From Sphaerotilus sp. (GTDB lineage: Bacteria > Pseudomonadota > Gammaproteobacteria > Burkholderiales > Burkholderiaceae_C): a stretch of DNA of 64,000 bases. The notes under the pieces are model-generated. The model was given only the letters and a program-made list of their open reading frames with translations, was not told the origin of the DNA and did no database searches. Below, piece by piece: positions 1-64,000 of the stretch. A program made the position numbers and the translations under genes. The first letter of the stretch is position 1. Every line of letters begins with the position of its first letter. The stretch covers positions 1 to 64,000 of the forward strand of contig JAAFKB010000001.1 in the NCBI GenBank assembly GCA_013299055.1, read 5' to 3'.

Positions 1-1
1 C

Positions 2-2662
2 ACCACGCCCGCCGAAGCCGGCATGAACGTCCGCACGCAAAGCCCGACGCTGCAGAAACTCCGCAAGGGCGTGATGGAGCTGTACATCAGCGACCACCCG
101 CTCGACTGCCTGACCTGCGCGGCCAACGGCGACTGCGAGCTGCAGGACATGGCGGGCGTGGTCGGTCTGCGCAACGTGCGCTACGGCGTCGGCGAAACGG
201 CGGTGGCGGGCATCACCGGGCGCCACCACCTGCACCTCGCCCACGCCAAGGACGAATCGAACCCGTACTTCACCTACGACCCGAGCAAGTGCATCGTCTG
301 CAACCGCTGCGTGCGCGCCTGCGAGGAGGTGCAAGGAACGTTCGCGCTGACGATCTCGGGCCGCGGCTTCGAGTCGCGGGTCTCGCCGGGGATGGACGAG
401 CCGTTCATGCAGAGCGAATGCGTCTCCTGCGGCGCCTGCGTGCAAGCCTGCCCGACCGCGACGCTGACCGAGAAGACCGTGATCGAACTCGGCCAGCCCG
501 AGCACAGCGTCGTCACCACCTGCGCCTACTGCGGCGTGGGCTGCAGCTTCAAGGCCGAGATGAAGGGTTCGCAGGTCGTGCGCATGACCCCGTGGAAGGA
601 CGGCAAGGCCAACGAAGGGCATAGCTGCATCAAGGGCCGCTTCGCCTGGGGCTACGCGACGCACAAGGACCGCCTGACCAAGCCGATGGTGCGCGACAAG
701 ATCACCGATCCGTGGCGAGAGGTGAGCTGGGACGAGGCGCTGGCGCACGCGGCCGGCGAGTTCCGCCGCATCCAGGGCACCTACGGCCGCGACTCGGTCG
801 GCGGCATCACGTCGAGCCGCTGCACCAACGAGGAAACCTACCTCGTGCAGAAGCTGATCCGCGCCGCGTTCGGCACCAACAACGTGGACACCTGCGCCCG
901 CGTCTGCCACAGCCCGACCGGCTACGGACTCGGCCAGACCTTCGGCACCTCCGCCGGCACGCAGACCTTCAAGTCGGTCGAGCACACCGACGTGGTGATG
1001 GTCATCGGCGCCAACCCGAGCGAAGGCCACCCGGTGTTCGCCTCGCGTCTGAAGAAGCGGCTGCGGCAAGGCGCACGGCTGATCGTCGTCGATCCACGCC
1101 GCATCGACCTCGTGGACGCGCCGCACGTCAAGGCCGACCACCACCTGCAGCTCAGGCCCGGCACCAACGTCGCGGTCATCACGGCACTGGCCCACGTCAT
1201 CGTCACCGAGGGCCTGGTGAACGAAGCCTATGTCGCCGAACGCTGCGACCCGAAGAGCTTCCAGCAGTGGCGCGACTTCGTGTCGAAGCCCGAGAACTCG
1301 CCCGAAGCGATGGCGGAGGTCAGCGGCGTGCCGGCCGAGGTCGTGCGCGGCGCAGCGCGGCTCTACGCGGGTGGCGGGCGAGGCGGCAACAGCGCGATCT
1401 TCTACGGCCTGGGCGTCACCGAACACGCGCAGGGCTCGACGATGGTGATCGGCATCGCCAACCTCGCGATGGCCTGCGGGATGGTCGGCCGCGAAGGCGT
1501 GGGTGTGAACCCGCTGCGGGGACAGAACAACGTGCAAGGCTCCTGCGACATGGGCAGCTTCCCGCACGAACTCCCCGGCTACCGCCACATCAGCGACACG
1601 ACCGTGCGTGCCCAGTTCGACGCCGCCTGGGGCGTGACGCTGAATCCGGAGCCGGGGCTGCGCATCCCGAACATGCTCGACGCGGCGCTCGACGGCAGCT
1701 TCAAGGCACTCTACGTCCAAGGCGAAGACCCCGCGCAGTCGGACCCGGACACGCAGCACGTCGCGGCGGCGCTGTCGGCGATGGAATGTGTCGTCGTGCA
1801 GGATCTCTTCCTCAACGAGACCGCCAAGTACGCCCACGTCTTCCTGCCGGGCGCGTCGTTCCTCGAAAAGGACGGCACCTTCACCAACGCCGAGCGCCGC
1901 ATCAGCCGCGTGCGCCAGGTGATGCCGCCGCTGTCGGGCAAGGCGGACTGGGAGGTGACGCAGGCGTTCGCCAACGCGCTCGGCTACCCGATGCACTACA
2001 CGCACCCGTCGCAGATCATGGACGAGATCGCTTCTCTGACCCCGAGCTTCGCGGGCGTGAGCTTCGAGAAGATCGAGCGGCTCGGCAGCGTGCAGTGGCC
2101 GTGCAACGAGACGACCGACGAGGCGGGCACGGCGATCATGCACATCGACCGCTTCGTGCGCGGCAAGGGGCGCTTCCTGCCCACGCAGTACGTGGCGAGC
2201 GACGAGAAGGTGACGCGCCGCTTCCCGCTGATCCTAACCACTGGCCGTGTGCTCAGCCAGTACAACGTCGGCGCCCAGACCCGCCGCACCGAGAACAGCC
2301 GCTGGCACGAGGAGGACCGGCTGGAGATCCACCCGCACGATGCCGAGGAGCGCGGCGTGCAGGACGGCGACTGGGTCGGCATCGCCAGCCGGGCCGGCGA
2401 GACGGTGCTGCGGGCCGATGTCACCGAGCGGGTGCAGCCGGGTGTCGTCTACACCACGTTCCACTTCCCCGAGTCCGGCGCCAACGTCATCACCACCGAC
2501 TCGTCCGACTGGGCGACCAACTGCCCCGAGTACAAGGTGACGGCGGTGCAGGTCAGCAAGGTGACGCAGATGGCGCATCCCTTGCACCCGGTGAGTGGCT
2601 GGCAGCGCGACTTCGCCGAGTTCAGCCGCGCGCAGCAGGCGCTGCTGGAGGCTGCACGGTGA
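2..2662 (+). CDS. fdsA: NAD-dependent formate dehydrogenase, molybdenum alpha subunit (5' end cut by window)
   Basis: Catalytic subunit of a soluble formate dehydrogenase that oxidises formate to CO2 and passes electrons through Fe-S clusters to the NAD-reducing partner subunits. The reading frame is open from base 2, so the true start lies upstream. In order one sees an Fe-S ligand stretch (CLTCAANGDCELQDM), a two-cluster ferredoxin-like segment (CIVCNRCVRAC and CVSCGACVQAC), the [4Fe-4S] site at the start of the molybdopterin part (CAYCGVGC), the Mo-ligand site VCHSP near base 905, and a C-terminal molydopterin-dinucleotide-binding domain. This N-terminal extension is typical of FdsA/FdhF of betaproteobacteria. 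The stop overlaps the fdsD start, so the two are co-translated. High certainty on family; the fds rather than fdh name rests on the fdsD neighbour. Confidence 0.93.
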   Translation, partial: TTPAEAGMNVRTQSPTLQKLRKGVMELYISDHPLDCLTCAANGDCELQDMAGVVGLRNVRYGVGETAVAGITGRHHLHLAHAKDESNPYFTYDPSKCIVCNRCVRACEEVQGTFALTISGRGFESRVSPGMDEPFMQSECVSCGACVQACPTATLTEKTVIELGQPEHSVVTTCAYCGVGCSFKAEMKGSQVVRMTPWKDGKANEGHSCIKGRFAWGYATHKDRLTKPMVRDKITDPWREVSWDEALAHAAGEFRRIQGTYGRDSVGGITSSRCTNEETYLVQKLIRAAFGTNNVDTCARVCHSPTGYGLGQTFGTSAGTQTFKSVEHTDVVMVIGANPSEGHPVFASRLKKRLRQGARLIVVDPRRIDLVDAPHVKADHHLQLRPGTNVAVITALAHVIVTEGLVNEAYVAERCDPKSFQQWRDFVSKPENSPEAMAEVSGVPAEVVRGAARLYAGGGRGGNSAIFYGLGVTEHAQGSTMVIGIANLAMACGMVGREGVGVNPLRGQNNVQGSCDMGSFPHELPGYRHISDTTVRAQFDAAWGVTLNPEPGLRIPNMLDAALDGSFKALYVQGEDPAQSDPDTQHVAAALSAMECVVVQDLFLNETAKYAHVFLPGASFLEKDGTFTNAERRISRVRQVMPPLSGKADWEVTQAFANALGYPMHYTHPSQIMDEIASLTPSFAGVSFEKIERLGSVQWPCNETTDEAGTAIMHIDRFVRGKGRFLPTQYVASDEKVTRRFPLILTTGRVLSQYNVGAQTRRTENSRWHEEDRLEIHPHDAEERGVQDGDWVGIASRAGETVLRADVTERVQPGVVYTTFHFPESGANVITTDSSDWATNCPEYKVTAVQVSKVTQMAHPLHPVSGWQRDFAEFSRAQQALLEAAR

Positions 2663-2916
2663 GCGACGACCTCCACCACGACCCGGACGCGACCCTCGTC
2701 CGCCTGGCCAACCGCATCGGCGACTTCTTCACCGCCTTCCCCGACCGCGACGAGGCGATCGACGGTGTGGCCCAGCACCTCCGCAAGTTCTGGGAGCCGC
2801 GCATGCGCCGACGGCTGTATGCCCATCTGGACGGACCTGCAGCCGGAGAAGGGCTGGACACGCTGGTGCGCGAGGCGGTCACGCTGCGCCGTGCCATGCT
2901 GCAGCCGGCGCCCTGA
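2659..2916 (+). CDS. fdsD: Formate dehydrogenase delta subunit
   Basis: Small 85-residue protein beginning with GTG whose first bases overlap the fdsA stop (GTGA). It carries the FdsD signature: an N-terminal stretch LVRLANRIGDFF, then a Pro-Asp-rich turn and HLRKFWEPRMRRRL. FdsD proteins are accessory to NAD-dependent formate dehydrogenases and are thought to help assembly or maturation of the molybdenum subunit; that role is from the family, not visible here. It is the last gene of the fds operon in this window; downstream lies only a decayed protease gene on the other strand. Confidence 0.88.
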   Translation: MSDDLHHDPDATLVRLANRIGDFFTAFPDRDEAIDGVAQHLRKFWEPRMRRRLYAHLDGPAAGEGLDTLVREAVTLRRAMLQPAP

Positions 2917-2949
2917 CGCTGGGCGTCCCGCGGCACCTCACGGTCGGGC

Positions 2950-3782
2950 GATCTGCACGTAGCGACGCAGGATCGCTGGCGGTGGTGCAGGTGATCGCCT
3001 CGGCATGGTGCGAGAACCGTGCCGTCACCTGCACGCCCGGCTGCACCATGACGCTTGCCGACCACAGGGCATCGCCGGTTCTCCGGGCCGTCGAACAGCA
3101 AACGATCGGTCGATTGGCGGGCCTTCGCCACGAGACCAGGGCTGGCCTGTGACCACAGCTGGCTGCGCACCTGGGCTGGAGTGAGCTTCGGACGCTCCTG
3201 CAGCAGCGCGGCGGCGCCAGCCACGTGCAAGAGTCGGACGTCGAGGTGCCGCTGCGGGTGATCCAGCCTTGCGGGTCCGCATGCGAGGCGGCCTGGATGG
3301 CGCTGCCGGGGGCGAAGAGATCGACGCAGCGGTCGTGGTTGGAAAACGCTGCGCGGGCGTCCGTGGCTGTGCTGGACGCCACCGTCAGCGCGTCCGGCGT
3401 GCGTGCGGGAGACTGCAGGCGGGCATCTGTGTTGCCGTTGCCCGCCGCCACTACCACGGTGAACCCTGCCTCGACCAGCCGGGCAACCGCTGTGTCGAAG
3501 GTGTCAGAGGCGACGCTGCCGAGGCTGATGTTGACCACGCCTGGCCGCTGCCCATGGGCCGGGATCCAGTCGGTCAGGGTCGATCCGCAGGACGCCGGGG
3601 TCGTCGCGCAGGCGCTGCAGCAGGCGGCTGATCTGTGCGGTCGGCACCGTGGTGGAAAAGCCTTGTAGCGCGTGGGAGAGCGTGGGTGTAATGCCGCTGT
3701 GCCCACGCACCAGGGATGCGGCCGTCGCCGTCAGTGCCACGGCAGTCCCACGCAGCCGGCGGGTGGTGAATGGATTGTTCAT
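2950..3782 (-). pseudogene. Decayed subtilisin-like (S8, proteinase K type) serine protease
   Basis: Three reading frames on the minus strand together give a broken subtilase. The first frame starts at ATG 3782 (MNNPFTTRRLRG), has a short hydrophobic signal-like stretch and the end of an inhibitor-I9 propeptide (ALQGFSTTVPTAQISRLL). It then jumps to another frame carrying GVVNISLGS, the oxyanion-hole region VVAAGNGNTDAR and SGTS of the serine box, and near base 3230 to a third frame with HVAGAAALLQE and the domain end. The segment that should hold the catalytic Asp (DSG/DTG) and His (HGT) boxes is missing between propeptide and GVVNISLGS, so an internal deletion plus at least two frameshifts have killed it. 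The left boundary is approximate. It separates the fds operon from the EPS locus. Confidence 0.8.
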
Positions 3783-4021
3783 TTGCGGTGGCCCGTGGCT
3801 TGGTCGGTCGGCACCCGCAGTCCCGGGGGCAGGGCGCCCTGGTGCTGTTGTCGATCCCTGCAAAAGAAAGTGAATCACCGTTTTTTCGGTGCGATGCTGC
3901 ACGCCATGGATATGTGAAATCGTGCGCGTACATATCGTGCGGCTCGGGCGACAGCGCACGGAGAAAGAGCGTCGGCAGCGATGGTGCCGCTTACCATTCA
4001 AGCCCTCACTTTTCCCCGACC

Positions 4022-4828
4022 ATGCTCCCTCGGCCCGATCTCTCACGCGCAACACCGTCCGCCGATGTGCTGACCCTGTCCGGTGGACGAACGCTGGTGA
4101 GCGTGGCGGGGGCTCCGATCGACGCCATCACCTGGGAAGAGACCTGCGCCGTGATCACGGGCTGGGCTCAGCGCCGCGAAAGCCGTTATGTGTGCATCTG
4201 CAATGTCCACTCGGTGATCACCGCCCAGGAGGATCCGGATTTCCACGATGTCATCCAGTCGGCCGACATGGCCACACCCGACGGGGCGCCGGTGGCGTGG
4301 ATGATGCGGCGGCTTGGCTACCGGGACCAGATGCGCATCAATGGCCCGGATCTCATGTTCCGCTACTGCGCCCAGGCGGCTCAGCGTGACGAGTCGATCT
4401 TCCTGTATGGCAACACGCAGCAGACGCTGGAACGCCTGCAGCGCCGTCTGCTCGACGTCTTTCCTGCTCTGAAGATCGCTGGCAGCTACTCGCCCCCGTT
4501 CCGGGCACTCACCCCTCAGGAAGATGCCGAGGTTGTCCAGCGCATCAATGCGTCCGGTGCCCGCACGGTCTGGGTCAGTCTGGGCTGCCCGAAGCAGGAG
4601 CGCTGGATGGCCGCCCACCGTGGCCGCATCCAGGCGGTGATGCTGGGGGTCGGGGCTGCGTTCGACTACCACGCCGGCACCCTGCAGCGTGCCCCGCTGT
4701 GGATGCAGCGCCATGGGCTGGAGTGGCTGCACCGCTTCTGGTCCGAGCCTCGTCGGCTGGGACGCCGTTATCTCGTCACCAACACCAAGTTCACGGTGCA
4801 GGTCGTCAAGCAATTGCTGGGGCGTTGA
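4022..4828 (+). CDS. WecG/TagA/CpsF family glycosyltransferase, copy 1
   Basis: 268-residue cytosolic or membrane-associated GT26-type enzyme that transfers a sugar (ManNAc or ManNAcA type in known members) onto a lipid-linked intermediate. The family's conserved features are present: ICNVHS near residue 61, the acidic site TPDG with Asp87 (equivalent to the proposed TagA catalytic Asp), INGPDL, the YSPPF loop, LGCPKQERWM, and the C-terminal tail EPRRLGRRYL that in TagA docks on the membrane. ATG 4022 was chosen because homology begins just after it; the frame is open further upstream but without family similarity. The 239 bases before it hold a small stem-loop (CACCG, six T, CGGTG at 3876-3891). 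It is immediately followed by a paralogous copy. Confidence 0.88.
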   Translation: MLPRPDLSRATPSADVLTLSGGRTLVSVAGAPIDAITWEETCAVITGWAQRRESRYVCICNVHSVITAQEDPDFHDVIQSADMATPDGAPVAWMMRRLGYRDQMRINGPDLMFRYCAQAAQRDESIFLYGNTQQTLERLQRRLLDVFPALKIAGSYSPPFRALTPQEDAEVVQRINASGARTVWVSLGCPKQERWMAAHRGRIQAVMLGVGAAFDYHAGTLQRAPLWMQRHGLEWLHRFWSEPRRLGRRYLVTNTKFTVQVVKQLLGR

Positions 4829-5635
4829 ATGCACATGACCGCCACCATGGCTGAAAGCCTGGATACTCCCACGGACCGTCTGCGTCAGCCGGTGCTGGGC
4901 GTACCGGTCGATGTGCTGGACTGGCCCACGGCGGTCGGGCGCATCTGCGACTGGGCACAGCGAGGCGAGTCGCGCTATGTGTCCATCTGCGATGCCCACT
5001 CGATCGTGCGGGCCAGCCGCGAGGCCGACCATGGGCGCCACATCGCACAGGCCGACATGGTCACGGCCGATGGGTGGCCTGTGGCCTGGATGCTGCGGCA
5101 CCTGGGACATCCGCAGCAAGAGCGCATCAATGGGCCTGACCTGATGCTGCACCTGCTGGTCGAGGCTGAACGGCGTGGCCTCGGGGTCTACGTCTATGGC
5201 ACGACACCGGACACGCTCTCTGCGCTGGAGGCCGCGTTGCGATCGGGCTACCCCCGGCTGCGCATCGTGGGCCTGCACTCGCCGCCTTTCCGTGCACTCA
5301 CGGCCGAGGAGGATGCTGCAGACGTGGCGCGCATCAACGCATCGGGGGCGCATCTGGTGATGACCGGTCTGGGGTGTCCGAAAGAGGACCGCTGGATGCA
5401 TGCCCACCGTGGGCGCGTGCAGGCCGTGATGCTGGGCATCGGGGCTGGCATCGACTTCCATGCTGGCACCGTGGTCCGCGCCCCTGCCTGGATGCGTGAC
5501 CATGGCCTCGAATGGCTGTTTCGGCTGAGCCAGGAGCCGCGTCGGCTCTGGAGGCGTTATCTCGTGCACAACACCCTGTTCGTGGTGGGTGCCCTGAGGC
5601 AGTTTGCACGGCACGCGCTGGTACACCGCCCCTGA
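4829..5635 (+). CDS. WecG/TagA/CpsF family glycosyltransferase, copy 2
   Basis: Tandem paralogue of the preceding gene, same length (268 residues), starting at the ATG directly after its TGA (an alternative ATG lies two codons in). It keeps TADG with Asp81, INGPDL, HSPPF, GLGCPKEDRWM and the EPRRLWRRYL tail. One difference matters: where copy 1 has ICNVHS, this copy has ICDAHS, so the conserved Asn of the active-site region is Asp55. That suggests a changed substrate or a second, different sugar-transfer step rather than redundancy (inference). Translational coupling with copy 1 is likely. About 70 bases without a clear terminator separate it from the aminotransferase. Confidence 0.88.
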   Translation: MHMTATMAESLDTPTDRLRQPVLGVPVDVLDWPTAVGRICDWAQRGESRYVSICDAHSIVRASREADHGRHIAQADMVTADGWPVAWMLRHLGHPQQERINGPDLMLHLLVEAERRGLGVYVYGTTPDTLSALEAALRSGYPRLRIVGLHSPPFRALTAEEDAADVARINASGAHLVMTGLGCPKEDRWMHAHRGRVQAVMLGIGAGIDFHAGTVVRAPAWMRDHGLEWLFRLSQEPRRLWRRYLVHNTLFVVGALRQFARHALVHRP

Positions 5636-5707
5636 ATTGCGCTGTTTGCGACTAAGCTTTATCTCGGCAGCTAATGTCCGCAAAAATCGGTAAAACAGGT
5701 TAAATCC

Positions 5708-6820
5708 ATGCAGTTCCATCAAATTCAGCAAGTCGAACCCTGGCTCGGCCGTTCCGAGCTGGAAGCCCTCAACGGCTGCATCGAACGGAACTGGCTGACG
5801 GAAGGTCCGGCTGCGTCGGCGTTCCGGCAAAGTCTGAGTCAGCTCACCGGGTCGCCCCATGTCGCGCTCGCGCCGAATGGCACGCTGGGGCTGTTCCTTG
5901 CGCTGCTGGCGCTGGACCTGCCCCGTGGCAGCGAGATCATCATCCCCGGATTCACGTTCATGGCCTCGGCCAGCGCAGCGGTGTTCGCCGGGCTCAAGCC
6001 GGTGCTGATCGACGTCGATCCGAACACGTTCACGGCACGTCCCGAGGCGTTCGAGCGGGCGATCACGCCGAGAACATCGGCCCTGATGCCTGTGCACATC
6101 TATGGTCAGGCGGCCTATGCCGCCGAGATCGCTGCCGTTGGCAAGCGTCACGGCCTGGCGGTGATCGAGGATGCCGCGCAGGCCTGTGGTGTGCGCTACC
6201 GGGGTCAGCACGCCGGTACCTTCGGCGATGTGGGGGTGATTTCCTTCTTTGCCGACAAGACCATCACCATGGGCGAAGGGGCAGTCGTGCTCTCGCGGGA
6301 CCAGTTGCTGGCGCGCCGCATCAGCCTGCTGCGCAACCAGGGCCGCGAGTCGAGTGGCTCGTTCATCCACGAGTCGCTGGGCATGAACTTCCGTGTCACC
6401 GACATGCAATGCGCCATCGGACAGGCCCAGATCGCCCGACTGCCACAAGTCAAGGCCGATCGCCTGCGCCGCTACCAGCTCTTCCAGGAGAGCCTGAAGG
6501 GTCTGGAGCAGCTGCGTTTCATGCGGGTCGATCCGAACTCGGAATTCGTGCCGTTCCGCTTTCCCATCCTGTGTCCGCGCATGCCGGAGCTGCGCGAGGC
6601 GCTGGAAACGGCGGGCGTGCAGACCCGCTCGATGTTCTATCCGCTGCACCGCCAGCCCTGCCTGCAGGGGCTGGTCGATCCGGTGGATCTGCCGATCTGC
6701 GACACGCTCTATGGCGAAGGGCTGTGCCTGCCCATCCACCAGGGCATCGAGGACAGCGATGTCCACCACATGGTCGACGTGGTCCGTCGTACCTTGGCAC
6801 GCCGGTCCTGTCCTGCTTGA
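5708..6820 (+). CDS. DegT/DnrJ/EryC1/StrS family PLP-dependent sugar aminotransferase
   Basis: 370-residue fold-type I aminotransferase of the family that converts keto-sugar nucleotides to amino sugars. Visible markers: start-region motif EPWLGRSELEAL, GTLGLFLAL for PLP phosphate binding, PGFTFMASA, VHIYGQ, EDAAQACG (Glu154-Asp155 contacting PLP) and the PLP-lysine in SFFADKTITMGEGA (Lys184). Length is normal. In an EPS locus it most likely makes an amino-sugar precursor; the exact substrate cannot be read from sequence. It follows the two WecG-type genes on the same strand and precedes an SDR-like gene after 146 bases. Confidence 0.88.
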   Translation: MQFHQIQQVEPWLGRSELEALNGCIERNWLTEGPAASAFRQSLSQLTGSPHVALAPNGTLGLFLALLALDLPRGSEIIIPGFTFMASASAAVFAGLKPVLIDVDPNTFTARPEAFERAITPRTSALMPVHIYGQAAYAAEIAAVGKRHGLAVIEDAAQACGVRYRGQHAGTFGDVGVISFFADKTITMGEGAVVLSRDQLLARRISLLRNQGRESSGSFIHESLGMNFRVTDMQCAIGQAQIARLPQVKADRLRRYQLFQESLKGLEQLRFMRVDPNSEFVPFRFPILCPRMPELREALETAGVQTRSMFYPLHRQPCLQGLVDPVDLPICDTLYGEGLCLPIHQGIEDSDVHHMVDVVRRTLARRSCPA

Positions 6821-6877
6821 GTCATCCGGGTATTCCGGGCTGAACTAGTTCACATCCCGCACAGGTTTTTCGCAACA

Positions 6878-6916
6878 ACCCGTGTTCGGGTGATGCGCAC
6901 CCTGCCGCAGGGCAGG
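6878..6916. other. Two adjacent short stem-loops between aminotransferase and SDR genes
   Basis: ACCCG/CGGGT with a TGTT loop (6878-6891) and CCTGCC/GGCAGG with a four-base loop (6901-6916). Neither is followed by a T tract on the + strand, so they are weak candidates for attenuation or 3' end stabilisation of the aminotransferase mRNA rather than a standard terminator. Confidence 0.35.
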
Positions 6917-6966
6917 CACATTCCGGAGTCCGACTGTTTCGGTCCCACCCCTTCGCTCCAAATCCC

Positions 6967-8052
6967 ATGGCTCGCCCTCAGCACATTCTGGTCACTGGCG
7001 CTGCCGGCTACATTGGCTCGGCCTTGGTGCGCGAACTGCTGATGCGCGGGCACCGGGTCACGGCTGTGGACAGCATGGTGTTCGGGGAGGATGGGCTGGC
7101 CGACCTGTGCCGGCATGACCGCCTGCAGATCCACCGCCTGGACGTGCGTTCGCTGCACCGTGGGCACCTGACCGGCATGCAGGCCGTGGTCGATCTGGCC
7201 GGGCTGTCCGGCGAATCCGTGATGGAGCCAGGCGCATCGGGGCTCGACAGCGGACACCACCGCGCGCAGATCCGCCTGGCGCAGCTGGCACGCAGCAGCG
7301 GCATCCCCCGCTATCTGTTGGCCAGTTGCTGCAGCGTCTACGGGCATGCGTCCGGACAGGTGTCTGGAGAGGATTCCTGCGTCCGCCCGCTGACCCACCA
7401 CGCCCAGAGCTGTCTGCTGGCAGAAGCGGCCATCCTGCCGTTGGCCTCGGCAAGTTTTGCGCCGGCGGTGGTCCGACTGGGGCTGGTCCATGGGCGCGGC
7501 TCGCGCATGCGGCTCGACCTGATGGTCAATGCCATGGTGCTCAGTGCCTTGCGCCTGCAGCAGATCACCCTCGACAACGGCGGTATGCAGTGCAGAGGCC
7601 ACCTGCACCTGTCGGATGCTGTCCGGGGCTTCGTGGCGGTCCTGGAGTCACCTGCCAGCGTGGTCCGCCGTCAGGTCTTCAACATCAGCCACCATAGCGT
7701 GAGTGGCCTGCAGGTGGCCGAGGTGATCCGGATGGTGCTGGGAGGACAGGTCCGAATCAATCCGCAGGGAGGTGTTCCCGACTTCCACCACCACAGCCCG
7801 ACTTCTCAGAAGGCGCAGGATCTGCTGGGCTATGCACCGCAGGTGGGATTGAGTGCAGCGGTGCTGGAGCTGGTGGACGCCTTGAGCCCTGGAACGGCCA
7901 GCGAACCGCCGGAGGCGCTGGCCATGCGCTGGATCCGCGAAATCCTGGCGCAGGGCAGGGAAGAGCGCGCCGCCATCGCGTACACCAGCGACTACGAGCG
8001 CGAGACCAGCCGGTCACGCCAATCCCGTGCCGGGCTGCTGCTGTCCGGCTGA
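6967..8052 (+). CDS. NAD(P)-binding SDR-family epimerase/dehydratase-like protein lacking the Tyr-Lys catalytic pair
   Basis: 361 residues, extended-SDR architecture like nucleotide-sugar epimerases. The dinucleotide-binding motif GAAGYIGSAL is intact at residues 11-20, Asp35 sits at the end of beta2, and ASCCSVYG matches the usual SSxxVYG strand. Where the family has YxxxK (PYAxSK), this protein reads HHAQSC: His145 replaces Tyr and Cys149 replaces Lys (codons at 7399 and 7411). The sequence is otherwise intact, so this is a substitution rather than decay. It could be a non-catalytic partner, a binder of nucleotide sugars, or an enzyme with altered chemistry. The 3' end overlaps the convergent glycosyltransferase gene by 39 bases. 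Confidence 0.82.
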   Translation: MARPQHILVTGAAGYIGSALVRELLMRGHRVTAVDSMVFGEDGLADLCRHDRLQIHRLDVRSLHRGHLTGMQAVVDLAGLSGESVMEPGASGLDSGHHRAQIRLAQLARSSGIPRYLLASCCSVYGHASGQVSGEDSCVRPLTHHAQSCLLAEAAILPLASASFAPAVVRLGLVHGRGSRMRLDLMVNAMVLSALRLQQITLDNGGMQCRGHLHLSDAVRGFVAVLESPASVVRRQVFNISHHSVSGLQVAEVIRMVLGGQVRINPQGGVPDFHHHSPTSQKAQDLLGYAPQVGLSAAVLELVDALSPGTASEPPEALAMRWIREILAQGREERAAIAYTSDYERETSRSRQSRAGLLLSG

Positions 8053-8955
8053 CCGCAGCCGGCGCTCCAGCAGCACATCGGCCAAGGTGGTCCGCGCGGT
8101 CGGGCGCACCGCATCCAGCTTGACCCAGGATTGCGCCTGGTTCGAGTAGGCAATGACCGGCGCCGGCTTCCAGCGCAGCATGCGCGCCAGGTGCCGCATG
8201 GCCTCGCCACGGCGGTTGAGCATGCGCCAGGCTGCGGATGCACGCGGCAGCGCAGCCGTCACGCGATCCACTTCATCATCGTAGTGGTGGCGTCCGGCAG
8301 ACGAACGCTGCTCTCCTGGGCGTTGCCGAAAAGCGGCCAGGGGTGTTGCAACCGACACCAGTTCGGCATGCTCCGCGAAACGCCGCCACAGATCGAAATC
8401 GGCCGCGTATTTCAACGACAGATCGAGGCCACCCACCCGCTCCCACAGACTGCGTCGCCAGAACATGCTCTCCTGTTGCAGGAAACCGGACAGGGATTCA
8501 CGGTACCAGCCGCTGGCAATGTCACTGCGTGGGTAGCCGGGTGCCTGCACCCCCGCCACGCGGGTGCACTGCCCTTGACGGTTGAGATAGGCTGGCGCCC
8601 CGATGATCCAGTCCACCTCGGGAAACTGGGCAAACACCTCCCCGACCACCGACAGGGTCCAGGGCAGGTAGATGTCGTCCGCATTCAGCCAGGCGCAGAC
8701 CTCTCCGGAGGCCAGCGACATTCCTTTCTGGATGGCGTGGTACTGGCCCTCGTCCGGTTCGCTGGAAAAATGGGACAACCCCGACGCATGGCGCCGGACG
8801 ATGTCGAGCGTGCCATCCCGCGATCCACCGTCCAGCAGCACGTAGTCGAGTGCGGGATAGTCCTGCTGGAGCACGGACCGCAGCGTGGCCTCGATGTAGG
8901 CCTCGGCGTTGTAGCAGGTCGTGACCAGCGAAATTGTTGGCAGCGTCATGTGCAT
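8014..8955 (-). CDS. Glycosyltransferase family 2
   Basis: 313-residue GT-A fold glycosyltransferase. N-terminal ISLVTTCYNAEAYIEATL, LLDGGSRDGTLDI, and the metal-binding acid site WLNADD are all present; EPDEGQYHAIQKGM is typical of GT2 enzymes of polysaccharide loci. No membrane segments are seen, so it acts at the cytoplasmic face. A second ATG two codons in (8949) is an equally possible start. It is the last gene of the long minus-strand EPS block, six bases after the GT4 gene, and its end overlaps the convergent SDR gene. Confidence 0.88.
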   Translation of the reverse strand: MHMTLPTISLVTTCYNAEAYIEATLRSVLQQDYPALDYVLLDGGSRDGTLDIVRRHASGLSHFSSEPDEGQYHAIQKGMSLASGEVCAWLNADDIYLPWTLSVVGEVFAQFPEVDWIIGAPAYLNRQGQCTRVAGVQAPGYPRSDIASGWYRESLSGFLQQESMFWRRSLWERVGGLDLSLKYAADFDLWRRFAEHAELVSVATPLAAFRQRPGEQRSSAGRHHYDDEVDRVTAALPRASAAWRMLNRRGEAMRHLARMLRWKPAPVIAYSNQAQSWVKLDAVRPTARTTLADVLLERRLRSAGQQQPGTGLA

Positions 8956-8961
8956 TCTCTG

Positions 8962-10173
8962 TCAAGTTCGTGCCAGTGCCTGGACATGCACGGCCTCCTG
9001 CATGCGCCCGATGTGCCGCCAGTCATACCGATGCTCTGCCAAGGCACGGGCCTGCAGGCTGATGCTGCGCAGTCGGTCGCCATTGGTCAGCAGGGCATGC
9101 ACGGCGTCGGCAAAGGCTTGGTCGGTGTCCGCCAGCAGGGCATCGACGCCGTCGCGCAGATCGATCCCCTCGGCTCCAACGGAGGTCGAGACCACCGGGA
9201 TACCCAGTCCCATCGCCTCCAGGATTTTGAGCCGCGTGCCACCGCCCGAGCGCAGGGGCACGATCGAGACCGTCGCCCGGCGATAGAAGGACACGACTTC
9301 ATCCACCTTGCCTGTGACGAACACCTGCTGGCCATCGTGCCGCGCCTGGAGCTGCGCCGAGGGCTGGCGGCCCACCATCCAGACTTTCAGCTCTGGCAGG
9401 CGCGTGCGCAGCAGCGGCAGGACAGCATCGAGAAAATGGAGCGCGCCGTCGTTGTTGGCCTCCGAGTCCATCGACGCGACGAACACCACCGACTGGTGTG
9501 CGATCTCGGGCAACTGGTGCGCCATGGCCTCGCAATCGACCCCGTTGGGCACCACGTCCACGGGCACCTCGGGCACATCACGGCGCAGGATCTGCGCATC
9601 GACATCCGACATCACCATCGCACGATGGAAGCGCCGCACGGACGCCAGCTCCCACCGGCGGAACCGCACCTGATTGAGCTGGTGATACCACTTGCGCACC
9701 CCGAACGGCGTGTTGCGGATGATGCGTTCGTTGCGCACGTAGTCGATGTTGTGCATCGTGACGACCCGCGCCGGATCATTCGAAAAGTTCAGGTGGTCGA
9801 GATAGATGGCCAGCGAGGAATGCTCGATCTGCACCACATCGAAAGACCGGCGCGCCACCAGTTGACGCAAGGCATCTCGAATCGCGGGAAAGTACACCGT
9901 GCACAGCGAGATTGGATAGCGGGACAGCAGAAAGGGCGCCACCCAGCGCAGGCGCTCCAGATGCCCGTCCGGTGGCGCGATGCGCACACCGACCACCTCG
10001 ATGCCCAGTGCGCGCAGAGACTGCAGCGCATCCTCCTCGTCCTGGTGCATGACCCGGCACACCAGCGTGACACGGTGGCTCCGGGACATCACCCGCAGCA
10101 AATGGAACACACGGAGTTTTTCGCCGTCGTTGGCGGGCACAGGACATGTCCTGGCAATGAGCAATATATTCAC
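8962..10173 (-). CDS. Glycosyltransferase family 4 (group 1)
   Basis: 403-residue GT-B fold retaining transferase starting with GTG at 10173. The N-terminal domain begins MNILLIARTCPVPANDGEK with the glycine/basic acceptor loop; VVPNGVD marks the linker; the C-terminal donor-binding domain has PLRSGGGTRLKILEAMGLG, the E-x7-E region of the family. It is probably one of the sugar-adding steps of repeat-unit synthesis. It lies 34 bases from the next upstream gene and 6 bases from the next downstream gene, within the EPS operon. Confidence 0.88.
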   Translation of the reverse strand: MNILLIARTCPVPANDGEKLRVFHLLRVMSRSHRVTLVCRVMHQDEEDALQSLRALGIEVVGVRIAPPDGHLERLRWVAPFLLSRYPISLCTVYFPAIRDALRQLVARRSFDVVQIEHSSLAIYLDHLNFSNDPARVVTMHNIDYVRNERIIRNTPFGVRKWYHQLNQVRFRRWELASVRRFHRAMVMSDVDAQILRRDVPEVPVDVVPNGVDCEAMAHQLPEIAHQSVVFVASMDSEANNDGALHFLDAVLPLLRTRLPELKVWMVGRQPSAQLQARHDGQQVFVTGKVDEVVSFYRRATVSIVPLRSGGGTRLKILEAMGLGIPVVSTSVGAEGIDLRDGVDALLADTDQAFADAVHALLTNGDRLRSISLQARALAEHRYDWRHIGRMQEAVHVQALART

Positions 10174-10207
10174 GGTGGAACATCCATGGAAGGAGAAACC
10201 AGGCGGC

Positions 10208-11257
10208 TCAGATGCGCACCGGGCTGCAGGAAGTCACCGCCACGGTCCAGGCAATCCGCCATCGCCCCTTGGCCAGCGCCACCAGTGCATCCCGCAGGAC
10301 ATGGCGGCGCGCGCGTCCGAGCTGGGCCGGATGAAACCGCTTGATGAAGCGCAGACGGTTGCGCGCCAGCAGCCGCGAGGACAGCACCGAGCGGGAGTTG
10401 GTTCCGGCAGAAGCCCCTTCCTTGTGAAAGACCATGCTGTCCTTGGCCAGCGCCATGCTGAAAGGGGGCATGCAACGCCGCGCACGCTCGGCCCAGTCGA
10501 TTTCCTCGTAATACAGGAAATAGTCTTCCTGCATCAATCCGACCGTCTCCAGAAACTCGCGTGTCACCAGCAGCGAGGCCCCCGTGATGTAGGCCAGCTC
10601 CCGCTCGACTTGCTGCTGGGCGGAGGCATCGAGTGCCGCATGGCGTGTGCCTTCCCCTACATGCATGGTCGCCGTGCGCTGCAGGTCCAGCCGGCCACCG
10701 CCGAGAGCCTGGACCACTTCAGGCCGGTGGTAATAGCGCAGGACTGAGCCCACCATGCCCACACCCGGGCGGGTGCGTGCTTCGTTCAGGAGCCTCTGCA
10801 ACGCCTGTGGCGCCACCACGGTGTCATTGTTGAGCAGCCATACGGATCTGGCAGCAGGCTGCGTCAGGATGAAACGCAGTCCCACGTTGCAACCCCCGGC
10901 GAAGCCGAGATTGGCCCCGGTCGGCAGCAGAAACAGATCGGCATCGGGCTGGTCACACTCGAAACCACCGCCGTCCCTGCAGCGCACTTCGGCAACACGG
11001 GGCCTGGCTGGGATGGACGAGGTCGTGCGTGCGGCTGCCCAGTCAGTCTCGGCACTGGTTTCTGCTGCCCACCAGGTGGGCAGCGTGATGATTTCCTCGC
11101 CGCGCGCCCAGGCGCGGATGTGGTCCAGGGAGCCGTCGTGGGAATCGTTGTCGCAGACCACGATCTTCGGCTTCTCGCCGACGAGGTGCATGAGACTTTG
11201 CAGGCACTCGCAGGTGTCACGCCAGCCGTTCCAGTTCAGAAGCAGGATGAAGTCCAA
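10208..11257 (-). CDS. Glycosyltransferase family 2, rhamnosyltransferase-like, with an insertion
   Basis: 349-residue GT2 transferase with LLNWNGW at the N terminus, VVCDNDSHDGS, GANLGFAGGCN and the metal site LLNNDT, the pattern of dTDP-rhamnosyltransferase-like enzymes. The start is TTG 11257: an in-frame stop lies 27 bases upstream and AGGTG is placed six bases before it. Between DNDSHDGS and TGANLGF there is an unusually long stretch of about 60 residues, rich in Ala, Glu and Trp, which is not part of the compact GT2 core. The C terminus has Arg-rich helices that may sit on the membrane. Confidence 0.85.
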   Translation of the reverse strand: MDFILLLNWNGWRDTCECLQSLMHLVGEKPKIVVCDNDSHDGSLDHIRAWARGEEIITLPTWWAAETSAETDWAAARTTSSIPARPRVAEVRCRDGGGFECDQPDADLFLLPTGANLGFAGGCNVGLRFILTQPAARSVWLLNNDTVVAPQALQRLLNEARTRPGVGMVGSVLRYYHRPEVVQALGGGRLDLQRTATMHVGEGTRHAALDASAQQQVERELAYITGASLLVTREFLETVGLMQEDYFLYYEEIDWAERARRCMPPFSMALAKDSMVFHKEGASAGTNSRSVLSSRLLARNRLRFIKRFHPAQLGRARRHVLRDALVALAKGRWRIAWTVAVTSCSPVRI

Positions 11258-11306
11258 AAAAGCACCTGTGTCGAATGGTCATTGAATCGCCGAGCAACCA
11301 GGTAAT

Positions 11307-12857
11307 TTAAGTCACTGCCACTGGCCTGCCGCGTGCCTGAGCTGCCTCAGGAATGATTTTGCCTTCAGCTGGAATTCTGGAGAGAATCATGACGATGCCG
11401 GCAATCAAATACCCAAGAGTCAGATTCGTGGATAGCCACATCGTCCCACGAATGATCAGCAGCACGGACAGTGCGCCGACGGCCCCCGCAAGAAAACAAG
11501 AGTGCGGGCCGGCGCGAGAAATTATCACATGAGATGCCTTGAGCGCTGGTATGAGAAGTGTCAGGATGAAGACAATGGTGGCCGGGACGCCAGACTCGAT
11601 TGCTATGCCTAGATAATGGTTGTCCAGCGTGATGATCCCGCCATTTCCGATATGTCCTGCAACCTGACCGGCCGACCCCACGCCGACCCCAAAAAATGGA
11701 TTGTCAGCGATGCTGGGCAACCCGCGGACAAGCATTTCAGAACGCGCAAGCGTACTCATTCTCTCTGCCGTGGATCTGCCCTGCGTGAGCGTCGATATGA
11801 TCGGTGCAGCCAGAGCAAGAATGCCGACCAGCGTGGTCAAGAACAGGAACTTTCGCGTAAATGAACCTGCCCTGTTCAGGGCCGAATTGGCGCGGTATGC
11901 CCACAGAAGAAACACAAGGAGAGCGCCCACTCCCGCACATACCAGACCGGATCTGGAACCACTGGCAAATATCAACCCTGCGGAGACAATGAAAGCACAC
12001 AGATATATCAGGCGACTCTTTGCCCCATCATTCCACAGCAGGCTTGCCAGAAAAAAACACATTCCCATGGCACAATATTCAGCAAGCGCAATCGGATGTT
12101 CAAAGGTTCCTTGCGCACGAAATGCGCCATCACGGTCACGGCTGATGCTCTGCATCATTGCCTGAGCCTCTAGGTTTCCGCCGCGAGGCGCGTACGCTGA
12201 CAGATAGTTGATGCCTTGCAGTTTTTCCAGGACAACAAAACAGCCAATCAAGAACGTAATCCACAGCATGACGGCCATGAATCGCTCGGAGGTTTTCTGG
12301 TGATGAAGAAAGGAGATTGCAAGGAAATACATGGAGAAATAATTCACCAGATCCCATGTCACCACAATGAAGCTATAAAATGGATATAGTGAATCCCCGA
12401 GGGAAATATAACGCAGTCCAATGTACCCAAGAATCAGCATGGAGACAAGCTGGGTCATTGGGTCTGAATCACCAAAGAAATGCTTTCTCAGTATCGGCCG
12501 ATTGATGACGAGATATGTCAATGAAAATATCGACAGCAGCACGACCATGCGGCGACCATCAATGGAAGGCATGCTCCCGATCTTCAGTATGAGATATGTC
12601 GGCCAGAGGGATAATATGGCCAGAACGATCAGCAGCCAATTGAGCACAAATTTGGTGCTCAGGTCAAATTTGTTCTCGGAGAATGCGGCAACAGCAAAAA
12701 ATACAGGCACCATGATCAATGGTGTCAATCTCACAACCAGCTCTGGGGCCAGCGCCGTGAACGCGCCAATCAGGAACAAAAAAAACAGCAATATCGCCCA
12801 AAGAAAAACTGAGGCTAGTGTTGACAAGCTGGAGATTCTACGAACATGCAGCAACAT
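11307..12857 (-). CDS. Wzy-type polysaccharide polymerase / O-antigen ligase family membrane protein
   Basis: About 516 residues with roughly a dozen hydrophobic segments (first FLWAILLFFLFLIGAF) and a large periplasmic loop containing RAQGTFEHPIALAEY, characteristic of the O-antigen ligase/Wzy superfamily (Wzy_C). It probably polymerises flipped repeat units at the periplasmic face. ATG 12857, preceded by GAGGGCCGAGG, is chosen; an in-frame GTG at 12887 has no clear ribosome-binding site. The segment from here to about 14.1 kb is visibly more A/T-rich than its neighbours, as is common for polymerase genes that move between strains. Confidence 0.85.
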   Translation of the reverse strand: MLLHVRRISSLSTLASVFLWAILLFFLFLIGAFTALAPELVVRLTPLIMVPVFFAVAAFSENKFDLSTKFVLNWLLIVLAILSLWPTYLILKIGSMPSIDGRRMVVLLSIFSLTYLVINRPILRKHFFGDSDPMTQLVSMLILGYIGLRYISLGDSLYPFYSFIVVTWDLVNYFSMYFLAISFLHHQKTSERFMAVMLWITFLIGCFVVLEKLQGINYLSAYAPRGGNLEAQAMMQSISRDRDGAFRAQGTFEHPIALAEYCAMGMCFFLASLLWNDGAKSRLIYLCAFIVSAGLIFASGSRSGLVCAGVGALLVFLLWAYRANSALNRAGSFTRKFLFLTTLVGILALAAPIISTLTQGRSTAERMSTLARSEMLVRGLPSIADNPFFGVGVGSAGQVAGHIGNGGIITLDNHYLGIAIESGVPATIVFILTLLIPALKASHVIISRAGPHSCFLAGAVGALSVLLIIRGTMWLSTNLTLGYLIAGIVMILSRIPAEGKIIPEAAQARGRPVAVT

Positions 12858-12889
12858 GGTCCTCGGCCCTCGTGAATGTGTTTTCACAA

Positions 12890-14101
12890 TTAAACTGGGA
12901 TCAGAGATTTGAAAGTGCTGGTCAAGCTGTCCCTGTATCGGTCCAATCGATGCTGCGCAATCGCATTACCGTGCGCGACAAGGTCAGCCAGCTCCTCGCG
13001 TCGTGCAAAACCTTCCAGGATGAGATCCAGCGATTCTTCGGTTGTCTGAGAACGACCATCCGAAATCCATCGATATTCAAGCGAAGAAAAGAGCCCGTTG
13101 AACTTTCGGCTGTAGGCGACCGGCACCACGGGGACACCACTCGAAAAAGCGGCAATGCATGCATGCATGCGCGCTCCCGTCATGAAGTCCAGTGCCGAGA
13201 TGAAGGTCTTGGCCTGTCCAGGGGACGTGAAATCAGGTGCCCTGCGGGCTTCCGGAAACTCCTTGACTAGCACCTCGATGGCAACCCGGTCATCATCGCG
13301 AGGCAGTTGATCTGGCACCACATGCGCAATCAGCCACACCCGATAGCGGGCATCCTGCGACCACGCCGCCAGCAATTTTCTCATCAGCGTCGGATAATCA
13401 ATCGTCAAGCCAAACTGGTTGTTTCCTGTATAACCACCAGAAAAAAGCAGCCCGGATACATTCAATCCGATGTTGATGCGACCAGGCTCCGGCGCCACTC
13501 CCCTGGAATAGGGCAATGCAAATGCCACATCAATCACTTCCTCGACATGATCGAGCAGTCCAAGTGAGCGCATGTACTCGGCCGAAAGTCCATCGCGTAC
13601 AAACACCTTCTCACAGCGTTTCATCACCGAACGGGCGATCCATCTGGAATACCAGTGATCAAACGGGCCGATGGTCTGCGGGCTCAATACCAGCCTGCGG
13701 CCCTGTGCCAGAACAATGATCTTGCTGGCAATCAGAAAAATGAATCTCTGAACCCCATAGATGTCCGTGAAACTGTCGCCTTCACCGATGTCGAGCACGA
13801 CATCGCATTCTGATATTCTGGCGGGATAATCGGAGCGCCCCAGCACCAGCTGCTTGAGCGACAGGCGCGCCGCGATGCTGATCTCGGTCCCTTCGGGAAC
13901 ATACGACAGGCGTCCCTCGGTCCCGAAAATCACGAACTTCACCTGGCAGCCAATGGCCTGCGCCGCACGGCGACACAGCGCAATCTGCGACTCGGTCAGC
14001 GCACCCACGCCCAGGTTGTCCGATGAAACGGAATGCCAGATGAGTCCGACCGTCAGAACATTGCGCACAGATTCCCCCCCAGGATTTGTATTGTCCATCA
14101 T
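12890..14101 (-). CDS. Polysaccharide pyruvyl transferase family protein
   Basis: 403 residues, PF04230-type. N terminus VGLIWHSVSSDNLGVGALT, the strand DVVLDIGEGDSFTDIYG, the SPQTIGPF segment, a linker, and a C-terminal GT-B-like half with FMTGARMHACIAAFSSGVPVVPVAYS are the family's conserved blocks. Known members transfer pyruvate from PEP to sugars as ketals (WcaK, CsaB); some act on other glycans. Its ATG sits in the stop of the upstream FrhB-like gene (ATGA), so the two are translationally coupled and probably act in one step. The cytosolic location is inferred from the lack of signal or membrane segments. Confidence 0.88.
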   Translation of the reverse strand: MMDNTNPGGESVRNVLTVGLIWHSVSSDNLGVGALTESQIALCRRAAQAIGCQVKFVIFGTEGRLSYVPEGTEISIAARLSLKQLVLGRSDYPARISECDVVLDIGEGDSFTDIYGVQRFIFLIASKIIVLAQGRRLVLSPQTIGPFDHWYSRWIARSVMKRCEKVFVRDGLSAEYMRSLGLLDHVEEVIDVAFALPYSRGVAPEPGRINIGLNVSGLLFSGGYTGNNQFGLTIDYPTLMRKLLAAWSQDARYRVWLIAHVVPDQLPRDDDRVAIEVLVKEFPEARRAPDFTSPGQAKTFISALDFMTGARMHACIAAFSSGVPVVPVAYSRKFNGLFSSLEYRWISDGRSQTTEESLDLILEGFARREELADLVAHGNAIAQHRLDRYRDSLTSTFKSLIPV

Positions 14102-15312
14102 TCACCCTTTGCCCGGCGAAACGTCCCCGCTGCACTGCGCAGGAATGCTCCGATCGATGCCTGCCTGGCTGCCGCCACAAGCCGCAGGCGTCGTGTCACG
14201 GGGGCGTGCCCCTGCGCAGCACGCGCGGCCAGCAGACGCCCCAGCACCATGCGTTTGCGTTCGACCTGATATGGCTGCATGGCCGCCACTTCACGCAGGT
14301 CAAGCATCTCGGTGCGGACGTCACCCGCCGCCACTGCCTCGGCAAGCAACTGCGCGCCACGGGGTGTACGAACCAGAATCAGGCTTCGCCCATCGCGCTC
14401 GGCAAAGTCAGGATAACCATCCTTGCCGTACCAGGCATCGGCGCACACCAGGTCAGCAAACTCCCCGGTGCCATCCGGACAGATCTTGCAGCGAAACTGG
14501 AGATGCCGATTCAGGATGGTCCCCCAGGATTGGTTGTAATCCATCTCGAATGCCTCTCCTGCGTGGGTCACCGCTCTTGCCTTGCCCGGCCATCCATCCC
14601 CGCGGTAGCGGAAATTCGCCACCTGTTCAGGCGTGACACCCATGGCGGCCAGCAGTGCCTGCGTACCCAGGCCACTCGGTGTGCCTGCGCACATGAAGGA
14701 CAACAGATAAGGCACCTGGCGTCCGACACGCGCATCGATGCGGCCCAGTGCGCGCAATGCGGCCACCTCGCAGGGCTTGCCGACGAAGGCAAAGGTCTGC
14801 CCCCCCGACAGCATTTCCTCGACCCGGGAAAGCGCCGATGCAGGACCATATCTGGAGCCGGCCGCCCGCAGAACATCGTCTCGCCCACGAGAGAACTGCA
14901 CTTCGTTGCCGGTCGGCTCGGAAGAAGAGGCCGCATTCTGGGATATCCCCTCGACCCGACCGGTGCGAAGCAGAAACTGCGCAAGAGCGGTGATCACCCC
15001 ACCCGATGAGCCCTGGTGCCGGACCACAGGGTCCGCGGCATAGCCTGTGTAGCAGCCCAGGACACGTCCCCAGATCGGATCGATTCGCTCAGATGGGGCC
15101 GGCGCCTCATGCACAAGAGAAACCCCGGGACATGTGGCATTGAACCGCTGCAGTTCGTCTGCCGACAAGGGCTGCGCCACAGCGGGCCGCCACTGCAGTT
15201 CAGCCGACGGCACCATCCGGATCTTGTCCGGGGCCACCACCGAAGCGCACAAGCCGCAACCGGAACACGATCCGCTGCCCACCACTTTCTCGATCATCAA
15301 TCTTTTCTGCAT
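14098..15312 (-). CDS. Coenzyme F420 hydrogenase/dehydrogenase beta-subunit (FrhB) family protein
   Basis: About 404 residues; ATG 15312 with GGGGAA upstream is preferred over an in-frame GTG at 15360. The N terminus carries CSGCGLC (Cys16, 19, 22), a half-ferredoxin Fe-S site, then GSSGGVITALAQFLL and FVGKPCEVAALRAL, which are the FrhB flavin-binding core, and a distal CKICPDGTGEFADLVCADAW that could bind a further cluster. Relatives of FrhB without F420 are often found beside polysaccharide pyruvyl transferases in capsule and EPS loci, but their reaction is not settled. A flavin/Fe-S reductase acting on a sugar or its ketal is the plain reading; this is inference. Confidence 0.85.
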   Translation of the reverse strand: MQKRLMIEKVVGSGSCSGCGLCASVVAPDKIRMVPSAELQWRPAVAQPLSADELQRFNATCPGVSLVHEAPAPSERIDPIWGRVLGCYTGYAADPVVRHQGSSGGVITALAQFLLRTGRVEGISQNAASSSEPTGNEVQFSRGRDDVLRAAGSRYGPASALSRVEEMLSGGQTFAFVGKPCEVAALRALGRIDARVGRQVPYLLSFMCAGTPSGLGTQALLAAMGVTPEQVANFRYRGDGWPGKARAVTHAGEAFEMDYNQSWGTILNRHLQFRCKICPDGTGEFADLVCADAWYGKDGYPDFAERDGRSLILVRTPRGAQLLAEAVAAGDVRTEMLDLREVAAMQPYQVERKRMVLGRLLAARAAQGHAPVTRRLRLVAAARQASIGAFLRSAAGTFRRAKGE

Positions 15313-15395
15313 GCTTTGATTCCCCGCCCTGACCTTGTCCTGGAAACGTTGCCCTGGCACTCAATGGCGCACCGATCCTTCTTTCTCACCGCATC

Positions 15396-16694
15396 TCACC
15401 GCGCGAGCAAGTACCCCTGAGGCAGCATCATCACCAGTGCGACCACCACCACCACCGCTGCCCCGGCCTGGTGTCCGCCAGAGCGCCCGATGACCCGCCC
15501 GGCATAGGCCATCCACAAGACAGCGTTGCCAACCACCAAGGCCATCAGCCAACCCTGGGCCGCAAATGTCGGAATCAGGACTGTCGCGAGCACAATAATC
15601 AAGATCCAGTGTCCGACAGAGGCTGCGGCACGAAACGATTGCTGCCCCCGGGCTGTCAACGTGATACCCCATGCTGCCGCAGCAAACCGCACCTGGAACA
15701 ACAGACCGAACCACGGCATCAGCTCGACCAGTCCCCCATACTGGGGACCGAATGCCAGCCCGACCAGCACCGGTGCCCCCAGCGAAAATGTCAGGCCCAC
15801 CATGGCGCCAACCAGCACAAATGTCAATTGCAGTCGAAAGGACTCGGTGTGCAGGTCTGCTGGCCGGTTGATGGCTGCCGATGCCACCCGAGGCAGGAAG
15901 ACATTTGCCAGAATAGGTGCAATCTGGGCAGCCGCCATGAACAGTTTCATTCCTGCCTGGTGCACACCCACCGCCACAACCCCGAGATGATGATTCAAGA
16001 CCACCCCGTCGATCTGTCCGAACATGGCGGTCATCGCGTAATCTGTCGCATAAGCGGTGCTTGCGCGAAGGCGGGCCCATGCCGCTCTGGTGCTGGTCCA
16101 GGAAGCATGAATGCCCATGTGCGACAGCACCTGCCGACTCCGCACGGTCATGACCAGACGTGACAGGCAGTAGGCCCATGCCACTGCATCAATGGAAGCC
16201 GTCGCCCAAGCAGTCAGACCGACTGGAATGCTGTACACCCACGCAGTCTGCATCCCCAGCCGAGCATCTTCACCATAATGTCCGCGTGCACGCAAGACCG
16301 ATATGTAGAACTCCGAGAGACCCTCCGCCAACATGGTCAGCAGAAGCACGCCGAACAACACGCGGGACACGACGGCCGGCAGCATCAGCAGGGCCACCAG
16401 AAACACGGGAATGGAAAGTGCCATGGCGAGCCAGCGGGCCGACATGGCATCGGATACCACCGCATCGGCATTGCCAGTGGCCTGTGCCACTGTGCGCAGC
16501 ACGTAGGTGGACAGACCGAAATTGGCTGGCACAACGAGCAGGGTGGCCAGCGTCAGCATGAACATCAACGCACCAAAATCACCCGGCCCAAGATACCGCG
16601 CGGTCACGCTGATCGAAACAAATGATGACAAGAGCCGTGCCGCGCTTCCTGCTCCGGTCAAGACCAGACTCTTGGTGACGGACAGCGACTTCAT
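15396..16694 (-). CDS. Lipopolysaccharide/EPS repeat-unit flippase (Wzx, MATE-like fold)
   Basis: 432 residues with about 12 to 14 hydrophobic segments, starting SLVLTGAGSAARLLSSFVS and SVTARYLGPGDFGALMF, the N-terminal signature of polysaccharide biosynthesis/oligosaccharide flippase proteins. It would move lipid-linked repeat units from the cytoplasmic to the periplasmic face of the inner membrane for Wzy. It lies 34 bases after epsI in the operon. Confidence 0.88.
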   Translation of the reverse strand: MKSLSVTKSLVLTGAGSAARLLSSFVSISVTARYLGPGDFGALMFMLTLATLLVVPANFGLSTYVLRTVAQATGNADAVVSDAMSARWLAMALSIPVFLVALLMLPAVVSRVLFGVLLLTMLAEGLSEFYISVLRARGHYGEDARLGMQTAWVYSIPVGLTAWATASIDAVAWAYCLSRLVMTVRSRQVLSHMGIHASWTSTRAAWARLRASTAYATDYAMTAMFGQIDGVVLNHHLGVVAVGVHQAGMKLFMAAAQIAPILANVFLPRVASAAINRPADLHTESFRLQLTFVLVGAMVGLTFSLGAPVLVGLAFGPQYGGLVELMPWFGLLFQVRFAAAAWGITLTARGQQSFRAAASVGHWILIIVLATVLIPTFAAQGWLMALVVGNAVLWMAYAGRVIGRSGGHQAGAAVVVVVALVMMLPQGYLLAR

Positions 16695-16728
16695 GCGTCC
16701 AGTCCCGCAGACACACGACGGTCACCCC

Positions 16729-17418
16729 TCACTGCGCAAGGCCAGCCAGCCGCCTACGCTCACCTTGTCCGACATGGGACAGCAGTGAACGTGCGAACTG
16801 CGCGTGCAACTCGAACGCCTTCACGCTGTCGCGATCGATGCTGGACAGGCGAAACAGCAGTCCGTCGGCCACGAAACCATCCATCGCATAACGGATGTCC
16901 AGCATCTTCTTCTCGATGCCACTCGACACCGAGAAATCTCCGAGGGTAGTCCAGTAAGTCACGGGTTCGTAGCGCTGCTGACTCAACACCGTTTCCAGCC
17001 GGCGCACTGGGATCACCCCATGCGCAGTGGTGAGCTGGTCCTTGACATTGGTGCGCACCTGAAATCCTTGTGCTGGGTAGCAGACCTCGGGTTTGTGTAC
17101 CTGAAAATCGTCTCCCTGATTCTTGCCATAAGCAATTGACAGGATCACCCGCTCGCCTTTGGTGTTTTCATAGATGCGCGAGATCGTTTCAGAATAAAGC
17201 CGATTGATGAGGTCTTCGGCTTGTGGATTCACGATCCCTCCGTTGCTTGGAACCACACGCCAGTCTCCAAATCGCACCGGAATCATTGGTTCAATTTTCA
17301 GCTGCTGCCTGGTTTCGGCCAGCATGCGTGTTGGTTTGGCCGCCGTCGCCAGCACTGCCGTGGCGGTCATGATGACGGCCATCACCACAGCCGTCCTGAT
17401 GGGTGCGTTGGGCTTCAC
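16729..17418 (-). CDS. epsI: EpsI family exosortase-associated protein
   Basis: 229 residues; GTG start at 17418 with AGGA about ten bases upstream. An N-terminal hydrophobic anchor (TAVVMAVIMTATAVLATAA) is followed by a periplasmic domain with FGDWRV, the YGKNQGDDFQVHKPEVCYPAQGF segment (HxPExCY) and EPVTYWTTLG, all hallmarks of EpsI. EpsI proteins are always next to or fused with exosortases and are needed for EPS production or sorting; the biochemical role is unknown. It follows the exosortase after 31 bases. Confidence 0.9.
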   Translation of the reverse strand: MKPNAPIRTAVVMAVIMTATAVLATAAKPTRMLAETRQQLKIEPMIPVRFGDWRVVPSNGGIVNPQAEDLINRLYSETISRIYENTKGERVILSIAYGKNQGDDFQVHKPEVCYPAQGFQVRTNVKDQLTTAHGVIPVRRLETVLSQQRYEPVTYWTTLGDFSVSSGIEKKMLDIRYAMDGFVADGLLFRLSSIDRDSVKAFELHAQFARSLLSHVGQGERRRLAGLAQ

Positions 17419-17449
17419 AGTGTTCTTTCCTGATATTCTGTTGTGTCCA

Positions 17450-18373
17450 TCATGCCTTGACAGACCTTGTCACGCCGCGCTCCGACCAGAAACGGACAAC
17501 AGTGCGAATCAGCGTGTCGGAGAGGATGATCAGCATCAAGGCGGCCATGAACAGCACCATCCCGGCAAAACCATGCAGGAACCCCTGTCCAGCTTCGTCG
17601 CCAAGATAATAAGTCACCAGCGTGAGCACGATCACCCGGATGACGTTCGCTGTAAAGCTGATGGGCACGATCAGCACAGCCAGCGTCACGTTGCGAGCCA
17701 CCGATTCATGCCGAATCAAGTTCAGGTACAACAAGCCAAGTGCTTCCAGTGTAAATAACGTGTGAAGCCCTGCACATGCATCGGCCACCAGCAGCTGATA
17801 TTGACCGATCTGCAGAATGACACCACTGCGACTGATCGGATAACCTCCCGCATACAGCATTGCTTCTGCAGTATAGGAAACTGCCATCTTCATCGGCTGT
17901 GTCATCGCATCGACGACGACACTGGGCAGGGGAATCATGAACGCCATGAAGAAAAGGGGGAACCAGAGCGACCGCATGGCCGCTGACCCCTTCAACAAGA
18001 GCACCGCTGCGGCGATGACGGCAATGAGTGTACCGACCTCGAACAGCAGAATGTCCTGCGAGCGGCCGAGTGCGTACAACAGCATTGCCAGCGCGAAAAT
18101 ACTCCATCCCCAAGCGCGCGAGGGTTGAGCGGGCAAAGCAGCAACCTCTGGCACCTTGCGCCACAGCAACCAGAACGAAATGGCCAGCACGATCGGCCCG
18201 TGCCCTTGGCTGTCAGTCGCCCACAAGCCGTGGAACAGTCCCCAGAAAGTAGGGCCGAACATCGCGGCAGTCCCGCCCAGCACGATCAACCAGGGATGGA
18301 CTTGTCGATTGGCCAAGATGGTCTTCAGCGACGAAAGAGACATGGGCACAGAAGGAGACACGGCAGAGCGCAT
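17450..18373 (-). CDS. xrtB: Exosortase (XrtB type)
   Basis: About 307 residues, multipass inner-membrane cysteine transpeptidase-like enzyme that is thought to cleave C-terminal sorting signals (PEP-CTERM) and hand proteins to the cell surface or EPS. The catalytic set is visible: VADACAGLH (Cys200), PISFTANVIRV (Arg246) and FLHGFAG (His267), each in predicted membrane helices. ATG 18373 is chosen; an in-frame TTG two codons earlier and an ATG at 18343 are alternatives. The B type is assigned because it sits in an epsD-E-F-G-exosortase-epsI order. No PEP-CTERM protein was found in this window, so its substrates are elsewhere. Confidence 0.88.
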   Translation of the reverse strand: MRSAVSPSVPMSLSSLKTILANRQVHPWLIVLGGTAAMFGPTFWGLFHGLWATDSQGHGPIVLAISFWLLWRKVPEVAALPAQPSRAWGWSIFALAMLLYALGRSQDILLFEVGTLIAVIAAAVLLLKGSAAMRSLWFPLFFMAFMIPLPSVVVDAMTQPMKMAVSYTAEAMLYAGGYPISRSGVILQIGQYQLLVADACAGLHTLFTLEALGLLYLNLIRHESVARNVTLAVLIVPISFTANVIRVIVLTLVTYYLGDEAGQGFLHGFAGMVLFMAALMLIILSDTLIRTVVRFWSERGVTRSVKA

Positions 18374-18394
18374 GAGCAAGCAGTCCAGTCTGGA

Positions 18395-19309
18395 TCAGAA
18401 ATGGTTGAACACCACACCGACCATGGCGGATGCCACACCGCTGGCCGCATCGGTCAGTTCAGTCAGCTTGTTCATCCGTGTACGGCCTTTTCTGGCAACC
18501 GTGAGGGCCGCACCGCACTTGGCCACGACAACACAGGCGTCACTGCCGAGGCTGCTTGCCGCAGTGTCCACCACCACATGGTCAAAACGTCGAAGCAGTT
18601 CCGTCATGAGCATGCGGAACGCGGGACGCTCGAGCAGTTCAAGGGGATTGGGTGGCGTGACCCCCACTGGCATGACGTACAGGCTTGGAATATCCGCAAC
18701 CTGATAGATCACGCTGTCTTCCTGGCGGCCGCTGAGGATTCCGCTGAGACCCGATGCATTGGATACACCAAACAGTTCATGCATCCGCGGATTGCGAAAA
18801 TTGGCATCGACCACCAGAGTTCGGCCGCCCATCTGCGCGAGGACAATTCCGAGATTGGCGGTGAAAAAGGTTTTCCCATCTCCGCTTTCGGGGCTGATCA
18901 CTGCCAGTGCGCGTTTGGGTTCTCGTGCATTGAAAACGCGGTTGATGAGCTGGCTGCGAATGGCCCTGAAGGCTTCTGCCTGCGTCCCGAAGGGTTGCGA
19001 TGCTGTCACCAGCTCTGGGTGGACATAATGTTCGACTGGTGTGTAAGGGTAGTGGAACTGCTGGCTGAGTGCAAAGACGACGTCCTCGCCGGATACCAGG
19101 CCCAGCGCCACTGCCGCCTCACCAAAGCGGACACCCTTCTGACGCTGGTAGTTCAATATGGAGTCTATCTGCTCCGTCGAAAGATCGTGAATATCACGAA
19201 TGATGTCCCCGATGCTTCTGTCTTGAACGTCTGGCACTGCATCCCCTGCCATGGTGTTGACCTTGGACGGATATCGTGCGGGGCTCTGCGGTCGCTGGGG
19301 ATTCATCAT
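18395..19309 (-). CDS. epsG: EpsG, chain-length determinant tyrosine-kinase-like ATPase
   Basis: 304 residues. The N-terminal 100 residues resemble the GSPII_E N-like domain (GVRFGEAAVALGLVSGEDV); the rest is a P-loop ATPase with Walker A SPESGDGKT (about residues 139-147), Walker A' LVVDANFRNP and Walker B HVVVDTAA, as in bacterial tyrosine kinases (Wzc C-terminal domain). The C terminus ends VGVVFNHF without the tyrosine cluster used by Wzc for autophosphorylation, the usual state of EpsG. It works with EpsF to control EPS chain length and export. Two adjacent ATGs start the gene. Confidence 0.88.
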   Translation of the reverse strand: MMNPQRPQSPARYPSKVNTMAGDAVPDVQDRSIGDIIRDIHDLSTEQIDSILNYQRQKGVRFGEAAVALGLVSGEDVVFALSQQFHYPYTPVEHYVHPELVTASQPFGTQAEAFRAIRSQLINRVFNAREPKRALAVISPESGDGKTFFTANLGIVLAQMGGRTLVVDANFRNPRMHELFGVSNASGLSGILSGRQEDSVIYQVADIPSLYVMPVGVTPPNPLELLERPAFRMLMTELLRRFDHVVVDTAASSLGSDACVVVAKCGAALTVARKGRTRMNKLTELTDAASGVASAMVGVVFNHF

Positions 19310-19370
19310 GATGAAAGATTGTTAAAAAACCACTGCAGATATTTGTCAATGCGGATGTCATCACCAGTCA

Positions 19371-20792
19371 TCAAATACTGGGCTTGACCTGGGGGATACC
19401 CGCACTGGGCCCTTCAAGCTTTTTCGTGCCACGTGGCAGCATCTTGCCCTTGGGACGAGGCAGGACGCCAAGCACAGGCAGGCCAATCTGACTGGAAATG
19501 TCTTCCAGCGTCCGGACGCGGCGATCCATGATTTCGCGGACGACGGCAAAGCCGACAGCCAGTCCAGCCCCTAGAAATACACTCAGCAGGATATTGAGCA
19601 GCAGGCGTGGTCCAGAAGGCTCCACCGGCTCAGTCGCCGGTGTCAGCAGGGCGATATTGGTCTGGGTATTCTGGCCTTCCATGTCAGTCTGATTCATCCG
19701 CTGAATGATCTGGTCATAATTGCGCTGCAGACTCTCCACTTCGCGCATGCGGACCATCAATTCTTGGCGCACTTCCTTCAAGCGCAGTACCTTGGCGCGC
19801 TGTGCTTCCAGGGCAACACGGACTTCACCTTCCCGGCGCTGCATGATCTGGCTGTTGGAATCGACGCCGCCGGTCACACGCTGACTTTCCACATCAATGC
19901 GGACCCGAAGCTCCTCGATGTTTGCCTGCAGCTCAATCACCTGCGGATGGGCATCACCCAAGCGTGCCTTCAATTCACGCAAACGCGCTTCCTGGCGTGA
20001 CACATCAGCCCTCAAGCCGGACACCAATCCATTGGAAATGACTTCCTGGGACTTGTCTGCGGCACCGCGGGCCTGCCGCGAGCGGCTCTCGGCATCGACC
20101 GAAAGTGCCTGCAATGCAACCAGCTGAGAACTCAATTCGTTGAGGCGCTGGGTCTCCAGGTCGAATCGCTCATCCTGGCCGGTGAGCCCGTTCTGAGACT
20201 GGAATGCAGCCAACTTGACTTGTGCGGCTTCCAGATCCTGACGCAGCTTGCGGGACCGTTCTTCGAAGAATGCCGAATATTGCTTTGCAGGTGATGAACG
20301 AAGACCGACACTTGTCTCGATGTATGCCTGAACAAAGGCATTGGCCAGTGCCGCAGAAAATTTTGGATCCGCATTCCGGTACATGACCTCGATCACCGAA
20401 CTCTCGCGCGCTGGCTTCACGCTGAGGTTCTTGAGCAGCAGTTCCGCGACCCAGACTTCGAAAATGCCCCTCCCTGCTGTCTTTTCGCGCCACTCCGACA
20501 GCAGCAGTGGATTCTTGGCGACGCCCAGGTTTTGCACGACACGCTGCGCGACACGCGTGCTGGTCAGGATATCGACCTGGGTTGCCATGTACGCTGGCGC
20601 AGCCATGCCATTCATCATCACACCCGTCATCGGATCCGGCGCGCGTGCATCGATCATCACGGTGGCCGTGGCGGTATAGCTTTTGGGGAGCATCAGACTC
20701 ACCGCTGTCGTGACTCCAACGGTGGCGCACAGGACGGTGAAAACCGCAATCCAGCGTGCACGGAGAATTGACAGGAACTGTGAAAATTTCAT
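19371..20792 (-). CDS. epsF: EpsF, Wzz-like chain-length determinant protein
   Basis: 473 residues from ATG 20792 (MKFSQFLSILRARW, the usual EpsF/Wzz beginning); an in-frame TTG at 20828 is less likely. It has two membrane segments: one near the N terminus (VFTVLCATVGVTTAVSLML) and one near the C terminus (LLLNILLSVFLGAGLAVGFA), with about 350 periplasmic residues between them that are largely coiled coil (repeated QEARLRELKARLG and LRVRIDVESQ type heptads). A Pro-rich segment precedes the second helix, as in polysaccharide co-polymerases. It pairs with EpsG and regulates polymer length. Confidence 0.9.
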   Translation of the reverse strand: MKFSQFLSILRARWIAVFTVLCATVGVTTAVSLMLPKSYTATATVMIDARAPDPMTGVMMNGMAAPAYMATQVDILTSTRVAQRVVQNLGVAKNPLLLSEWREKTAGRGIFEVWVAELLLKNLSVKPARESSVIEVMYRNADPKFSAALANAFVQAYIETSVGLRSSPAKQYSAFFEERSRKLRQDLEAAQVKLAAFQSQNGLTGQDERFDLETQRLNELSSQLVALQALSVDAESRSRQARGAADKSQEVISNGLVSGLRADVSRQEARLRELKARLGDAHPQVIELQANIEELRVRIDVESQRVTGGVDSNSQIMQRREGEVRVALEAQRAKVLRLKEVRQELMVRMREVESLQRNYDQIIQRMNQTDMEGQNTQTNIALLTPATEPVEPSGPRLLLNILLSVFLGAGLAVGFAVVREIMDRRVRTLEDISSQIGLPVLGVLPRPKGKMLPRGTKKLEGPSAGIPQVKPSI

Positions 20793-21073
20793 GATTTTTG
20801 ACAAATCCAGAGATCTCTCGAAAAACAAGAGGTTTCCATGTCATCTTAGCTGGATTGACCCGTGCCAGAGTGCGTCTTCCACCGGACAGGCGCATCGTCA
20901 GCACTGGACGCCAAGTTGCGCCGGTAAGTCTGCACGGTTTCGGTGCCGGTAGCAGATGGTGGGAACCGAAGTGAACCACTCAAGCCTGCACACCCGGAAT
21001 CCGTTGCACTGCGCCAATCCAGGCTCATCCCGCGTGGTGCGGGTCGATGGCTGGTGACGCGCCGTCTGACATG
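20793..21073 (-). promoter_or_regulatory. Upstream region of epsF operon with a sigma-54-like -24 element
   Basis: The 280 bases between the epsE terminator and the epsF start contain no gene. On the minus strand at 20867-20861 there is a perfect -24 box, TGGCACG, followed at the correct spacing by AATCC where the -12 box should be TTGCW. The -12 match is poor, so this is only a candidate for sigma-54 control (in related bacteria the PrsK/PrsR system uses sigma-54 at exosortase/EPS genes). If real, transcription would begin about 50 bases before the epsF ATG. Confidence 0.3.
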
Positions 21074-21111
21074 AAAAAAACTGCAAGCGGTGGTTCGAGA
21101 TCCGCTTGCAG
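21074..21111 (-). terminator. Rho-independent terminator after epsE
   Basis: Perfect 10-bp stem (CTGCAAGCGG at 21081-21090 pairing with CCGCTTGCAG at 21102-21111, 11-base loop) followed on the minus strand by seven T (21080-21074). It lies 51 bases downstream of the epsE stop and fits a strong intrinsic terminator for epsD-epsE transcription, splitting the EPS block into two transcription units. Confidence 0.88.
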
Positions 21112-21162
21112 TCCATGCACTCCCAGTCTTGATCCGCTGCTCAGCAGCGTGTCAACACGCGC

Positions 21163-22008
21163 TCAGAACAGGCTTTCCCGCACGTAGATCACATCGCCGT
21201 CCCTCATCGCATCGTTCATGCCAGGCTGGAGAATCTCGACCTTGCCGTCTGCGTTGCGGCGGTGTACACGCAGCCCTTTTTCCGTGCCACGCTGCGTCAG
21301 GCCACCACCAGTGGCCAGGGCCTGGATGACCGTCATGTCACGCTCCAGCCGCATCGCGCCGGGCCGCTGCACTTCGCCGTAGATGTAGACCATTGGCATG
21401 CGGTCGACGTAGACCGTGTCGCCGTTGACGATCACCGGGTCGTTGGACTTGGTGGAGGCGGCGAACAGGTTGGGCAGGTCGATGATGACGCGGAACGGCC
21501 GGCTGTCGCGCATGCCGCTGAGCGTGACGAGATCGCTGCCGCCTTGGGAAATGCCACCAGCCATCGCCAGCAGCTCACTCAGCCGCATGCCAGTCTGCTC
21601 GATCGGGTAGCGGCCTGGCCGGTTGACCATGCCCAGCACCGAGGCCTGATTGCCGCGCACCTGTGTGACCAGGATGCTGACTTGCGGCTGGCGCACGAAG
21701 TTGCCGTTGCGCAGGCCATCGGCGATCACCTTTTCCGCGCGCGGCACCGTCAGGCCACCGAGCTTGACCTGGCCCAGCAGCGGGAAGCTGATGCTGCCGC
21801 TTTCGGCGATGCGGGTTTCGAGGGTGAGGTCGGCGTTCTGGTAGACGCTCACGCGGATCACGTCGCCCGCTCCCAGCACGTAGTCACGCTGGGCATCGGA
21901 GACCTGTGCCCACGACAGCATGGGCGCCATCAGGGCCAGGAAGGCGAACATCACACGGCGGAGCAGGCGTGCGCTGAGGGGCGAGGTGGTGTGTAGCGTG
22001 AGCATCAT
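21163..22008 (-). CDS. epsE: EpsE, Wza-like polysaccharide export lipoprotein-family protein
   Basis: 281 residues with a signal peptide (VMFAFLALMAPMLSWAQ). The Poly_export domain begins YVLGAGDVIRVSVYQNADL, followed by SLBB beta-grasp repeats (ASVLGMVNRPGRYPI and VYIYGEVQRPGAM) and the ending DGDVIYVRESLF. Such proteins form the outer-membrane or periplasmic conduit for EPS. There is no lipobox cysteine after the signal peptide, unlike E. coli Wza. It starts three bases after the epsD stop and is followed by a strong terminator. Confidence 0.9.
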   Translation of the reverse strand: MMLTLHTTSPLSARLLRRVMFAFLALMAPMLSWAQVSDAQRDYVLGAGDVIRVSVYQNADLTLETRIAESGSISFPLLGQVKLGGLTVPRAEKVIADGLRNGNFVRQPQVSILVTQVRGNQASVLGMVNRPGRYPIEQTGMRLSELLAMAGGISQGGSDLVTLSGMRDSRPFRVIIDLPNLFAASTKSNDPVIVNGDTVYVDRMPMVYIYGEVQRPGAMRLERDMTVIQALATGGGLTQRGTEKGLRVHRRNADGKVEILQPGMNDAMRDGDVIYVRESLF

Positions 22009-22011
22009 GAG

Positions 22012-23010
22012 TTACTTCAGACCCGAAAGACCTTTTTGGAGGGAGGAAGCGTCCAGTGCCTCGGAGGCAGCGGCCGGAGGAGTCGGTGCCACGGCGGGCG
22101 CCTCGGCAGCCGGTGCGCTGTCGGCCGGAGCCGAAGCCGCCGTGGCGAACTGGCCGACATACTCGATCTTGGCAGATCCACGCAGCTGCTTGATGTTGTC
22201 CGTCACCAGCTTGCGCTTGCGGTCGGTGAGCAGGAACTGCTCGATGGCCTTCTTCGCGGCTTCTTCGGTCACGGGCGCCGGCTTGGCCGAGGCCAGCAGG
22301 GCCGCATTCAGGCCATTCGGTGTCGCCACGACGATCCACGCGCCTTCCTTGAGCTTGGCGAGCTGGTCCAGAAAGCCCATCGGGATGTTTTCTGGCGTCT
22401 GGCTCACGTTGCGGGCGGCAAAGCGGATGTTGCTCGCCTTGAGCGCACCGGCCAGCTCATCCGCCGACCGCAGCGTCGGGATCTTGGCCTGCAGCGCGGC
22501 CTTCTGTTCTGCGCTGACCTCGATGTTGAATTCCTGCAGGCCGTAGATGCGGCGCTGAGAGAACAGGGCCGGCTTGCTGTCGTAGTACGACTTGATTTCT
22601 TCCGGCGTCGGGGCGGCAGCGGCTTCTGCGATCCGGTCGGCGAAGGCGCGGGCGAGGATGTCGCGACGCGATGCCTCGATGGCCGAGACGATGCGGGGGT
22701 CGCGGTCCAGCTTCTGTTCGATGGCCTGCTGCACGGCCAGTTCCTGGTCGACCAGTCCGTCGAGCACGCGGCGGCCCACGGCCTGCGCCTGCTCGGGCTT
22801 GAGTCCCGGCTGTCGCTGGAGCACGAAGTTGACCTGGTGGACGGAAATCTCGCCGGAGTTCACCTTGGCGGCGACTTGCGTGGAGCTTTTCTTGTCTCCA
22901 TCACCGCCACCGCAGGCGGTGAGCAGCGAGGCGGCAGCGATCACGCCGAGAGCGAGCGCGGCGCGCACGCGGACGGTGGAACGGGTCTGGGGCAACGTCA
23001 TGACTTGCAT
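22012..23010 (-). CDS. epsD: EpsD family peptidyl-prolyl cis-trans isomerase lipoprotein
   Basis: 332 residues. A lipoprotein signal with lipobox LLTACG is followed by Gly/Asp-rich sequence, a SurA-N/parvulin-like helical part (VAAKVNSGEISVHQVNFVL, RRVLDGLVDQELAVQQAIEQ) and a weak parvulin region, ending in an Ala/Pro-rich tail. EpsD proteins are exosortase/EPS-linked periplasmic PPIases of unknown client. The first ATG (23010) is only two bases from GGAG; ATG 23001 has better spacing and may be the true start. First gene of the minus-strand EPS block. Confidence 0.87.
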   Translation of the reverse strand: MQVMTLPQTRSTVRVRAALALGVIAAASLLTACGGGDGDKKSSTQVAAKVNSGEISVHQVNFVLQRQPGLKPEQAQAVGRRVLDGLVDQELAVQQAIEQKLDRDPRIVSAIEASRRDILARAFADRIAEAAAAPTPEEIKSYYDSKPALFSQRRIYGLQEFNIEVSAEQKAALQAKIPTLRSADELAGALKASNIRFAARNVSQTPENIPMGFLDQLAKLKEGAWIVVATPNGLNAALLASAKPAPVTEEAAKKAIEQFLLTDRKRKLVTDNIKQLRGSAKIEYVGQFATAASAPADSAPAAEAPAVAPTPPAAASEALDASSLQKGLSGLK

Positions 23011-23358
23011 ACTCCGGAGGCGAGCGTTTTTCCGAATTCGATACGCATACCGGTCGGTGCTCGCAGTGAAAGAGGTGATAAACGGATAAATCCGGGCGCA
23101 GTTTAGCGGCTGTGCCCGTCTGCGGACTTCCCCGGATTGCAGGGGCGCCGTGGATTCCCGCGCGCCACGTTAAGTCTGCACGGCAGGCTTTCACGACTGA
23201 GTTTCACGCAGTGAGCCAGTGGTCAGTCCGGTGCGCGTGCAAGCGTGGGAATGGATGCCGGCGGATTTGAAATAAATGAAAATCCTGGCGTGCACTTGCC
23301 GCTGGTGATCGGCGTTGCGCCGAATTTCACATCTGAGGGATGCGGAATTGCGTCCTTC
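23011..23358. other. Gene-free region between epsD and tRNA-Ser
   Basis: 348 bases with no convincing reading frame. It must hold the epsD promoter (minus strand), but no clear -35/-10 or sigma-54 pair was seen. A short stem TCGGCG/CGCCGA with a three-base loop (23309-23323) lies 36 bases past the tRNA-Ser 3' end without a T tract and could act as a weak tRNA terminator. Confidence 0.4.
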
Positions 23359-23446
23359 TGGCGGAAGCTCAGGGATTCGAACCCTGGAACCCTTGCGGGT
23401 TGCCGGTTTTCAAGACCGGTGCAATCGACCACTCTGCCAAGCTTCC
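23359..23446 (-). tRNA. tRNA-Ser (anticodon UGA)
   Basis: 88-base gene with matched acceptor arms GGAAGCT/AGCTTCC, encoded CCA end, class II long variable arm (AACCCGCAAGGGTT), T-loop GGTTCGAATCC and anticodon loop CTTGAAA giving UGA. The 3' end faces the EPS locus. Confidence 0.95.
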
Positions 23447-23507
23447 GGGACTGCGCTGAAGGGTTGGCATTGTGGCAGAAACTGACCGGAACTGACCGAA
23501 ACGGCGC

Positions 23508-24329
23508 TCACCTCGGCGCCTGTGCCTGCGCACACGCCACGCTGACCAGCTCCCGCCGTCCGCCGTCGACCCGCGCCGCGGTCAGCTGCCCGCCCCAGAC
23601 GCAGCCCGTGTCCAGTGCCAGCAGGTCGTCCCGCTCCAGCCGGCCCAGCGTGGACCAGTGCCCGAAGGCGATCGGCGTGCCGCAGGTCTGGCGCTCTGGC
23701 GCGTCGAACCACGGCAGCAGGTGCGCGGGGGCGTCGGCCGCGCTTTCCTTGACCTGGAAGTCGAGCGTGCCGTCGTGGTGGCAGAAACGGATGCGCGTGA
23801 GGGCGTTGACGATGCAGCGCCAGCGGTCCGGCCCCTGCAGCGTGTCGTCCCAGCGCGCCGGCTCGTTGCCATACATCACCTGCAGAAACCCCGGCAGATC
23901 ATCGCTGCGCAGCATGGACTCCACCTCGCCGGCCAGCGCCAGCGTCTGCGCGGCACTCCACTGCGGGACCACACCCGCATGCACCATCAGCCAGCCGCTG
24001 TCGTGCACCGCCAGCCGCTGGTGGCGCAACCAGTCGAGCCAGTGGTCGCGGCGCGGGCTGCAGAGGATCTCGCCCAGCGTGTCGCTGCGGTGCAGGCGCC
24101 GCACGCCGTGGGCGACCGCCAGCAGGTGCAGATCGTGGTTGCCCAGCAGGCAGGTCGCGGCCTCGCCGAAGCCGGCCAGCCGCTCCAGCACGCGCAGCGA
24201 GCACGGCCCGCGGTTGACCAGGTCGCCCAGCACCCAGACCCGGTCGCGCGAGGGGGAGAAGTCGAGGGTGGCCAGCAGTCGCTCAAAAGCGTCACAGCAG
24301 CCTTGCAGATCGCCGATCAGGTAATGCAT
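23508..24329 (-). CDS. apaH: Symmetrical bis(5'-nucleosyl)-tetraphosphatase
   Basis: 273 residues, cytosolic metallophosphatase hydrolysing Ap4A to two ADP, and able to remove Np4 caps from RNA. The calcineurin-like motifs are in place: GDLQG (6-10), GDLVNRG (35-41), GNHD (63-66), then MVHAG and FGHWSTLGR. Normal length. It is divergent from the transporter gene with 62 bases between their starts, and sits 61 bases upstream of tRNA-Ser on the same strand. Confidence 0.95.
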   Translation of the reverse strand: MHYLIGDLQGCCDAFERLLATLDFSPSRDRVWVLGDLVNRGPCSLRVLERLAGFGEAATCLLGNHDLHLLAVAHGVRRLHRSDTLGEILCSPRRDHWLDWLRHQRLAVHDSGWLMVHAGVVPQWSAAQTLALAGEVESMLRSDDLPGFLQVMYGNEPARWDDTLQGPDRWRCIVNALTRIRFCHHDGTLDFQVKESAADAPAHLLPWFDAPERQTCGTPIAFGHWSTLGRLERDDLLALDTGCVWGGQLTAARVDGGRRELVSVACAQAQAPR

Positions 24330-24391
24330 GCGGCGATTCTGCTACGCTCTTCGCGCCTCAACTTCTGGCGCGATGGTCTTTCGTGCCTCCC

Positions 24392-25696
24392 ATGGACCTA
24401 GCTCTTCTCTTCGTGCTGATCGTGATCAACGGCGTCTTCGCCATGTCGGAGATGTCCCTGACGGCCAGCCGCAAGGCCCGCCTGCAGGTGATGGCCGAGA
24501 CCGGCGATGCCGGCGCCCGCACCGCGCTCGCGCTCCACGACAGCCCCACCCAGTTCCTTTCCACCGTCCAGATCGGCATCACCTCCATCGGTGTCCTGAA
24601 CGGCATTGTCGGCGAGGCGGCGTTCGCCGGTCCTGTCTCGGCCTGGCTGCTGGCCAACCTGCCGCTGCAGGATGCTGTCGCCGATGTCGTCGGCACCGGT
24701 CTGGTGGTGGCGCTGATCACCTTCATGACCATCATCTTCGGCGAACTCGTGCCCAAGCGCGTCGGCCAGATGTACCCCGAGACGGTGGCCCGGCTGGTGG
24801 CGCGCCCGATGCGCGGCCTGTCGGTGGCGGCCAGTCCCTTCGTCAAGCTGCTGGCCGGCACCACGCAGGCCGTGCTCGGGCTGATGGGCGTGCGCGAAAG
24901 CACCAACCGCGGCGTGACCGAAGAAGAGATCGCCGCCAGTCTCGAAGAGGGGCTGGATGCCGGTGTCATCGAGGCGCACGAGCACCAGATGGTGCGCAAC
25001 GTCTTCCGCCTGGACGACCGCCAGATCGGTTCGATGATGATTCCGCGCGGCGACATCGCGTGGCTGGAAGTCTCCGCCAGCCGCGAGGAAATCCTGGCCG
25101 GGCTGACCGAGCATGGCCACTCGCGCTATCCCGTCTGTCGTGGCGGGCTGGACGAGGTGCTGGGCGTCGTGACGGCGCACCAGCTGCTGATGCAGCTCGC
25201 CGCCAGTCGCGAGATCTCGCTCACCGATTCGATGCAGCCGCCTGTGTTCGTGCCGGAGACGCTGTCCGGCATGGAGCTGCTGGAGCATTTCCGCGGCTCG
25301 CCTGTGCAGATGGTGTTCGTGGTGGACGAGTACGGCGTCGTGCAGGGCGTGATCACCTTGCGCGACGTGCTCGAAGCCATCACGGGCGAGTTCACCCCGC
25401 ACCTGGCCGAGGACGCCTGGGCGGTGCAGCGCGAGGACGGCTCGTGGCTGGTGGACGGCATGATCCCCGTGCCCGAACTCAAGGACCGCCTCGGCCTGAA
25501 GCAGCTGCCCGACGAGGACCGTGGGCGCTACAACACGCTGGCCGGCATGGTGATGCTGCTGCTCGGGCGCCTGCCGCAGACCACCGACGCGGTGGAGTGG
25601 GCGGGCTGGCGCTTCGAGGTGGTCGACCTGGACGGCAAGCGCGTGGACAAGGTGCTGGCCAGCCGCACCGCCGACGACGAAGGAATGACCGAATGA
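24392..25696 (+). CDS. CNNM/CorC-HlyC family transporter (hemolysin-like, CBS domains)
   Basis: 434 residues from ATG 24392 (an in-frame GTG three codons earlier is less likely). It has an N-terminal CNNM (DUF21) membrane domain of about 180 residues beginning LALLFVLIVINGVFAMSEMSL, two CBS domains around residues 205-330 (SMMIPRGDIAWLEV, LRDVLEAITGEF), and a C-terminal CorC/HlyC transporter-associated domain with NTLAGMVMLLLG. Family members are linked to Mg2+/Co2+ export. Its stop overlaps the SapC-family start (ATGA). Confidence 0.9.
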   Translation: MDLALLFVLIVINGVFAMSEMSLTASRKARLQVMAETGDAGARTALALHDSPTQFLSTVQIGITSIGVLNGIVGEAAFAGPVSAWLLANLPLQDAVADVVGTGLVVALITFMTIIFGELVPKRVGQMYPETVARLVARPMRGLSVAASPFVKLLAGTTQAVLGLMGVRESTNRGVTEEEIAASLEEGLDAGVIEAHEHQMVRNVFRLDDRQIGSMMIPRGDIAWLEVSASREEILAGLTEHGHSRYPVCRGGLDEVLGVVTAHQLLMQLAASREISLTDSMQPPVFVPETLSGMELLEHFRGSPVQMVFVVDEYGVVQGVITLRDVLEAITGEFTPHLAEDAWAVQREDGSWLVDGMIPVPELKDRLGLKQLPDEDRGRYNTLAGMVMLLLGRLPQTTDAVEWAGWRFEVVDLDGKRVDKVLASRTADDEGMTE

Positions 25697-26430
25697 CCGC
25701 TCCTGCCAACGGGCTGTACCGCCAGCCTGTCCTGCTCACCCGCGAACAGCACGCTGGCCAGCGCCTGGCTCCCGTGCGCGACTGGGGCGTGGCCCGGCGC
25801 CTCAACGCCGTGCCCGTGACCGCCATCGAGTGCGTCGAGGCCGCGCGCGAGTTCCCCATCGCCTTCGTGCCGGCGGGGCAGGACGCGCAGGGCCGGGTGC
25901 GGGTGTCACCGGTGCTGCTGCTGGGCCTGCGCGAAGGGGAAAACCTGTTCGTCGGACCCGAGGGCGAGTGGCTGGCGACCTACCTGCCGGCGTTCCTGCG
26001 CCGCTACCCGTTCGCCTACACGGCCGACGAGACGGGCCAGCTGAACCTGGTGGTCGATGCCGCGTGGCCGGGTTTCGGTGGCGAGGTGGGCGAGGCGGTG
26101 CTGGACGCGGCGGGCGAGCCGACGCCGGTGCTGCAGGCGGTGCAGCAGCTGCTGGACAACTTCGAGCGCGAGACCCTGCGCACCCGCGTGCTCTGCGAGC
26201 GGCTGGTGGCGCACGACCTGCTGCGCGGCGGCGAGATCCAGGGCACCGGACCGGACGGTCAGCCGCTCAACGCTGGCGGCTTCTACATGGTCGACGAGGC
26301 CCGGCTCGCCACGCTGGCGGACGACGCCGTGCTGGAGCTGCACCGCTTGGGCTTGCTCGGATTGCTGCACGCCCACCGGGTGTCGATGGGCCATGTGCAG
26401 ACGCTGGCCCGCCGGCTCGGCGCGGCCTGA
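25693..26430 (+). CDS. SapC family protein
   Basis: 245-residue soluble protein with the SapC-family pattern: N-terminal PVLLTREQHAGQRL, ARRLNAVPVTAIECVEAAREFPIAF, then FLRRYPFAY and GFYMVDEARLATL. SapC was first named in Campylobacter S-layer loci, but function in proteobacteria is not known. Translational coupling to the CNNM-type transporter (4-base overlap) suggests a shared role. Its end is 9 bases from the convergent S8 peptidase end. Confidence 0.85.
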   Translation: MTAPANGLYRQPVLLTREQHAGQRLAPVRDWGVARRLNAVPVTAIECVEAAREFPIAFVPAGQDAQGRVRVSPVLLLGLREGENLFVGPEGEWLATYLPAFLRRYPFAYTADETGQLNLVVDAAWPGFGGEVGEAVLDAAGEPTPVLQAVQQLLDNFERETLRTRVLCERLVAHDLLRGGEIQGTGPDGQPLNAGGFYMVDEARLATLADDAVLELHRLGLLGLLHAHRVSMGHVQTLARRLGAA

Positions 26431-26439
26431 GCGGCGGGT

Positions 26440-28467
26440 TCAGCCAGCGCGCCTGCGCTCGCGCACGCGGCCCAGCCCCAGCAGCGCCACGGCCAGCGCC
26501 AGTCCCGCCAGCCAGGGCCACGCCAGCGCACCCCCTCCCGCCGCATCGGCCACCACGTCCGTCTCGTCGGGGCCGCACAGTGCGGCGGGTGCGGCGCCGC
26601 TGCGCAGCACCGCCGTGCTGCGCCCCACCACGCCTGCGCTGTCCGTGACCGCCAGCTCTACCGTCACCCAGCCCTCGCCGACACCGGCCAGCGTGGCGGT
26701 GGCGGCGTTGGTGGCGCCGGTCAGCTGGGCCAGGGCGCTGCCTTCGGTGATGCGCCACTGGTAACCACTGAGGATGCGCCCCGTGGTGGGCGTGGAGCCG
26801 GTGGCCGAAAGCTGCACGCTGCCGTTCAGCGGCACGCGGGCCTGCGATTCGGTCAGCCGGGCGATGACTGCGTTGCCCGTCGCCGCGGCTGCGCGCACGG
26901 CTGCACCGCTGTCCAGCATGCCGGCGCCGCAGGTCGTGCTGGTGCAGTGGCAATTGATCTGTTCCTGCACCGTGCTGACGGTGGTCGTCTGGCACATCGG
27001 CGTCGTGTCCCCGGCCACCCGGCTCGGAAACGGGCGGGCGGTGGATTTCAGCAGCGCGGCGAGCTGGTCCGGTGTGAGCGATGGTTGGGCTGCCAGCATC
27101 AGCGCCGCCGTGGCGGCCACCATCGGTGCGGAAAAGCTGGTGCCGCGTGCCACATCGCCCAGGCCGTTGGTGTAGGTGGAGCACTGAGGCCCGGTCTTGC
27201 CGGAGTTGGTGGTGCTCAGGATTGGATAGAGGCACTCGCCAACGGTGTTGACGCAGTTGCCCTCTGGCGCGGAGAGCGTGACCTCCGGGCCGAGACTGGA
27301 TGCACCGCCCTTGTCGCCGGCATGGCGCAACCCCGCCACGGCGATGACCCCGGCGCAGTTGGCGGGCAGGTGGACGCCGAGGTTGTCGTTGCCCGCCGAG
27401 ACCACGGTGGTGACGCCGGCCTGGCGCAGCTCCGCGATCGCCTCGCGGTAGAGCCGGCCCTGCTCGGAGGCGCAGTCGCCGAGCGAGCCCAGGCTGAGGT
27501 TGAGGATGCGCGCCGGGTGGGGATTCAGGGGCACGCCATCCACCGGCAAGCCCCCCGCCCAGCGCATCCCGGCCACGATGTCGGCGTCATAGCCGCCGCA
27601 CTTGCCCAGCACGCGCACCGGCAGGATGCGCACATGCCGTCCCAGGCCCGCCATGCCCACGCCGTTGTGGGTGGCCGCACCCAGCAGGCCGGCCACCTGG
27701 GTGCCATGCCAGGTGCTGTCGGCCACGCCGCAGTCCTTCAGGGTCGGGTGGTTGGCGTCCTCGTCGGTGGTGATCCAGTCACCGGGGTCGCTCGGGTGGG
27801 GATCTCGGCCGTCGCCGTCGTTGGAGGTGACCGACTCGCTGACGAAGTCGTGGCCGGGCAGCAGCTTGCCAGCCAGGTCCGGATGCTTGAAGCGCACGCC
27901 GCTGTCCAGCACGGCCACGACCACATCGGCCCGGCCCGCCGTGACGCTCCACGCCGCCTCGGCGTTGACGGCGGAGACGAGGCTGGCGTTCGGCGCTCCG
28001 AGGTACCACTGACCGGCCAGCGGACTCACGCCACTGCCACCCGCGAAGAGCGGGTCGTTGACGCTGGCATGGGCGCGGCGGCGGCGGTTCTCGACGACGT
28101 ACTCGACCTGTGGATCGGCGGACAGGGCACGCACCAGCGCGGCCGTGGATTGCCCGGCGGCGCCGTGGATGACCTGGGTGGTGGCGGACAGGGGGGCGCC
28201 GTCGCGCAGGCGCAGGCCGGTGCGCTGCCCGAGGGACTGGGCGCGCAGCACGGGGGCGGCAGCAGCCGGCGCGCCAGAGGGCGTGGACGCCGCGCTCTGC
28301 GGCACCGACAGTGCGCTGGCCGGGCGCGCCGACCGGAACTTGACGATGACGCCGTCCACGTCGGCGGGGGCTGCACCCGCCGTGGCCGAGGCCAGGCCGG
28401 CCAGCAGCAGCGCCAGAACCGAGCGCAGCCGTTGCAGCGGTGAGGAGGTGGAGTGCGTGCTGGACAT
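26440..28467 (-). CDS. Secreted S8 (subtilisin) peptidase with C-terminal membrane/sorting tail
   Basis: 675 residues from ATG 28467. A signal peptide (RSVLALLLAGLASATAGA), a propeptide-like region, then an intact catalytic domain: VLDSG with Asp188, STWHGTQVAG with His254, VVSAGNDN with Asn360 of the oxyanion hole, and GTSFSAP with Ser444. A beta-sandwich follows (about 560-640). The C terminus is a short Gly-rich linker (DAAGGGALAWP), one membrane helix and RVRERRRAG, the tripartite shape of GlyGly-CTERM-like sorting signals or a plain anchor. Cys pairs suggest disulfides outside the cytoplasm. Distinct from the decayed protease at 2.95-3.8 kb. Confidence 0.9.
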   Translation of the reverse strand: MSSTHSTSSPLQRLRSVLALLLAGLASATAGAAPADVDGVIVKFRSARPASALSVPQSAASTPSGAPAAAAPVLRAQSLGQRTGLRLRDGAPLSATTQVIHGAAGQSTAALVRALSADPQVEYVVENRRRRAHASVNDPLFAGGSGVSPLAGQWYLGAPNASLVSAVNAEAAWSVTAGRADVVVAVLDSGVRFKHPDLAGKLLPGHDFVSESVTSNDGDGRDPHPSDPGDWITTDEDANHPTLKDCGVADSTWHGTQVAGLLGAATHNGVGMAGLGRHVRILPVRVLGKCGGYDADIVAGMRWAGGLPVDGVPLNPHPARILNLSLGSLGDCASEQGRLYREAIAELRQAGVTTVVSAGNDNLGVHLPANCAGVIAVAGLRHAGDKGGASSLGPEVTLSAPEGNCVNTVGECLYPILSTTNSGKTGPQCSTYTNGLGDVARGTSFSAPMVAATAALMLAAQPSLTPDQLAALLKSTARPFPSRVAGDTTPMCQTTTVSTVQEQINCHCTSTTCGAGMLDSGAAVRAAAATGNAVIARLTESQARVPLNGSVQLSATGSTPTTGRILSGYQWRITEGSALAQLTGATNAATATLAGVGEGWVTVELAVTDSAGVVGRSTAVLRSGAAPAALCGPDETDVVADAAGGGALAWPWLAGLALAVALLGLGRVRERRRAG

Positions 28468-28763
28468 GGTGGGGTCTGGACGGATGGTGGTCGAGCGAGT
28501 GTAGGCCGCCCTGTTGTCGGCGTCGTTGCCCGGTTCTGAACCGGCGGGGACCACCGTGACCCCGGCACTGGGGGGAGTGCGTAGTGCGCAGACCGGCCCC
28601 GGCCGGCGCGCGAAGTCCCCCGAACACGGGGTCGCCGAGTGCGGGATTCTCCGGAGGTCACGGCTACCATGAGGCTCGATTCGTGAGCCATACCGTGTGG
28701 TGGCGCATGAATCTGGCGTTGACTGGCGGGGGTCATGCCCTGCCCACAAGGGGAATGCAAACC
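28468..28763. promoter_or_regulatory. Divergent promoter region, S8 peptidase / WYL regulator
   Basis: 296 gene-free bases between divergent genes. It must contain promoters for both. AAGGGG at 28748-28753 is the likely ribosome-binding site for the WYL gene start at 28764. No clear -35/-10 pair or operator palindrome was recognised by eye. Confidence 0.4.
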
Positions 28764-29480
28764 ATGGAACGCACTGAACGTTTCTGCAAGATCGAGATGC
28801 TCCTGCGCAGCCGCGGCTGCGTGAGCTTCGCCGGCCTGATGGCCGAGCTGGCCGTCTCGCGTGCCACGCTCAAGCGGGATCTGGACCACCTGCGCACCCG
28901 CATGGACGCGGCCATCGTCTACGACCGCGAGCGCAACGGCTACTGCTTCGAGACCGTGGACCGCCACGGCCGGCGCGGGCCGTGCACCGAATCACCGGGG
29001 GTCTGGTTCAACGAGCGCGAACTCCACGCGCTGCTGACCATGCACCAGCTGCTCGACGGGCTGGGCGTGCAGGGCCACATGGGCCGCCACCTGCAGCCGC
29101 TGCTGGACAAGCTGACCGGCATGCTGGGCACCAGCGAGAGCGAGGCCCGCGAGCTGACGCGGCGGGTGCGCGTGGTGGCGCCAGTCCACCGGCCCGTGCG
29201 CGGACGGCACTTCGAGCGGCTGGCCGGGGCGGTGCTGGAGCGGCGGCGCCTGCGCCTGAGCGTCGATGGCGAAGCCGAGCGCGACCGCGTGGTGTCGCCG
29301 CTGCGGCTGGTCCACGAGGAAGGGGTCTGGTTCCTCGACGGCTGGGACCACGACCAGGAGGCGCTGTGCCGCCTCGCGCTGCCGGTCATCCGCTCGGTGC
29401 AGCGGCTGGAGCTGCGCGCCAAGGAGGTCTCGCTGCGCACGGTCGAAGCCGAACTCGACACCGTCCTGCAGCGCGCCTGA
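28764..29480 (+). CDS. HTH/WYL-domain transcriptional regulator
   Basis: 238 residues. N-terminal winged helix (RFCKIEMLLRSRGCVSFAGL then VSRATLKRDLDHLR), then a WYL domain with SPLRLVHEEGVWFLDGWD, where the eponymous WYL reads WFL, and a C-terminal WCX-like part. WYL proteins bind nucleic acids or nucleotides and control DNA damage (PafBC) and phage-defence genes (BrxR, CapW). ATG 28764 is chosen from its ribosome-binding site; ATG 28755 is too close to it. It lies 45 bases ahead of recC on the same strand, so it could be co-transcribed with and regulate recCBD (inference). Confidence 0.87.
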   Translation: MERTERFCKIEMLLRSRGCVSFAGLMAELAVSRATLKRDLDHLRTRMDAAIVYDRERNGYCFETVDRHGRRGPCTESPGVWFNERELHALLTMHQLLDGLGVQGHMGRHLQPLLDKLTGMLGTSESEARELTRRVRVVAPVHRPVRGRHFERLAGAVLERRRLRLSVDGEAERDRVVSPLRLVHEEGVWFLDGWDHDQEALCRLALPVIRSVQRLELRAKEVSLRTVEAELDTVLQRA

Positions 29481-29525
29481 GCCGGGCAGGGGGCTGGGCC
29501 GGAACGCTGGGCGATACTCGCGCCC

Positions 29526-32500
29526 ATGCCCGAGACTGAACAAAGCGGCCAAAGCGGCGCCTGCGCCCCGCCCGCCGCCCCCCACCGCACCCCGATCACC
29601 CCTGGCCTGCTCGTGCTGCACGGCAACCGGCTGGAGCTGCTGCAGGAGGCGGTGTTCACCTGGCTGGAGCGCCACCCGCTCGACCCGCTGGAGCAGGATG
29701 TGCTGCTCGTGCAGAGCAACGGCATCGCCGAGTGGATGAAGATGTCGCTGGCGCGGCGCAGCGGCATCTGCGCGGCCACCCGCGTGGAGCTGCCGGCGCG
29801 CTTCCTGTGGCGCGTCTACCGGGCGATGCTCGGCCGCGAGGGCGCACCCGCCCGCTCGCCGATGGACAAGGCGCCGCTGACGTGGCGCTTGATGCAGGCG
29901 CTGCCGCAGTGGGTGGGCGAGCCGGGTTTCGAGCCGCTGGCGGAGTTCCTCTCTGCGGGGCCGTCGGCCGATGGCACGCACGATCTCGGCCGCCGCCTGC
30001 AGCTGGCCGAGCGACTGGCCGACCTCTATGACCAGTACCAGCTCTACCGGGCCGACTGGCTCGACCTGTGGGGTCAAGGGGAAGGGGTGCAGCACGAGCG
30101 CCTGGTCCGCGCCAACGGGGTGTCCGAGCCGCTGCCTGACGCCCAGCGCTGGCAGGCCCGCCTGTGGCAGCGGCTGGTCGCCGGACTCGCCACCGGGGAG
30201 CGCCACGCCGTGCGCAGCGATGTCCACCGGCGCTTCGTCCACGCGGTGGAGTCGGGCGCTGCGCCGCGCCAGCCACTGCCACGCCGGGTCGTGCTCTTCG
30301 GGCACAGCCACCTGCCGTGGCAGACCTTGCAGGCGCTGGCGGCCCTGTCGCAGCGGGCGCAGGTGCTGCTTGCGGTGCCCAACCCCTGCCAGTTCCACTG
30401 GGCTGACATGATCGACGGCCGTGAACTCCTGCGTGCCCGCCACCGCCACACCCACCGCGGTGGCCAGAATCTCGGCGCCCTTCCGCTCGACCAGGCCCAT
30501 GCGCAGGCACATCCGCTGCTGGCGGCATGGGGCCGGCAGGGGCGCGACTTCCTGCGACTGCTGGACGGTTTCGACGACGCCGAGGTCGCCCGCCATCGGT
30601 TTCAGATCCCGCGGATCGACCTTTTCGACGAGGGCGACGGCCAGACGCTGCTGGCCCAGGTGCAGGCCGCCGTGCGCGACGGGCTGCCGATGGAGGAGTT
30701 GATCACCCGCGTGCGCCCGGGCCAGGAGATGGCGCCGCTGCCCGAAGCCGACCATTCCATCGTCTTCCACATCGCCCACAGCGCCATGCGCGAGGTCGAG
30801 GTGCTGCATGATCAGTTGTTGCACCTGCTCGCCCAGCCCGCACCCTCCGGCGGGTGTGCGCTGGCTCCCCGTGACATCGTGGTCATGGTGCCGGACATCG
30901 AGCCTTACGCGCCCATCATCCACGCTGTCTTCGGCCAGCACGGCCGCCACGACCCGCGCCACATTCCTTACGAGATCGCCGACCTGCGCCAGCGCGGGCG
31001 CCAGCCGCTGTTGATGGCGGTGGAGTGGCTGCTGCGTGTGACCGAACACCGCTGCACAGCGAGCGAGCTGCGCGACCTGCTGGACGTGCCGGCCGTGGCG
31101 CGGCGCTTTGGGCTGGCGGACGAGGACCGAGTGACCGCCGCCCGCTGGCTGGCAGGGGCGGGCGTGCGCTGGGGGCTTGACGCGGGGCAACGCGGCGGGC
31201 TGGGGCTGGCAGCGTGTGGCGAGCAGAACACGGGGCTGTTCGGGCTGCGGCGCATGTTGCTGGGGTATGCCGCGGGTCGCTCGGAGGCGTCGACCACGCC
31301 TTGGCGTGCCATCGAGCCTTATGACGAGATTGGTGGGCTGGACGCAGCCATCGCAGGCGCGTTGGCCGGTGTGATCGACGCTCTGCGCCATTGGTGGCAC
31401 CTGGCCCGCCAGCCTGCCACCCCGACGCAGTGGCAGGCCCGCGCCCAGGCCCTGCTGACCACCTTCCTCGACCCCGCTGACGAGGACGACCGTCTTCTGC
31501 GCGAATTGCTGGACGACGCCCTGCGCCAGTGGAGCGACGACTGCGCGGACGCGGGCTTCGACGCGCCGGTGACGCTGACAGTGCTGCGCGAGGGCTGGCT
31601 GGCGGGGGTCGATGCGCCGAGCCTGAACAGCCGCTTCCTGGGCGGTGGGGTGGTGTTCTGCACGCTCATGCCGATGCGTGCGATTCCCTTCGAGGTGGTC
31701 TGTCTGCTGGGCATGAACGACGGCGACTACCCGCGCCGCGCCCCCCGCAGCGACTTCGACCTGATGGCCCTGCCCGGCCAGCACCGCCCTGGTGACCGCG
31801 CCCGTCGCGACGACGACCGGATGCTGATGCTCGAAGCCCTGCTGTCGGCGCGGCGCGTGTTGTCGATCAGCTGGGCTGGCCGCAGCGTGCGCGACAACAC
31901 GGAGCAGCCACCCTCGGTGCTGGTGTCGCAGCTGCGTGACCACCTCGCCGCCGGCTGGGGCGCGGAGGTGGTGGACCAGCGCACGACCGAACATCCGCTG
32001 CAGCCCTTCAGCCGCCGCTACTTCGAGTCCACCGCACCGTCGCGGCTGTTCACCTACGCCCGTGAATGGCGTCTGGCCCACGCCACCCTCGTCGCCCCTG
32101 TCACTCCCGCGACGGCGGGAGACATCCCCCAGCGCCTCCCCCAACTTCCCCTGACCCTGCGCCGCCTGGAACACTTCCTCCACAACCCCGTGAAGGACCA
32201 TTTCCGCGAGCGCCTGGGCGTCGTCTTCCAGCCATTGAACCTCGTCGTGGCCGACGATGAACCCTTTGCGCTGAACGCCCTTGACGAAACGCTGCTCCTG
32301 CGCGAGCTGCTCGACACCCCGGGCGACGACACCCCCACCGCGCTGGCCGACTGCCGCGTCGCCCTGCACACCCGCACCGAGCGGCTGCTGCGGCGTGGCG
32401 ACCTGCCCGTCGGCGGGCTGGGGCAACGCTGGCGCCAGCAGTTCGTGCAGCAGAGCGCCCCGATGGCGCGGCAATGGAACGTCTGGCGCCGCGAACTCTG

Positions 32501-33173
32501 CGAATCCGCCAAGCCGCGGCGTGTCCAGGCCAAAACCGAAGGCATCACCCTGGAAGACTGGCTCGACGGGCTGCGCCAGATCCCGGGCAGTGACCAACCG
32601 GTCTGGTTGTCGCTGGACGCACGGCGACTGTGCGTGCTCGACAAGAAGCACCAGGTGCTGCGCCCAGTGGCGCACAAGCTGGTGCGGGTCTGGCTGCGGC
32701 TGCTGGTAGCGGGAGCATGTGGTGTTCCGCTGGAAGCGCGCATCGTCGCCCGCGATGCGCTGCTGGTGCTGCAGCCGCCGCGCCGGGCGGTGTCGGAAGT
32801 GGTGCTCGACGACCTGCTCGACGTCTGGGCCCACGGCATGCAGCAGCCGCTGGCGGTGGCCTGCCGTACCGCACTGGCCTGGTTGAAGGCCCGCGCGCAT
32901 GATCCTGACCAGCCTGACAAGGCCGAAGACGCTGCCTGCGCCACCTACGAAGGCGGTCACACCCACCGTGGAGAGGTGGAGGACGCTGCACTCGCCCGCT
33001 GCTTCCCGGACTGGGACACACTGCTCGCCGGCCAGGGCTTCGACCAGTGGGCCGAGCGCCTGTACGAGCCGCTGCGCCTGTGGGCGGCCGACCCGCAGCA
33101 GGTGCAGGTGCTGCCGCTGCCCGACGCTGCACCGGGCGCTGACGACGAAGAAGAAATCCCCCGCGATGACTGA
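29526..33173 (+). CDS. recC: Exodeoxyribonuclease V, gamma subunit
   Basis: 1215 residues. RecC is the scaffold and Chi-recognition subunit of the RecBCD helicase-nuclease that repairs double-strand breaks and degrades foreign linear DNA. The N terminus LLVLHGNRLELLQEAVFTWL, LVQSNGIAEWMKMSLA and RFLWRVYRAML match the inactive helicase fold of RecC; the C-terminal inactive nuclease-like domain ends with FDQWAERLYEPLRLW. Length is a little over E. coli RecC. It overlaps recB by 8 bases, so the operon is tightly coupled. Confidence 0.94.
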   Translation: MPETEQSGQSGACAPPAAPHRTPITPGLLVLHGNRLELLQEAVFTWLERHPLDPLEQDVLLVQSNGIAEWMKMSLARRSGICAATRVELPARFLWRVYRAMLGREGAPARSPMDKAPLTWRLMQALPQWVGEPGFEPLAEFLSAGPSADGTHDLGRRLQLAERLADLYDQYQLYRADWLDLWGQGEGVQHERLVRANGVSEPLPDAQRWQARLWQRLVAGLATGERHAVRSDVHRRFVHAVESGAAPRQPLPRRVVLFGHSHLPWQTLQALAALSQRAQVLLAVPNPCQFHWADMIDGRELLRARHRHTHRGGQNLGALPLDQAHAQAHPLLAAWGRQGRDFLRLLDGFDDAEVARHRFQIPRIDLFDEGDGQTLLAQVQAAVRDGLPMEELITRVRPGQEMAPLPEADHSIVFHIAHSAMREVEVLHDQLLHLLAQPAPSGGCALAPRDIVVMVPDIEPYAPIIHAVFGQHGRHDPRHIPYEIADLRQRGRQPLLMAVEWLLRVTEHRCTASELRDLLDVPAVARRFGLADEDRVTAARWLAGAGVRWGLDAGQRGGLGLAACGEQNTGLFGLRRMLLGYAAGRSEASTTPWRAIEPYDEIGGLDAAIAGALAGVIDALRHWWHLARQPATPTQWQARAQALLTTFLDPADEDDRLLRELLDDALRQWSDDCADAGFDAPVTLTVLREGWLAGVDAPSLNSRFLGGGVVFCTLMPMRAIPFEVVCLLGMNDGDYPRRAPRSDFDLMALPGQHRPGDRARRDDDRMLMLEALLSARRVLSISWAGRSVRDNTEQPPSVLVSQLRDHLAAGWGAEVVDQRTTEHPLQPFSRRYFESTAPSRLFTYAREWRLAHATLVAPVTPATAGDIPQRLPQLPLTLRRLEHFLHNPVKDHFRERLGVVFQPLNLVVADDEPFALNALDETLLLRELLDTPGDDTPTALADCRVALHTRTERLLRRGDLPVGGLGQRWRQQFVQQSAPMARQWNVWRRELCESAKPRRVQAKTEGITLEDWLDGLRQIPGSDQPVWLSLDARRLCVLDKKHQVLRPVAHKLVRVWLRLLVAGACGVPLEARIVARDALLVLQPPRRAVSEVVLDDLLDVWAHGMQQPLAVACRTALAWLKARAHDPDQPDKAEDAACATYEGGHTHRGEVEDAALARCFPDWDTLLAGQGFDQWAERLYEPLRLWAADPQQVQVLPLPDAAPGADDEEEIPRDD

Positions 33174-36100
33174 ACCCCTGGATCCGCTGACCCTCCCGCT
33201 CTCCGAATGTCGTCTGATCGAGGCCAGCGCTGGCACAGGCAAGACCTGGACCATCGCCGCGCTCTACCTGCGGCTGGTGCTCGGCCACGGCGACCAGGGC
33301 GCGCGCACCGGGCAGCCGCTCGGGCCGGCGCAGATCCTGGTGATGACCTTCACCCGTGCCGCCACCCGCGAGCTGTCCGACCGCATCCGAGCGCGCTTGA
33401 TCGAAGCCGCGCAGTGCTTCCGTGGTGCAGCCGAACCGGCACTGCATGACACGTTCCTGCGCGAGTTGATGGCCGCCCATGCCGATGGTGCCATGCGCTC
33501 GCAGGCGGCCTACCGCCTGGCACTGGCCGCCGAAGCGATGGACGAGGCGGCGGTCCACACCATCGACGCCTGGTGCCAGCGCATGCTGCGTGAGCACGCC
33601 TTCGACAGCGGCAACCTCTTCAACGAAGAACTGGTGGCAGACGAGGCCGAGTTGCTCGCGCAGGCCATGCACGATGTCTGGCGGCGCGAGGTCTATCCGC
33701 TGGAGACCGCACCACTGGAGGCGCTGCTCGGGCTGTGGCCGTCGGTGTCGGCGATGCAGGACCAGGTGGCCCGGCTGCTGCACCAGACCGAGCTGCTGGG
33801 GCCCGATCCGTTGCCGAGCGCGGCGCTGCAGGACTGGCTGCCTGGCTGGCTGGTCGAGCACGGCAGTGCGCTGGCGCAACTCAAGGTCGGCTGGGTAGAG
33901 ATGGCGCAGGCGATGCGTGCCTGGCTGGAGGCGGTCCAGGCGCAGAAAACCTCTCCGTTCGATGGGCGCAAGCTGGCCGCACGCCACTACGTGGGCTGGC
34001 TGGAGCAGCTCGCCATCTGGGCGCAAGACCCGACCGCCGAACGGCTGGATCTTTCGCCGGCCGCGCTGGCGCGCCTCACCCCCAGTGGCCTGGCCGACGC
34101 GATCAAGCCCGGCAAGCCCGAACCGACCCTGCCGCCGATGTTCGCGGCTTTCCAGCGCTTGCAGGATGACCTGGCGGCGCTGGAGCCGTTGGCGCCCCGG
34201 CTGATGCGGCACTTCACCTACCGCGTCGCGCAGCACCTCGATCACCTCAAGCGCCGCAGCGCCCGCTTCGGCTTCGCGGACCTGCAGTCGCGGCTGGAAC
34301 GTGCCCTGTCGCCGGAGGCAGGTGAAGCCGGCGAGCGGCTGCGCCAAGGCATCCTCGCGCAATACCCGGTCGCGCTGGTCGACGAATTCCAGGACACCTC
34401 GCCACTGCAGTTCCGCCTCTTCGACCGACTCTACCGTGTCACCGCACCGGAGCCAGACCCCACCACCGCGCTGCTGCTCATCGGCGATCCCAAGCAGTCG
34501 ATCTATGGCTTTCGCGGCGCCGACATCTACAGCTACCTGCAGGTACGCGCCGCGACCGCCGGCCGCCACCATGTGCTGGGCACCAACTACCGCTCCACGC
34601 AGGCGCTGATCAGCGCGGTCAACACCGTCTTCGCCGAGGCGCAGCGGTGCTGGGTGGGTGGGGCGTTTGCCTTCGACAAGGCGGGACCGCATGCGCTGCC
34701 GTTCGAGCCGGTCCAGGCCCACGGGCGCCGCGAGACGCTGGTGCGCGGCGCCACGGCGCTGCCCGCGCTGAACGTGGCCCTGCTCGACACCCCCAAGCCT
34801 GCCCGCACGCTTCTCGACAACCTTGCCCAACACGCCGCCGAGCAGCTCGTGGACTGGCTCAACGACGCGGCGGTCGGCTTCCAGGGGGCGGACGGGCGTC
34901 TGCAGCGGCTGGCCCCGGGGGATGTTGCCGTGCTGGTGCGCAGCCGGCGGGAAGCGGACGCCGTGCGGCAGGCACTGCGGCGGCGCGGTGTGGCGTCGGT
35001 CTACCTGTCAGACCAGGACTCCGTGTTCGCCTCGGCCGAGGCGGCGGACCTGTTGCGCTGGCTGCAGGCCGTGGCCGACCCGCTCAATGCGCCGCTGGCC
35101 CGCGCTGCCTATGCCACCGCGACGGTGGGATTGGACTTGCCCGAGCTGGCGCGCCTGGCCACGGACGAGACCGCATGGGATGGGCGCTTGGCGGAATTGC
35201 AGGGGCTGCGCTGGGTGTGGAAGCAGCAGGGGGTGCTGACGCTGGTGCGGCAGACGCTGCACGCGCTGGACCTGCCAGCTCGCTGGCTTGGGTCAGTCGA
35301 CGCGCCTGCGGACGGCGAGCGCCGCCTGACCAACTTGCTGCACCTGGGTGAACTGTTGCAGGCTGCCGCCAGCCAGCTCGATGGCGAGCAGTCGCAGATC
35401 CGCTGGCTGGCCGAGCAGATCCAGGGTGCAGGCGGCACGGGCGACGAGCGTGTCGTGCGGCTGGAGAGTGACGCGGCACTGGTCAAGGTGGTGACAGTCC
35501 ACAAGTCCAAAGGGCTGGAGTACCCGGTGGTGTTGCTGCCGTTCGCCGCATCTTTCCGCGAGGAGAGCCGCCGCGGGCGCCGCTTCGTCACCTGGGTGGA
35601 TGACGACGGCCGGCGTGCGCTGGACTTCGCGCTTGGCGACGAGGCGATGGCGTCCGCCGACCGCGAGCGGCTGCGCGAGGAGCTGCGGCTGCTCTATGTC
35701 GCACTGACGCGGGCGCGCCATGCGCTGTGGCTGGGGGTCGGGCTGCTCAAGGGTGGCAAGACCGGGGGCAACAAGCTCGACCGCAGCGCACTGGGCTATC
35801 TGCTGGGTGGCGGGCAGGGCGAGTTGTCGGCGGCACTGGTGCGGGATCGGCTATACGGCTGGGCCGAAGCGGCCGATGTACCCGGCAGTGTGGCCGTGCA
35901 GGCGTTGACCGATCGACCCGGCTGGACCCGCTGGCAGCCGGATACCGCCGCCGCCCACCTCGCCGACGCACCGGTCTACATCGCCAGCTTCGACCGCGAG
36001 TGGGCGGTGGGCAGCTTCACTGGCTTGGCCAAGGATCTGGGGGGCGCGGGCAGTGCGGGTAGCCCGGCTGCACGCGAGTGGGAGCGGCCAGTGGCGAGGG

Positions 36101-36963
36101 TGGCCGATCCGTTGCGGCAGGAGCTGTGGCGCGAAGAACAGGCTGCTGCCCAGGACGACGCGGCGCTGGACGACCGCGGCCTGCCGGTGACCGTTCCCAG
36201 CCGAGCCGTCGCTGGGACGCCGGACGCCTGGCACACCTTCCCGAAGGGGGCACAGGCTGGCAATTTCCTGCATGAACTGCTGCAGCGGCTGGCCGAGGAA
36301 GGCTTCGACCGCCGGAGCGCGCCGTCGGTCCAGTCCTGGCTGCGGCGCCGTTGTGAAAGCGCGGGCCACACCGAACACACCGATGGTGTGCTGGCGTGGC
36401 TGGACGTGGCGCTGACGACGCCGTTGCCGCCGCTGGGAGGCTGCGCGCTGGCGGAGGTCGGCATGGTGCTGCCGGAGATGGAGTTCTGGATGCCGAGCGT
36501 GGCCTTGCGCAGCGCGGCGCTGGATGCGGTCTGTCGCCTGCATCTGCTGCCCGGTCAGCCGCGTCCTGCCCTGGTCGAGCGCACCTTGCAAGGGCTGCTG
36601 ATGGGTTTCGCCGATCTGGTGTTCGAACATGGCGGGCGCTGGTGGGTACTGGATTACAAGTCCAACACGCTGGGTCTGACGGATGCGGATTACCACGCCG
36701 ACGCCCTCGATGCCGCCATGCTTGCCCACCGCTACGACGTGCAGGCGGCGCTCTACCTGCTGGCGCTGCACCGGCTGCTGCGGCTGCGGCTGGGCGAAGG
36801 CTATGACCCTGGGCAGCACCTGGGCGGCGCAGTTTATCTATTCCTGCGCGGTGTGCGCGGGCCGCAGGCGGGCTGTGTGCAGGTGCCGGTGTCTCCCGCA
36901 CTGCTGGCTGCACTGGACACCTGCCTGGATGGTGCCAACGACCCGACCCCGGTGACCGCCTGA
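33166..36963 (+). CDS. recB: Exodeoxyribonuclease V, beta subunit
   Basis: 1265 residues, UvrD-like 3'-5' helicase with C-terminal nuclease. Walker A ASAGTGKT (20-27), motif Ia MTFTRAATREL, motif II VDEFQDTSPLQFRLF, motif III IGDPKQSIYGFRGAD, motif V VTVHKSKGLEYPVV, motif VI LYVALTRARHALWL, and nuclease residues in GFADLVF and WVLDYKSN (Asp-Tyr-Lys). All key residues are present, so the protein should be active. Start ATG 33166 lies inside recC. Confidence 0.95.
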   Translation: MTEPLDPLTLPLSECRLIEASAGTGKTWTIAALYLRLVLGHGDQGARTGQPLGPAQILVMTFTRAATRELSDRIRARLIEAAQCFRGAAEPALHDTFLRELMAAHADGAMRSQAAYRLALAAEAMDEAAVHTIDAWCQRMLREHAFDSGNLFNEELVADEAELLAQAMHDVWRREVYPLETAPLEALLGLWPSVSAMQDQVARLLHQTELLGPDPLPSAALQDWLPGWLVEHGSALAQLKVGWVEMAQAMRAWLEAVQAQKTSPFDGRKLAARHYVGWLEQLAIWAQDPTAERLDLSPAALARLTPSGLADAIKPGKPEPTLPPMFAAFQRLQDDLAALEPLAPRLMRHFTYRVAQHLDHLKRRSARFGFADLQSRLERALSPEAGEAGERLRQGILAQYPVALVDEFQDTSPLQFRLFDRLYRVTAPEPDPTTALLLIGDPKQSIYGFRGADIYSYLQVRAATAGRHHVLGTNYRSTQALISAVNTVFAEAQRCWVGGAFAFDKAGPHALPFEPVQAHGRRETLVRGATALPALNVALLDTPKPARTLLDNLAQHAAEQLVDWLNDAAVGFQGADGRLQRLAPGDVAVLVRSRREADAVRQALRRRGVASVYLSDQDSVFASAEAADLLRWLQAVADPLNAPLARAAYATATVGLDLPELARLATDETAWDGRLAELQGLRWVWKQQGVLTLVRQTLHALDLPARWLGSVDAPADGERRLTNLLHLGELLQAAASQLDGEQSQIRWLAEQIQGAGGTGDERVVRLESDAALVKVVTVHKSKGLEYPVVLLPFAASFREESRRGRRFVTWVDDDGRRALDFALGDEAMASADRERLREELRLLYVALTRARHALWLGVGLLKGGKTGGNKLDRSALGYLLGGGQGELSAALVRDRLYGWAEAADVPGSVAVQALTDRPGWTRWQPDTAAAHLADAPVYIASFDREWAVGSFTGLAKDLGGAGSAGSPAAREWERPVARVADPLRQELWREEQAAAQDDAALDDRGLPVTVPSRAVAGTPDAWHTFPKGAQAGNFLHELLQRLAEEGFDRRSAPSVQSWLRRRCESAGHTEHTDGVLAWLDVALTTPLPPLGGCALAEVGMVLPEMEFWMPSVALRSAALDAVCRLHLLPGQPRPALVERTLQGLLMGFADLVFEHGGRWWVLDYKSNTLGLTDADYHADALDAAMLAHRYDVQAALYLLALHRLLRLRLGEGYDPGQHLGGAVYLFLRGVRGPQAGCVQVPVSPALLAALDTCLDGANDPTPVTA

Positions 36964-39053
36964 TGCTCCCAATCCTGACCCCCGAACCGCTGACCGCCGC
37001 CGCACTGCTGGCCGAGCTGGACCGCTGGTGTGACGAAGGCTGGCTGCGCCGGCTGGACGTGGCGCTGGCCCGCTGGCTGGCCTCGGAGCTGGGCGAGTCC
37101 GTGGCACCTGAGCTGCTGCTGGCGGCGGCCATGCTCGCGCAGCGCGAAAGCCGTGGCCACACCTGCATCGTGCTGGAAGATCTGCTGGTCCAGTGCCGCC
37201 CGGCGTCGGTGGTCCGTCCGGACGACGACGCCTGGCTCGACGGCCCGCACGCTGCACGCGCCGCGCTGGCCGATGTGCTGGTCCGCCTGTCGCCCGACCG
37301 TGCTGACTGGCTGCACTGCCTGCACAGCAGCGGTTCGGTGGATGACCTCGCGACCGTCGCACAGGGCCAGGCACCGCTGGTGCTCGACACCACCGTCGAG
37401 GTCAGCCGCCTCTATCTGCGCCGACATTGGCGCGACGAACAAGCCGTTGCCGTTGCCGTTCTCGCCCGCACTCACACGGTCTCAGGTACCAACGCCGACG
37501 CCGAACCCGCCACTGTGCGCACTTGGCTCGACCGGCTCTTCGGCGCGCCTGCCAACGCCGCCGACCCGGACTGGCAGCGCATCGCCTGCGCCATGGCCTT
37601 GCGCGGCCGGCTCGCGCTCATCACGGGCGGCCCCGGCACTGGCAAGACTTACACCGTCGCCCGCTTGCTGGCGCTGCTGTTCGCGCTGCATCCGGCGCCC
37701 GAGACCCTGCGCATTGCCCTGGCTGCCCCGACCGGCAAGGCGGCGGCACGGCTCAAGCAGTCGATCGACCTCGCCCTTGGCCAGCTCTGCCAGGCCCTGC
37801 CGGACGTGCTGGACTGGCCCTTGCTCGGCGAACGCCTCAAGGAGGCCCTCACGCTGCACCGCCTGCTTGGTGCCCGCCCTGATACCCGCGCCCTGCGCCA
37901 CGATGCCCACCATCCGCTGGAGGTCGATGTGCTGGTGGTGGACGAGGCCTCGATGGTTCACCTGGAGATGATGGCCGCGTTGCTGGCAGCGCTGCCCGAA
38001 CGGGCACGGCTGGTGCTGCTGGGAGACAAGGACCAGCTCGCGTCGGTCGAGGCGGGCGCGGTGTTGGGTGATCTGTGTGGATCGGCTGAGCGTGGGGAGT
38101 ACGACGCCGACAGCCAGGCCTGGATCGCGGACTGCACCGGCAGTGTGCTGCCATCCGTTTTCCACGCCAGCGACCGCCGTTCACCCGCGCTGGCACAGCA
38201 GACCGTGATGCTGCGCCAGAGCCGCCGCTTCGACGGCGCGATCGGTGCGCTGGCCGTGGCGGTGAACGCGGGCGATGTGCGGGCGGCGGACGCCGTGCTG
38301 CGTGGTGCAGATCCGGCGGTGCAGCGGCTGCGCTTGTCTGAAGCTGCTGCTCCGGCGCTACAGGGTGTTCTGGCGCTGGCGCTGCAGGGCCGGCCGGGTG
38401 CACCGATCGGCTACGACGGCTACCTCCATGCCTTGCGCAGGCGACCACCCGCAGGCGATGCCGAGGCACACCAGGCCTGGGTCGTCGCGGTCGTGCAGGC
38501 GTTCGAGCAGGTGCGGCTGCTGTGCGCGCTGCGGGAAGGGGAGTGGGGCGTCACCGGACTGAACGCCCGCATCGAGGCCGAGCTGCGCCGCCGGGGTGAC
38601 ATCGCGCGCCAGGGCGAGTGGTACGCCGGCCGGCCGGTGATGATCACCCGCAACGACGCCGCGCTGGGGGTCTACAACGGCGACGTGGGCGTGGCGCTGC
38701 CGGGGGTGGACGGCAAGGGGCTGCGCGTCTGGCTGCTCGACGGCGACCACCAGGCACCGCGCTCCGTCATGGCCAGTCGCCTGCCGCAGACCGAGACCGC
38801 CTTCGCGATGACAGTCCACAAGTCGCAGGGCTCGGAGTTCGCACATGTCGCGCTGGTGCTGCCGCCCTATGCGACGCCGGTGCTCACGCGGGAGCTGGTC
38901 TACACCGGCATCACCCGTGCGAAAACCGCGTTCACCCTGGTGGCACCCGACCCTGTGGTGTGGGGCCAGGCGCTGCAGCGGCGCACGCGGCGGGCCAGCG
39001 GTCTGCCCGGACTGCTGCAGTCCGGGCGGGGGGGCGACATCACACCGGCGTGA
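36963..39053 (+). CDS. recD: Exodeoxyribonuclease V, alpha subunit
   Basis: 696 residues, superfamily 1B 5'-3' helicase of RecBCD. Walker A GGPGTGKT (222-229), VVDEASMVHLEMM (motif II), GDKDQLASVEAGAVLGDL (motif III), and near the C terminus FAMTVHKSQGSEF and ELVYTGITRAK (motifs V and VI). The start overlaps the recB stop by one base (TGATG). The 3' end overlaps the convergent cytochrome gene by 14 bases. Confidence 0.95.
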   Translation: MLPILTPEPLTAAALLAELDRWCDEGWLRRLDVALARWLASELGESVAPELLLAAAMLAQRESRGHTCIVLEDLLVQCRPASVVRPDDDAWLDGPHAARAALADVLVRLSPDRADWLHCLHSSGSVDDLATVAQGQAPLVLDTTVEVSRLYLRRHWRDEQAVAVAVLARTHTVSGTNADAEPATVRTWLDRLFGAPANAADPDWQRIACAMALRGRLALITGGPGTGKTYTVARLLALLFALHPAPETLRIALAAPTGKAAARLKQSIDLALGQLCQALPDVLDWPLLGERLKEALTLHRLLGARPDTRALRHDAHHPLEVDVLVVDEASMVHLEMMAALLAALPERARLVLLGDKDQLASVEAGAVLGDLCGSAERGEYDADSQAWIADCTGSVLPSVFHASDRRSPALAQQTVMLRQSRRFDGAIGALAVAVNAGDVRAADAVLRGADPAVQRLRLSEAAAPALQGVLALALQGRPGAPIGYDGYLHALRRRPPAGDAEAHQAWVVAVVQAFEQVRLLCALREGEWGVTGLNARIEAELRRRGDIARQGEWYAGRPVMITRNDAALGVYNGDVGVALPGVDGKGLRVWLLDGDHQAPRSVMASRLPQTETAFAMTVHKSQGSEFAHVALVLPPYATPVLTRELVYTGITRAKTAFTLVAPDPVVWGQALQRRTRRASGLPGLLQSGRGGDITPA

Positions 39054-41532
39054 CCTGGAAGAGCTGACCCGACTTGCCGCTGGAGCAGCTCTGCTGGGTG
39101 GCCTTGTTGCCCAGCAGCAGGTCCGGCGTCAGCTCCAGGCACAGGTTGCTGGAGCGGTTGCGCAGCAGCGTGTAGCCGTTGCCCAGGTCTTCCAGGCGCC
39201 AGTGCTGCAGCGTCAGGCCGTTGCTGCTGCCGCTGGTGATGGTCAGGCCGGCGAGCTGGATCGCCGAGCCCTGCACCAGCGTGCCGTTGTGCTGCATCAC
39301 CAGCCGCACGCTGCCGTCGGCTTCCGGCACGATCTGGAAGCGCTGGTTGCTGGCCGTCGAGCACGACTTGCCCTGCAGGTCCGACACCAGCAGCGTCAGC
39401 AGCGAGCTGTTCGGTGCAAGGCAGGTGCCGCCCGGGGTCTTGAGCTGCACGATGGGCTGGCCGGAGTGGTGCGTGTTCAGGAAGTTCGCCGGGGTGGCGG
39501 ACTTGCCGTAGCCGGACGCGCCCACCGCCGGGAGGCTCAGCACGCTGTCCACGGCGCGGCCGGTGCCGTCGTTGGTCACGGCCGTGGTCGAGCCGGCGTG
39601 GCCGTTGGGCACCGTCAGCGAGGGGTGGTCGAACGGCGCGGCGTGGAAGCGCACGCGGTCGTCGGTCAGCGCCTTCATGAACTCCACCAGCGCGGTCTTC
39701 TCGTCCACGCTCAGGCCCAGGTTGGTGATGTCCGCATCCAGCTCGTTCAGGTTCTGCTCGTGGAAGTTGCCGCCCCGGTTGTAGAAGTCCACCACCTGGT
39801 GCAGCGTGGCGGCACCGCCGGTGTGGAAGTAGGGCGCGGTCAGCTCGACGTTGCGCAGCGTCGGCGTCTTGAAGTGGCCGTTCACCGCCACGCGCTCGCC
39901 CGGCGAGACGGTCAGGTTCGGGTGGATGCCCACCAGCTCCTTGACCTTGGTGTTGCTGATCTGCGCCAGTGCCGAGATCGCCAGCGGGTTGCCGAACGGA
40001 TCCTTGCCACCGGAGCCCAGGTCGTCCAGCGTGGGCCGCACGCCGATGTTGTAGAAGCCCTCGTCGTAGACGGCCACGCCGCCGTTGCCCATGGCCATGC
40101 GGGCCATCGGGGTGGCGAGCATCTTGCGCACGCTGGCGTTGGTGAACTCCGCACCGCCGTGGCAGGAAGCGCATTTGCCCTTGCCAAAGAACACGCCCAT
40201 GCCCTGCTGCGCACGGGTGGACATCGCCGAGGCATTGCCACCCAGGAAGCGGTCGAAGGGTGCGTCATCCGAGACCAGCGTGGCCTGGTAGAGCTGCAGC
40301 GCCAGCCCGAAGAACAGGCTGAAGTTGTGCTGCATCTGGGTGTACTGGTTGGCCGCTGGCGTGCTGCTCAGCGGCGTCAGCACCTTGGAGCCGTCGGCGT
40401 TCACCTGGATCAGCTTGTCGCTGTTCCACCACTCGGGGCGGAAGGCTTTCTGCACCATCGCGGCGTAGTTGGCCTCGCTCAGGCCGAGGCCGGAGCTGTG
40501 GCGGCGCACGGCCAGCACGCTGTCGGTCGCGGCCACGGTCTGTCCCTGCAGCGGGCGCAGGTAGAGCATCTTCTTGCCGACATCGGGCAGCGAGCGGCCG
40601 TGGGCGCTCATCTCGAAATCGCTGGTGGGTGGGCCGGACGCCTGCGAGGCCAGGCTGGCGTTGTCGATGCGCACCTGAGTGGGCTGCATCGACCAGGTCG
40701 AGCCGGTGAGGATGTTCTTGTAGACCCGTGCGTTCGGGTCGCGCAGGCCGAAGGGGTTGACACCGTTGAAGACGAACTCGGCGCGGCCGTCCCAGAAGTT
40801 GCGGAAGTTGAAGACCGCGTTGATGACGGTGGGCGAGTTGCGCGGCTCGACGCGGCGCGTGTTGACACCCCCGATGCGGAAGACCGGATCGCTCACGAGC
40901 TGGCGCTGCTCGGTGGTGGAGCCGTACCAGCTCGCGTAGCCGTCCTGCGTGTAGGTGCCGTTGGTGAAGGGCAGCAAGTAGGCGCTGGGCAGCAGCGTGC
41001 CGACGACACCCAGGAACTGCTCGTTGAACACACCCTGCGACGAGGCGACCTCGTTGACCGAACTCAGCACCGTCGAGTGGCGGTTGTTGACATCGGCCAG
41101 CTTGTGGAAGGGGAAGTCGTCGAGCTTGAACTGGTAGTTGACGCCGCCGAGCTGGAACGTCGTGTCCGGATTCGGCGAGGTCGGCGAGGCCATGCGGTTC
41201 AGGCCGGGCGAGAGCTGGTTCTTGCCGCGGCTGTCGGCGCCGGCCTGGAAGTGGCAGGAGGCGCAGGCGGTCTTGCCGTCGCTGCCGACCTGCATGTCCC
41301 AGAACAGCGCCTTGCCCAGCGCGATGGCCTCGGTCTTGTTCTGCACGAACTCGCCGAGGTTGGATGGCTCAGGGCGCGCAACCCCCTTGAGCGACTGCGG
41401 CGTTGCGGCCGGCTCGACCGTGATCTGCGCCTGGGCCACTTCGCCGAGGGCCAGGATGCTGCCAAGGGCAGTGGCGCCGATGCCCAGCTGGAGCAGGCGG
41501 GTGCGGCGGTACGGGGGGTGGGCAGTCGTCAA
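39040..41532 (-). CDS. Di-haem cytochrome c peroxidase-like protein with ricin-type tail, paralogue 1
   Basis: 830 residues. TTG 41532 is the chosen start: AAGGAG lies seven bases before it, whereas an upstream in-frame TTG (41562) has none. Signal peptide LQLGIGATALGSILALGEVAQAQ, then a CCP/MauG-like domain with haem sites ACASCH (Cys90-His94) and KCASCH (Cys454-His458), and blocks NAVFNFRNFWDGRA and GHFKTPTLRNVELT. The last 150 residues form a beta-trefoil-like tail with paired Cys (GGTCLAP, NLCLEL) but without clear QxW repeats, so its sugar-binding ability is doubtful. Periplasmic or secreted. Compared with paralogue 2 it has about 30 extra residues after QGVFNEQF. Confidence 0.85.
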   Translation of the reverse strand: MTTAHPPYRRTRLLQLGIGATALGSILALGEVAQAQITVEPAATPQSLKGVARPEPSNLGEFVQNKTEAIALGKALFWDMQVGSDGKTACASCHFQAGADSRGKNQLSPGLNRMASPTSPNPDTTFQLGGVNYQFKLDDFPFHKLADVNNRHSTVLSSVNEVASSQGVFNEQFLGVVGTLLPSAYLLPFTNGTYTQDGYASWYGSTTEQRQLVSDPVFRIGGVNTRRVEPRNSPTVINAVFNFRNFWDGRAEFVFNGVNPFGLRDPNARVYKNILTGSTWSMQPTQVRIDNASLASQASGPPTSDFEMSAHGRSLPDVGKKMLYLRPLQGQTVAATDSVLAVRRHSSGLGLSEANYAAMVQKAFRPEWWNSDKLIQVNADGSKVLTPLSSTPAANQYTQMQHNFSLFFGLALQLYQATLVSDDAPFDRFLGGNASAMSTRAQQGMGVFFGKGKCASCHGGAEFTNASVRKMLATPMARMAMGNGGVAVYDEGFYNIGVRPTLDDLGSGGKDPFGNPLAISALAQISNTKVKELVGIHPNLTVSPGERVAVNGHFKTPTLRNVELTAPYFHTGGAATLHQVVDFYNRGGNFHEQNLNELDADITNLGLSVDEKTALVEFMKALTDDRVRFHAAPFDHPSLTVPNGHAGSTTAVTNDGTGRAVDSVLSLPAVGASGYGKSATPANFLNTHHSGQPIVQLKTPGGTCLAPNSSLLTLLVSDLQGKSCSTASNQRFQIVPEADGSVRLVMQHNGTLVQGSAIQLAGLTITSGSSNGLTLQHWRLEDLGNGYTLLRNRSSNLCLELTPDLLLGNKATQQSCSSGKSGQLFQVTPV
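39839..39952. repeat. 114-bp block identical to 42485-42598 (copy A)
   Basis: Inside paralogue 1, encoding the segment around NGHFKTPTLRNVELT. Base-for-base identical to copy B although flanking sequence differs, indicating recent duplication or gene conversion between the two cytochrome genes. Confidence 0.9.
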
Positions 41533-41664
41533 GAGCGGTCTCCTTCGGGTGTTGTGGGTCAAGCATCAAACCAATGGTTACCAAGTGTAAATTAACGATA
41601 CAAAAGGTAGGCATCAGAGTGAACCGAAGGGCGCGTGGCCGACGGGCCGTGTGTGAACGGCACA

Positions 41665-41687
41665 ACGGCCACCGCAGGGGTGGCCGT
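41665..41687. promoter_or_regulatory. Palindrome upstream of cytochrome paralogue 1
   Basis: ACGGCCACC, five-base spacer, GGTGGCCGT (perfect 9-bp arms). It lies 132 bases upstream of the paralogue 1 start and 25 bases past the paralogue 2 stop. No T tract follows on the minus strand. The same palindrome stands at nearly the same distance before paralogue 2, so an operator is possible as well as a terminator hairpin. Confidence 0.6.
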
Positions 41688-41712
41688 CATGGGGGTCAGG
41701 GCGTCAACCGGG

Positions 41713-44157
41713 TCAACGCTTGCGGAAGTTGTCGTTGGCTGCCAGGAGGTTGCACGGCCACTGGATCAGGGCCGCGCCGTCGGTTCTGGCGCTCGCGCTG
41801 ACGTTCAGGCACAGGCCGGAGTGCTGGACCTTCAGCTCCTTGCCCAGCCCGGACCAGTTGAAGACCTGGTTGCCGCCGCCATGGCAGCTCCACAGCGCCA
41901 CCTGGGTGCCGGCGCTGGTGCTGCCGCCGATGACATCCAGGCACTTGCCCGAGTCGATGCTGCGCACCAGGAAGCCGCCGCTGACGGGCACCTGCTCCCA
42001 CTTCTGGTTAGCCTGGCCGTTGCAGCTCCACTGGTAGACGGTGGTGCCGTCCTGGGTGCCGCGTCCGGCCACGTCGACGCACTTGCCCGAGTGCTCCGCC
42101 ACCAGCGCGAAGCCGGTGTTGGTGGTGTAGAGGAAGTTCGGCAGCGGCGCCGACCGACCGCCAGCCCCGACCGCCGGCAGCTCGACCATGGCGTCCTGCG
42201 CCCGGCCGCTCTCCGCCACCACGCCGCCGCCTGCGGCCGAGGTGTGGCCGTTGGGGATGAACAGCTGCGGATGGTCGAACGGCGCACGGGCGTAGCGCAC
42301 GCGCTCGTCGGTCAGCGCGATCATGAAGTTCACCAGCCCGGTCTTCTCGTCTTCGGACAGGCCCAGCGTGGTGATGTCGGCATCCAGGTCGGCCAGGTTC
42401 TGGTCGTGGAAGTTGCCACCGCGGTTGTAGAACTCCACCACCTGGCGCAGCGTGGCCGAGTCGCCGTTGTGAAAGTAGGGCCCCGTCAGCTCGACGTTGC
42501 GCAGCGTCGGCGTCTTGAAGTGGCCGTTCACCGCCACGCGCTCGCCCGGCGAGACGGTCAGGTTCGGGTGGATGCCCACCAGCTCCTTGACCTTGGTGCT
42601 GCTGATCTGCGCCAGCGCCGAGATCGCCAGCGGGTTGCCGAACGGATCCTTGCCGCCCGCGCCCAGGTCGTCCAGTGTCGGCCGCACGCCGATGTTGTAG
42701 AAGCCCTCGTCGTAGACGGCCACGCTGCCGTTGCCCATGGGCATGCGCGCCATCGGGGTGGCGAGCATCTTGCGCACGCTGGCGTTGGTGAACTCCGCGC
42801 CACCGTGGCAGTTGACGCAGCGGCCCTTGCCCATGAACACGCCGAAGCCCGTCTGTGCCGAGGTCGGCATGGCCGCAGCGTTGCCGGCCATCCAGCGGTC
42901 GAACGGTGCGTCATCCGAGACCAGCGTGGCCTGGTAGAGCTGCAGCGCCAGCCCGAAGAACAGGCTGAAGTTGTGCTGCATCTGGGTGTACTGGTTGGCC
43001 GCCGGCGTCGGACCCATCGGCACCAGCGACTTCGAGCCGTCGGCGTTGACCTGGACCAGACTGCTGCCGTTCCACCACTCGGGCCGGAACGCCTTCTGCA
43101 CCATCGCGGCGTACTGGCCCTCATTCAGGCCCTTGCCGCTGATGTGGCGGCGGCTGCCGAGCACGCTGTCGGTGCCGCTGACCACCTGGTGCTGCAGCGG
43201 GCGCAGATAAAGCATCTTGCGGCCGATGTCGGGGAAGCTGCGGCCTTCGGCGCTCATCTCGAAATGGCTCAGCGGCGGACCGGACGCCTGCGAGGCGAGG
43301 CTGGCGTTGTCGAGGCGCACGGGCGTGGCCTGCATCTGCCAATTGCCACCAGCTTGGACGTTGCGGTAGACACGGGCCTGCGTGTCTCGCAGGCCAAACG
43401 GGTTGACACCGTTGAAGACGTGTTCGGCGCGGCCATCCCAGAAGTTGCGGAAGTTGAAGACCGCGTTGATGACGGTGGGTGTGTTGCGCGGCTCGACCCG
43501 GCGGGTGTTGACGCCCGAGGCTCGGAACAGTGGGTCGGTGACCAGGGTGCGCTGCTCGGTCGTGCTGATGCCGGCGAAGCGTTCGAGGAACACGCCCTGC
43601 GACGCTGCGACATCGTTGACCGAACGCAGCACGGCCGAGTGGCGGTTGTTCGGATCGGCGAGCTGGTGGAGCGGGAAGTCGTGGAGCTGGAACTGGTAGT
43701 TCACCCCGCCGAGCTGGAAGGTGGTGTCCGGGTTCGGGCTGTTCGGCGAGGCCATGCGGGTCAGACCGGGCGAGAGCTGGTTCTTGCTGCGGCTGTCGGC
43801 GCCGGCCTGGAAGTGGCAGGAGGCGCAGGCCGTCTTGCCGTCGCTGCCCAGCTGCATGTCCCAGAACAGTGCCTTGCCCAGCGCGATCGCCTCGGACTTG
43901 CTCTGCACGAATTCGCCCAGATTGGATGGCTCGGGCCGAGGCACGGTCTTGAGCGACTGCGGCACGTTGAGCGGCTCGGCCGTGACTTGTGCCTGCGCCC
44001 GATCGCCCAGCACGAGCAGGCTGCCCAGCGCCAGCGCCCCCACGGTCCATGGCAGCAGCAGCCGCAGCCAGGGTCGGGTCGGGTGGGACGTGGGGGTGGC
44101 GGGGCCGGTGAGGCCGTTTCGAGACGGCCGAGGGGTGGGGGGCGCTGCAGCGGACAA
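41713..44157 (-). CDS. Di-haem cytochrome c peroxidase-like protein with ricin B lectin domain, paralogue 2
   Basis: 814 residues, TTG start at 44157 with GAGGAG correctly spaced. Signal-anchor region LLLPWTVGALALGSLLVLG ending AQA. Haem sites ACASCH (Cys111-His115) and RCVNCH (Cys447-His451). CCP/MauG-type blocks are as in paralogue 1. The last about 130 residues are a clear ricin-type beta-trefoil: repeats of GKCVDV, GKCLDV and GLCLNV each followed by QWSCN, LWSCH or QWPCN, with QKW and NQVF positions. The fusion suggests a periplasmic or secreted redox enzyme held on a polysaccharide (inference). Substrate unknown; peroxidase, MauG-like modification or oxygenase activity are all possible. 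Confidence 0.87.
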   Translation of the reverse strand: MSAAAPPTPRPSRNGLTGPATPTSHPTRPWLRLLLPWTVGALALGSLLVLGDRAQAQVTAEPLNVPQSLKTVPRPEPSNLGEFVQSKSEAIALGKALFWDMQLGSDGKTACASCHFQAGADSRSKNQLSPGLTRMASPNSPNPDTTFQLGGVNYQFQLHDFPLHQLADPNNRHSAVLRSVNDVAASQGVFLERFAGISTTEQRTLVTDPLFRASGVNTRRVEPRNTPTVINAVFNFRNFWDGRAEHVFNGVNPFGLRDTQARVYRNVQAGGNWQMQATPVRLDNASLASQASGPPLSHFEMSAEGRSFPDIGRKMLYLRPLQHQVVSGTDSVLGSRRHISGKGLNEGQYAAMVQKAFRPEWWNGSSLVQVNADGSKSLVPMGPTPAANQYTQMQHNFSLFFGLALQLYQATLVSDDAPFDRWMAGNAAAMPTSAQTGFGVFMGKGRCVNCHGGAEFTNASVRKMLATPMARMPMGNGSVAVYDEGFYNIGVRPTLDDLGAGGKDPFGNPLAISALAQISSTKVKELVGIHPNLTVSPGERVAVNGHFKTPTLRNVELTGPYFHNGDSATLRQVVEFYNRGGNFHDQNLADLDADITTLGLSEDEKTGLVNFMIALTDERVRYARAPFDHPQLFIPNGHTSAAGGGVVAESGRAQDAMVELPAVGAGGRSAPLPNFLYTTNTGFALVAEHSGKCVDVAGRGTQDGTTVYQWSCNGQANQKWEQVPVSGGFLVRSIDSGKCLDVIGGSTSAGTQVALWSCHGGGNQVFNWSGLGKELKVQHSGLCLNVSASARTDGAALIQWPCNLLAANDNFRKR
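42485..42598. repeat. 114-bp block identical to 39839-39952 (copy B)
   Basis: Counterpart of copy A inside paralogue 2. The identity covers third-codon positions too, which selection on protein alone would not preserve. Confidence 0.9.
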
Positions 44158-44289
44158 GGGGTTCTCCTCTTCGGGTCGATGCTGGCCTGGGCGTCACGCG
44201 ACGTAACCAGACATAAGGAAACGTTAAAAAACGTATCGACCGAAGTGAACCAGAGGACGGTGTGAACGGCTTCCCTTGGGTGAATGGCA

Positions 44290-44316
44290 GCACGGCCACC
44301 GAATGGGTGGCCGTGC
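44290..44316. promoter_or_regulatory. Palindrome upstream of cytochrome paralogue 2
   Basis: GCACGGCCACC, loop GAATG, GGTGGCCGTGC (11-bp arms). The shared 9-bp core begins 134 bases upstream of the paralogue 2 start and lies 24 bases past the end of the RND permease gene. It could serve as the efflux operon terminator, but no T tract follows; its repetition before paralogue 1 favours a role linked to the cytochromes. Confidence 0.6.
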
Positions 44317-44340
44317 GGGGGGAGTGGGTGACTTTGCGGG

Positions 44341-47300
44341 TCAGCCGGGCGGGAGCGTGGCCGGGGCCGGGGTGTCCACGATCGGGCCGCTGCCGCTCCA
44401 GCGGTCCAGCGCGAGGTAGATCACCGGGGTGATGTAGAGCGTCACGAACTGCGACACCACCAGCCCGCCCACGACCGCCAATCCGAGCGGCTGACGCAAC
44501 TCGGCCCCCGCCCCCAGCCCCAGCGCGATCGGCAGCGCCCCCATCAGCGCCGCCAGCGTCGTCATCGTGATCGGCCGCAGGCGCAGCAGGCACGCCTGCC
44601 GGATGGCCTCGTGCGGCGTCATGCCCTGGTGGCGCTGCGCGTCCAGTGCGAAGTCGATCATCATGATCGCGTTCTTCTTGACGATGCCGATCAGCATCAG
44701 CAAGCCGATGGTGGCGATCAGCGTCAGGTCCATGCCGAACCAGGTCAGCGTCGCCAGCGCCCCCACCGCCGCCGAGGGCAGTCCCGCCAGGATGGTCAGC
44801 GGGTGGATGTAGCTCTCGTACAGCACCCCCAGCAGCAGGTAGATCACCAGGATCGCCAGCCCGAGCAGCGCGAGCTGGCCGGACTGCGAATCCTGGAACA
44901 CCGCCGCGTCGCCGCCGTAGGTGCCGATCAGCGTGCTGGGCATCTGCAGTTCGGTGACGTAGCCGTCGAGCCTGGCGGTGGCCGTGCCCAGCGGAACCTC
45001 GGGCGCCAGGTTGAAGCTCAGCGTCACCGCCTGCAACTGCCCCTGGTGGTTCACCGCCGTCGGGCCGACTGTGCGCTGCACGGTGGCGAACGCGCTCAGC
45101 GGCACCAGCGCGCCGGACTTGCTGCGCAGCGAGATCTTGCCGAAGGCGTCCTCGAACTGCTTGTCGGCCTCGCTGGCTTCCATCAGCACCTGGTAGGTGT
45201 TGCTGGAGGCGTAGATGGTGGAGACCTGCCGCTCGCCGAAGGCACTGTAGAGGGCGCTGCGCAGATCGGACATCGACACGCCGAGCAGGGCGGCCTTGTC
45301 GCGGTCGATCTGCAGGCTGGCCTGCAGGCCGCGCTGCTGCGAGTCGCTGGTGATGTCGCGGAACAGCGGGTCGTCGCGCAGCTTGCCCTGCAGCTTGCCC
45401 GCCCACTCGTTGAGCGAGTCGGCGCTCACGCTCTGCAGGGTGTATTGGTAGCGGCTCTTGCTCTGGCGACCGCCGAGCTGCAGGTTCTGCACCGGGCGCA
45501 TGAACACCTGCACGCCGGCGATCCCGCGCGTCTTCTTGCGCAGGTTGTCCACCACTTCGGACATCTTCGGGCGCTGGTCACGCGGGTGCAGCATCACGAA
45601 CATGCGGCCGGTGTTCTGCGTGGCCGCACCGCCCCCGCCGCCCGTGAACGAGCTGACCGCGCGGACGGCGGGTTCCTTGCGGACGATCTCGGTGATGCGA
45701 CCCTGCACCTTGAGCATGGCGTCGAAGGAGATGTCCTCCGACGCCTCGATCGTCACCTGCAACTGCCCGATGTCCTCCTCGGGGAAGAAGCCCTTGGGGA
45801 TCTGCACGAACAGCACCGCGCTGGCGATGAAGGTGCCCAGCGCGAACAGCAGCACCAGCCAGCGCGTGCGCAGCGCCCAGTCCAGCGTGCGGCCGTAGAC
45901 GCGCAGCACGGCGTCAAAACCACGCTCGAACCAGCGGCCGAGCCACGATTCTTCCTGCGGTGCGTGGTGGCGCAGGAAGCGGCTGGCGAGCATCGGCACC
46001 AGCGTCAGCGACACGACCGCCGACACCAGGATCGACAGCCCGACGACGACCGCGAATTCGTGGAACAGCAGCCCGATCACCCCCGGCATGAAGAAGATCG
46101 GGATCAGCACCGCCACCAGCGAGACCGAGATCGACACGATGGTGAAGGCCATCTCGCGGGCGCCCTGGATCGCGGCCTCGAAGGGGGCCATGCCGTCCTC
46201 GATGTGGCGGACGATGTTCTCCAGCATCACGATGGCGTCGTCCACCACCAGACCCACCGCCAGCGTGATGCCCAGCAGCGAGACGTTGTCCAGGCTGTAG
46301 CCGCCCACGTAGAGCAGCGAGATCGCGCCGATCAGCGACACCGGCAGCGACAGCGCCGGAATCACCGTGGCCGCCACGCGGCGCAGGAACATGAAGATCA
46401 CCAGCACCACCAGCACCACCGTCAGCCCGAGCGTGAGGTTCACGTCGTGCAGCGCCTCGCGGATCGACACCGAGCGGTCGTTGGTGGGCGTCAGCGTGAT
46501 GGACGCGGGCAACTGGGTCTCGAAGCGCGGCAGCATCGCCTTGACGCGGTCCACCACCTCGACGGTGTTCGCATCCGGCTGGCGCTGCACTGCGAGCGTG
46601 ATCGAGGGCTCGCCGTTGAAGCTGGCGAAGGTCTTGGCGGTCTCCACGCTGTCCTGCACGTCGGCCACGTCGCGCAGCCGGATGGGGGCGCCGTTGCGGG
46701 TGGCGACGATGAGATTGCCAAATTCGCGGGCACTGGCGAGCTGGCGGTTGGCGACGATGGTGAGGGTCTGGCGCGGGCCGTCGAGCGTGCCGACCGGCGA
46801 ATTGGCGTTGGCCCCCGCGAGCGCGGCACGCAGCTCGTCCAGCGTCAGGCCGCGCTGTGCCAGCGTTTCCGGCTTGACGCGGATGCGCACCGCGAACCGC
46901 TTCTGGCCGAAGATCGACACCTGCGCCACGCCGTTGATGGTGGACAGGCTGGGCGCGATCAGGTTCTCGGCGAACTCGTTCAGCTCCGACATTGCCATCG
47001 AGGGGGAGGTCATCGCCAGCAGCAGCACCGGGGCGTCGGCCGGGTTGACCTTGCGGTAGGACGGCGGCGAGTTCATGTCCGCCGGCAAGGTGCGCTGCGC
47101 CCGGAAGAGGGCGGCCTGCACGTCCACGGCGGCGGCGTCGATGTTGCGGCTGGTCTCGAACTCCAGCGTGATCGCGCTGCGGCCGAGCGTGTTGGTCGAG
47201 CTGATCGTGGCGAGTCCTGCGATGGTCGAGAACTGCTTCTCCAGCGGTAGCGCGACGGAACTCGCCATCGTGTCCGGACTCGCGCCGGGCAGGTCCGCCG

Positions 47301-47442
47301 TGACCTGGATCACCGGCGTGTTGTAGCTGGGCAGGGCGGCCACCGGGATCTTGGCCAGCGCCACCAGCCCGGCCAGCACGATGGCCAGGTTCAGCAGCAC
47401 CGTCATCACCGGACGGCGGATGAAGTGTTCGGTGAAGCTCAT
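44341..47442 (-). CDS. RND efflux permease (HAE1/MdtC-AcrB type)
   Basis: 1033 residues, inner-membrane proton-driven drug exporter. It starts MSFTEHFIRRPVMTVLLNLAIV with the first of 12 membrane helices and has two large periplasmic loops; the proton-relay acids are visible in LAVGLVVDDAIVMLENI. The second half begins after GRTLDWALRTRWLVLLFALG. Sequence style (TEHFIRRPVMT, GVIGLLFHEF) is closest to MdtB/MdtC-like transporters, but only one permease is present. It overlaps the adaptor gene by 4 bases. No outer-membrane channel gene is next to it. Confidence 0.92.
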   Translation of the reverse strand: MSFTEHFIRRPVMTVLLNLAIVLAGLVALAKIPVAALPSYNTPVIQVTADLPGASPDTMASSVALPLEKQFSTIAGLATISSTNTLGRSAITLEFETSRNIDAAAVDVQAALFRAQRTLPADMNSPPSYRKVNPADAPVLLLAMTSPSMAMSELNEFAENLIAPSLSTINGVAQVSIFGQKRFAVRIRVKPETLAQRGLTLDELRAALAGANANSPVGTLDGPRQTLTIVANRQLASAREFGNLIVATRNGAPIRLRDVADVQDSVETAKTFASFNGEPSITLAVQRQPDANTVEVVDRVKAMLPRFETQLPASITLTPTNDRSVSIREALHDVNLTLGLTVVLVVLVIFMFLRRVAATVIPALSLPVSLIGAISLLYVGGYSLDNVSLLGITLAVGLVVDDAIVMLENIVRHIEDGMAPFEAAIQGAREMAFTIVSISVSLVAVLIPIFFMPGVIGLLFHEFAVVVGLSILVSAVVSLTLVPMLASRFLRHHAPQEESWLGRWFERGFDAVLRVYGRTLDWALRTRWLVLLFALGTFIASAVLFVQIPKGFFPEEDIGQLQVTIEASEDISFDAMLKVQGRITEIVRKEPAVRAVSSFTGGGGGAATQNTGRMFVMLHPRDQRPKMSEVVDNLRKKTRGIAGVQVFMRPVQNLQLGGRQSKSRYQYTLQSVSADSLNEWAGKLQGKLRDDPLFRDITSDSQQRGLQASLQIDRDKAALLGVSMSDLRSALYSAFGERQVSTIYASSNTYQVLMEASEADKQFEDAFGKISLRSKSGALVPLSAFATVQRTVGPTAVNHQGQLQAVTLSFNLAPEVPLGTATARLDGYVTELQMPSTLIGTYGGDAAVFQDSQSGQLALLGLAILVIYLLLGVLYESYIHPLTILAGLPSAAVGALATLTWFGMDLTLIATIGLLMLIGIVKKNAIMMIDFALDAQRHQGMTPHEAIRQACLLRLRPITMTTLAALMGALPIALGLGAGAELRQPLGLAVVGGLVVSQFVTLYITPVIYLALDRWSGSGPIVDTPAPATLPPG

Positions 47443-48746
47443 CGCGACGCCCCGCTCGCGGCGGCGGGCACCGCACCGGACGCTGAACCGGACGCTGTCC
47501 CGGCTGCGCTGGCGCCCTTGTCACTGCCCTGGCCACCTCCCTTGCCACCGCCGCCGCTCGCCGCTTCCTTGACGGGCGTGCCGGGACGCAGGTTCTGCTT
47601 GCCCTCGACGACGATCTTCTCGCCTGCCGCGACCCCCTCGACCACGACCTGCTCGCCCAGTGGCTGGCGCATCTGCACCGGCTTCATCTGTGCCTTGCCT
47701 TCGGCATCGACCACGTAGACCGACCGTTCGTTGCCCCGCACGATCACGGCCGCCTGCGGGATGACCACGGCGTCCTTGACGGTGCGCAGCGTCAGCCTGG
47801 TCGTCACGTACTGCCCTGGCCAGAGCTGGCGGCCCTCGTTGACCAGCTTGCCCTTGACGCGGATGGTGCCGGTGGTCGGGTCCACGCCGCTGTCGATGAA
47901 GCTGACATGGCCCGGCAGCGCCACCGCCGGCTGGCCACGGCGCTCGCCCGGCAGTTGCACGGTCAGCGGCACGCCACCTTCCTTGGCGAGATCCTTGTCC
48001 GCCTTGCGCAGCGGGCCGAGCTGGTTCTCGGGCAGGGTGAAGCTCACGCCGATCGGGTCCATCTGCGTCAGCGTCACCATCGCCACGCCGCCCGGCTGCA
48101 CGAGGCTGCCCTTGACGACGTTGACTGTGCCCGCCCGGCCACCCATTGGTGCCTTGAGGACGAAGTTGCTCAGCGCCACCTCGCTGGACTGGATGCCCGC
48201 CTGGCTGGCGCGCACCGCCGCGAGCTGGGCGTCGAGCTGGGTCAGCAGTGTGTCCACGGCGTTGCGGGCGATGAAGTTCTGCTCGAACAGCTCCTTGGCG
48301 CGGGCGAGCTGACGTTCGATGTCCGCTTGCGTGGCCTTGTCCTTGGCGAGCTGGGCCCTGGCTTTTTCCAGGTTGGCGCGCTCGGCCCGGTCGTCGAGCT
48401 TGAACAGCACCGCGCCGCGCTTGACCGGCTGGCCCTCGGTGACGCTGACTTCGGTGACGACGCCGGTGGTCAGCGGACGCAGCTCGACGCTGTCCAGTGC
48501 GACCACGCTGCCAGCGGCCTCGATCGACACGGGCACGTCGCGTTGTTGTGCCAGCACGACCCCGACGGTCTGCGGGCCACCGCGTCCCCCTGCGGCGGCA
48601 CCGGGAGCGGAGGCGCCGGCAGGGGCCGATCCAGCGGCCATGGAGGCACCGGCCGACGCAGTGCCAGCGGGTTTTTGCATCCACCAATACGTGCCGCCGG
48701 CTGCACCAGCGACGAACAGGAGGGTGGCGATCGTTTGGGTCTTCAT
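47439..48746 (-). CDS. RND efflux periplasmic adaptor (membrane fusion protein)
   Basis: 435 residues, inner-membrane-anchored (IATLLFVAGAAGGTYWWM) periplasmic linker between the RND pump and an outer-membrane channel. After an Ala/Gly/Pro linker come the barrel-sandwich half motif GVVTEVSVTEGQPVKRGAVLF, a long coiled-coil hairpin (ERANLEKARAQLAKDKATQ to LDAQLAAVRASQ), the second lipoyl half and a beta-barrel domain. The C terminus is a low-complexity Gly/Ser/Ala tail. First gene of the two-gene operon. Confidence 0.9.
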   Translation of the reverse strand: MKTQTIATLLFVAGAAGGTYWWMQKPAGTASAGASMAAGSAPAGASAPGAAAGGRGGPQTVGVVLAQQRDVPVSIEAAGSVVALDSVELRPLTTGVVTEVSVTEGQPVKRGAVLFKLDDRAERANLEKARAQLAKDKATQADIERQLARAKELFEQNFIARNAVDTLLTQLDAQLAAVRASQAGIQSSEVALSNFVLKAPMGGRAGTVNVVKGSLVQPGGVAMVTLTQMDPIGVSFTLPENQLGPLRKADKDLAKEGGVPLTVQLPGERRGQPAVALPGHVSFIDSGVDPTTGTIRVKGKLVNEGRQLWPGQYVTTRLTLRTVKDAVVIPQAAVIVRGNERSVYVVDAEGKAQMKPVQMRQPLGEQVVVEGVAAGEKIVVEGKQNLRPGTPVKEAASGGGGKGGGQGSDKGASAAGTASGSASGAVPAAASGASR

Positions 48747-48895
48747 GTCTCTTCCAGCCAGGGGAGCGGCGCGCGCAGGGGGGGAGGGCGCGGGGCGTCG
48801 TGCAATCTATCACTGGGTTGTTAATGTCGTGTCAACGGTTCTACTGACTGGCACCTGCTGTACAGGGCGAACACGCGGGGTTCGTCGGTGTCTAA

Positions 48896-51514
48896 CGCGA
48901 TGCCAACTACGAGCGCGGACAGGCCCAGCCGTACTGGAACGCCTTGCTGCGCTGCTTCGACGTGGGCGAGCCGGTGTTGAAGAAAGCCTTCGAGCACCGG
49001 CTGAAGCTCGGCAAGCAGCCGCGTTATGCCGTGCTGTGCAATTTCCAGCGACTGCGGCTGTACGACTTCAGCAACCTGGCGCGCACGGTGGTGCATGAAT
49101 GCGGCATCGACGAACTGCCCGAGAAGGCGGAGCTGTTCAAGTTCCTGCTGCCGGAGGAGGACAGTGTCGGCTTCCTCGAACAACCCGGCGTCGATATCAA
49201 GGCGGCCCGTGCCGTGGCCGATCTGCACGGCGCACTGACAGCCGATGGCTATGGCGGGCGGGATCTGGAGGTGTTGCTCACCCGGCTGATCTTCTGCTTC
49301 TTCGGCGATGACACCGGGATCTTCGGTGAAAACACCCAGATCCATCGCCTGCTGCTCAACTCGGCCGAGGATGGCAGCGATCTGGGTTCCACGCTGTCGA
49401 AGCTGTTCGAGGTGCTGGACACGTCCGTGGCCAAGCGTTCCACCAAGCTGCCGGCCAAGTTCGCCGACTTCGCGTATGTCAACGGCCGGCTTTTCTCCGA
49501 GTCCTGTCGCCTGCCGGATTTCGACGCTGCACAGCGCGCCGTCATCCTGCAATGTTCGGCGCTGAACTGGGGCAGCATCAGCCCGGCCATCTTTGGCAGC
49601 CTGTTCCAGGCGGTGCTGGAAACGGGCCGCGAGGATGCCAAGAAGTTCGCCGCCGCACGCCGCGAGCTGGGCGCGCACTACACCAGCGAGCGCAACATCC
49701 TGCGGGCGCTGGGGCCGCTGTTTCTGGACGAGTTGCAGGCGGAGCTGGAAGCGGCCAAGCGCAACAAGGACAAGCTGCAGGCGCTGCACAAACGGCTGGA
49801 GGGCATCCGTCTGCTGGACCCGGCCTGTGGTTGCGGCAATTTTCTGGTGGTGGCGTTCCAGCAATTGCGCCTGCTGGAAATCGAGCTGGTGCATCGCCTG
49901 CACGGCGACGCGACCAAGAGCCGCGGCCTGCTGGACATGCGTGATCTGCTGCGGGTGCAGGTGGACCAGTTCTATGGCATCGAAATCGATGCTTCTGCCG
50001 CGCACATTGCCCGCGTGGCGCTGTGGATCACCGACCACCAGATGAACCTCGTGGCCGCCCAGCGTCTGGGTCAGGCCCGGCCCAGCGTGCCGCTGACGCA
50101 CAGCGCGACCATCGCCGAAGGCAATGCGCTGCGGCTGGATTGGGCGGCTGTGCTGCCGCCGGGGCAGTGCAGTTATGTGGTGGGCAATCCGCCGTTCGTG
50201 GGTCGGCAGCACCAATCAGATGAGCAGAAGACCGACCTTGAGGCGGTGTATGCGGGTCTGCCAGGGTCTGGCGTGCTGGACTATGTCGCGGCGTGGTACG
50301 TCAAGGCTGCACGCTATATCCAGGCATCACCAGCCGTCACGGCAGCCTTCGTTTCCACAAACAGCATCACCCAGGGCGAGCAAGTGGGTGTGCTTTGGGG
50401 CTGGATGCTGGCGCGTGGCATGAAGATCCAGTTTGCACACCGCACCTTCCAATGGAGTAATGACGCAATGGGTGTCGCTGCCGTGCATTGCGTCATCCTT
50501 GGCTTTGGTACGCGGGATCAGGCCGGCAAGCGCATCTTCGCGTATCCCGACATCAAGGATGATCCTGTCGAAATCGCGGCCAGTCAGATCAACCCGTATC
50601 TGGTCGATGCGCCGGACGTGTTCCTGGACAAGCGCCGCAAGCCGTTGTGCGCCAATGCACCTGAAATCGTGTTTGGCAACATGCCAAATGACGACGGCCA
50701 CTTGTTGCTCTCGCCTGATGAGGAGCAGGGTCTGCGTACCCGTGATCTGATCGCTGCCAAATACTTGCGGCGCTTTCTTGGTGCTGACGAGTTCATCAAC
50801 GACAAGCTGCGTTATTGCCTCTGGTTGAAGGACAGCACCGCGACGGACCGCAAAGCGTCGCCGGAGATTCGGCGGCGAGCCGAGGCCGTCAGAGCATTGC
50901 GACAGGCCAGCAACCGTGCAGCGACCAAGAAGCTGGCCGACACCCCGCATCTGTTCGGCGAAATCCGGCACACCGACAGGCCGTATGTGGTGGTGCCACT
51001 GCACTCTTCCGAAAACAGGAACTTCGTCCCGATTGGCTACTTCAACGCGGAAGTGATCTGCGGAAACGCGAACTCGATGCTTCCTGACGCCAGCCTGTAT
51101 GACTTCGGCCTGCTGTGCTCGACCATGCACAACGCCTGGATGAGGACCGTCTGCGGGCGTATCAAGAGCGATTACCGCTATTCCAACACCATCGTGTACA
51201 ACAACTTTGCTTGGCCAGAACAGCCTACCGACAAGCATCGCAAAGCCATCGAAGCCGCAGCGCAGGCGGTCCTTGACGAACGGGACGCCGAAAAGCAGCG
51301 TTGCGCCAAGCAGCAGCAAGCCTGCTCGCTGGCCACGCTGTATGACCCGCTGACCATGCCGCCCGAGCTGCGCAAGGCCCACCAGAAACTCGATAAGGCC
51401 ATCGATGCCGCCTACGGCTACACCGGCAAGCCCGACGACACCGAGCGCGTGGCGTTTCTCTTCGGGCGGTACCAGCAACTGGTGGACAGCGAGGCGAGTG
51501 GCAAGGCAAAGTGA
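48896..51514 (+). pseudogene. Type IIG/MmeI-like DNA methyltransferase, 5'-damaged, nuclease core missing
   Basis: Long methyltransferase frame of about 870 codons opening right after a TAA (48893) and without any ATG for its first 900 bases; only TTG 48944 or GTG codons could start it. The beginning (YERGQAQPYWNALLRCFDVG) looks like the N terminus of class IIG enzymes but runs straight into GKQPRYAVLCNFQRLRLYD, skipping the PD-(D/E)xK nuclease core. Downstream it is intact: helical spacer, LLDPACGCGNFLV (SAM motif I), FYGIEIDASAAHIA, NPPFVG (catalytic motif IV), then a target-recognition region and C-terminal helices. It may be a dead remnant or an orphan methyltransferase. Followed 44 bases later by a DUF29 gene. 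Confidence 0.75.
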
Positions 51515-51558
51515 GGCAGCCGTCTGAACTGGCGGCCTGATGCACAAGGAGACCGACC

Positions 51559-51996
51559 ATGCAGACCTACGAAACCGATCTGAACGCATGGGCCAACGAA
51601 CAGGCCCGGCTGCTGCGCGCAGGCCGCTTCGACCTGCTCGACATCGAACACCTCGCCGGGGAGATTGAAGACGTGGGCAAGAGCGAACAGCGCGAGCTGG
51701 CCAGCCGGATGGCGGTCCTGCTGGCGCACCTGCTGAAGTGGCAACACCAGCCCGAGCGACGCGGCGCAAGCTGGGAAAAGACCATCAAGGCGCAGCGCAA
51801 GGACATCCGCTACGCCCTGGGCGAATCGCCTAGCCTGGAGCCGAAGCTGCAGGAGCCGGCGTGGCTGGACATGGTGTGGACGCGTGCGGTCGCGCAGGCG
51901 GTCAACGAAACCGGGCTGGACACCTTTCCCGAGGTGTGCCCGTGGGCGGTGCGCGATGAAGTGCTGGCAGAAACCTGGTGGCCGGGGAGCGAGTGA
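51559..51996 (+). CDS. DUF29 domain-containing protein
   Basis: 145 residues preceded by AAGGAGA six bases from the ATG. The DUF29 pattern is clear: YETDLNAWANEQARLLRAG, LDIEHLAGEIEDVGKSEQREL, then LAHLLKWQHQP. Function unknown; such genes are frequent in cyanobacteria and in mobile or accessory regions of proteobacteria. It sits between the damaged methyltransferase and tRNA-Thr. Confidence 0.88.
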   Translation: MQTYETDLNAWANEQARLLRAGRFDLLDIEHLAGEIEDVGKSEQRELASRMAVLLAHLLKWQHQPERRGASWEKTIKAQRKDIRYALGESPSLEPKLQEPAWLDMVWTRAVAQAVNETGLDTFPEVCPWAVRDEVLAETWWPGSE

Positions 51997-52095
51997 GGAC
52001 TGTGGAGTCCTTGAAGCGGGCCGCGCAAACCCCCACATCGTCGAAAAGTGCTTACACCACAGCTACCATGGGCCTACAGCGCCGCCACAAAGCAC

Positions 52096-52128
52096 AACGG
52101 GTCAGCGCCTTTTGAACGCTAACCCGTT
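52096..52128. terminator. Stem-loop downstream of tRNA-Thr
   Basis: AACGGGT-C-AGCG pairs with CGCT-A-ACCCGTT around a nine-base loop. It starts nine bases past the tRNA-Thr 3' end on the minus strand. The following bases have only short T runs, so termination is plausible but not certain. Confidence 0.5.
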
Positions 52129-52136
52129 GATTTCAT

Positions 52137-52212
52137 TGGTGCCGGAGAGAGGAGTCGAACCCCCGACCTTCTCATTACGAATGAGCTGCTCTACCAACTG
52201 AGCTACACCGGC
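52137..52212 (-). tRNA. tRNA-Thr (anticodon CGU)
   Basis: 76-base gene with encoded CCA, D arm GCTCAGTTGGTAGAGC, anticodon loop TTCGTAA (CGU) and T loop GGTTCGACTCC. The acceptor stem GCCGGTG/CTCCGGC has one U-U mismatch at the sixth pair. The 3' end faces the methyltransferase/DUF29 remnant. Confidence 0.93.
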
Positions 52213-52240
52213 GAAAGACCGCTATTGTAGCGGCGATTGT

Positions 52241-53272
52241 TTAGTCTTGGGAAGAGGCGGCAGCAACTTTTTCGAGGTGGTAGCCGGTGACACGCTGCAC
52301 CTCATGCTTCGAGCCGAGGATCACGCTGACCCGCTCATGCAGCTTGGTGGGCTGCAGGTCCATGATGCGCTGCGTGCCGTTGGTGGCCAGGCCGCCCGCC
52401 TGCTCGACCAGGAAGGCCATCGGATTGGCCTCGTACATCAGCCGCAGCTTGCCTGGCTTGTTCGGTTCGCGCTTGTCCCACGGATAGAGGAACACGCCGC
52501 CACGGGTCAGGATGCGGTGCACATCGGCCACCATCGAGGCCACCCAGCGCATGTTGAAGTCCTTGCCGCGCGGCCCTTCCTTGCCGGCCAGGCATTCGTC
52601 GATGTAGCGCGACACTGGCGCATCCCAGTGGCGCATGTTCGACATGTTGATCGCGAACTCCTTGGTGTCGGCCGGGATCTGCACCTGCTCGGTGGTCAGT
52701 ACCCACGAACCGGTCTCGCGGTCCAGCGTGAACATCGCGACGCCATCGCCCACCGTCAGCACCAGCGTGGTCTGCGGGCCGTAGACGCAGTAGCCAGCCG
52801 CCGCCTGCTGCTTGCCGGGCTGCAGGAAATCCTCTTCGCTGACACCGCGGTGGTTGCTGACCTTGCGCAGCACCGAGAAGATGGTGCCGATCGAGACGTT
52901 CACGTCGATGTTGCTGGAGCCGTCGAGCGGGTCGAACAGCAGCATGTACTCGCCCTGCGGGTAGCGATTGGGCACGACGTGGATGTCGTCCATCTCCTCC
53001 GACGCCATCGCCGCGAGGTGGCCACCCCACTCGTTGGCCTCGATCAGCACCTCGTTGGAGATGATGTCGAGCTTCTTCTGGACTTCGCCCTGCACATTCT
53101 CGCTGCCGGCCGAGCCGAGGACTTCCCCGAGCGCGCCCTTGTTGACGGCGATGGCGATGCGCTTGCAGGCGCGGGCGACGACTTCGATCAGCAGGCGGAG
53201 CTGGCCGGGGATGTGGCCGTGCTCGCGCTGCTGCTCGACGAGGTACTGGGTGAGGCTGATGCGTTGGGTCAT
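52241..53272 (-). CDS. fbp: Class 1 fructose-1,6-bisphosphatase
   Basis: 343 residues, cytosolic gluconeogenic (and Calvin-cycle) phosphatase hydrolysing fructose-1,6-bisphosphate. It starts [15 protein letters not shown]; metal- and substrate-binding segments MASEEMDDI and [15 protein letters not shown] are intact, as is the C-terminal GGVFLYPWD and [20 protein letters not shown]. It lies 67 bases downstream of pepN on the same strand, a common pairing in betaproteobacteria. Confidence 0.95.
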
Positions 53273-53339
53273 GGAAGCGGCGGATCAGGAGTTACAGAAG
53301 CGTTTCAAGGGATTCCCCCGATCCTACCGCCTCCAGATT

Positions 53340-55994
53340 TCACTCCGCCAAGGCCCGCGTGATGATTTCGCGCGTATCGGCCGACAGCGTGGCGGACTGC
53401 GCCACCCGCTCGATCGCCGCGTGTGCCGTGGTCCGATAGGGCTCGGCCAAGGCACGCCAGCGGTCCAGTGCGCGGGCCAGCCGGGAGGCCAGCTGCGGGT
53501 TGAAGCCGTCCACTTCCTGCACCTTCTCGGCCCAGAACGCATAGCCTGCGCCATCCGCCCGGTGGAAGGCCCCCGGGTTGAGCTGCGTCAGCGCCATCAG
53601 CAGGCTGCGGGCGCGGTTGGGGTTACGCAGCGAAAAATCGGGGTGGCGGGACAGGGTCTGGAGGTGTGCGAAGACCTGGCCGTCGTGCTCGGGTGCGGCG
53701 GCTTGCAGGGCGAACCACTTGTCGATGACCAGCGCCTCGCCGCTGAAACCGGCGTGAAACTTTTCCAGCGCCGCGCCCGCCAGCGGCGAGCGGCCGTGGA
53801 CCAGTGCGGTGAGTGCGCCGAGCCGGTCGGTCATGTTGCCGGCGTCCTTGAAGCGTTGCAGCGCCTTGCCTTGCCACAGCGTCTCGCCCTGGGCAACGCC
53901 ATCGAGCACGAGCATCGACAGCGCCAGATTCGCCAGCGCCCGCTTGCCGCACGACACCGGATCGGGCCGGTAACCGCCGGTCTGGCTGTGCTGCTCCCAG
54001 GCGCTCACCCAGTCGCCGTGCAGTGCGCGGGCGAGCTGCAGTCGCATGGACTCGCGGGCCGTGTGGATCGCTTGCGGGTCGATCGGCTCGCCAGCTTCGG
54101 CCATGCGTTCGGCCAGATAGCCCTCGCTCGGCAGCGTCAGCACGAGTTCCTTGAAGGCAGCGTCCAGCGCCGGATCGTTCAGCACTGCCCGCATCGCCGA
54201 GACATAGGCGTCGTCGAGCACCAGCGCACCGCCCTGACGTACGGCGCCGAGCAGCCGCTGCACCGCCAGCCGCTGGCCCGCTTCCCAGCGGTTGAACGCG
54301 TCGGTGTCATGGCCGAGCAGCGTGAACAGTTCGGTCTCGCTGGCCGCCCAGTCCAGCAGCACCGGCGCCGAGAAGCCGCGCAGCAGCGACGGCACCGGCG
54401 CGGCGCTCAGGCCGTCGAAGGTCCACGCCTGCTCCGTGCTGTCGAGCACCAGCACGCGGTCGGTGCCGGCGATCGGCTGGCCGGCTGCATCCAGCAAGCC
54501 CATCGCCACCGGCAGCACGAACGGCTGCTTGACCGGCTGGCCTGGCGTGGCGGGGGTGTGCTGGCGCAGGGTGAGCGTGTAGCGGCCGGTGTCGGTGTCG
54601 AACTGGCCGGCGGCTTGCAGGCGCGGTGTACCGGCCTGGGCGTACCAGTGCTTGAAACTGTCCAGCCGCTCGGCGAGCGCGCTGCCAGGGTTGGCATCGG
54701 CGATGGCCTGCGCGAAGTCGTCGCAGGTCACGGCCTGGCCGTCGTGGCGGGCAAAGTACAGGTCCATGCCCTTGCGGAAACCGGCGCGGCCGACCAGCGT
54801 GGCCATCATCCGCACGACCTCGGCGCCCTTGTCGTAGACGGTGGCGGTGTAGAAGTTGTCGATCGCCTGGTACTGGTCGGGCCGCACCGGATGCGCCATC
54901 GGGCCGGCGTCCTCGGGGTACTGGCTCTGGCGCAGTTGCCGCACGTCCTCGATGCGCTTGACCGCCCGCGCCGACGCCTCGCCCGCCATGTCCTGGCTGA
55001 ACTCCTGGTCGCGGTAGACGGTCAGCCCTTCCTTCAGGCTGAGCTGGAACCAGTCGCGGCAGGTGATGCGGTTGCCGGTCCAGTTGTGGAAATACTCGTG
55101 GCCGACGACGCTTTCGATGTTGCCGAAATCCACGTCGGTGGCGGTGGCGGGGCTGGCGAGCACGAACTTCGTGTTGAAGATGTTCAGGCCCTTGTTCTCC
55201 ATCGCGCCCATGTTGAAGTCGCTGACGGCGACGATCATGAAGCGTTCCAGGTCCAGCTTCAGCCCGAACCGTGCCTCGTCCCAGGCGATCGACGCGATCA
55301 GCGAATGCATCGCGTGTTCGGTCTTGTCCAGATCGCCGGCCCGCACGTAGACCTGCAGCGTGTGGTCGGAGCCCGAGCGGGTGCGGATCTTCTGCTCGCG
55401 GCAGACCAGGTCGGCGGCCACCAGCGCGAACAGGTAGCTCGGCTTCGGGTGCGGGTCATGCCAGACGGCGAAGTGGCGGCCCTTGGGCAGCTCGCCGGAC
55501 TCGACGAGATTGCCGTTGGACAGCAGCATCGGAAACCGCTTCGCGTCCGCCCGCAGCGTGACGCGGAACACCGCCATCACGTCCGGCCGGTCGGCGAAGT
55601 AGGTGATGCGGCGGAAGCCCTGCGCCTCGCACTGCGTGAAGAACCCGCCGCCGGAGGTGTAGAGGCCCGACAACTGCGTATTCTTATCGGGCGCGCAGGT
55701 GTTGCGGATCTCGAGAGCGAACGGCTCGGCGGGCAGCTTCTCCAGCACGAGCTGGCCGTCGCTGAAGTGGAACGACACGCTCGCGCCGTTGACCAGCACG
55801 CGGGTCAGCGTGATGTCCTCGCCGTCCAGGCGCAGGGGCTGGCCGGGGCGCTCCGGGTTCGGTTCGACCTGCATCCGGCTGATGACCAGCGTCTTGGCCG
55901 GCTCCAGCTCGAAGGTCAGATCGACGCTGCGGATCCAGTGGCTGGGCGCCACGTAATCCTCGCGCCGTGTCAGGGTGGCGGTACCTTCACGCAT
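53340..55994 (-). CDS. pepN: Aminopeptidase N (M1 family)
   Basis: 884 residues, cytosolic zinc aminopeptidase. Exopeptidase motif GAMEN (263-267) and zinc site HEYFHNWTGNR (299-309, with the third ligand in LKEGLTVYRDQEFS) are intact, as are the C-terminal helical domains (ending TREIITRALAE). Length matches gammaproteobacterial-type PepN. It lies 34 bases after the HAD phosphatase gene. Confidence 0.95.
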   Translation of the reverse strand: MREGTATLTRREDYVAPSHWIRSVDLTFELEPAKTLVISRMQVEPNPERPGQPLRLDGEDITLTRVLVNGASVSFHFSDGQLVLEKLPAEPFALEIRNTCAPDKNTQLSGLYTSGGGFFTQCEAQGFRRITYFADRPDVMAVFRVTLRADAKRFPMLLSNGNLVESGELPKGRHFAVWHDPHPKPSYLFALVAADLVCREQKIRTRSGSDHTLQVYVRAGDLDKTEHAMHSLIASIAWDEARFGLKLDLERFMIVAVSDFNMGAMENKGLNIFNTKFVLASPATATDVDFGNIESVVGHEYFHNWTGNRITCRDWFQLSLKEGLTVYRDQEFSQDMAGEASARAVKRIEDVRQLRQSQYPEDAGPMAHPVRPDQYQAIDNFYTATVYDKGAEVVRMMATLVGRAGFRKGMDLYFARHDGQAVTCDDFAQAIADANPGSALAERLDSFKHWYAQAGTPRLQAAGQFDTDTGRYTLTLRQHTPATPGQPVKQPFVLPVAMGLLDAAGQPIAGTDRVLVLDSTEQAWTFDGLSAAPVPSLLRGFSAPVLLDWAASETELFTLLGHDTDAFNRWEAGQRLAVQRLLGAVRQGGALVLDDAYVSAMRAVLNDPALDAAFKELVLTLPSEGYLAERMAEAGEPIDPQAIHTARESMRLQLARALHGDWVSAWEQHSQTGGYRPDPVSCGKRALANLALSMLVLDGVAQGETLWQGKALQRFKDAGNMTDRLGALTALVHGRSPLAGAALEKFHAGFSGEALVIDKWFALQAAAPEHDGQVFAHLQTLSRHPDFSLRNPNRARSLLMALTQLNPGAFHRADGAGYAFWAEKVQEVDGFNPQLASRLARALDRWRALAEPYRTTAHAAIERVAQSATLSADTREIITRALAE

Positions 55995-56028
55995 GGCTTG
56001 TCTCTTGTCTTGTCTCGTTGCGAGATGC

Positions 56029-56682
56029 TCAGCCCAGGCTGGGCGGCAGGGTGTAATCGGTGAAATCCGCGATCGACTGGAGCACGTTGTCGTAGCCCGA
56101 GAAGGCGTCGGCCGGCAGCGTGGTGGTCAGCACGACGGCGGCCATCCCCCCATTGCGTGCGGCCTCGATGCCCAGCGGCGCGTCCTCGAAGACGAGGCAT
56201 TGCGCGGGATCCACCCCCATGCGGCGTGCAGCCTCCAGGAAGATGTCCGGATGCGGCTTGCCGCGCAGGCCGTCGGCGGGGCTGGTGACGGTGTCCACCA
56301 GCGCACCCAGCCCGAAGCGGGCGAAGGCGATGGCGATGTTCTCCGGCGGCGCAGCGGTGCAGATGGCGATCTTCAGCCCGCGTGCCCGCCCTTGCGCGAT
56401 CACGTCGCGCGCACCGGGGATCAGCGTCAGCTCGCGCTCGGCGATCTCGCGGTAGAGGGCTTCCTTGCGGGCGGCCATGGGGTGCAGCGCGGCCTCGTCC
56501 TGCGCCGGGAACAGGTCGCGCAGGATTTCGAGGTTGGTCCGCCCGGCGGTCGCGGCGAAGAAGCCGGCTTCGTCATACGGCAAATCCATCTCGGCGTGCC
56601 AGAGCGCCCAGGAGCGTTCGTGCAGCGGCATGCTGTCGATCAGGGTGCCGTCCATGTCGAACAGCAGTGCGGCCAATGTCAT
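56029..56682 (-). CDS. HAD-superfamily phosphatase (beta-phosphoglucomutase-like)
   Basis: 217 residues. HAD motif I FDMDGTLIDS at the N terminus with a helical cap (subfamily IA, third-motif variant 3), motif II ICTAAPPENI where the usual Ser/Thr is Thr, and motifs III/IV RGKPHPDIF and VFEDAPLGIEAA. Likely a small sugar-phosphate phosphatase or mutase; the exact substrate cannot be told. It begins 18 bases after the prfB stop and likely shares its transcript. Confidence 0.88.
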   Translation of the reverse strand: MTLAALLFDMDGTLIDSMPLHERSWALWHAEMDLPYDEAGFFAATAGRTNLEILRDLFPAQDEAALHPMAARKEALYREIAERELTLIPGARDVIAQGRARGLKIAICTAAPPENIAIAFARFGLGALVDTVTSPADGLRGKPHPDIFLEAARRMGVDPAQCLVFEDAPLGIEAARNGGMAAVVLTTTLPADAFSGYDNVLQSIADFTDYTLPPSLG

Positions 56683-56700
56683 CGAATTCCCCCGGGTGGT

Positions 56701-57805
56701 TCACAGACCCTGCTTCAGACTCGCCTCGATGAACGCATCCAGATCGCCATCGAGCACCTTCTGCGTCGCCGAGATTTCCACGTTGGTGCGCAGATCCTTG
56801 ATGCGGCTGTTGTCCAGCACGTAAGAGCGGATCTGGTGGCCCCAGCCCACGTCGGTCTTGGTGTCTTCGAGCTTCTGCTGCTCTTCCATGCGCTTGCGCA
56901 TCTCATGGTCGTACAGCCGCGAGCGCAGGCGCTTCCACGCCACGTCGCGGTTGCTGTGCTGGCTGCGGCCGTCCTGGCACTGCACGACGATGCCGGTCGG
57001 GATGTGCGTCAGGCGCACCGCCGAGTCGGTCTTGTTGATGTGCTGACCGCCCGCGCCGGATGCGCGGAAGGTGTCGGTGCGCACGTCGGACGGGTTGATG
57101 TCGATCTCGATCGAGTCGTCGATCTCCGGATAGACGAACAGCGACGCGAACGACGTGTGCCGCCCGCCGGACGAGTCGAATGGCGACTTGCGCACCAGCC
57201 GATGCACGCCGGTTTCGGTGCGCAGGTGACCGAAGGCGTAGTCCCCCTCCACCTTGAGGGTCGCGCTCTTGATGCCGGCCGTGTCGCCTTCGGTGATGTC
57301 CTCGACGGTGGCGGTGAAGCCCTTGCGTTCGCAGTATTTGAGGTACTGGCGCAGCAGCATCGAGGCCCAGTCACACGCCTCCGTGCCGCCCGCGCCGGCC
57401 TGGATGTCCACGAAGCAGTTGAGCGGATCGGCCGGGTTCGAGAACATGCGGCGGAATTCGAGCTTCTCGACCGTGTCGCGCAGCGTGGCAGCCTCGGCCT
57501 CGATCGTCTCCAGCGAGTCGAAGTCGTCCTCGTCCTTCGTCATCTCGAACAGTTCGGCGTTGTCGGAGAGCTGGCTGGTGAGGTGGTCGACGGTGCCGAC
57601 GACGGTTTCCAGCGTGCGCTTTTCCTTGCCGAGTTCCTGGGCGCGTTTCGGATCGCCCCACACCGCAGGGTTCTCCAGCGCGGCGTTGACTTCCTGCAGT
57701 CTCAGGGATTTGTGTTCGTAGTCAAAGATACCCCCTTAGCGCGTTCGTGCGCTCGCTGAGGTCTGCCAGGGTGTTGCCGATGGCGTTGATGCGTTCGATG
57801 TCCAT
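56701..57805 (-). CDS. prfB: Peptide chain release factor 2 (programmed +1 frameshift)
   Basis: Two-segment gene: 57805-57725 (27 codons, [13 protein letters not shown] to RGYL) then, after skipping base 57724, 57723-56701. Product about 367 residues. RF2 reads UGA and UAA: the recognition tripeptide SPF ([10 protein letters not shown]) and the hydrolysis motif GGQ ([15 protein letters not shown]) are present. The in-frame UGA at codon 28 and the upstream AGGGGG make expression self-regulated, since low RF2 favours frameshifting. The HAD phosphatase follows after 18 bases. Confidence 0.95.
57721..57736 (-). promoter_or_regulatory. RF2 programmed frameshift site
   Basis: Minus-strand AGGGGGTATCTTTGAC: internal Shine-Dalgarno AGGGGG, three bases, slippery CTT, in-frame TGA, then C. 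It is the same arrangement as in E. coli prfB. Ribosomes paused at UGA slip +1 from CUU to UUU and read GAC. Confidence 0.95.
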
Positions 57806-57865
57806 GAGGGCGCCTGCTCAAAAGGGCAGATTTTGGCATGGCCGGGGCGGCGCGCCTGCTGTAAC

Positions 57866-58834
57866 TCAGCTGTCGCGCAGGTGTTCGGCAAGCCGCCGGG
57901 CCAGCGCCTCGGGCTGGTCGTGGTGCAGCATGTGGCCGCAGGGGCTGAGCAGGTGCCGCACCAGCGAGGGCACGATGTCCAGCCGCGCCTCGAAATCCGC
58001 TCGGGGGAAGCGGTCGCCCCACCACTTCGTCACGTCGGTCTCGTCGCCCTCGACCCACAGCACCGGCGCGGTGATCTTCGCCCAGCAGGCCAGCACCTCC
58101 TCCTTGCGGTAGAGCATCGGGTTGACGTGCTTGTGTGCCGGATCGCCCAGGATCTCGAAGCGGCCGGCGGCGTTGCGCCTTGACCAGTGCGGGGCCAGCC
58201 AGTCGGCGAAGTCCGGGCGCAGGCGCGGGTTGGTCTTGCGCAGGCGCCCGGCCACGGCGTCGAGGCTGGCGTAATCGCGCAGCTCGGCCGGCTCGCGCAA
58301 CTGGTCGAGCCACTGCGCATAGCGGCGCGGTGCCTGCGCGGGGTGACTCTGCGGCAGGCCGAAGCCTTCGAGGTTGACCAGACGGCGGATGCGTTCGGGC
58401 CGGATGCCGGCGTACACCATCACGACGTTGCCGCCCATGCTGTGCCCGACCAGATCGACCGCCGGTTCGCTCTGCAGGCCCAGTCCGGGTGAGCGCAGCA
58501 GCGCGTCGAGGTCGCCGAGGTAGTCCGGGAACCAGAACGTGTCGGTCAGGCTGCCGGCGGGTGCGCTCTCGCTCAGGCCGAAGCCGCGCCAGTCCGGGGC
58601 GATCACGTAGCGCGGCGGGCCACCTGCGGCGCCGAGCGCATCCAGCGCATCGACGACAAACTGGAACGACGCGCCCACGTCCATCCAGCCATGCACCAGC
58701 ACCAGCGGCGGCGCCTCGGGCGTGACCATCGACGGATCGCCCCAGACCATGGCGTGGCAGCGCAGGCCCCGGATCGGCACGAACAGCGAACGGGCGCGGC
58801 GGCGGGGGGCGTAGGGGGTGGGGGGCGTCGTCAT
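57866..58834 (-). CDS. Alpha/beta-fold hydrolase
   Basis: 322 residues. The oxyanion-forming VLVHGWMD, core strand APDWRGFGLSE, nucleophile elbow VGHSMGG (Ser132), an acid in LWVEGDETD and a His in SPCGHMLHHDQPEAL make a standard hydrolase triad. No signal peptide. Substrate cannot be named from sequence. It is separated by 60 bases from prfB downstream. Confidence 0.85.
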   Translation of the reverse strand: MTTPPTPYAPRRRARSLFVPIRGLRCHAMVWGDPSMVTPEAPPLVLVHGWMDVGASFQFVVDALDALGAAGGPPRYVIAPDWRGFGLSESAPAGSLTDTFWFPDYLGDLDALLRSPGLGLQSEPAVDLVGHSMGGNVVMVYAGIRPERIRRLVNLEGFGLPQSHPAQAPRRYAQWLDQLREPAELRDYASLDAVAGRLRKTNPRLRPDFADWLAPHWSRRNAAGRFEILGDPAHKHVNPMLYRKEEVLACWAKITAPVLWVEGDETDVTKWWGDRFPRADFEARLDIVPSLVRHLLSPCGHMLHHDQPEALARRLAEHLRDS

Positions 58835-58850
58835 GCCCGGACTCTACGGC

Positions 58851-59600
58851 TCAAGGCGGATCCTGGAAGTCACCGGCGCGATATGTCAGCACCAGCGTGT
58901 CGCGCCAGCCGCCTGCGGGACCGTCGGGCTGGATCGGCGTCGTCTCGTGGATGACGCGGGCGTCGTCGAGCAGCAGGGCGCTCCACGGCTGGTCCAGCGT
59001 GAAGCGCACGCCGTGCGGGCCGTGGGCATCGAACACGCGGGTCTCGCCACCCAGCACGCGGGTGCGGTGGATCAGCAGCACGGCCACGAAGTCCACGCCG
59101 TCGCGGTGGGCGCCCTCGGGGGTGGGCCGGCCGACGCCGCCAGTGGTGTCGATGCGGAAGGGGTGGGCTTCGATGCACCAGCGCCTGTCGAACGACGCGG
59201 GTGCCGCGGCGGCGAACACGTCACCCAGCCGCTGCACCACGGCGAGGAAGGCGGGGGACGCGGCCATCGCGGTGTCCAGCGGCTCGAACCAGCGCAGCAT
59301 GCCGCCGTGCAGCGCGTTGTAGGTGGTGGGCTGCCAGTGCGGGCGGTGCGCCACGGCGGCGAGCTGCCCGGTGGCCACGTCCTGCACGAAGCTGCCGTGG
59401 CGCCGCCGGCGGTAGCGGCCGCCGTCCTTCAGGTGCTCGTCGGGTGGCAGGTTGGCCCAGCCGGCGTCCAGGGCGTGCAGCGCGTCCAGCGTCACCCCTG
59501 CCTGTGCCGCCAGCGCATCGGGCGCGAGCAGGGCGAAACCGTGTTCGCGCAGGTGGGTGAGGGCGTCGGGGTGGGTGAAGTTCGGGGACATGGGTGTCAT
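58851..59600 (-). CDS. 2OG-Fe dioxygenase family protein
   Basis: 249 residues from ATG 59600, which overlaps the EamA stop (ATGA); an in-frame ATG at 59636 lies inside the upstream gene. Fe ligands GAHRDGVDF (His165, Asp167) and RVIHET (His218) plus the 2-oxoglutarate Arg in WRDTLVLTYR fit the family that includes free-amino-acid hydroxylases such as isoleucine dioxygenase. Coupling to an EamA exporter suggests it makes a hydroxylated metabolite that is then exported, or modifies an amino acid (inference). Confidence 0.85.
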   Translation of the reverse strand: MTPMSPNFTHPDALTHLREHGFALLAPDALAAQAGVTLDALHALDAGWANLPPDEHLKDGGRYRRRRHGSFVQDVATGQLAAVAHRPHWQPTTYNALHGGMLRWFEPLDTAMAASPAFLAVVQRLGDVFAAAAPASFDRRWCIEAHPFRIDTTGGVGRPTPEGAHRDGVDFVAVLLIHRTRVLGGETRVFDAHGPHGVRFTLDQPWSALLLDDARVIHETTPIQPDGPAGGWRDTLVLTYRAGDFQDPP

Positions 59601-60520
59601 TTTGCCTTTGCTGCCTCCGCAGACCGGGGCTGCCATTGCGCCAGCACCATCGCCGCACAGATCAGCAGCGCCCCCAGCCAGCCGCGCAGCCCGAGCTGTT
59701 CGTTCAGCATCACCCAGCCGCCGATCGCCGAGAACAGCCCTTCGCTGCTGTAGATCACCGCGGCGTGCGAGGCCACGGCGTCGCGCTGCGCGATCACCTG
59801 CAGCGTGTAGGCCACCCCGATCGACAGGATGCCGCCCCAGGCGATGGCACCGCTGGCTTGCAGCAGCCCGTCCAGCGTGATGGTCTCGCGCCCGAAGGCC
59901 ACCGCCACCGACAGCACGCCCGCCACAAGGTACTGCAGCACCGACAGCCGCAGCGGGTCATGCCGCCGCGCCAGATGCCCGACCAGCAGCATGTGGACTG
60001 CCCACATCAGCGCGCCACCGAGCTGCAGCCAGTCGCCTGGGGCAATCGTCGCATCGGCCTTCACGCTCAGCAGGTACATGCCGAGCGTGGCGACCGTGAC
60101 GGCGACCCAGACCTGCCGCGACACCACCGCCCCACCCAGCCGCATCAGCACCGGCACCAGCACCACGTACAGCCCGGTGATGAAACCGGCGTTGCTGACC
60201 GAGGTGCCCAGCAGCCCGACTTGCTGGAGGTTGATCGCCGTGAACAGCACGAGGCCCAGCAGTGCTCCCGCACCCAGCACGCCCTGGCTTGGCACCAGCG
60301 GCACCGACGCAAACGGCCCGCCGCGCCACCACCACAGCGGCGCCACCAGCAGCGCGCCCAGCAGCATCCGCGTGCCCGTGTAGGTGAACGGCCCCACCGT
60401 GTCCATCCCCATCTGCTGCGCGACGAAGGTCGAGCCCCAGATGGCGGCGGTGAGCAGCATCAGCAGGTCGGTGCGCAGGGTGGAGGTGGAGGCAGAGGGG
60501 GAGACGGAGGCGGTGGTCAT
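59597..60520 (-). CDS. EamA (DMT) family transporter
   Basis: 307 residues with about ten hydrophobic helices in two EamA repeats. N terminus LLMLLTAAIWGSTFVAQQ is the classic DMT start; the second repeat starts near GDWLQLGGALMWAVHMLL and ends WLGALLICAAMVLAQW. These carriers export amino acids or metabolites. Tight overlap with the dioxygenase gene ties the two. Confidence 0.9.
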   Translation of the reverse strand: MTTASVSPSASTSTLRTDLLMLLTAAIWGSTFVAQQMGMDTVGPFTYTGTRMLLGALLVAPLWWWRGGPFASVPLVPSQGVLGAGALLGLVLFTAINLQQVGLLGTSVSNAGFITGLYVVLVPVLMRLGGAVVSRQVWVAVTVATLGMYLLSVKADATIAPGDWLQLGGALMWAVHMLLVGHLARRHDPLRLSVLQYLVAGVLSVAVAFGRETITLDGLLQASGAIAWGGILSIGVAYTLQVIAQRDAVASHAAVIYSSEGLFSAIGGWVMLNEQLGLRGWLGALLICAAMVLAQWQPRSAEAAKAK

Positions 60521-60529
60521 CGTCCGAGA

Positions 60530-61498
60530 TCAAGGTCGGGGAGCGGCGGCGGTGCGGTAGCGGGCAGGTGACAGGCCCGCCCGGCGCGTGAACTCGCGGG
60601 TGAAGTGGGGCTGGTCAGCATACCCGCACCGGAAGCCGATCTCCGCCAGCGTGGCCTTGCGCTCGACCAGCCACGCAGCGGCCAGCCGCACACGCACTTC
60701 GCCCAACACTTCCCCGAAGCCCGACCCCGCCTTGGCCAGACGGCGCTGCAGCGTACGCGGAGGCAGTCCGAGTGCGGCGGCGGCGTCTGCCACGCGGGGA
60801 TGGCCAGCCGGATCGCGCAGCAGCCAGCGGGCCACGCTCGCGGCCGGCTCCGGCCAGGGCAGCTCGGTCAGGGCGGGATCGGCGAACGGGTGGGGTCCGT
60901 CCAGCCGGTCAATGGGACGTGGGCGGGGAGACGGTGCGCAGGCCGACCAGTGCAGCCGCCAGTGCCGACCCGACGACCCGACCAGTTGGGCGGGCGATGG
61001 CCAGTCGCCGGTCGATCCCGGGCCATGCACCGGACAACCACCGACCTCGACCGCCAGTTCCGCTGTGCCGATCGCCGTCAGCGCACCGATCCACACCCCG
61101 AGCACGGCCACGCTCTCGGCTCCCTGTGGCTGCGCGGTGCTGTCGCAGGCCGCGTGCTCCAGCCGCAGCGACTGCACGCCCCGTTCACGCGGCAGCACGC
61201 GGTGACTGGCATGGACGTGGCGCTCCAGGCGCAGCCAGCGGGCGAGGAAATCGTGCGGATCGCGGGCACCGGACAGCGCCAGGTGCAGCGGTTCGCCCGC
61301 GATGTGCTGTACCTGCTGCGCCAGCCGCAGCAGCAGCGCCAGCCCGCCCGTGCGCACGATGGCCGTGACCACCTGCTGCTTGTGCGCCAGCGGCACCCGT
61401 GCCCCTTCCGGCAGCGGCAGCGGCGGCGTCAGCCCCTCGGCCGCCATCGCGCGCAGCAGCAGGCGCAGCATGCCGGCGCTGGCGAAGTTGTCGTCCAT
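60530..61498 (-). CDS. AraC-family transcriptional regulator
   Basis: 322 residues. The N-terminal 200 residues resemble the arabinose-binding-like domain of the OruR/ArgR-like group (LLLRLAQQVQHIAGEPL); the C-terminal double helix-turn-helix is clear (VADAAAALGLPPRTLQRRL and LAEIGFRCGYADQPHFTREF with ending SPARYR). It lies 9 bases before the EamA gene and 17 bases after the molybdenum hydroxylase, so it may control either (inference). Confidence 0.88.
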   Translation of the reverse strand: MDDNFASAGMLRLLLRAMAAEGLTPPLPLPEGARVPLAHKQQVVTAIVRTGGLALLLRLAQQVQHIAGEPLHLALSGARDPHDFLARWLRLERHVHASHRVLPRERGVQSLRLEHAACDSTAQPQGAESVAVLGVWIGALTAIGTAELAVEVGGCPVHGPGSTGDWPSPAQLVGSSGRHWRLHWSACAPSPRPRPIDRLDGPHPFADPALTELPWPEPAASVARWLLRDPAGHPRVADAAAALGLPPRTLQRRLAKAGSGFGEVLGEVRVRLAAAWLVERKATLAEIGFRCGYADQPHFTREFTRRAGLSPARYRTAAAPRP

Positions 61499-61515
61499 GC
61501 TGTCCTGCGCTGGTG

Positions 61516-63612
61516 TCAGGCGGTGTCCGGCACGGCCCGCCGCAGCGGCAGCCGCGTCGGCCGCACCCCGGTGGCGTCGAACACCGCGTTGGCGATCGCG
61601 GCGCCGCCGGCCACCATCGCGCTTTCACCGGCCCCGCTCGACGCGGCGTCGTGGTCGAGCAGGCGTACCGTCATCGGCGGCACCTGCCCGAAGCGCGGAA
61701 TCGGTGACTCGGCGAAACCACCGGCCGCCACCCGCGACTCGGCCAGCGGCAGCGCCTCGACCAGCACCAGCCCGAGGCTCCACACCAGACAGCCCTCGAC
61801 CTGCGCCCGCACGCCGTCGGGGTCGATGATCCGGCCGCAGTCGTGTGCGCACCACATCGCGGTCACGCGCACGGTACCGTCCGCCGCGACCTCGACATCG
61901 GCGACCACGGCGACGCGGCTCTGCGCCTTGTAGACACCGCAGGCGAGTCCCCGGCCGCGCCGTACGCCGCTGTCTTCGCTGCGGCGGCCACGCGGGTCAC
62001 GCGCCCGTTCCCAGCCAGCGTCGTCGGCCACGGCGCGCAGCACCTGCTGCAGGCGCACATCCTCCGTCTGCGCCAGCCGGAACGCCAGCGCCTCGACCCC
62101 CGCCGCGCGCGCGCACGCATCCACTGCCATCTCGACCACCAGCCCGTTCGGCCCGGCCCCCAGACCGCGCCACGGGCCGCCATGCACCGGCAGGCGCAGC
62201 GCGTCGAACTCGATGCGCTGGCGTGGCACGGCATAGGGCAGGGCGGCACCGCGCGCCACCCCCTGGTCCCCGATCACGTCGGCGGTGCGCTGCATCCACA
62301 CCGGCATGGCCGCTGGCGTGAACAGGATGTGGCCGCTGGTGAAGGCGTGCCACCAGTCGGCCATGCGCCCGTCCTTCACCCGGGCGCGCACGCGGTGGCG
62401 TGAAGGTGGGCGATGGAAGCCGTGCGCGAACTCCTGGGCGCGGGTCCACACCACCTGGACCGGCCGGCGAACGGCCCGCGCCAGCCATGCCGCCTCGACC
62501 TCCACCAGCACCAGCGTGCGGGCGCCGAAGCCACCCCCGATGCGGCAGGCTTGCACCTCCACCCGGTCCGCGTCGAGCGAGAGCCGGCGGGCGAGCGTGT
62601 CGCGCACGTAGAACAGATCCTGCGTGCCGGTGAACACCTTGAGCTGCTCGGTCCCCTCGCGCTGACCTGGGGCCGGCTCGAACAGCGCCAGGGCCGCCCG
62701 TGGCTCGATCCCGGCGTGGGCAGCGAACGGGGTCTCCACGCGCAGGTCCACGCTCCACGGCGCCAGCGTGTCGAGCGGGTCGCGCCGCACCGCATGGCGC
62801 AGTCGGCCGTCGGCGAGGTGGCGGTCGAGGTCGAGCGTGGTGTCGATCACGGCCGGATCGAAGCGCCCCTGCACTGCCCAGCGCACGGCCAGCGCCTGCT
62901 CGATCCGGTCGAGCGCGCCGGGTGTCTCGGCGACGATACCCAGGCCGAGGCTGCCCGCGTGGCGCAGCCCCTCGCCGGTCACCACCGCCACATAGCCCGG
63001 CACGGCCTGCGCCGCCGCGAGGTTCCAGGTCTCCGTGTGCGAGGGCAGCTCCGGCGACACCGGCGCCCGCAGCACCCGCCCGTACACCATGCCGGGTGCG
63101 CGCATGTCGGCGGCGTACAGCGGTGCGCCGGTCACGATGGCGTGCAGATCGGGACGTTCGGACTCGGCGGCAGTGGCGGTAGCGGTGGCGTGGCTCGGCG
63201 ATGGCGCAGGGGCTGCCGGCTGTGCGGGTTGCGTGGCCAGTGCCTCGCGCAGCGTCGCGCACGCCTGCGCCAGCGGCTGTGCGAAATCTTTCACCGAGTC
63301 GCTGCCGACCGTGGCCTTGACCCGCCCGATGTCGCGGCTCGACGGCGCCCGCAGCGTGATCCGGGACAGCGCGACGCCGAGCGCCTCTGCGGCGACGCGG
63401 CGCAGAGCCGGGCCGATGTGCTGACCCATTTCAGCGCAGGGCACGAACAGCTCGAAACGGCCGTCGCGGTGCCGTATCCAGCCGCGTGCGTCGTCTGCCT
63501 GCGGCAGCGGGCGTTTCGGGATCACCGGCAGGGCGCTGCAACCCGCCGAGACACCGACGAAGGGGACGGTCAGCACGCCTGCCCCGGCGAGCAGGAGGTC
63601 GCGGCGCTTCAT
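61516..63612 (-). CDS. Molybdenum hydroxylase large subunit (isoquinoline 1-oxidoreductase beta / aldehyde dehydrogenase type)
   Basis: 698 residues, xanthine-oxidase-family molybdopterin-cytosine-dinucleotide subunit. N terminus MKRRDLLLAGAGVLTVPFVG is Tat-like (twin Arg) and ends in SAGC, which could be a lipobox. Domain features: GGFGARTL, RGLGAGPNG and near the C terminus SGAGESAM with the catalytic Glu663. Members oxidise N-heterocycles or aldehydes and often pass electrons to a cytochrome c; that third subunit is not seen after this gene. It overlaps its small Fe-S subunit by 4 bases. The physiological substrate is unknown. Confidence 0.88.
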   Translation of the reverse strand: MKRRDLLLAGAGVLTVPFVGVSAGCSALPVIPKRPLPQADDARGWIRHRDGRFELFVPCAEMGQHIGPALRRVAAEALGVALSRITLRAPSSRDIGRVKATVGSDSVKDFAQPLAQACATLREALATQPAQPAAPAPSPSHATATATAAESERPDLHAIVTGAPLYAADMRAPGMVYGRVLRAPVSPELPSHTETWNLAAAQAVPGYVAVVTGEGLRHAGSLGLGIVAETPGALDRIEQALAVRWAVQGRFDPAVIDTTLDLDRHLADGRLRHAVRRDPLDTLAPWSVDLRVETPFAAHAGIEPRAALALFEPAPGQREGTEQLKVFTGTQDLFYVRDTLARRLSLDADRVEVQACRIGGGFGARTLVLVEVEAAWLARAVRRPVQVVWTRAQEFAHGFHRPPSRHRVRARVKDGRMADWWHAFTSGHILFTPAAMPVWMQRTADVIGDQGVARGAALPYAVPRQRIEFDALRLPVHGGPWRGLGAGPNGLVVEMAVDACARAAGVEALAFRLAQTEDVRLQQVLRAVADDAGWERARDPRGRRSEDSGVRRGRGLACGVYKAQSRVAVVADVEVAADGTVRVTAMWCAHDCGRIIDPDGVRAQVEGCLVWSLGLVLVEALPLAESRVAAGGFAESPIPRFGQVPPMTVRLLDHDAASSGAGESAMVAGGAAIANAVFDATGVRPTRLPLRRAVPDTA

Positions 63613-64000
63613 GGCTGTCTCCGGTCGGGTGGTGCCGCGTGGGGTGCGGCCGCCGCAGACGCGGCCCGCTCGACCGCCCGGCGCACCCGCGACTGCGTGC
63701 CGCAGCGGCACAGGTGCCCGGCCAGCGCGTCCTCGATCGCGGCGGCGTCCGGTTGCGGCTGGCGACGCAGCAGCGCCACGGTGGCGAGGATCTGGCCGGA
63801 CTGGCAGTAACCGCACTGCGGCACCCGCTCGTCGATCCACGCCTGCTGCACCGGATGCAGGCCGGCCGCCGTGGCCAGCCCCTCGACCGTCGTCACCTGC
63901 CGCCCGGCGACAGCGCGCACCGGCAGCAGGCAGGACCGCTGCGGCTCGCCGTCCACCAGCACGGTGCAGGCGCCGCACTGGCCCTGGCCGCAGCCGTACT
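63609..64000 (-). CDS. Molybdenum hydroxylase 2Fe-2S small subunit (partial, cut by window end)
   Basis: C-terminal 130 residues of a (2Fe-2S)-binding protein; the start lies beyond base 64000. The plant-type ferredoxin end YGCGQGQCGACTVLVDGE is followed by the second cluster site CGYCQSGQ and HLCRCGT. It passes electrons out of the MCD subunit encoded downstream; ATGA overlap with that gene shows an operon. Confidence 0.9.
   Translation of the reverse strand, partial: YGCGQGQCGACTVLVDGEPQRSCLLPVRAVAGRQVTTVEGLATAAGLHPVQQAWIDERVPQCGYCQSGQILATVALLRRQPQPDAAAIEDALAGHLCRCGTQSRVRRAVERAASAAAAPHAAPPDRRQP

Follow-up and report, generated by a model that had tools for sequence, protein, structure and literature searches.

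We describe a maintained gene in the polysaccharide cluster of a Sphaerotilus-type sheath former, whose product has the domain of an extended SDR but lacks the usual catalytic residues. Since the gene is still kept beside an aminotransferase gene despite these losses, its product is probably a cofactor-binding partner and not a normal enzyme. On balance, we favor the reading that a former nucleotide-sugar SDR now binds NAD and serves the aminotransferase pathway as a partner, probably without redox activity. The active site appears to have been lost in ordered steps, with lysine going first across a proteobacterial branch in which an arginine appeared nearby, and tyrosine and that arginine going later in one genus; living intermediates of the series exist. 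The sheath genes of such bacteria are described as poorly understood (PMC13386937).

An extended SDR beside a sugar aminotransferase

The window is the whole 64,000-nucleotide stretch of DNA that was analyzed. The SDR gene and its neighbors lie as follows:

3770..4828, + strand: WecG/TagA/CpsF glycosyltransferase, copy 1 (Pfam PF03808)
4829..5635, + strand: WecG/TagA/CpsF glycosyltransferase, copy 2 (Pfam PF03808; NCBIfam TIGR00696)
5708..6820, + strand: DegT/DnrJ/EryC1 sugar aminotransferase (Pfam PF01041, 322.8 bits), 146 bases upstream of the SDR
6967..8052, + strand: extended SDR of 361 residues, Tyr-less and Lys-less, intact ATG reading frame
8014..8955, − strand: family 2 glycosyltransferase, its 3′ end overlapping the 3′ end of the SDR by 39 bases

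The true start of the first WecG copy probably lies further in, as the alignments of its orthologues begin at residue 5, 28 or 74. In the aminotransferase (DegT), alignment shows that the lysine of the FFADK motif, which we take to be the PLP lysine, is retained.

The Pfam Epimerase profile (PF01370) matches the SDR across the whole domain (98.7 bits against a cut-off of 20.9, residues 7 to 240), as expected of an NAD-dependent epimerase/dehydratase. The protein has the extended-SDR cofactor motif GAAGYIG at residues 11 to 17 and an acidic residue, D35, after strand 2; G11, G14, G17 and D35 are invariant in all eight members from the genus, as are D59, R170, R180, R182 and D217. An AlphaFold model (pLDDT 89.2, pTM 0.86) has as its best fold match Cj1427, the GDP-D-glycero-D-manno-heptose C4-dehydrogenase of Campylobacter jejuni (PDB 6vo6, 6vo8), which like the window SDR belongs to a polysaccharide pathway (Z 37.2, rmsd 1.7 Å over 296 residues, 25% identity; ranked first by both Foldseek and VIA-align). 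Other nucleotide-sugar SDRs lie at most 4 Z units away among the 50 matches listed, so the fold alone does not pick out the function of Cj1427. A substrate segment, RMRLDL-VN, aligns between the two proteins. Judging from the trees, the sequence group of Cj1427 (NTNSGYG type) would not be the sister of the window clade.

Catalytic positions in the window and its genus

The positions discussed below are encoded, all on the + strand, as follows:

6997..7020: GAAGYIGS, residues 11 to 18, the cofactor-binding motif
7267..7269: Q101, a position that is Arg in 15/15 Tyr-keeping Lys-less relatives and Gln in 6/6 Tyr-less proteins
7327..7329: C121, where a catalytic Ser/Thr usually stands
7399..7401: H145, at the catalytic Tyr column in the alignment with relatives
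7411..7413: C149, at the catalytic Lys column in the same alignment

The YxxxK site of the window SDR reads HAQSC, and none of the three residues of a competent SDR is present (H145 for Tyr, C149 for Lys, C121 for Ser/Thr). A preliminary description of this DNA had reported an intact GAAGYIGS and the substitution of both YxxxK residues by His145 and Cys149 in an otherwise undamaged protein, and the alignment and the intact reading frame bear this out. It had missed C121, at the position that we equate with Ser124 of GalE. Tyrosines occur only at positions 15, 116, 125, 289, 339 and 343, and K282 is the one lysine in the protein, so no nearby pair can serve as a substitute. With no Tyr or Lys near residues 145 to 149, we rejected a misaligned active site. 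A sequencing or assembly error was also rejected, since both residues are absent in six genus genomes, which include ones matching the records of S. natans ATCC 13338, S. sulfidivorans D-501 and Leptothrix sp. C29.

No orthologues were found beyond the genus of the window (Sphaerotilus/Leptothrix), in which 8 of 13 genomes carry the SDR; one of the five genomes in which it was not found is just 68% complete, and two of the relative searches scored at most five candidates per genome. The lysine is absent from all eight orthologues, none of which therefore has YxxxK, and the tyrosine from six; the other two keep Tyr and have Asn in place of Lys. Position 121 is Cys in the window, G008 and G011 and Ser in the remaining five. 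Low lysine content was rejected as the cause of the loss: the genus proteins contain 1 to 3 lysines, but the counted Lys-less relatives outside the genus contain 8 to 21.

The preliminary description had also allowed for new chemistry, which taken literally would make His145 and Cys149 a catalytic pair. The pair does occur in both the window and G001. Across the six Tyr-less proteins (window, G008, G004, G001, G005 and G010), however, site 145 reads H, Q, Q, H, H, H and site 149 reads C, C, F, C, V, V, so the other four have Q...C, Q...F and twice H...V. Conserved His/Cys chemistry is therefore unsupported, and we consider a new catalytic pair very improbable. Ser120 is kept in all 43 aligned rows and position 144 is His or Arg in all six Tyr-less proteins, which makes an alternative proton relay conceivable.

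Across residues 7 to 21 the six Tyr-less proteins show 100% identity, against 64% across residues 6 to 305. The motif is highly conserved throughout the family: in 20 Lys-bearing proteins its identity is 0.61, compared with 0.42 overall.

Loss of lysine before tyrosine

A contig scan yielded 290 relatives, and among the best 80, five of which belong to the genus, the 75 others keep the catalytic Tyr in 75 cases and the Lys in 74, the lone exception being L028, which reads YAKAN. Position 121 in these 75 is Thr in 66 and Ser in 9. In a tree of 43 rows, a chosen subset whose 22 Lys-bearing relatives were picked from those encountered, the genus nests within a wider Lys-less branch of 21 sampled proteins, separated from the 22 with support of 100/96; in both of the small trees the genus rows do not pass the composition test. 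Fifteen of the 21 keep the tyrosine. The additional Lys-less proteins came from searches that used members of the branch as queries, so their number does not show how frequent such proteins are among SDRs in general.

Outside the genus the branch, which likewise has no Lys, keeps Tyr and Ser121 and has Arg101, whereas the window SDR, with H145, C121 and Q101, derives from within the branch: it shares the absence of Lys with the Tyr-keeping form and has neither its Arg101 nor its Tyr145. Asn stands at the Lys site in L028, L117–L119, L122, L131, L139 and L143–L145, which lie in rml operons, and Cys or Ser in L132, L133 and L146. On this tree the losses are sequential, with the lysine lost first, long ago and in common with distant relatives, and the tyrosine later, within the genus. 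The single loss event implied by the preliminary description thus gives way to two, the older of which belongs to the wider branch that keeps Tyr.

Arg101 is found in 15/15 Tyr-keeping Lys-less proteins, 0/22 Lys-bearing proteins and 0/6 Tyr-less proteins (all Gln), a pattern that came from a column scan made after the groups were known. It needs just one gain and one loss on the tree and is thus a correlation of single events. Perhaps Arg101 replaces the missing lysine where Tyr is kept. T173, P211 and G241, present in 22/22 Lys-bearing relatives, are changed in all six Tyr-less proteins.

Ketoreductase domains of the YxxxN type have lysine and asparagine swapped. All 15 Lys-less proteins with Tyr still have Asn at position 97, so no such swap is seen; with Asn97 unswapped and Arg101 present, the Asn-type relatives differ from the ketoreductase domains of "complex" SDRs, although both have Asn at the Lys position. 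YxxxN was already named as the motif of "complex" SDRs in PMC3144213, and Asn at the Lys site is therefore not new in SDRs.

Outside the genus, the Lys-less branch occupies rml or DegT-aminotransferase operons, with DegT adjoining or near the SDR in L129, L135, L136 and L150. Two Lys-less operons have an L-2-hydroxyglutarate oxidase match beside rml genes and the SDR, one above the cut-off of 299 bits (335.1) and one just under it (285.6). A tentative scenario, which we regard as a minority possibility, is that the branch dispensed with lysine by moving its charge to Arg101 on the neighboring helix, and that C4 oxidation of sugar nucleotides persists, with bound NAD recycled by alpha-ketoglutarate. 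The SDR would then have replaced RmlB beside rmlA, rmlC and rmlD, giving keto sugars in which the 6-hydroxyl remains, and would give amino sugars beside DegT, which would return alpha-ketoglutarate; Sphaerotilus would later have lost Arg101 and Tyr. The TIGR01181 search took in 8 of the 13 Lys-less hosts that lie outside the genus, with L028's host and G1608, G1623, G1624 and G1625 as the other five. Apparently sitting in RmlB's place in rml operons, the branch is a candidate maker of 4-keto dTDP-sugars other than 6-deoxy ones and, if the scenario is true, a candidate for the activity making TDP-4-keto-glucose with the 6-hydroxyl kept, stated to be as yet unidentified (PMC9095892).

In a literature search that covered subscription journals thinly, no paper on the Lys-less branch was found among the matches listed. 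Searches for sugar-nucleotide enzymes with 2-hydroxyglutarate returned nothing on topic, as judged by titles, and neither lhgO, sought with rml genes, nor NDUFA9 occurred among the matches listed for its search.

Linkage to DegT and selection on the gene

WecG copy 1, WecG copy 2, DegT and the SDR follow one another directly in the window, G008, G004 and G001. Seven of the 13 genus genomes have DegT (E ≤ 1e-60); each of the seven is among the eight that carry the SDR, and DegT accompanies all six Tyr-less SDRs. G012 has the SDR and no DegT match at that threshold, and in G011 the two genes lie 1.7 kb apart on opposite strands. The linkage may merely reflect a common polysaccharide locus. Adjacency to a sugar phosphotransferase was rejected as a constant feature, as it holds in four of the eight genomes and not in the window. 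A catalytically complete paralogue in the window genome (L002, YAKEK, 31% identity) was likewise rejected as a constant partner; judged by identity scores, a match of similar identity lies in G008 (L021) and others at 28–31% in G003 and G009 (L019 and L020).

In the sole pair with low dS (G005–G010, dS 0.16), dN/dS is 0.24 for the SDR, 0.08 for DegT and 0.12 for WecG copy 2, as computed by the Nei–Gojobori method, a simple one that makes no correction for codon bias, on GC-rich genes. By this measure the SDR is under purifying selection, weaker than that on its neighbors. Three of the 28 SDR pairs (G001, G005 and G010 against G011) give 1.00–1.10, with DegT at 0.38–0.40 in the same comparisons; dS appears to have leveled off in these pairs. 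The reading frame of G011 stops at 348 residues, and its match extends past a TGA.

These figures bear on the alternative that the gene is a slowly decaying remnant whose pathway step has been lost and which survives by chance in an operon otherwise under selection. Decay would agree with an SDR dN/dS two to three times that of the neighbors in the closest pair, with the three values near or above 1, which taken alone would permit near-neutral drift, with variation at catalytic and several substrate-side positions, with the missing orthologues in five genomes, and with the G011 match. Against it, the reading frame is open in 8/8 genomes at identities down to 40%, the closest-pair ratio is far from neutral, and the cofactor motif is unchanged. 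The gene does not look like a pseudogene in these respects, the distant-pair ratios apart, and we judge decay improbable. The window SDR instead has the traits of a pseudoenzyme: an enzyme fold without the conserved catalytic residues, kept by selection.

Putative role and comparison with known systems

Under the pseudoenzyme reading, the protein would retain its two-domain fold and a predicted NAD(H) site, and perhaps also the ability to bind a nucleotide sugar or the keto form of one. Sugar-nucleotide binding is the less certain of the two, because several family-conserved substrate-side positions are changed in the Tyr-less group. The SDR would act beside DegT as a carrier, an allosteric subunit or a stabilizer, and the two would help make an amino sugar for an exported polysaccharide. 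We infer the binding, the absent redox activity, the partnership and the product from a confidently predicted fold, from the loss of Tyr, Lys, the usual Ser and Arg101, from the kept cofactor motif and purifying selection, from linkage and co-occurrence with DegT, and from descent within the Lys-less branch. The motif, the selection and the co-occurrence agree with the preliminary description's proposal that a non-enzymatic role connected with the aminotransferase has been retained.

A competing explanation, possible but in our view unlikely, is that the protein is still a redox enzyme: a Cj1427-like C4-dehydrogenase whose tightly held NAD is recycled by alpha-ketoglutarate and which passes a keto sugar to DegT, the proton leaving via water, the substrate or a Ser/His. 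Cj1427, the top fold match, is a ping-pong enzyme that uses alpha-ketoglutarate and releases L-2-hydroxyglutarate, according to PMC10680097, and the oxidase matches and DegT neighbors of the Lys-less branch point the same way. WbpB and WbpE are a described 3-dehydrogenase/aminotransferase pair, with alpha-ketoglutarate as the oxidant of WbpB in P. aeruginosa (PMC10622841). However, Cj1427 itself retains Tyr and Lys in the alignment and the window SDR has neither; the replacements at the two sites vary in the Tyr-less group, from which the candidate substitute Arg101 is gone; and the 64-kb window contains no L-2-hydroxyglutarate oxidase match at E ≤ 1e-15.

Some SDRs do work without the usual residues, which speaks against the pseudoenzyme reading. 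The UDP-GlcNAc 4,6-dehydratases PglF and WbpM, nucleotide-sugar SDRs like the window protein, have Met for Tyr and keep Lys, according to PMC8987622. PglF uses a Thr-Asp pair to take the proton, whereas the window SDR has C121-C122-S123 and C149 in place of the TDK and Mx3K motifs. Compensation of this kind, which the C4-dehydrogenase explanation might have drawn on, was rejected: there is no Asp at 122 and no Lys, and Asp occurs at 123 in just three of the six Tyr-less proteins.

MAT2B, the regulatory subunit of human methionine adenosyltransferase, is an SDR related to the nucleotide-sugar type that binds NADP and modulates a non-SDR enzyme, as presented in PMC3793261. It keeps S136, Y159 and K163, whereas the window SDR is changed at all three positions. 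Because its triad is intact, MAT2B was rejected as a direct parallel for a lost active site. The VEP1 proteins are SDR-derived; they keep the Rossmann fold, lack the usual tetrad and still reduce enones, according to PMC3144213. They differ in having a strictly conserved, relocated lysine and measured activity, whereas the window SDR has no conserved lysine near the site.

Active Site and Distribution of the Window SDR

The window's SDR has lost its catalytic residues and retains its predicted fold and cofactor motif, and its gene is selected and found with DegT, a sugar aminotransferase gene.

6967-8052, + strand: extended SDR, open reading frame of 361 residues; PF01370 at 98.7 bits (cut-off 20.9)

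No NCBIfam family exceeded its cut-off for this protein among the 25 of 33 families listed; the best, galE, scored 61.3 against 262.3 bits. The preliminary description had reported an intact cofactor motif and a lost YxxxK, and both observations held. GAAGYIGS is present at residues 11-18, and in the catalytic helix, PLTHHAQSCLLAE, H145 and C149 align to the Tyr and Lys of relatives, which are spaced four residues apart in the alignment. A neighboring Tyr/Lys pair was looked for in the protein and none was found, with K282 as the sole Lys and no Tyr in residues 126-288. The strand before the helix reads ASCCSVYG, placing a Cys at position 121, which we take to be equivalent to GalE Ser124. Among 75 named relatives outside the genus (from the best 80 of 290), position 121 is Thr in 66 and Ser in nine, Tyr is kept in all 75, and Lys in 74; the exception, L028 from Geminicoccaceae, reads YAKAN. 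Thus, with C121, H145, and C149, all three classical positions are changed in the window protein.

Eight of the 13 genus genomes, counting the window's (4.09 Mb, 239 contigs, 83.8% complete), have orthologues at about 40-71% identity, and two further genomes gave matches at 28-31% only. With up to five candidates scored per genome, no orthologue was found outside the genus in a family sample (E <= 1e-40; 5 of 399 genomes matched, all same genus) or an order sample (E <= 1e-50; 1 of 399, the window's own genome). None of the eight genus members has YxxxK, and Tyr is kept only in genomes G011 and G012. Among the Tyr-less six, position 144 is His in four and Arg in two; elsewhere it is Pro, Ala, Thr, Ser, Val, Ile, or another residue.

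Table. Residues at the Tyr/Lys sites of genus orthologues, by genome
Window: H/C
G008: Q/C
G004: Q/F
G001: H/C
G005: H/V
G010: H/V
G011: Y/N
G012: Y/N

Order of the Losses

Searching 369 genomes with the G012 Y/N orthologue gave 12 matches, including the window's. Follow-up searches with the resulting matches as queries gave three matches in 398 genomes, six in 99 (including the query's own genome), and five in 61 (one already known). The catalytic site reads YAKAN or YARAN in nine of these proteins (L117, L118, L119, L122, L131, L139, L143, L144, L145), YAQTC in L132 and L133, and YADSS in L146; YxxxK is kept in the remaining aligned matches (L120, L121, L123-L127, L140-L142).

A 43-protein tree placed the 21 Lys-less and the 22 Lys-bearing proteins on opposite sides of one branch (100/96; 98% of 200 bootstrap trees), and this division recurred in a 35-row tree (99/97). 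The Tyr-less six form one clade (100/99) inside the Lys-less side of the 43-protein tree, and the two Y/N genus members are sister to it. The parsimonious account is one old loss of Lys, followed by one loss of Tyr within Sphaerotilus. The rows of the 43-protein tree were picked after the pattern had been noticed, its root is a midpoint root, and 7 of its 8 genus rows fail the composition test; the direction of change therefore rests on the near-universal Lys in the wider family.

A scan of all columns in the 43-row set found Arg101 in all 15 Tyr-keeping Lys-less proteins and in none of the 22 Lys-bearing ones. Among the 75 named relatives (from the best 80 of 290), Arg101 occurs once, in L028, the sole Lys-less one. 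The six Tyr-less proteins all have Gln101 (codon 7267-7269 in the window), and neither residue occurs in the Lys-bearing 22. Four residues earlier, Asn97 is present in 15/15 Tyr-keeping Lys-less and 21/22 Lys-bearing proteins and is replaced by His in three of the Tyr-less six. Both positions lie on a helix predicted at 96-110; in SDRs, the Asn of this helix is part of the catalytic tetrad. We read the pattern as a charge that may have been relocated to Arg101 when Lys was lost, as a possible substitute for it, and that disappeared when Tyr was lost. As a caution, the pattern came from column scanning, and a single gain plus a single loss on the tree account for it. T173, P211, and G241, constant in the 22 Lys-bearing proteins, are altered in all six Tyr-less ones, so the substrate side has drifted, while R180, R182, D184, R210, H214, and D217 persist.

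Constraint on the SDR

Mean pairwise identity among the Tyr-less six is 1.00 over residues 7-21 and 0.95 over 31-37, against 0.64 over 6-305. The cofactor motif compares with the overall value as 0.73 vs 0.56 in nine Lys-less proteins outside the genus and 0.61 vs 0.42 in 20 Lys-bearing ones. The catalytic helix (141-153) is no more conserved than the group average in the Tyr-less proteins (0.63), and stands at 0.71 vs 0.56 in the Lys-less proteins outside the genus and 0.49 vs 0.42 in the Lys-bearing ones. S18, D35, D59, H98, S120, and E153 fall in the slowest fifth of site rates in the genus; positions 121, 149, and 145 lie at the 61st, 71st, and 47th percentiles.

For the least diverged pair, G005-G010, dN/dS was 0.24 for SDR, 0.08 for DegT, and 0.12 for WecG2; for G001-G005, the values were 0.62, 0.30, and 0.17. 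Pairs with G011 or G012 (13 in all) gave SDR values of 0.51-1.10, which are weak because pS (0.32-0.57) bears little relation to protein distance. Three of 28 pairs (G001, G005, and G010 against G011) reached at least 1.00, with DegT at 0.38-0.40 in the same pairs. The SDR is maintained, but is less tightly constrained than its neighbor genes.

Putative Function

AlphaFold on a 42-row alignment gave a confident model of the window protein (pLDDT 89.2, pTM 0.86), weaker at 81-100 and after 310. Among solved structures, Cj1427 ranks first (Foldseek E 5.3e-25; VIA-align Z 37.2, rmsd 1.7 Å over 296 residues). Many nucleotide-sugar epimerases and dehydratases follow within 4 Z units, so the fold alone does not decide the reaction.

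On balance, we lean slightly toward a role in which the SDR would hold NAD(H), and perhaps a nucleotide sugar, and would aid the aminotransferase step while itself performing no hydride chemistry. An excerpt of PMC10211241 treats pseudoenzymes that serve as allosteric regulators and scaffolds as a recognized class. SDRs in regulatory roles are also known; the one compared, MAT2B, keeps its triad (PMC3793261, in part), unlike the window protein, in which all three positions are altered. Known active SDRs with altered sites differ as well. WbpM and PglF work without Tyr while Lys remains, PglF using a Thr-Asp pair (PMC8987622, in part), and VEP1 proteins function with a relocated Lys (PMC3144213, in part); the window protein has neither solution. 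PMC3144213 also names the SDR catalytic tetrad, and YxxxN as a motif of "complex" SDRs; Asn at the Lys site is thus not new as such. Among the papers listed by our literature searches, none dealt with a Lys-less branch of extended SDRs carrying Arg101 or with the Tyr-less group derived from it.

The main rival, which we consider unlikely, is that the window SDR is an unusual dehydrogenase on the plan of Cj1427. That enzyme binds NADH tightly and uses alpha-ketoglutarate as oxidant, giving L-2-hydroxyglutarate (PMC10680097, in part). Such chemistry matches the L-2-hydroxyglutarate-oxidase-like genes of two operons of the Lys-less branch, and with it DegT could recycle the alpha-ketoglutarate; for the window protein itself, however, both features are conjectural. 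Those two operons (L128 and L130) are among six loci that share the order rmlC, Lys-less SDR (YAKAN or YARAN), rmlD, four of which have rmlA.

L128:5851-10618
L130:8137-11755
L134:6989-10359
L147:7078-10454
L149:6893-10182
L151:7437-9934

Across 10 Asn-type loci outside the genus, some on contigs that end nearby, RmlC is adjacent in nine, RmlD adjacent in seven, RmlA nearby in seven, L-2-hydroxyglutarate oxidase present in two, and DegT in one. DegT is near in all three Cys/Ser-type loci outside the genus, once beyond an intervening glycosyltransferase gene. The window's DegT shares only 28-29% identity with those of L129, L135, and L136. The SDR-DegT pairing is therefore recurrent and does not reflect one inherited operon, although each gene is often present in polysaccharide loci.

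Four of six tested Asn-type hosts lack an RmlB that scores above the TIGR01181 cut-off (G832, G881, G1121, and G1169, the last assembled as one contig and 100% complete), whereas G803 and G1521 have one. Of two Cys-type hosts tested, G1178 has it and G1283 has a partial match only; within the genus, the window's genome has it, as do five of the seven other SDR carriers. The negative hosts may still carry a divergent RmlB that falls short of the cut-off: weaker matches occur in all hosts. An activity giving TDP-4-keto-glucose with the 6-hydroxyl kept is described as not yet identified in an excerpt of PMC9095892; the Lys-less branch might be linked to it.

Gene Neighborhood

On the + strand of the window, two WecG/TagA/CpsF genes, DegT, and the SDR are consecutive, as they are in G008, G004, and G001. 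Between DegT and SDR, G010 has two acyltransferase genes (L106:8202-11433), one an SGNH-domain fusion, and G005 has at least one (L105:3785-4876); acylation of the sugar would fit. DegT and SDR are convergent and 1.7 kb apart in G011, and no DegT was found in G012 at E <= 1e-60. Across the genus, seven of the 13 genomes carry DegT, and all seven belong to the eight that carry the SDR. A sugar phosphotransferase gene follows the SDR in G001, G005, G010, and G012, with PF02397 in the three scanned.

The window's - strand carries the following genes:
glycosyltransferases
Wzy_C/O-antigen-ligase protein
pyruvyl transferase
FrhB/FdhB protein
flippase-like protein
DUF3485
exosortase
Wzz-type chain-length protein
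polysaccharide export protein

Within this polysaccharide cluster, DUF3485 (EpsI-type) and the exosortase (16729-18379, -) differ in orthologue identity, at 51-54% vs 66-70%. The tandem WecG/TagA/CpsF genes (3770-5635) are each 50-56% identical to the other's orthologues, and the first gene's start has probably been placed too far upstream. The SDR and a convergent family 2 glycosyltransferase gene share 39 bases at their 3' ends (8014-8052). Finally, 2879-3706 (-) has a partial Peptidase_S8 match (50.7 bits, profile positions 106-242 of 288), aligns with part of G008 at 66% identity (L102:14086-14415), and is possibly a decaying subtilase gene.
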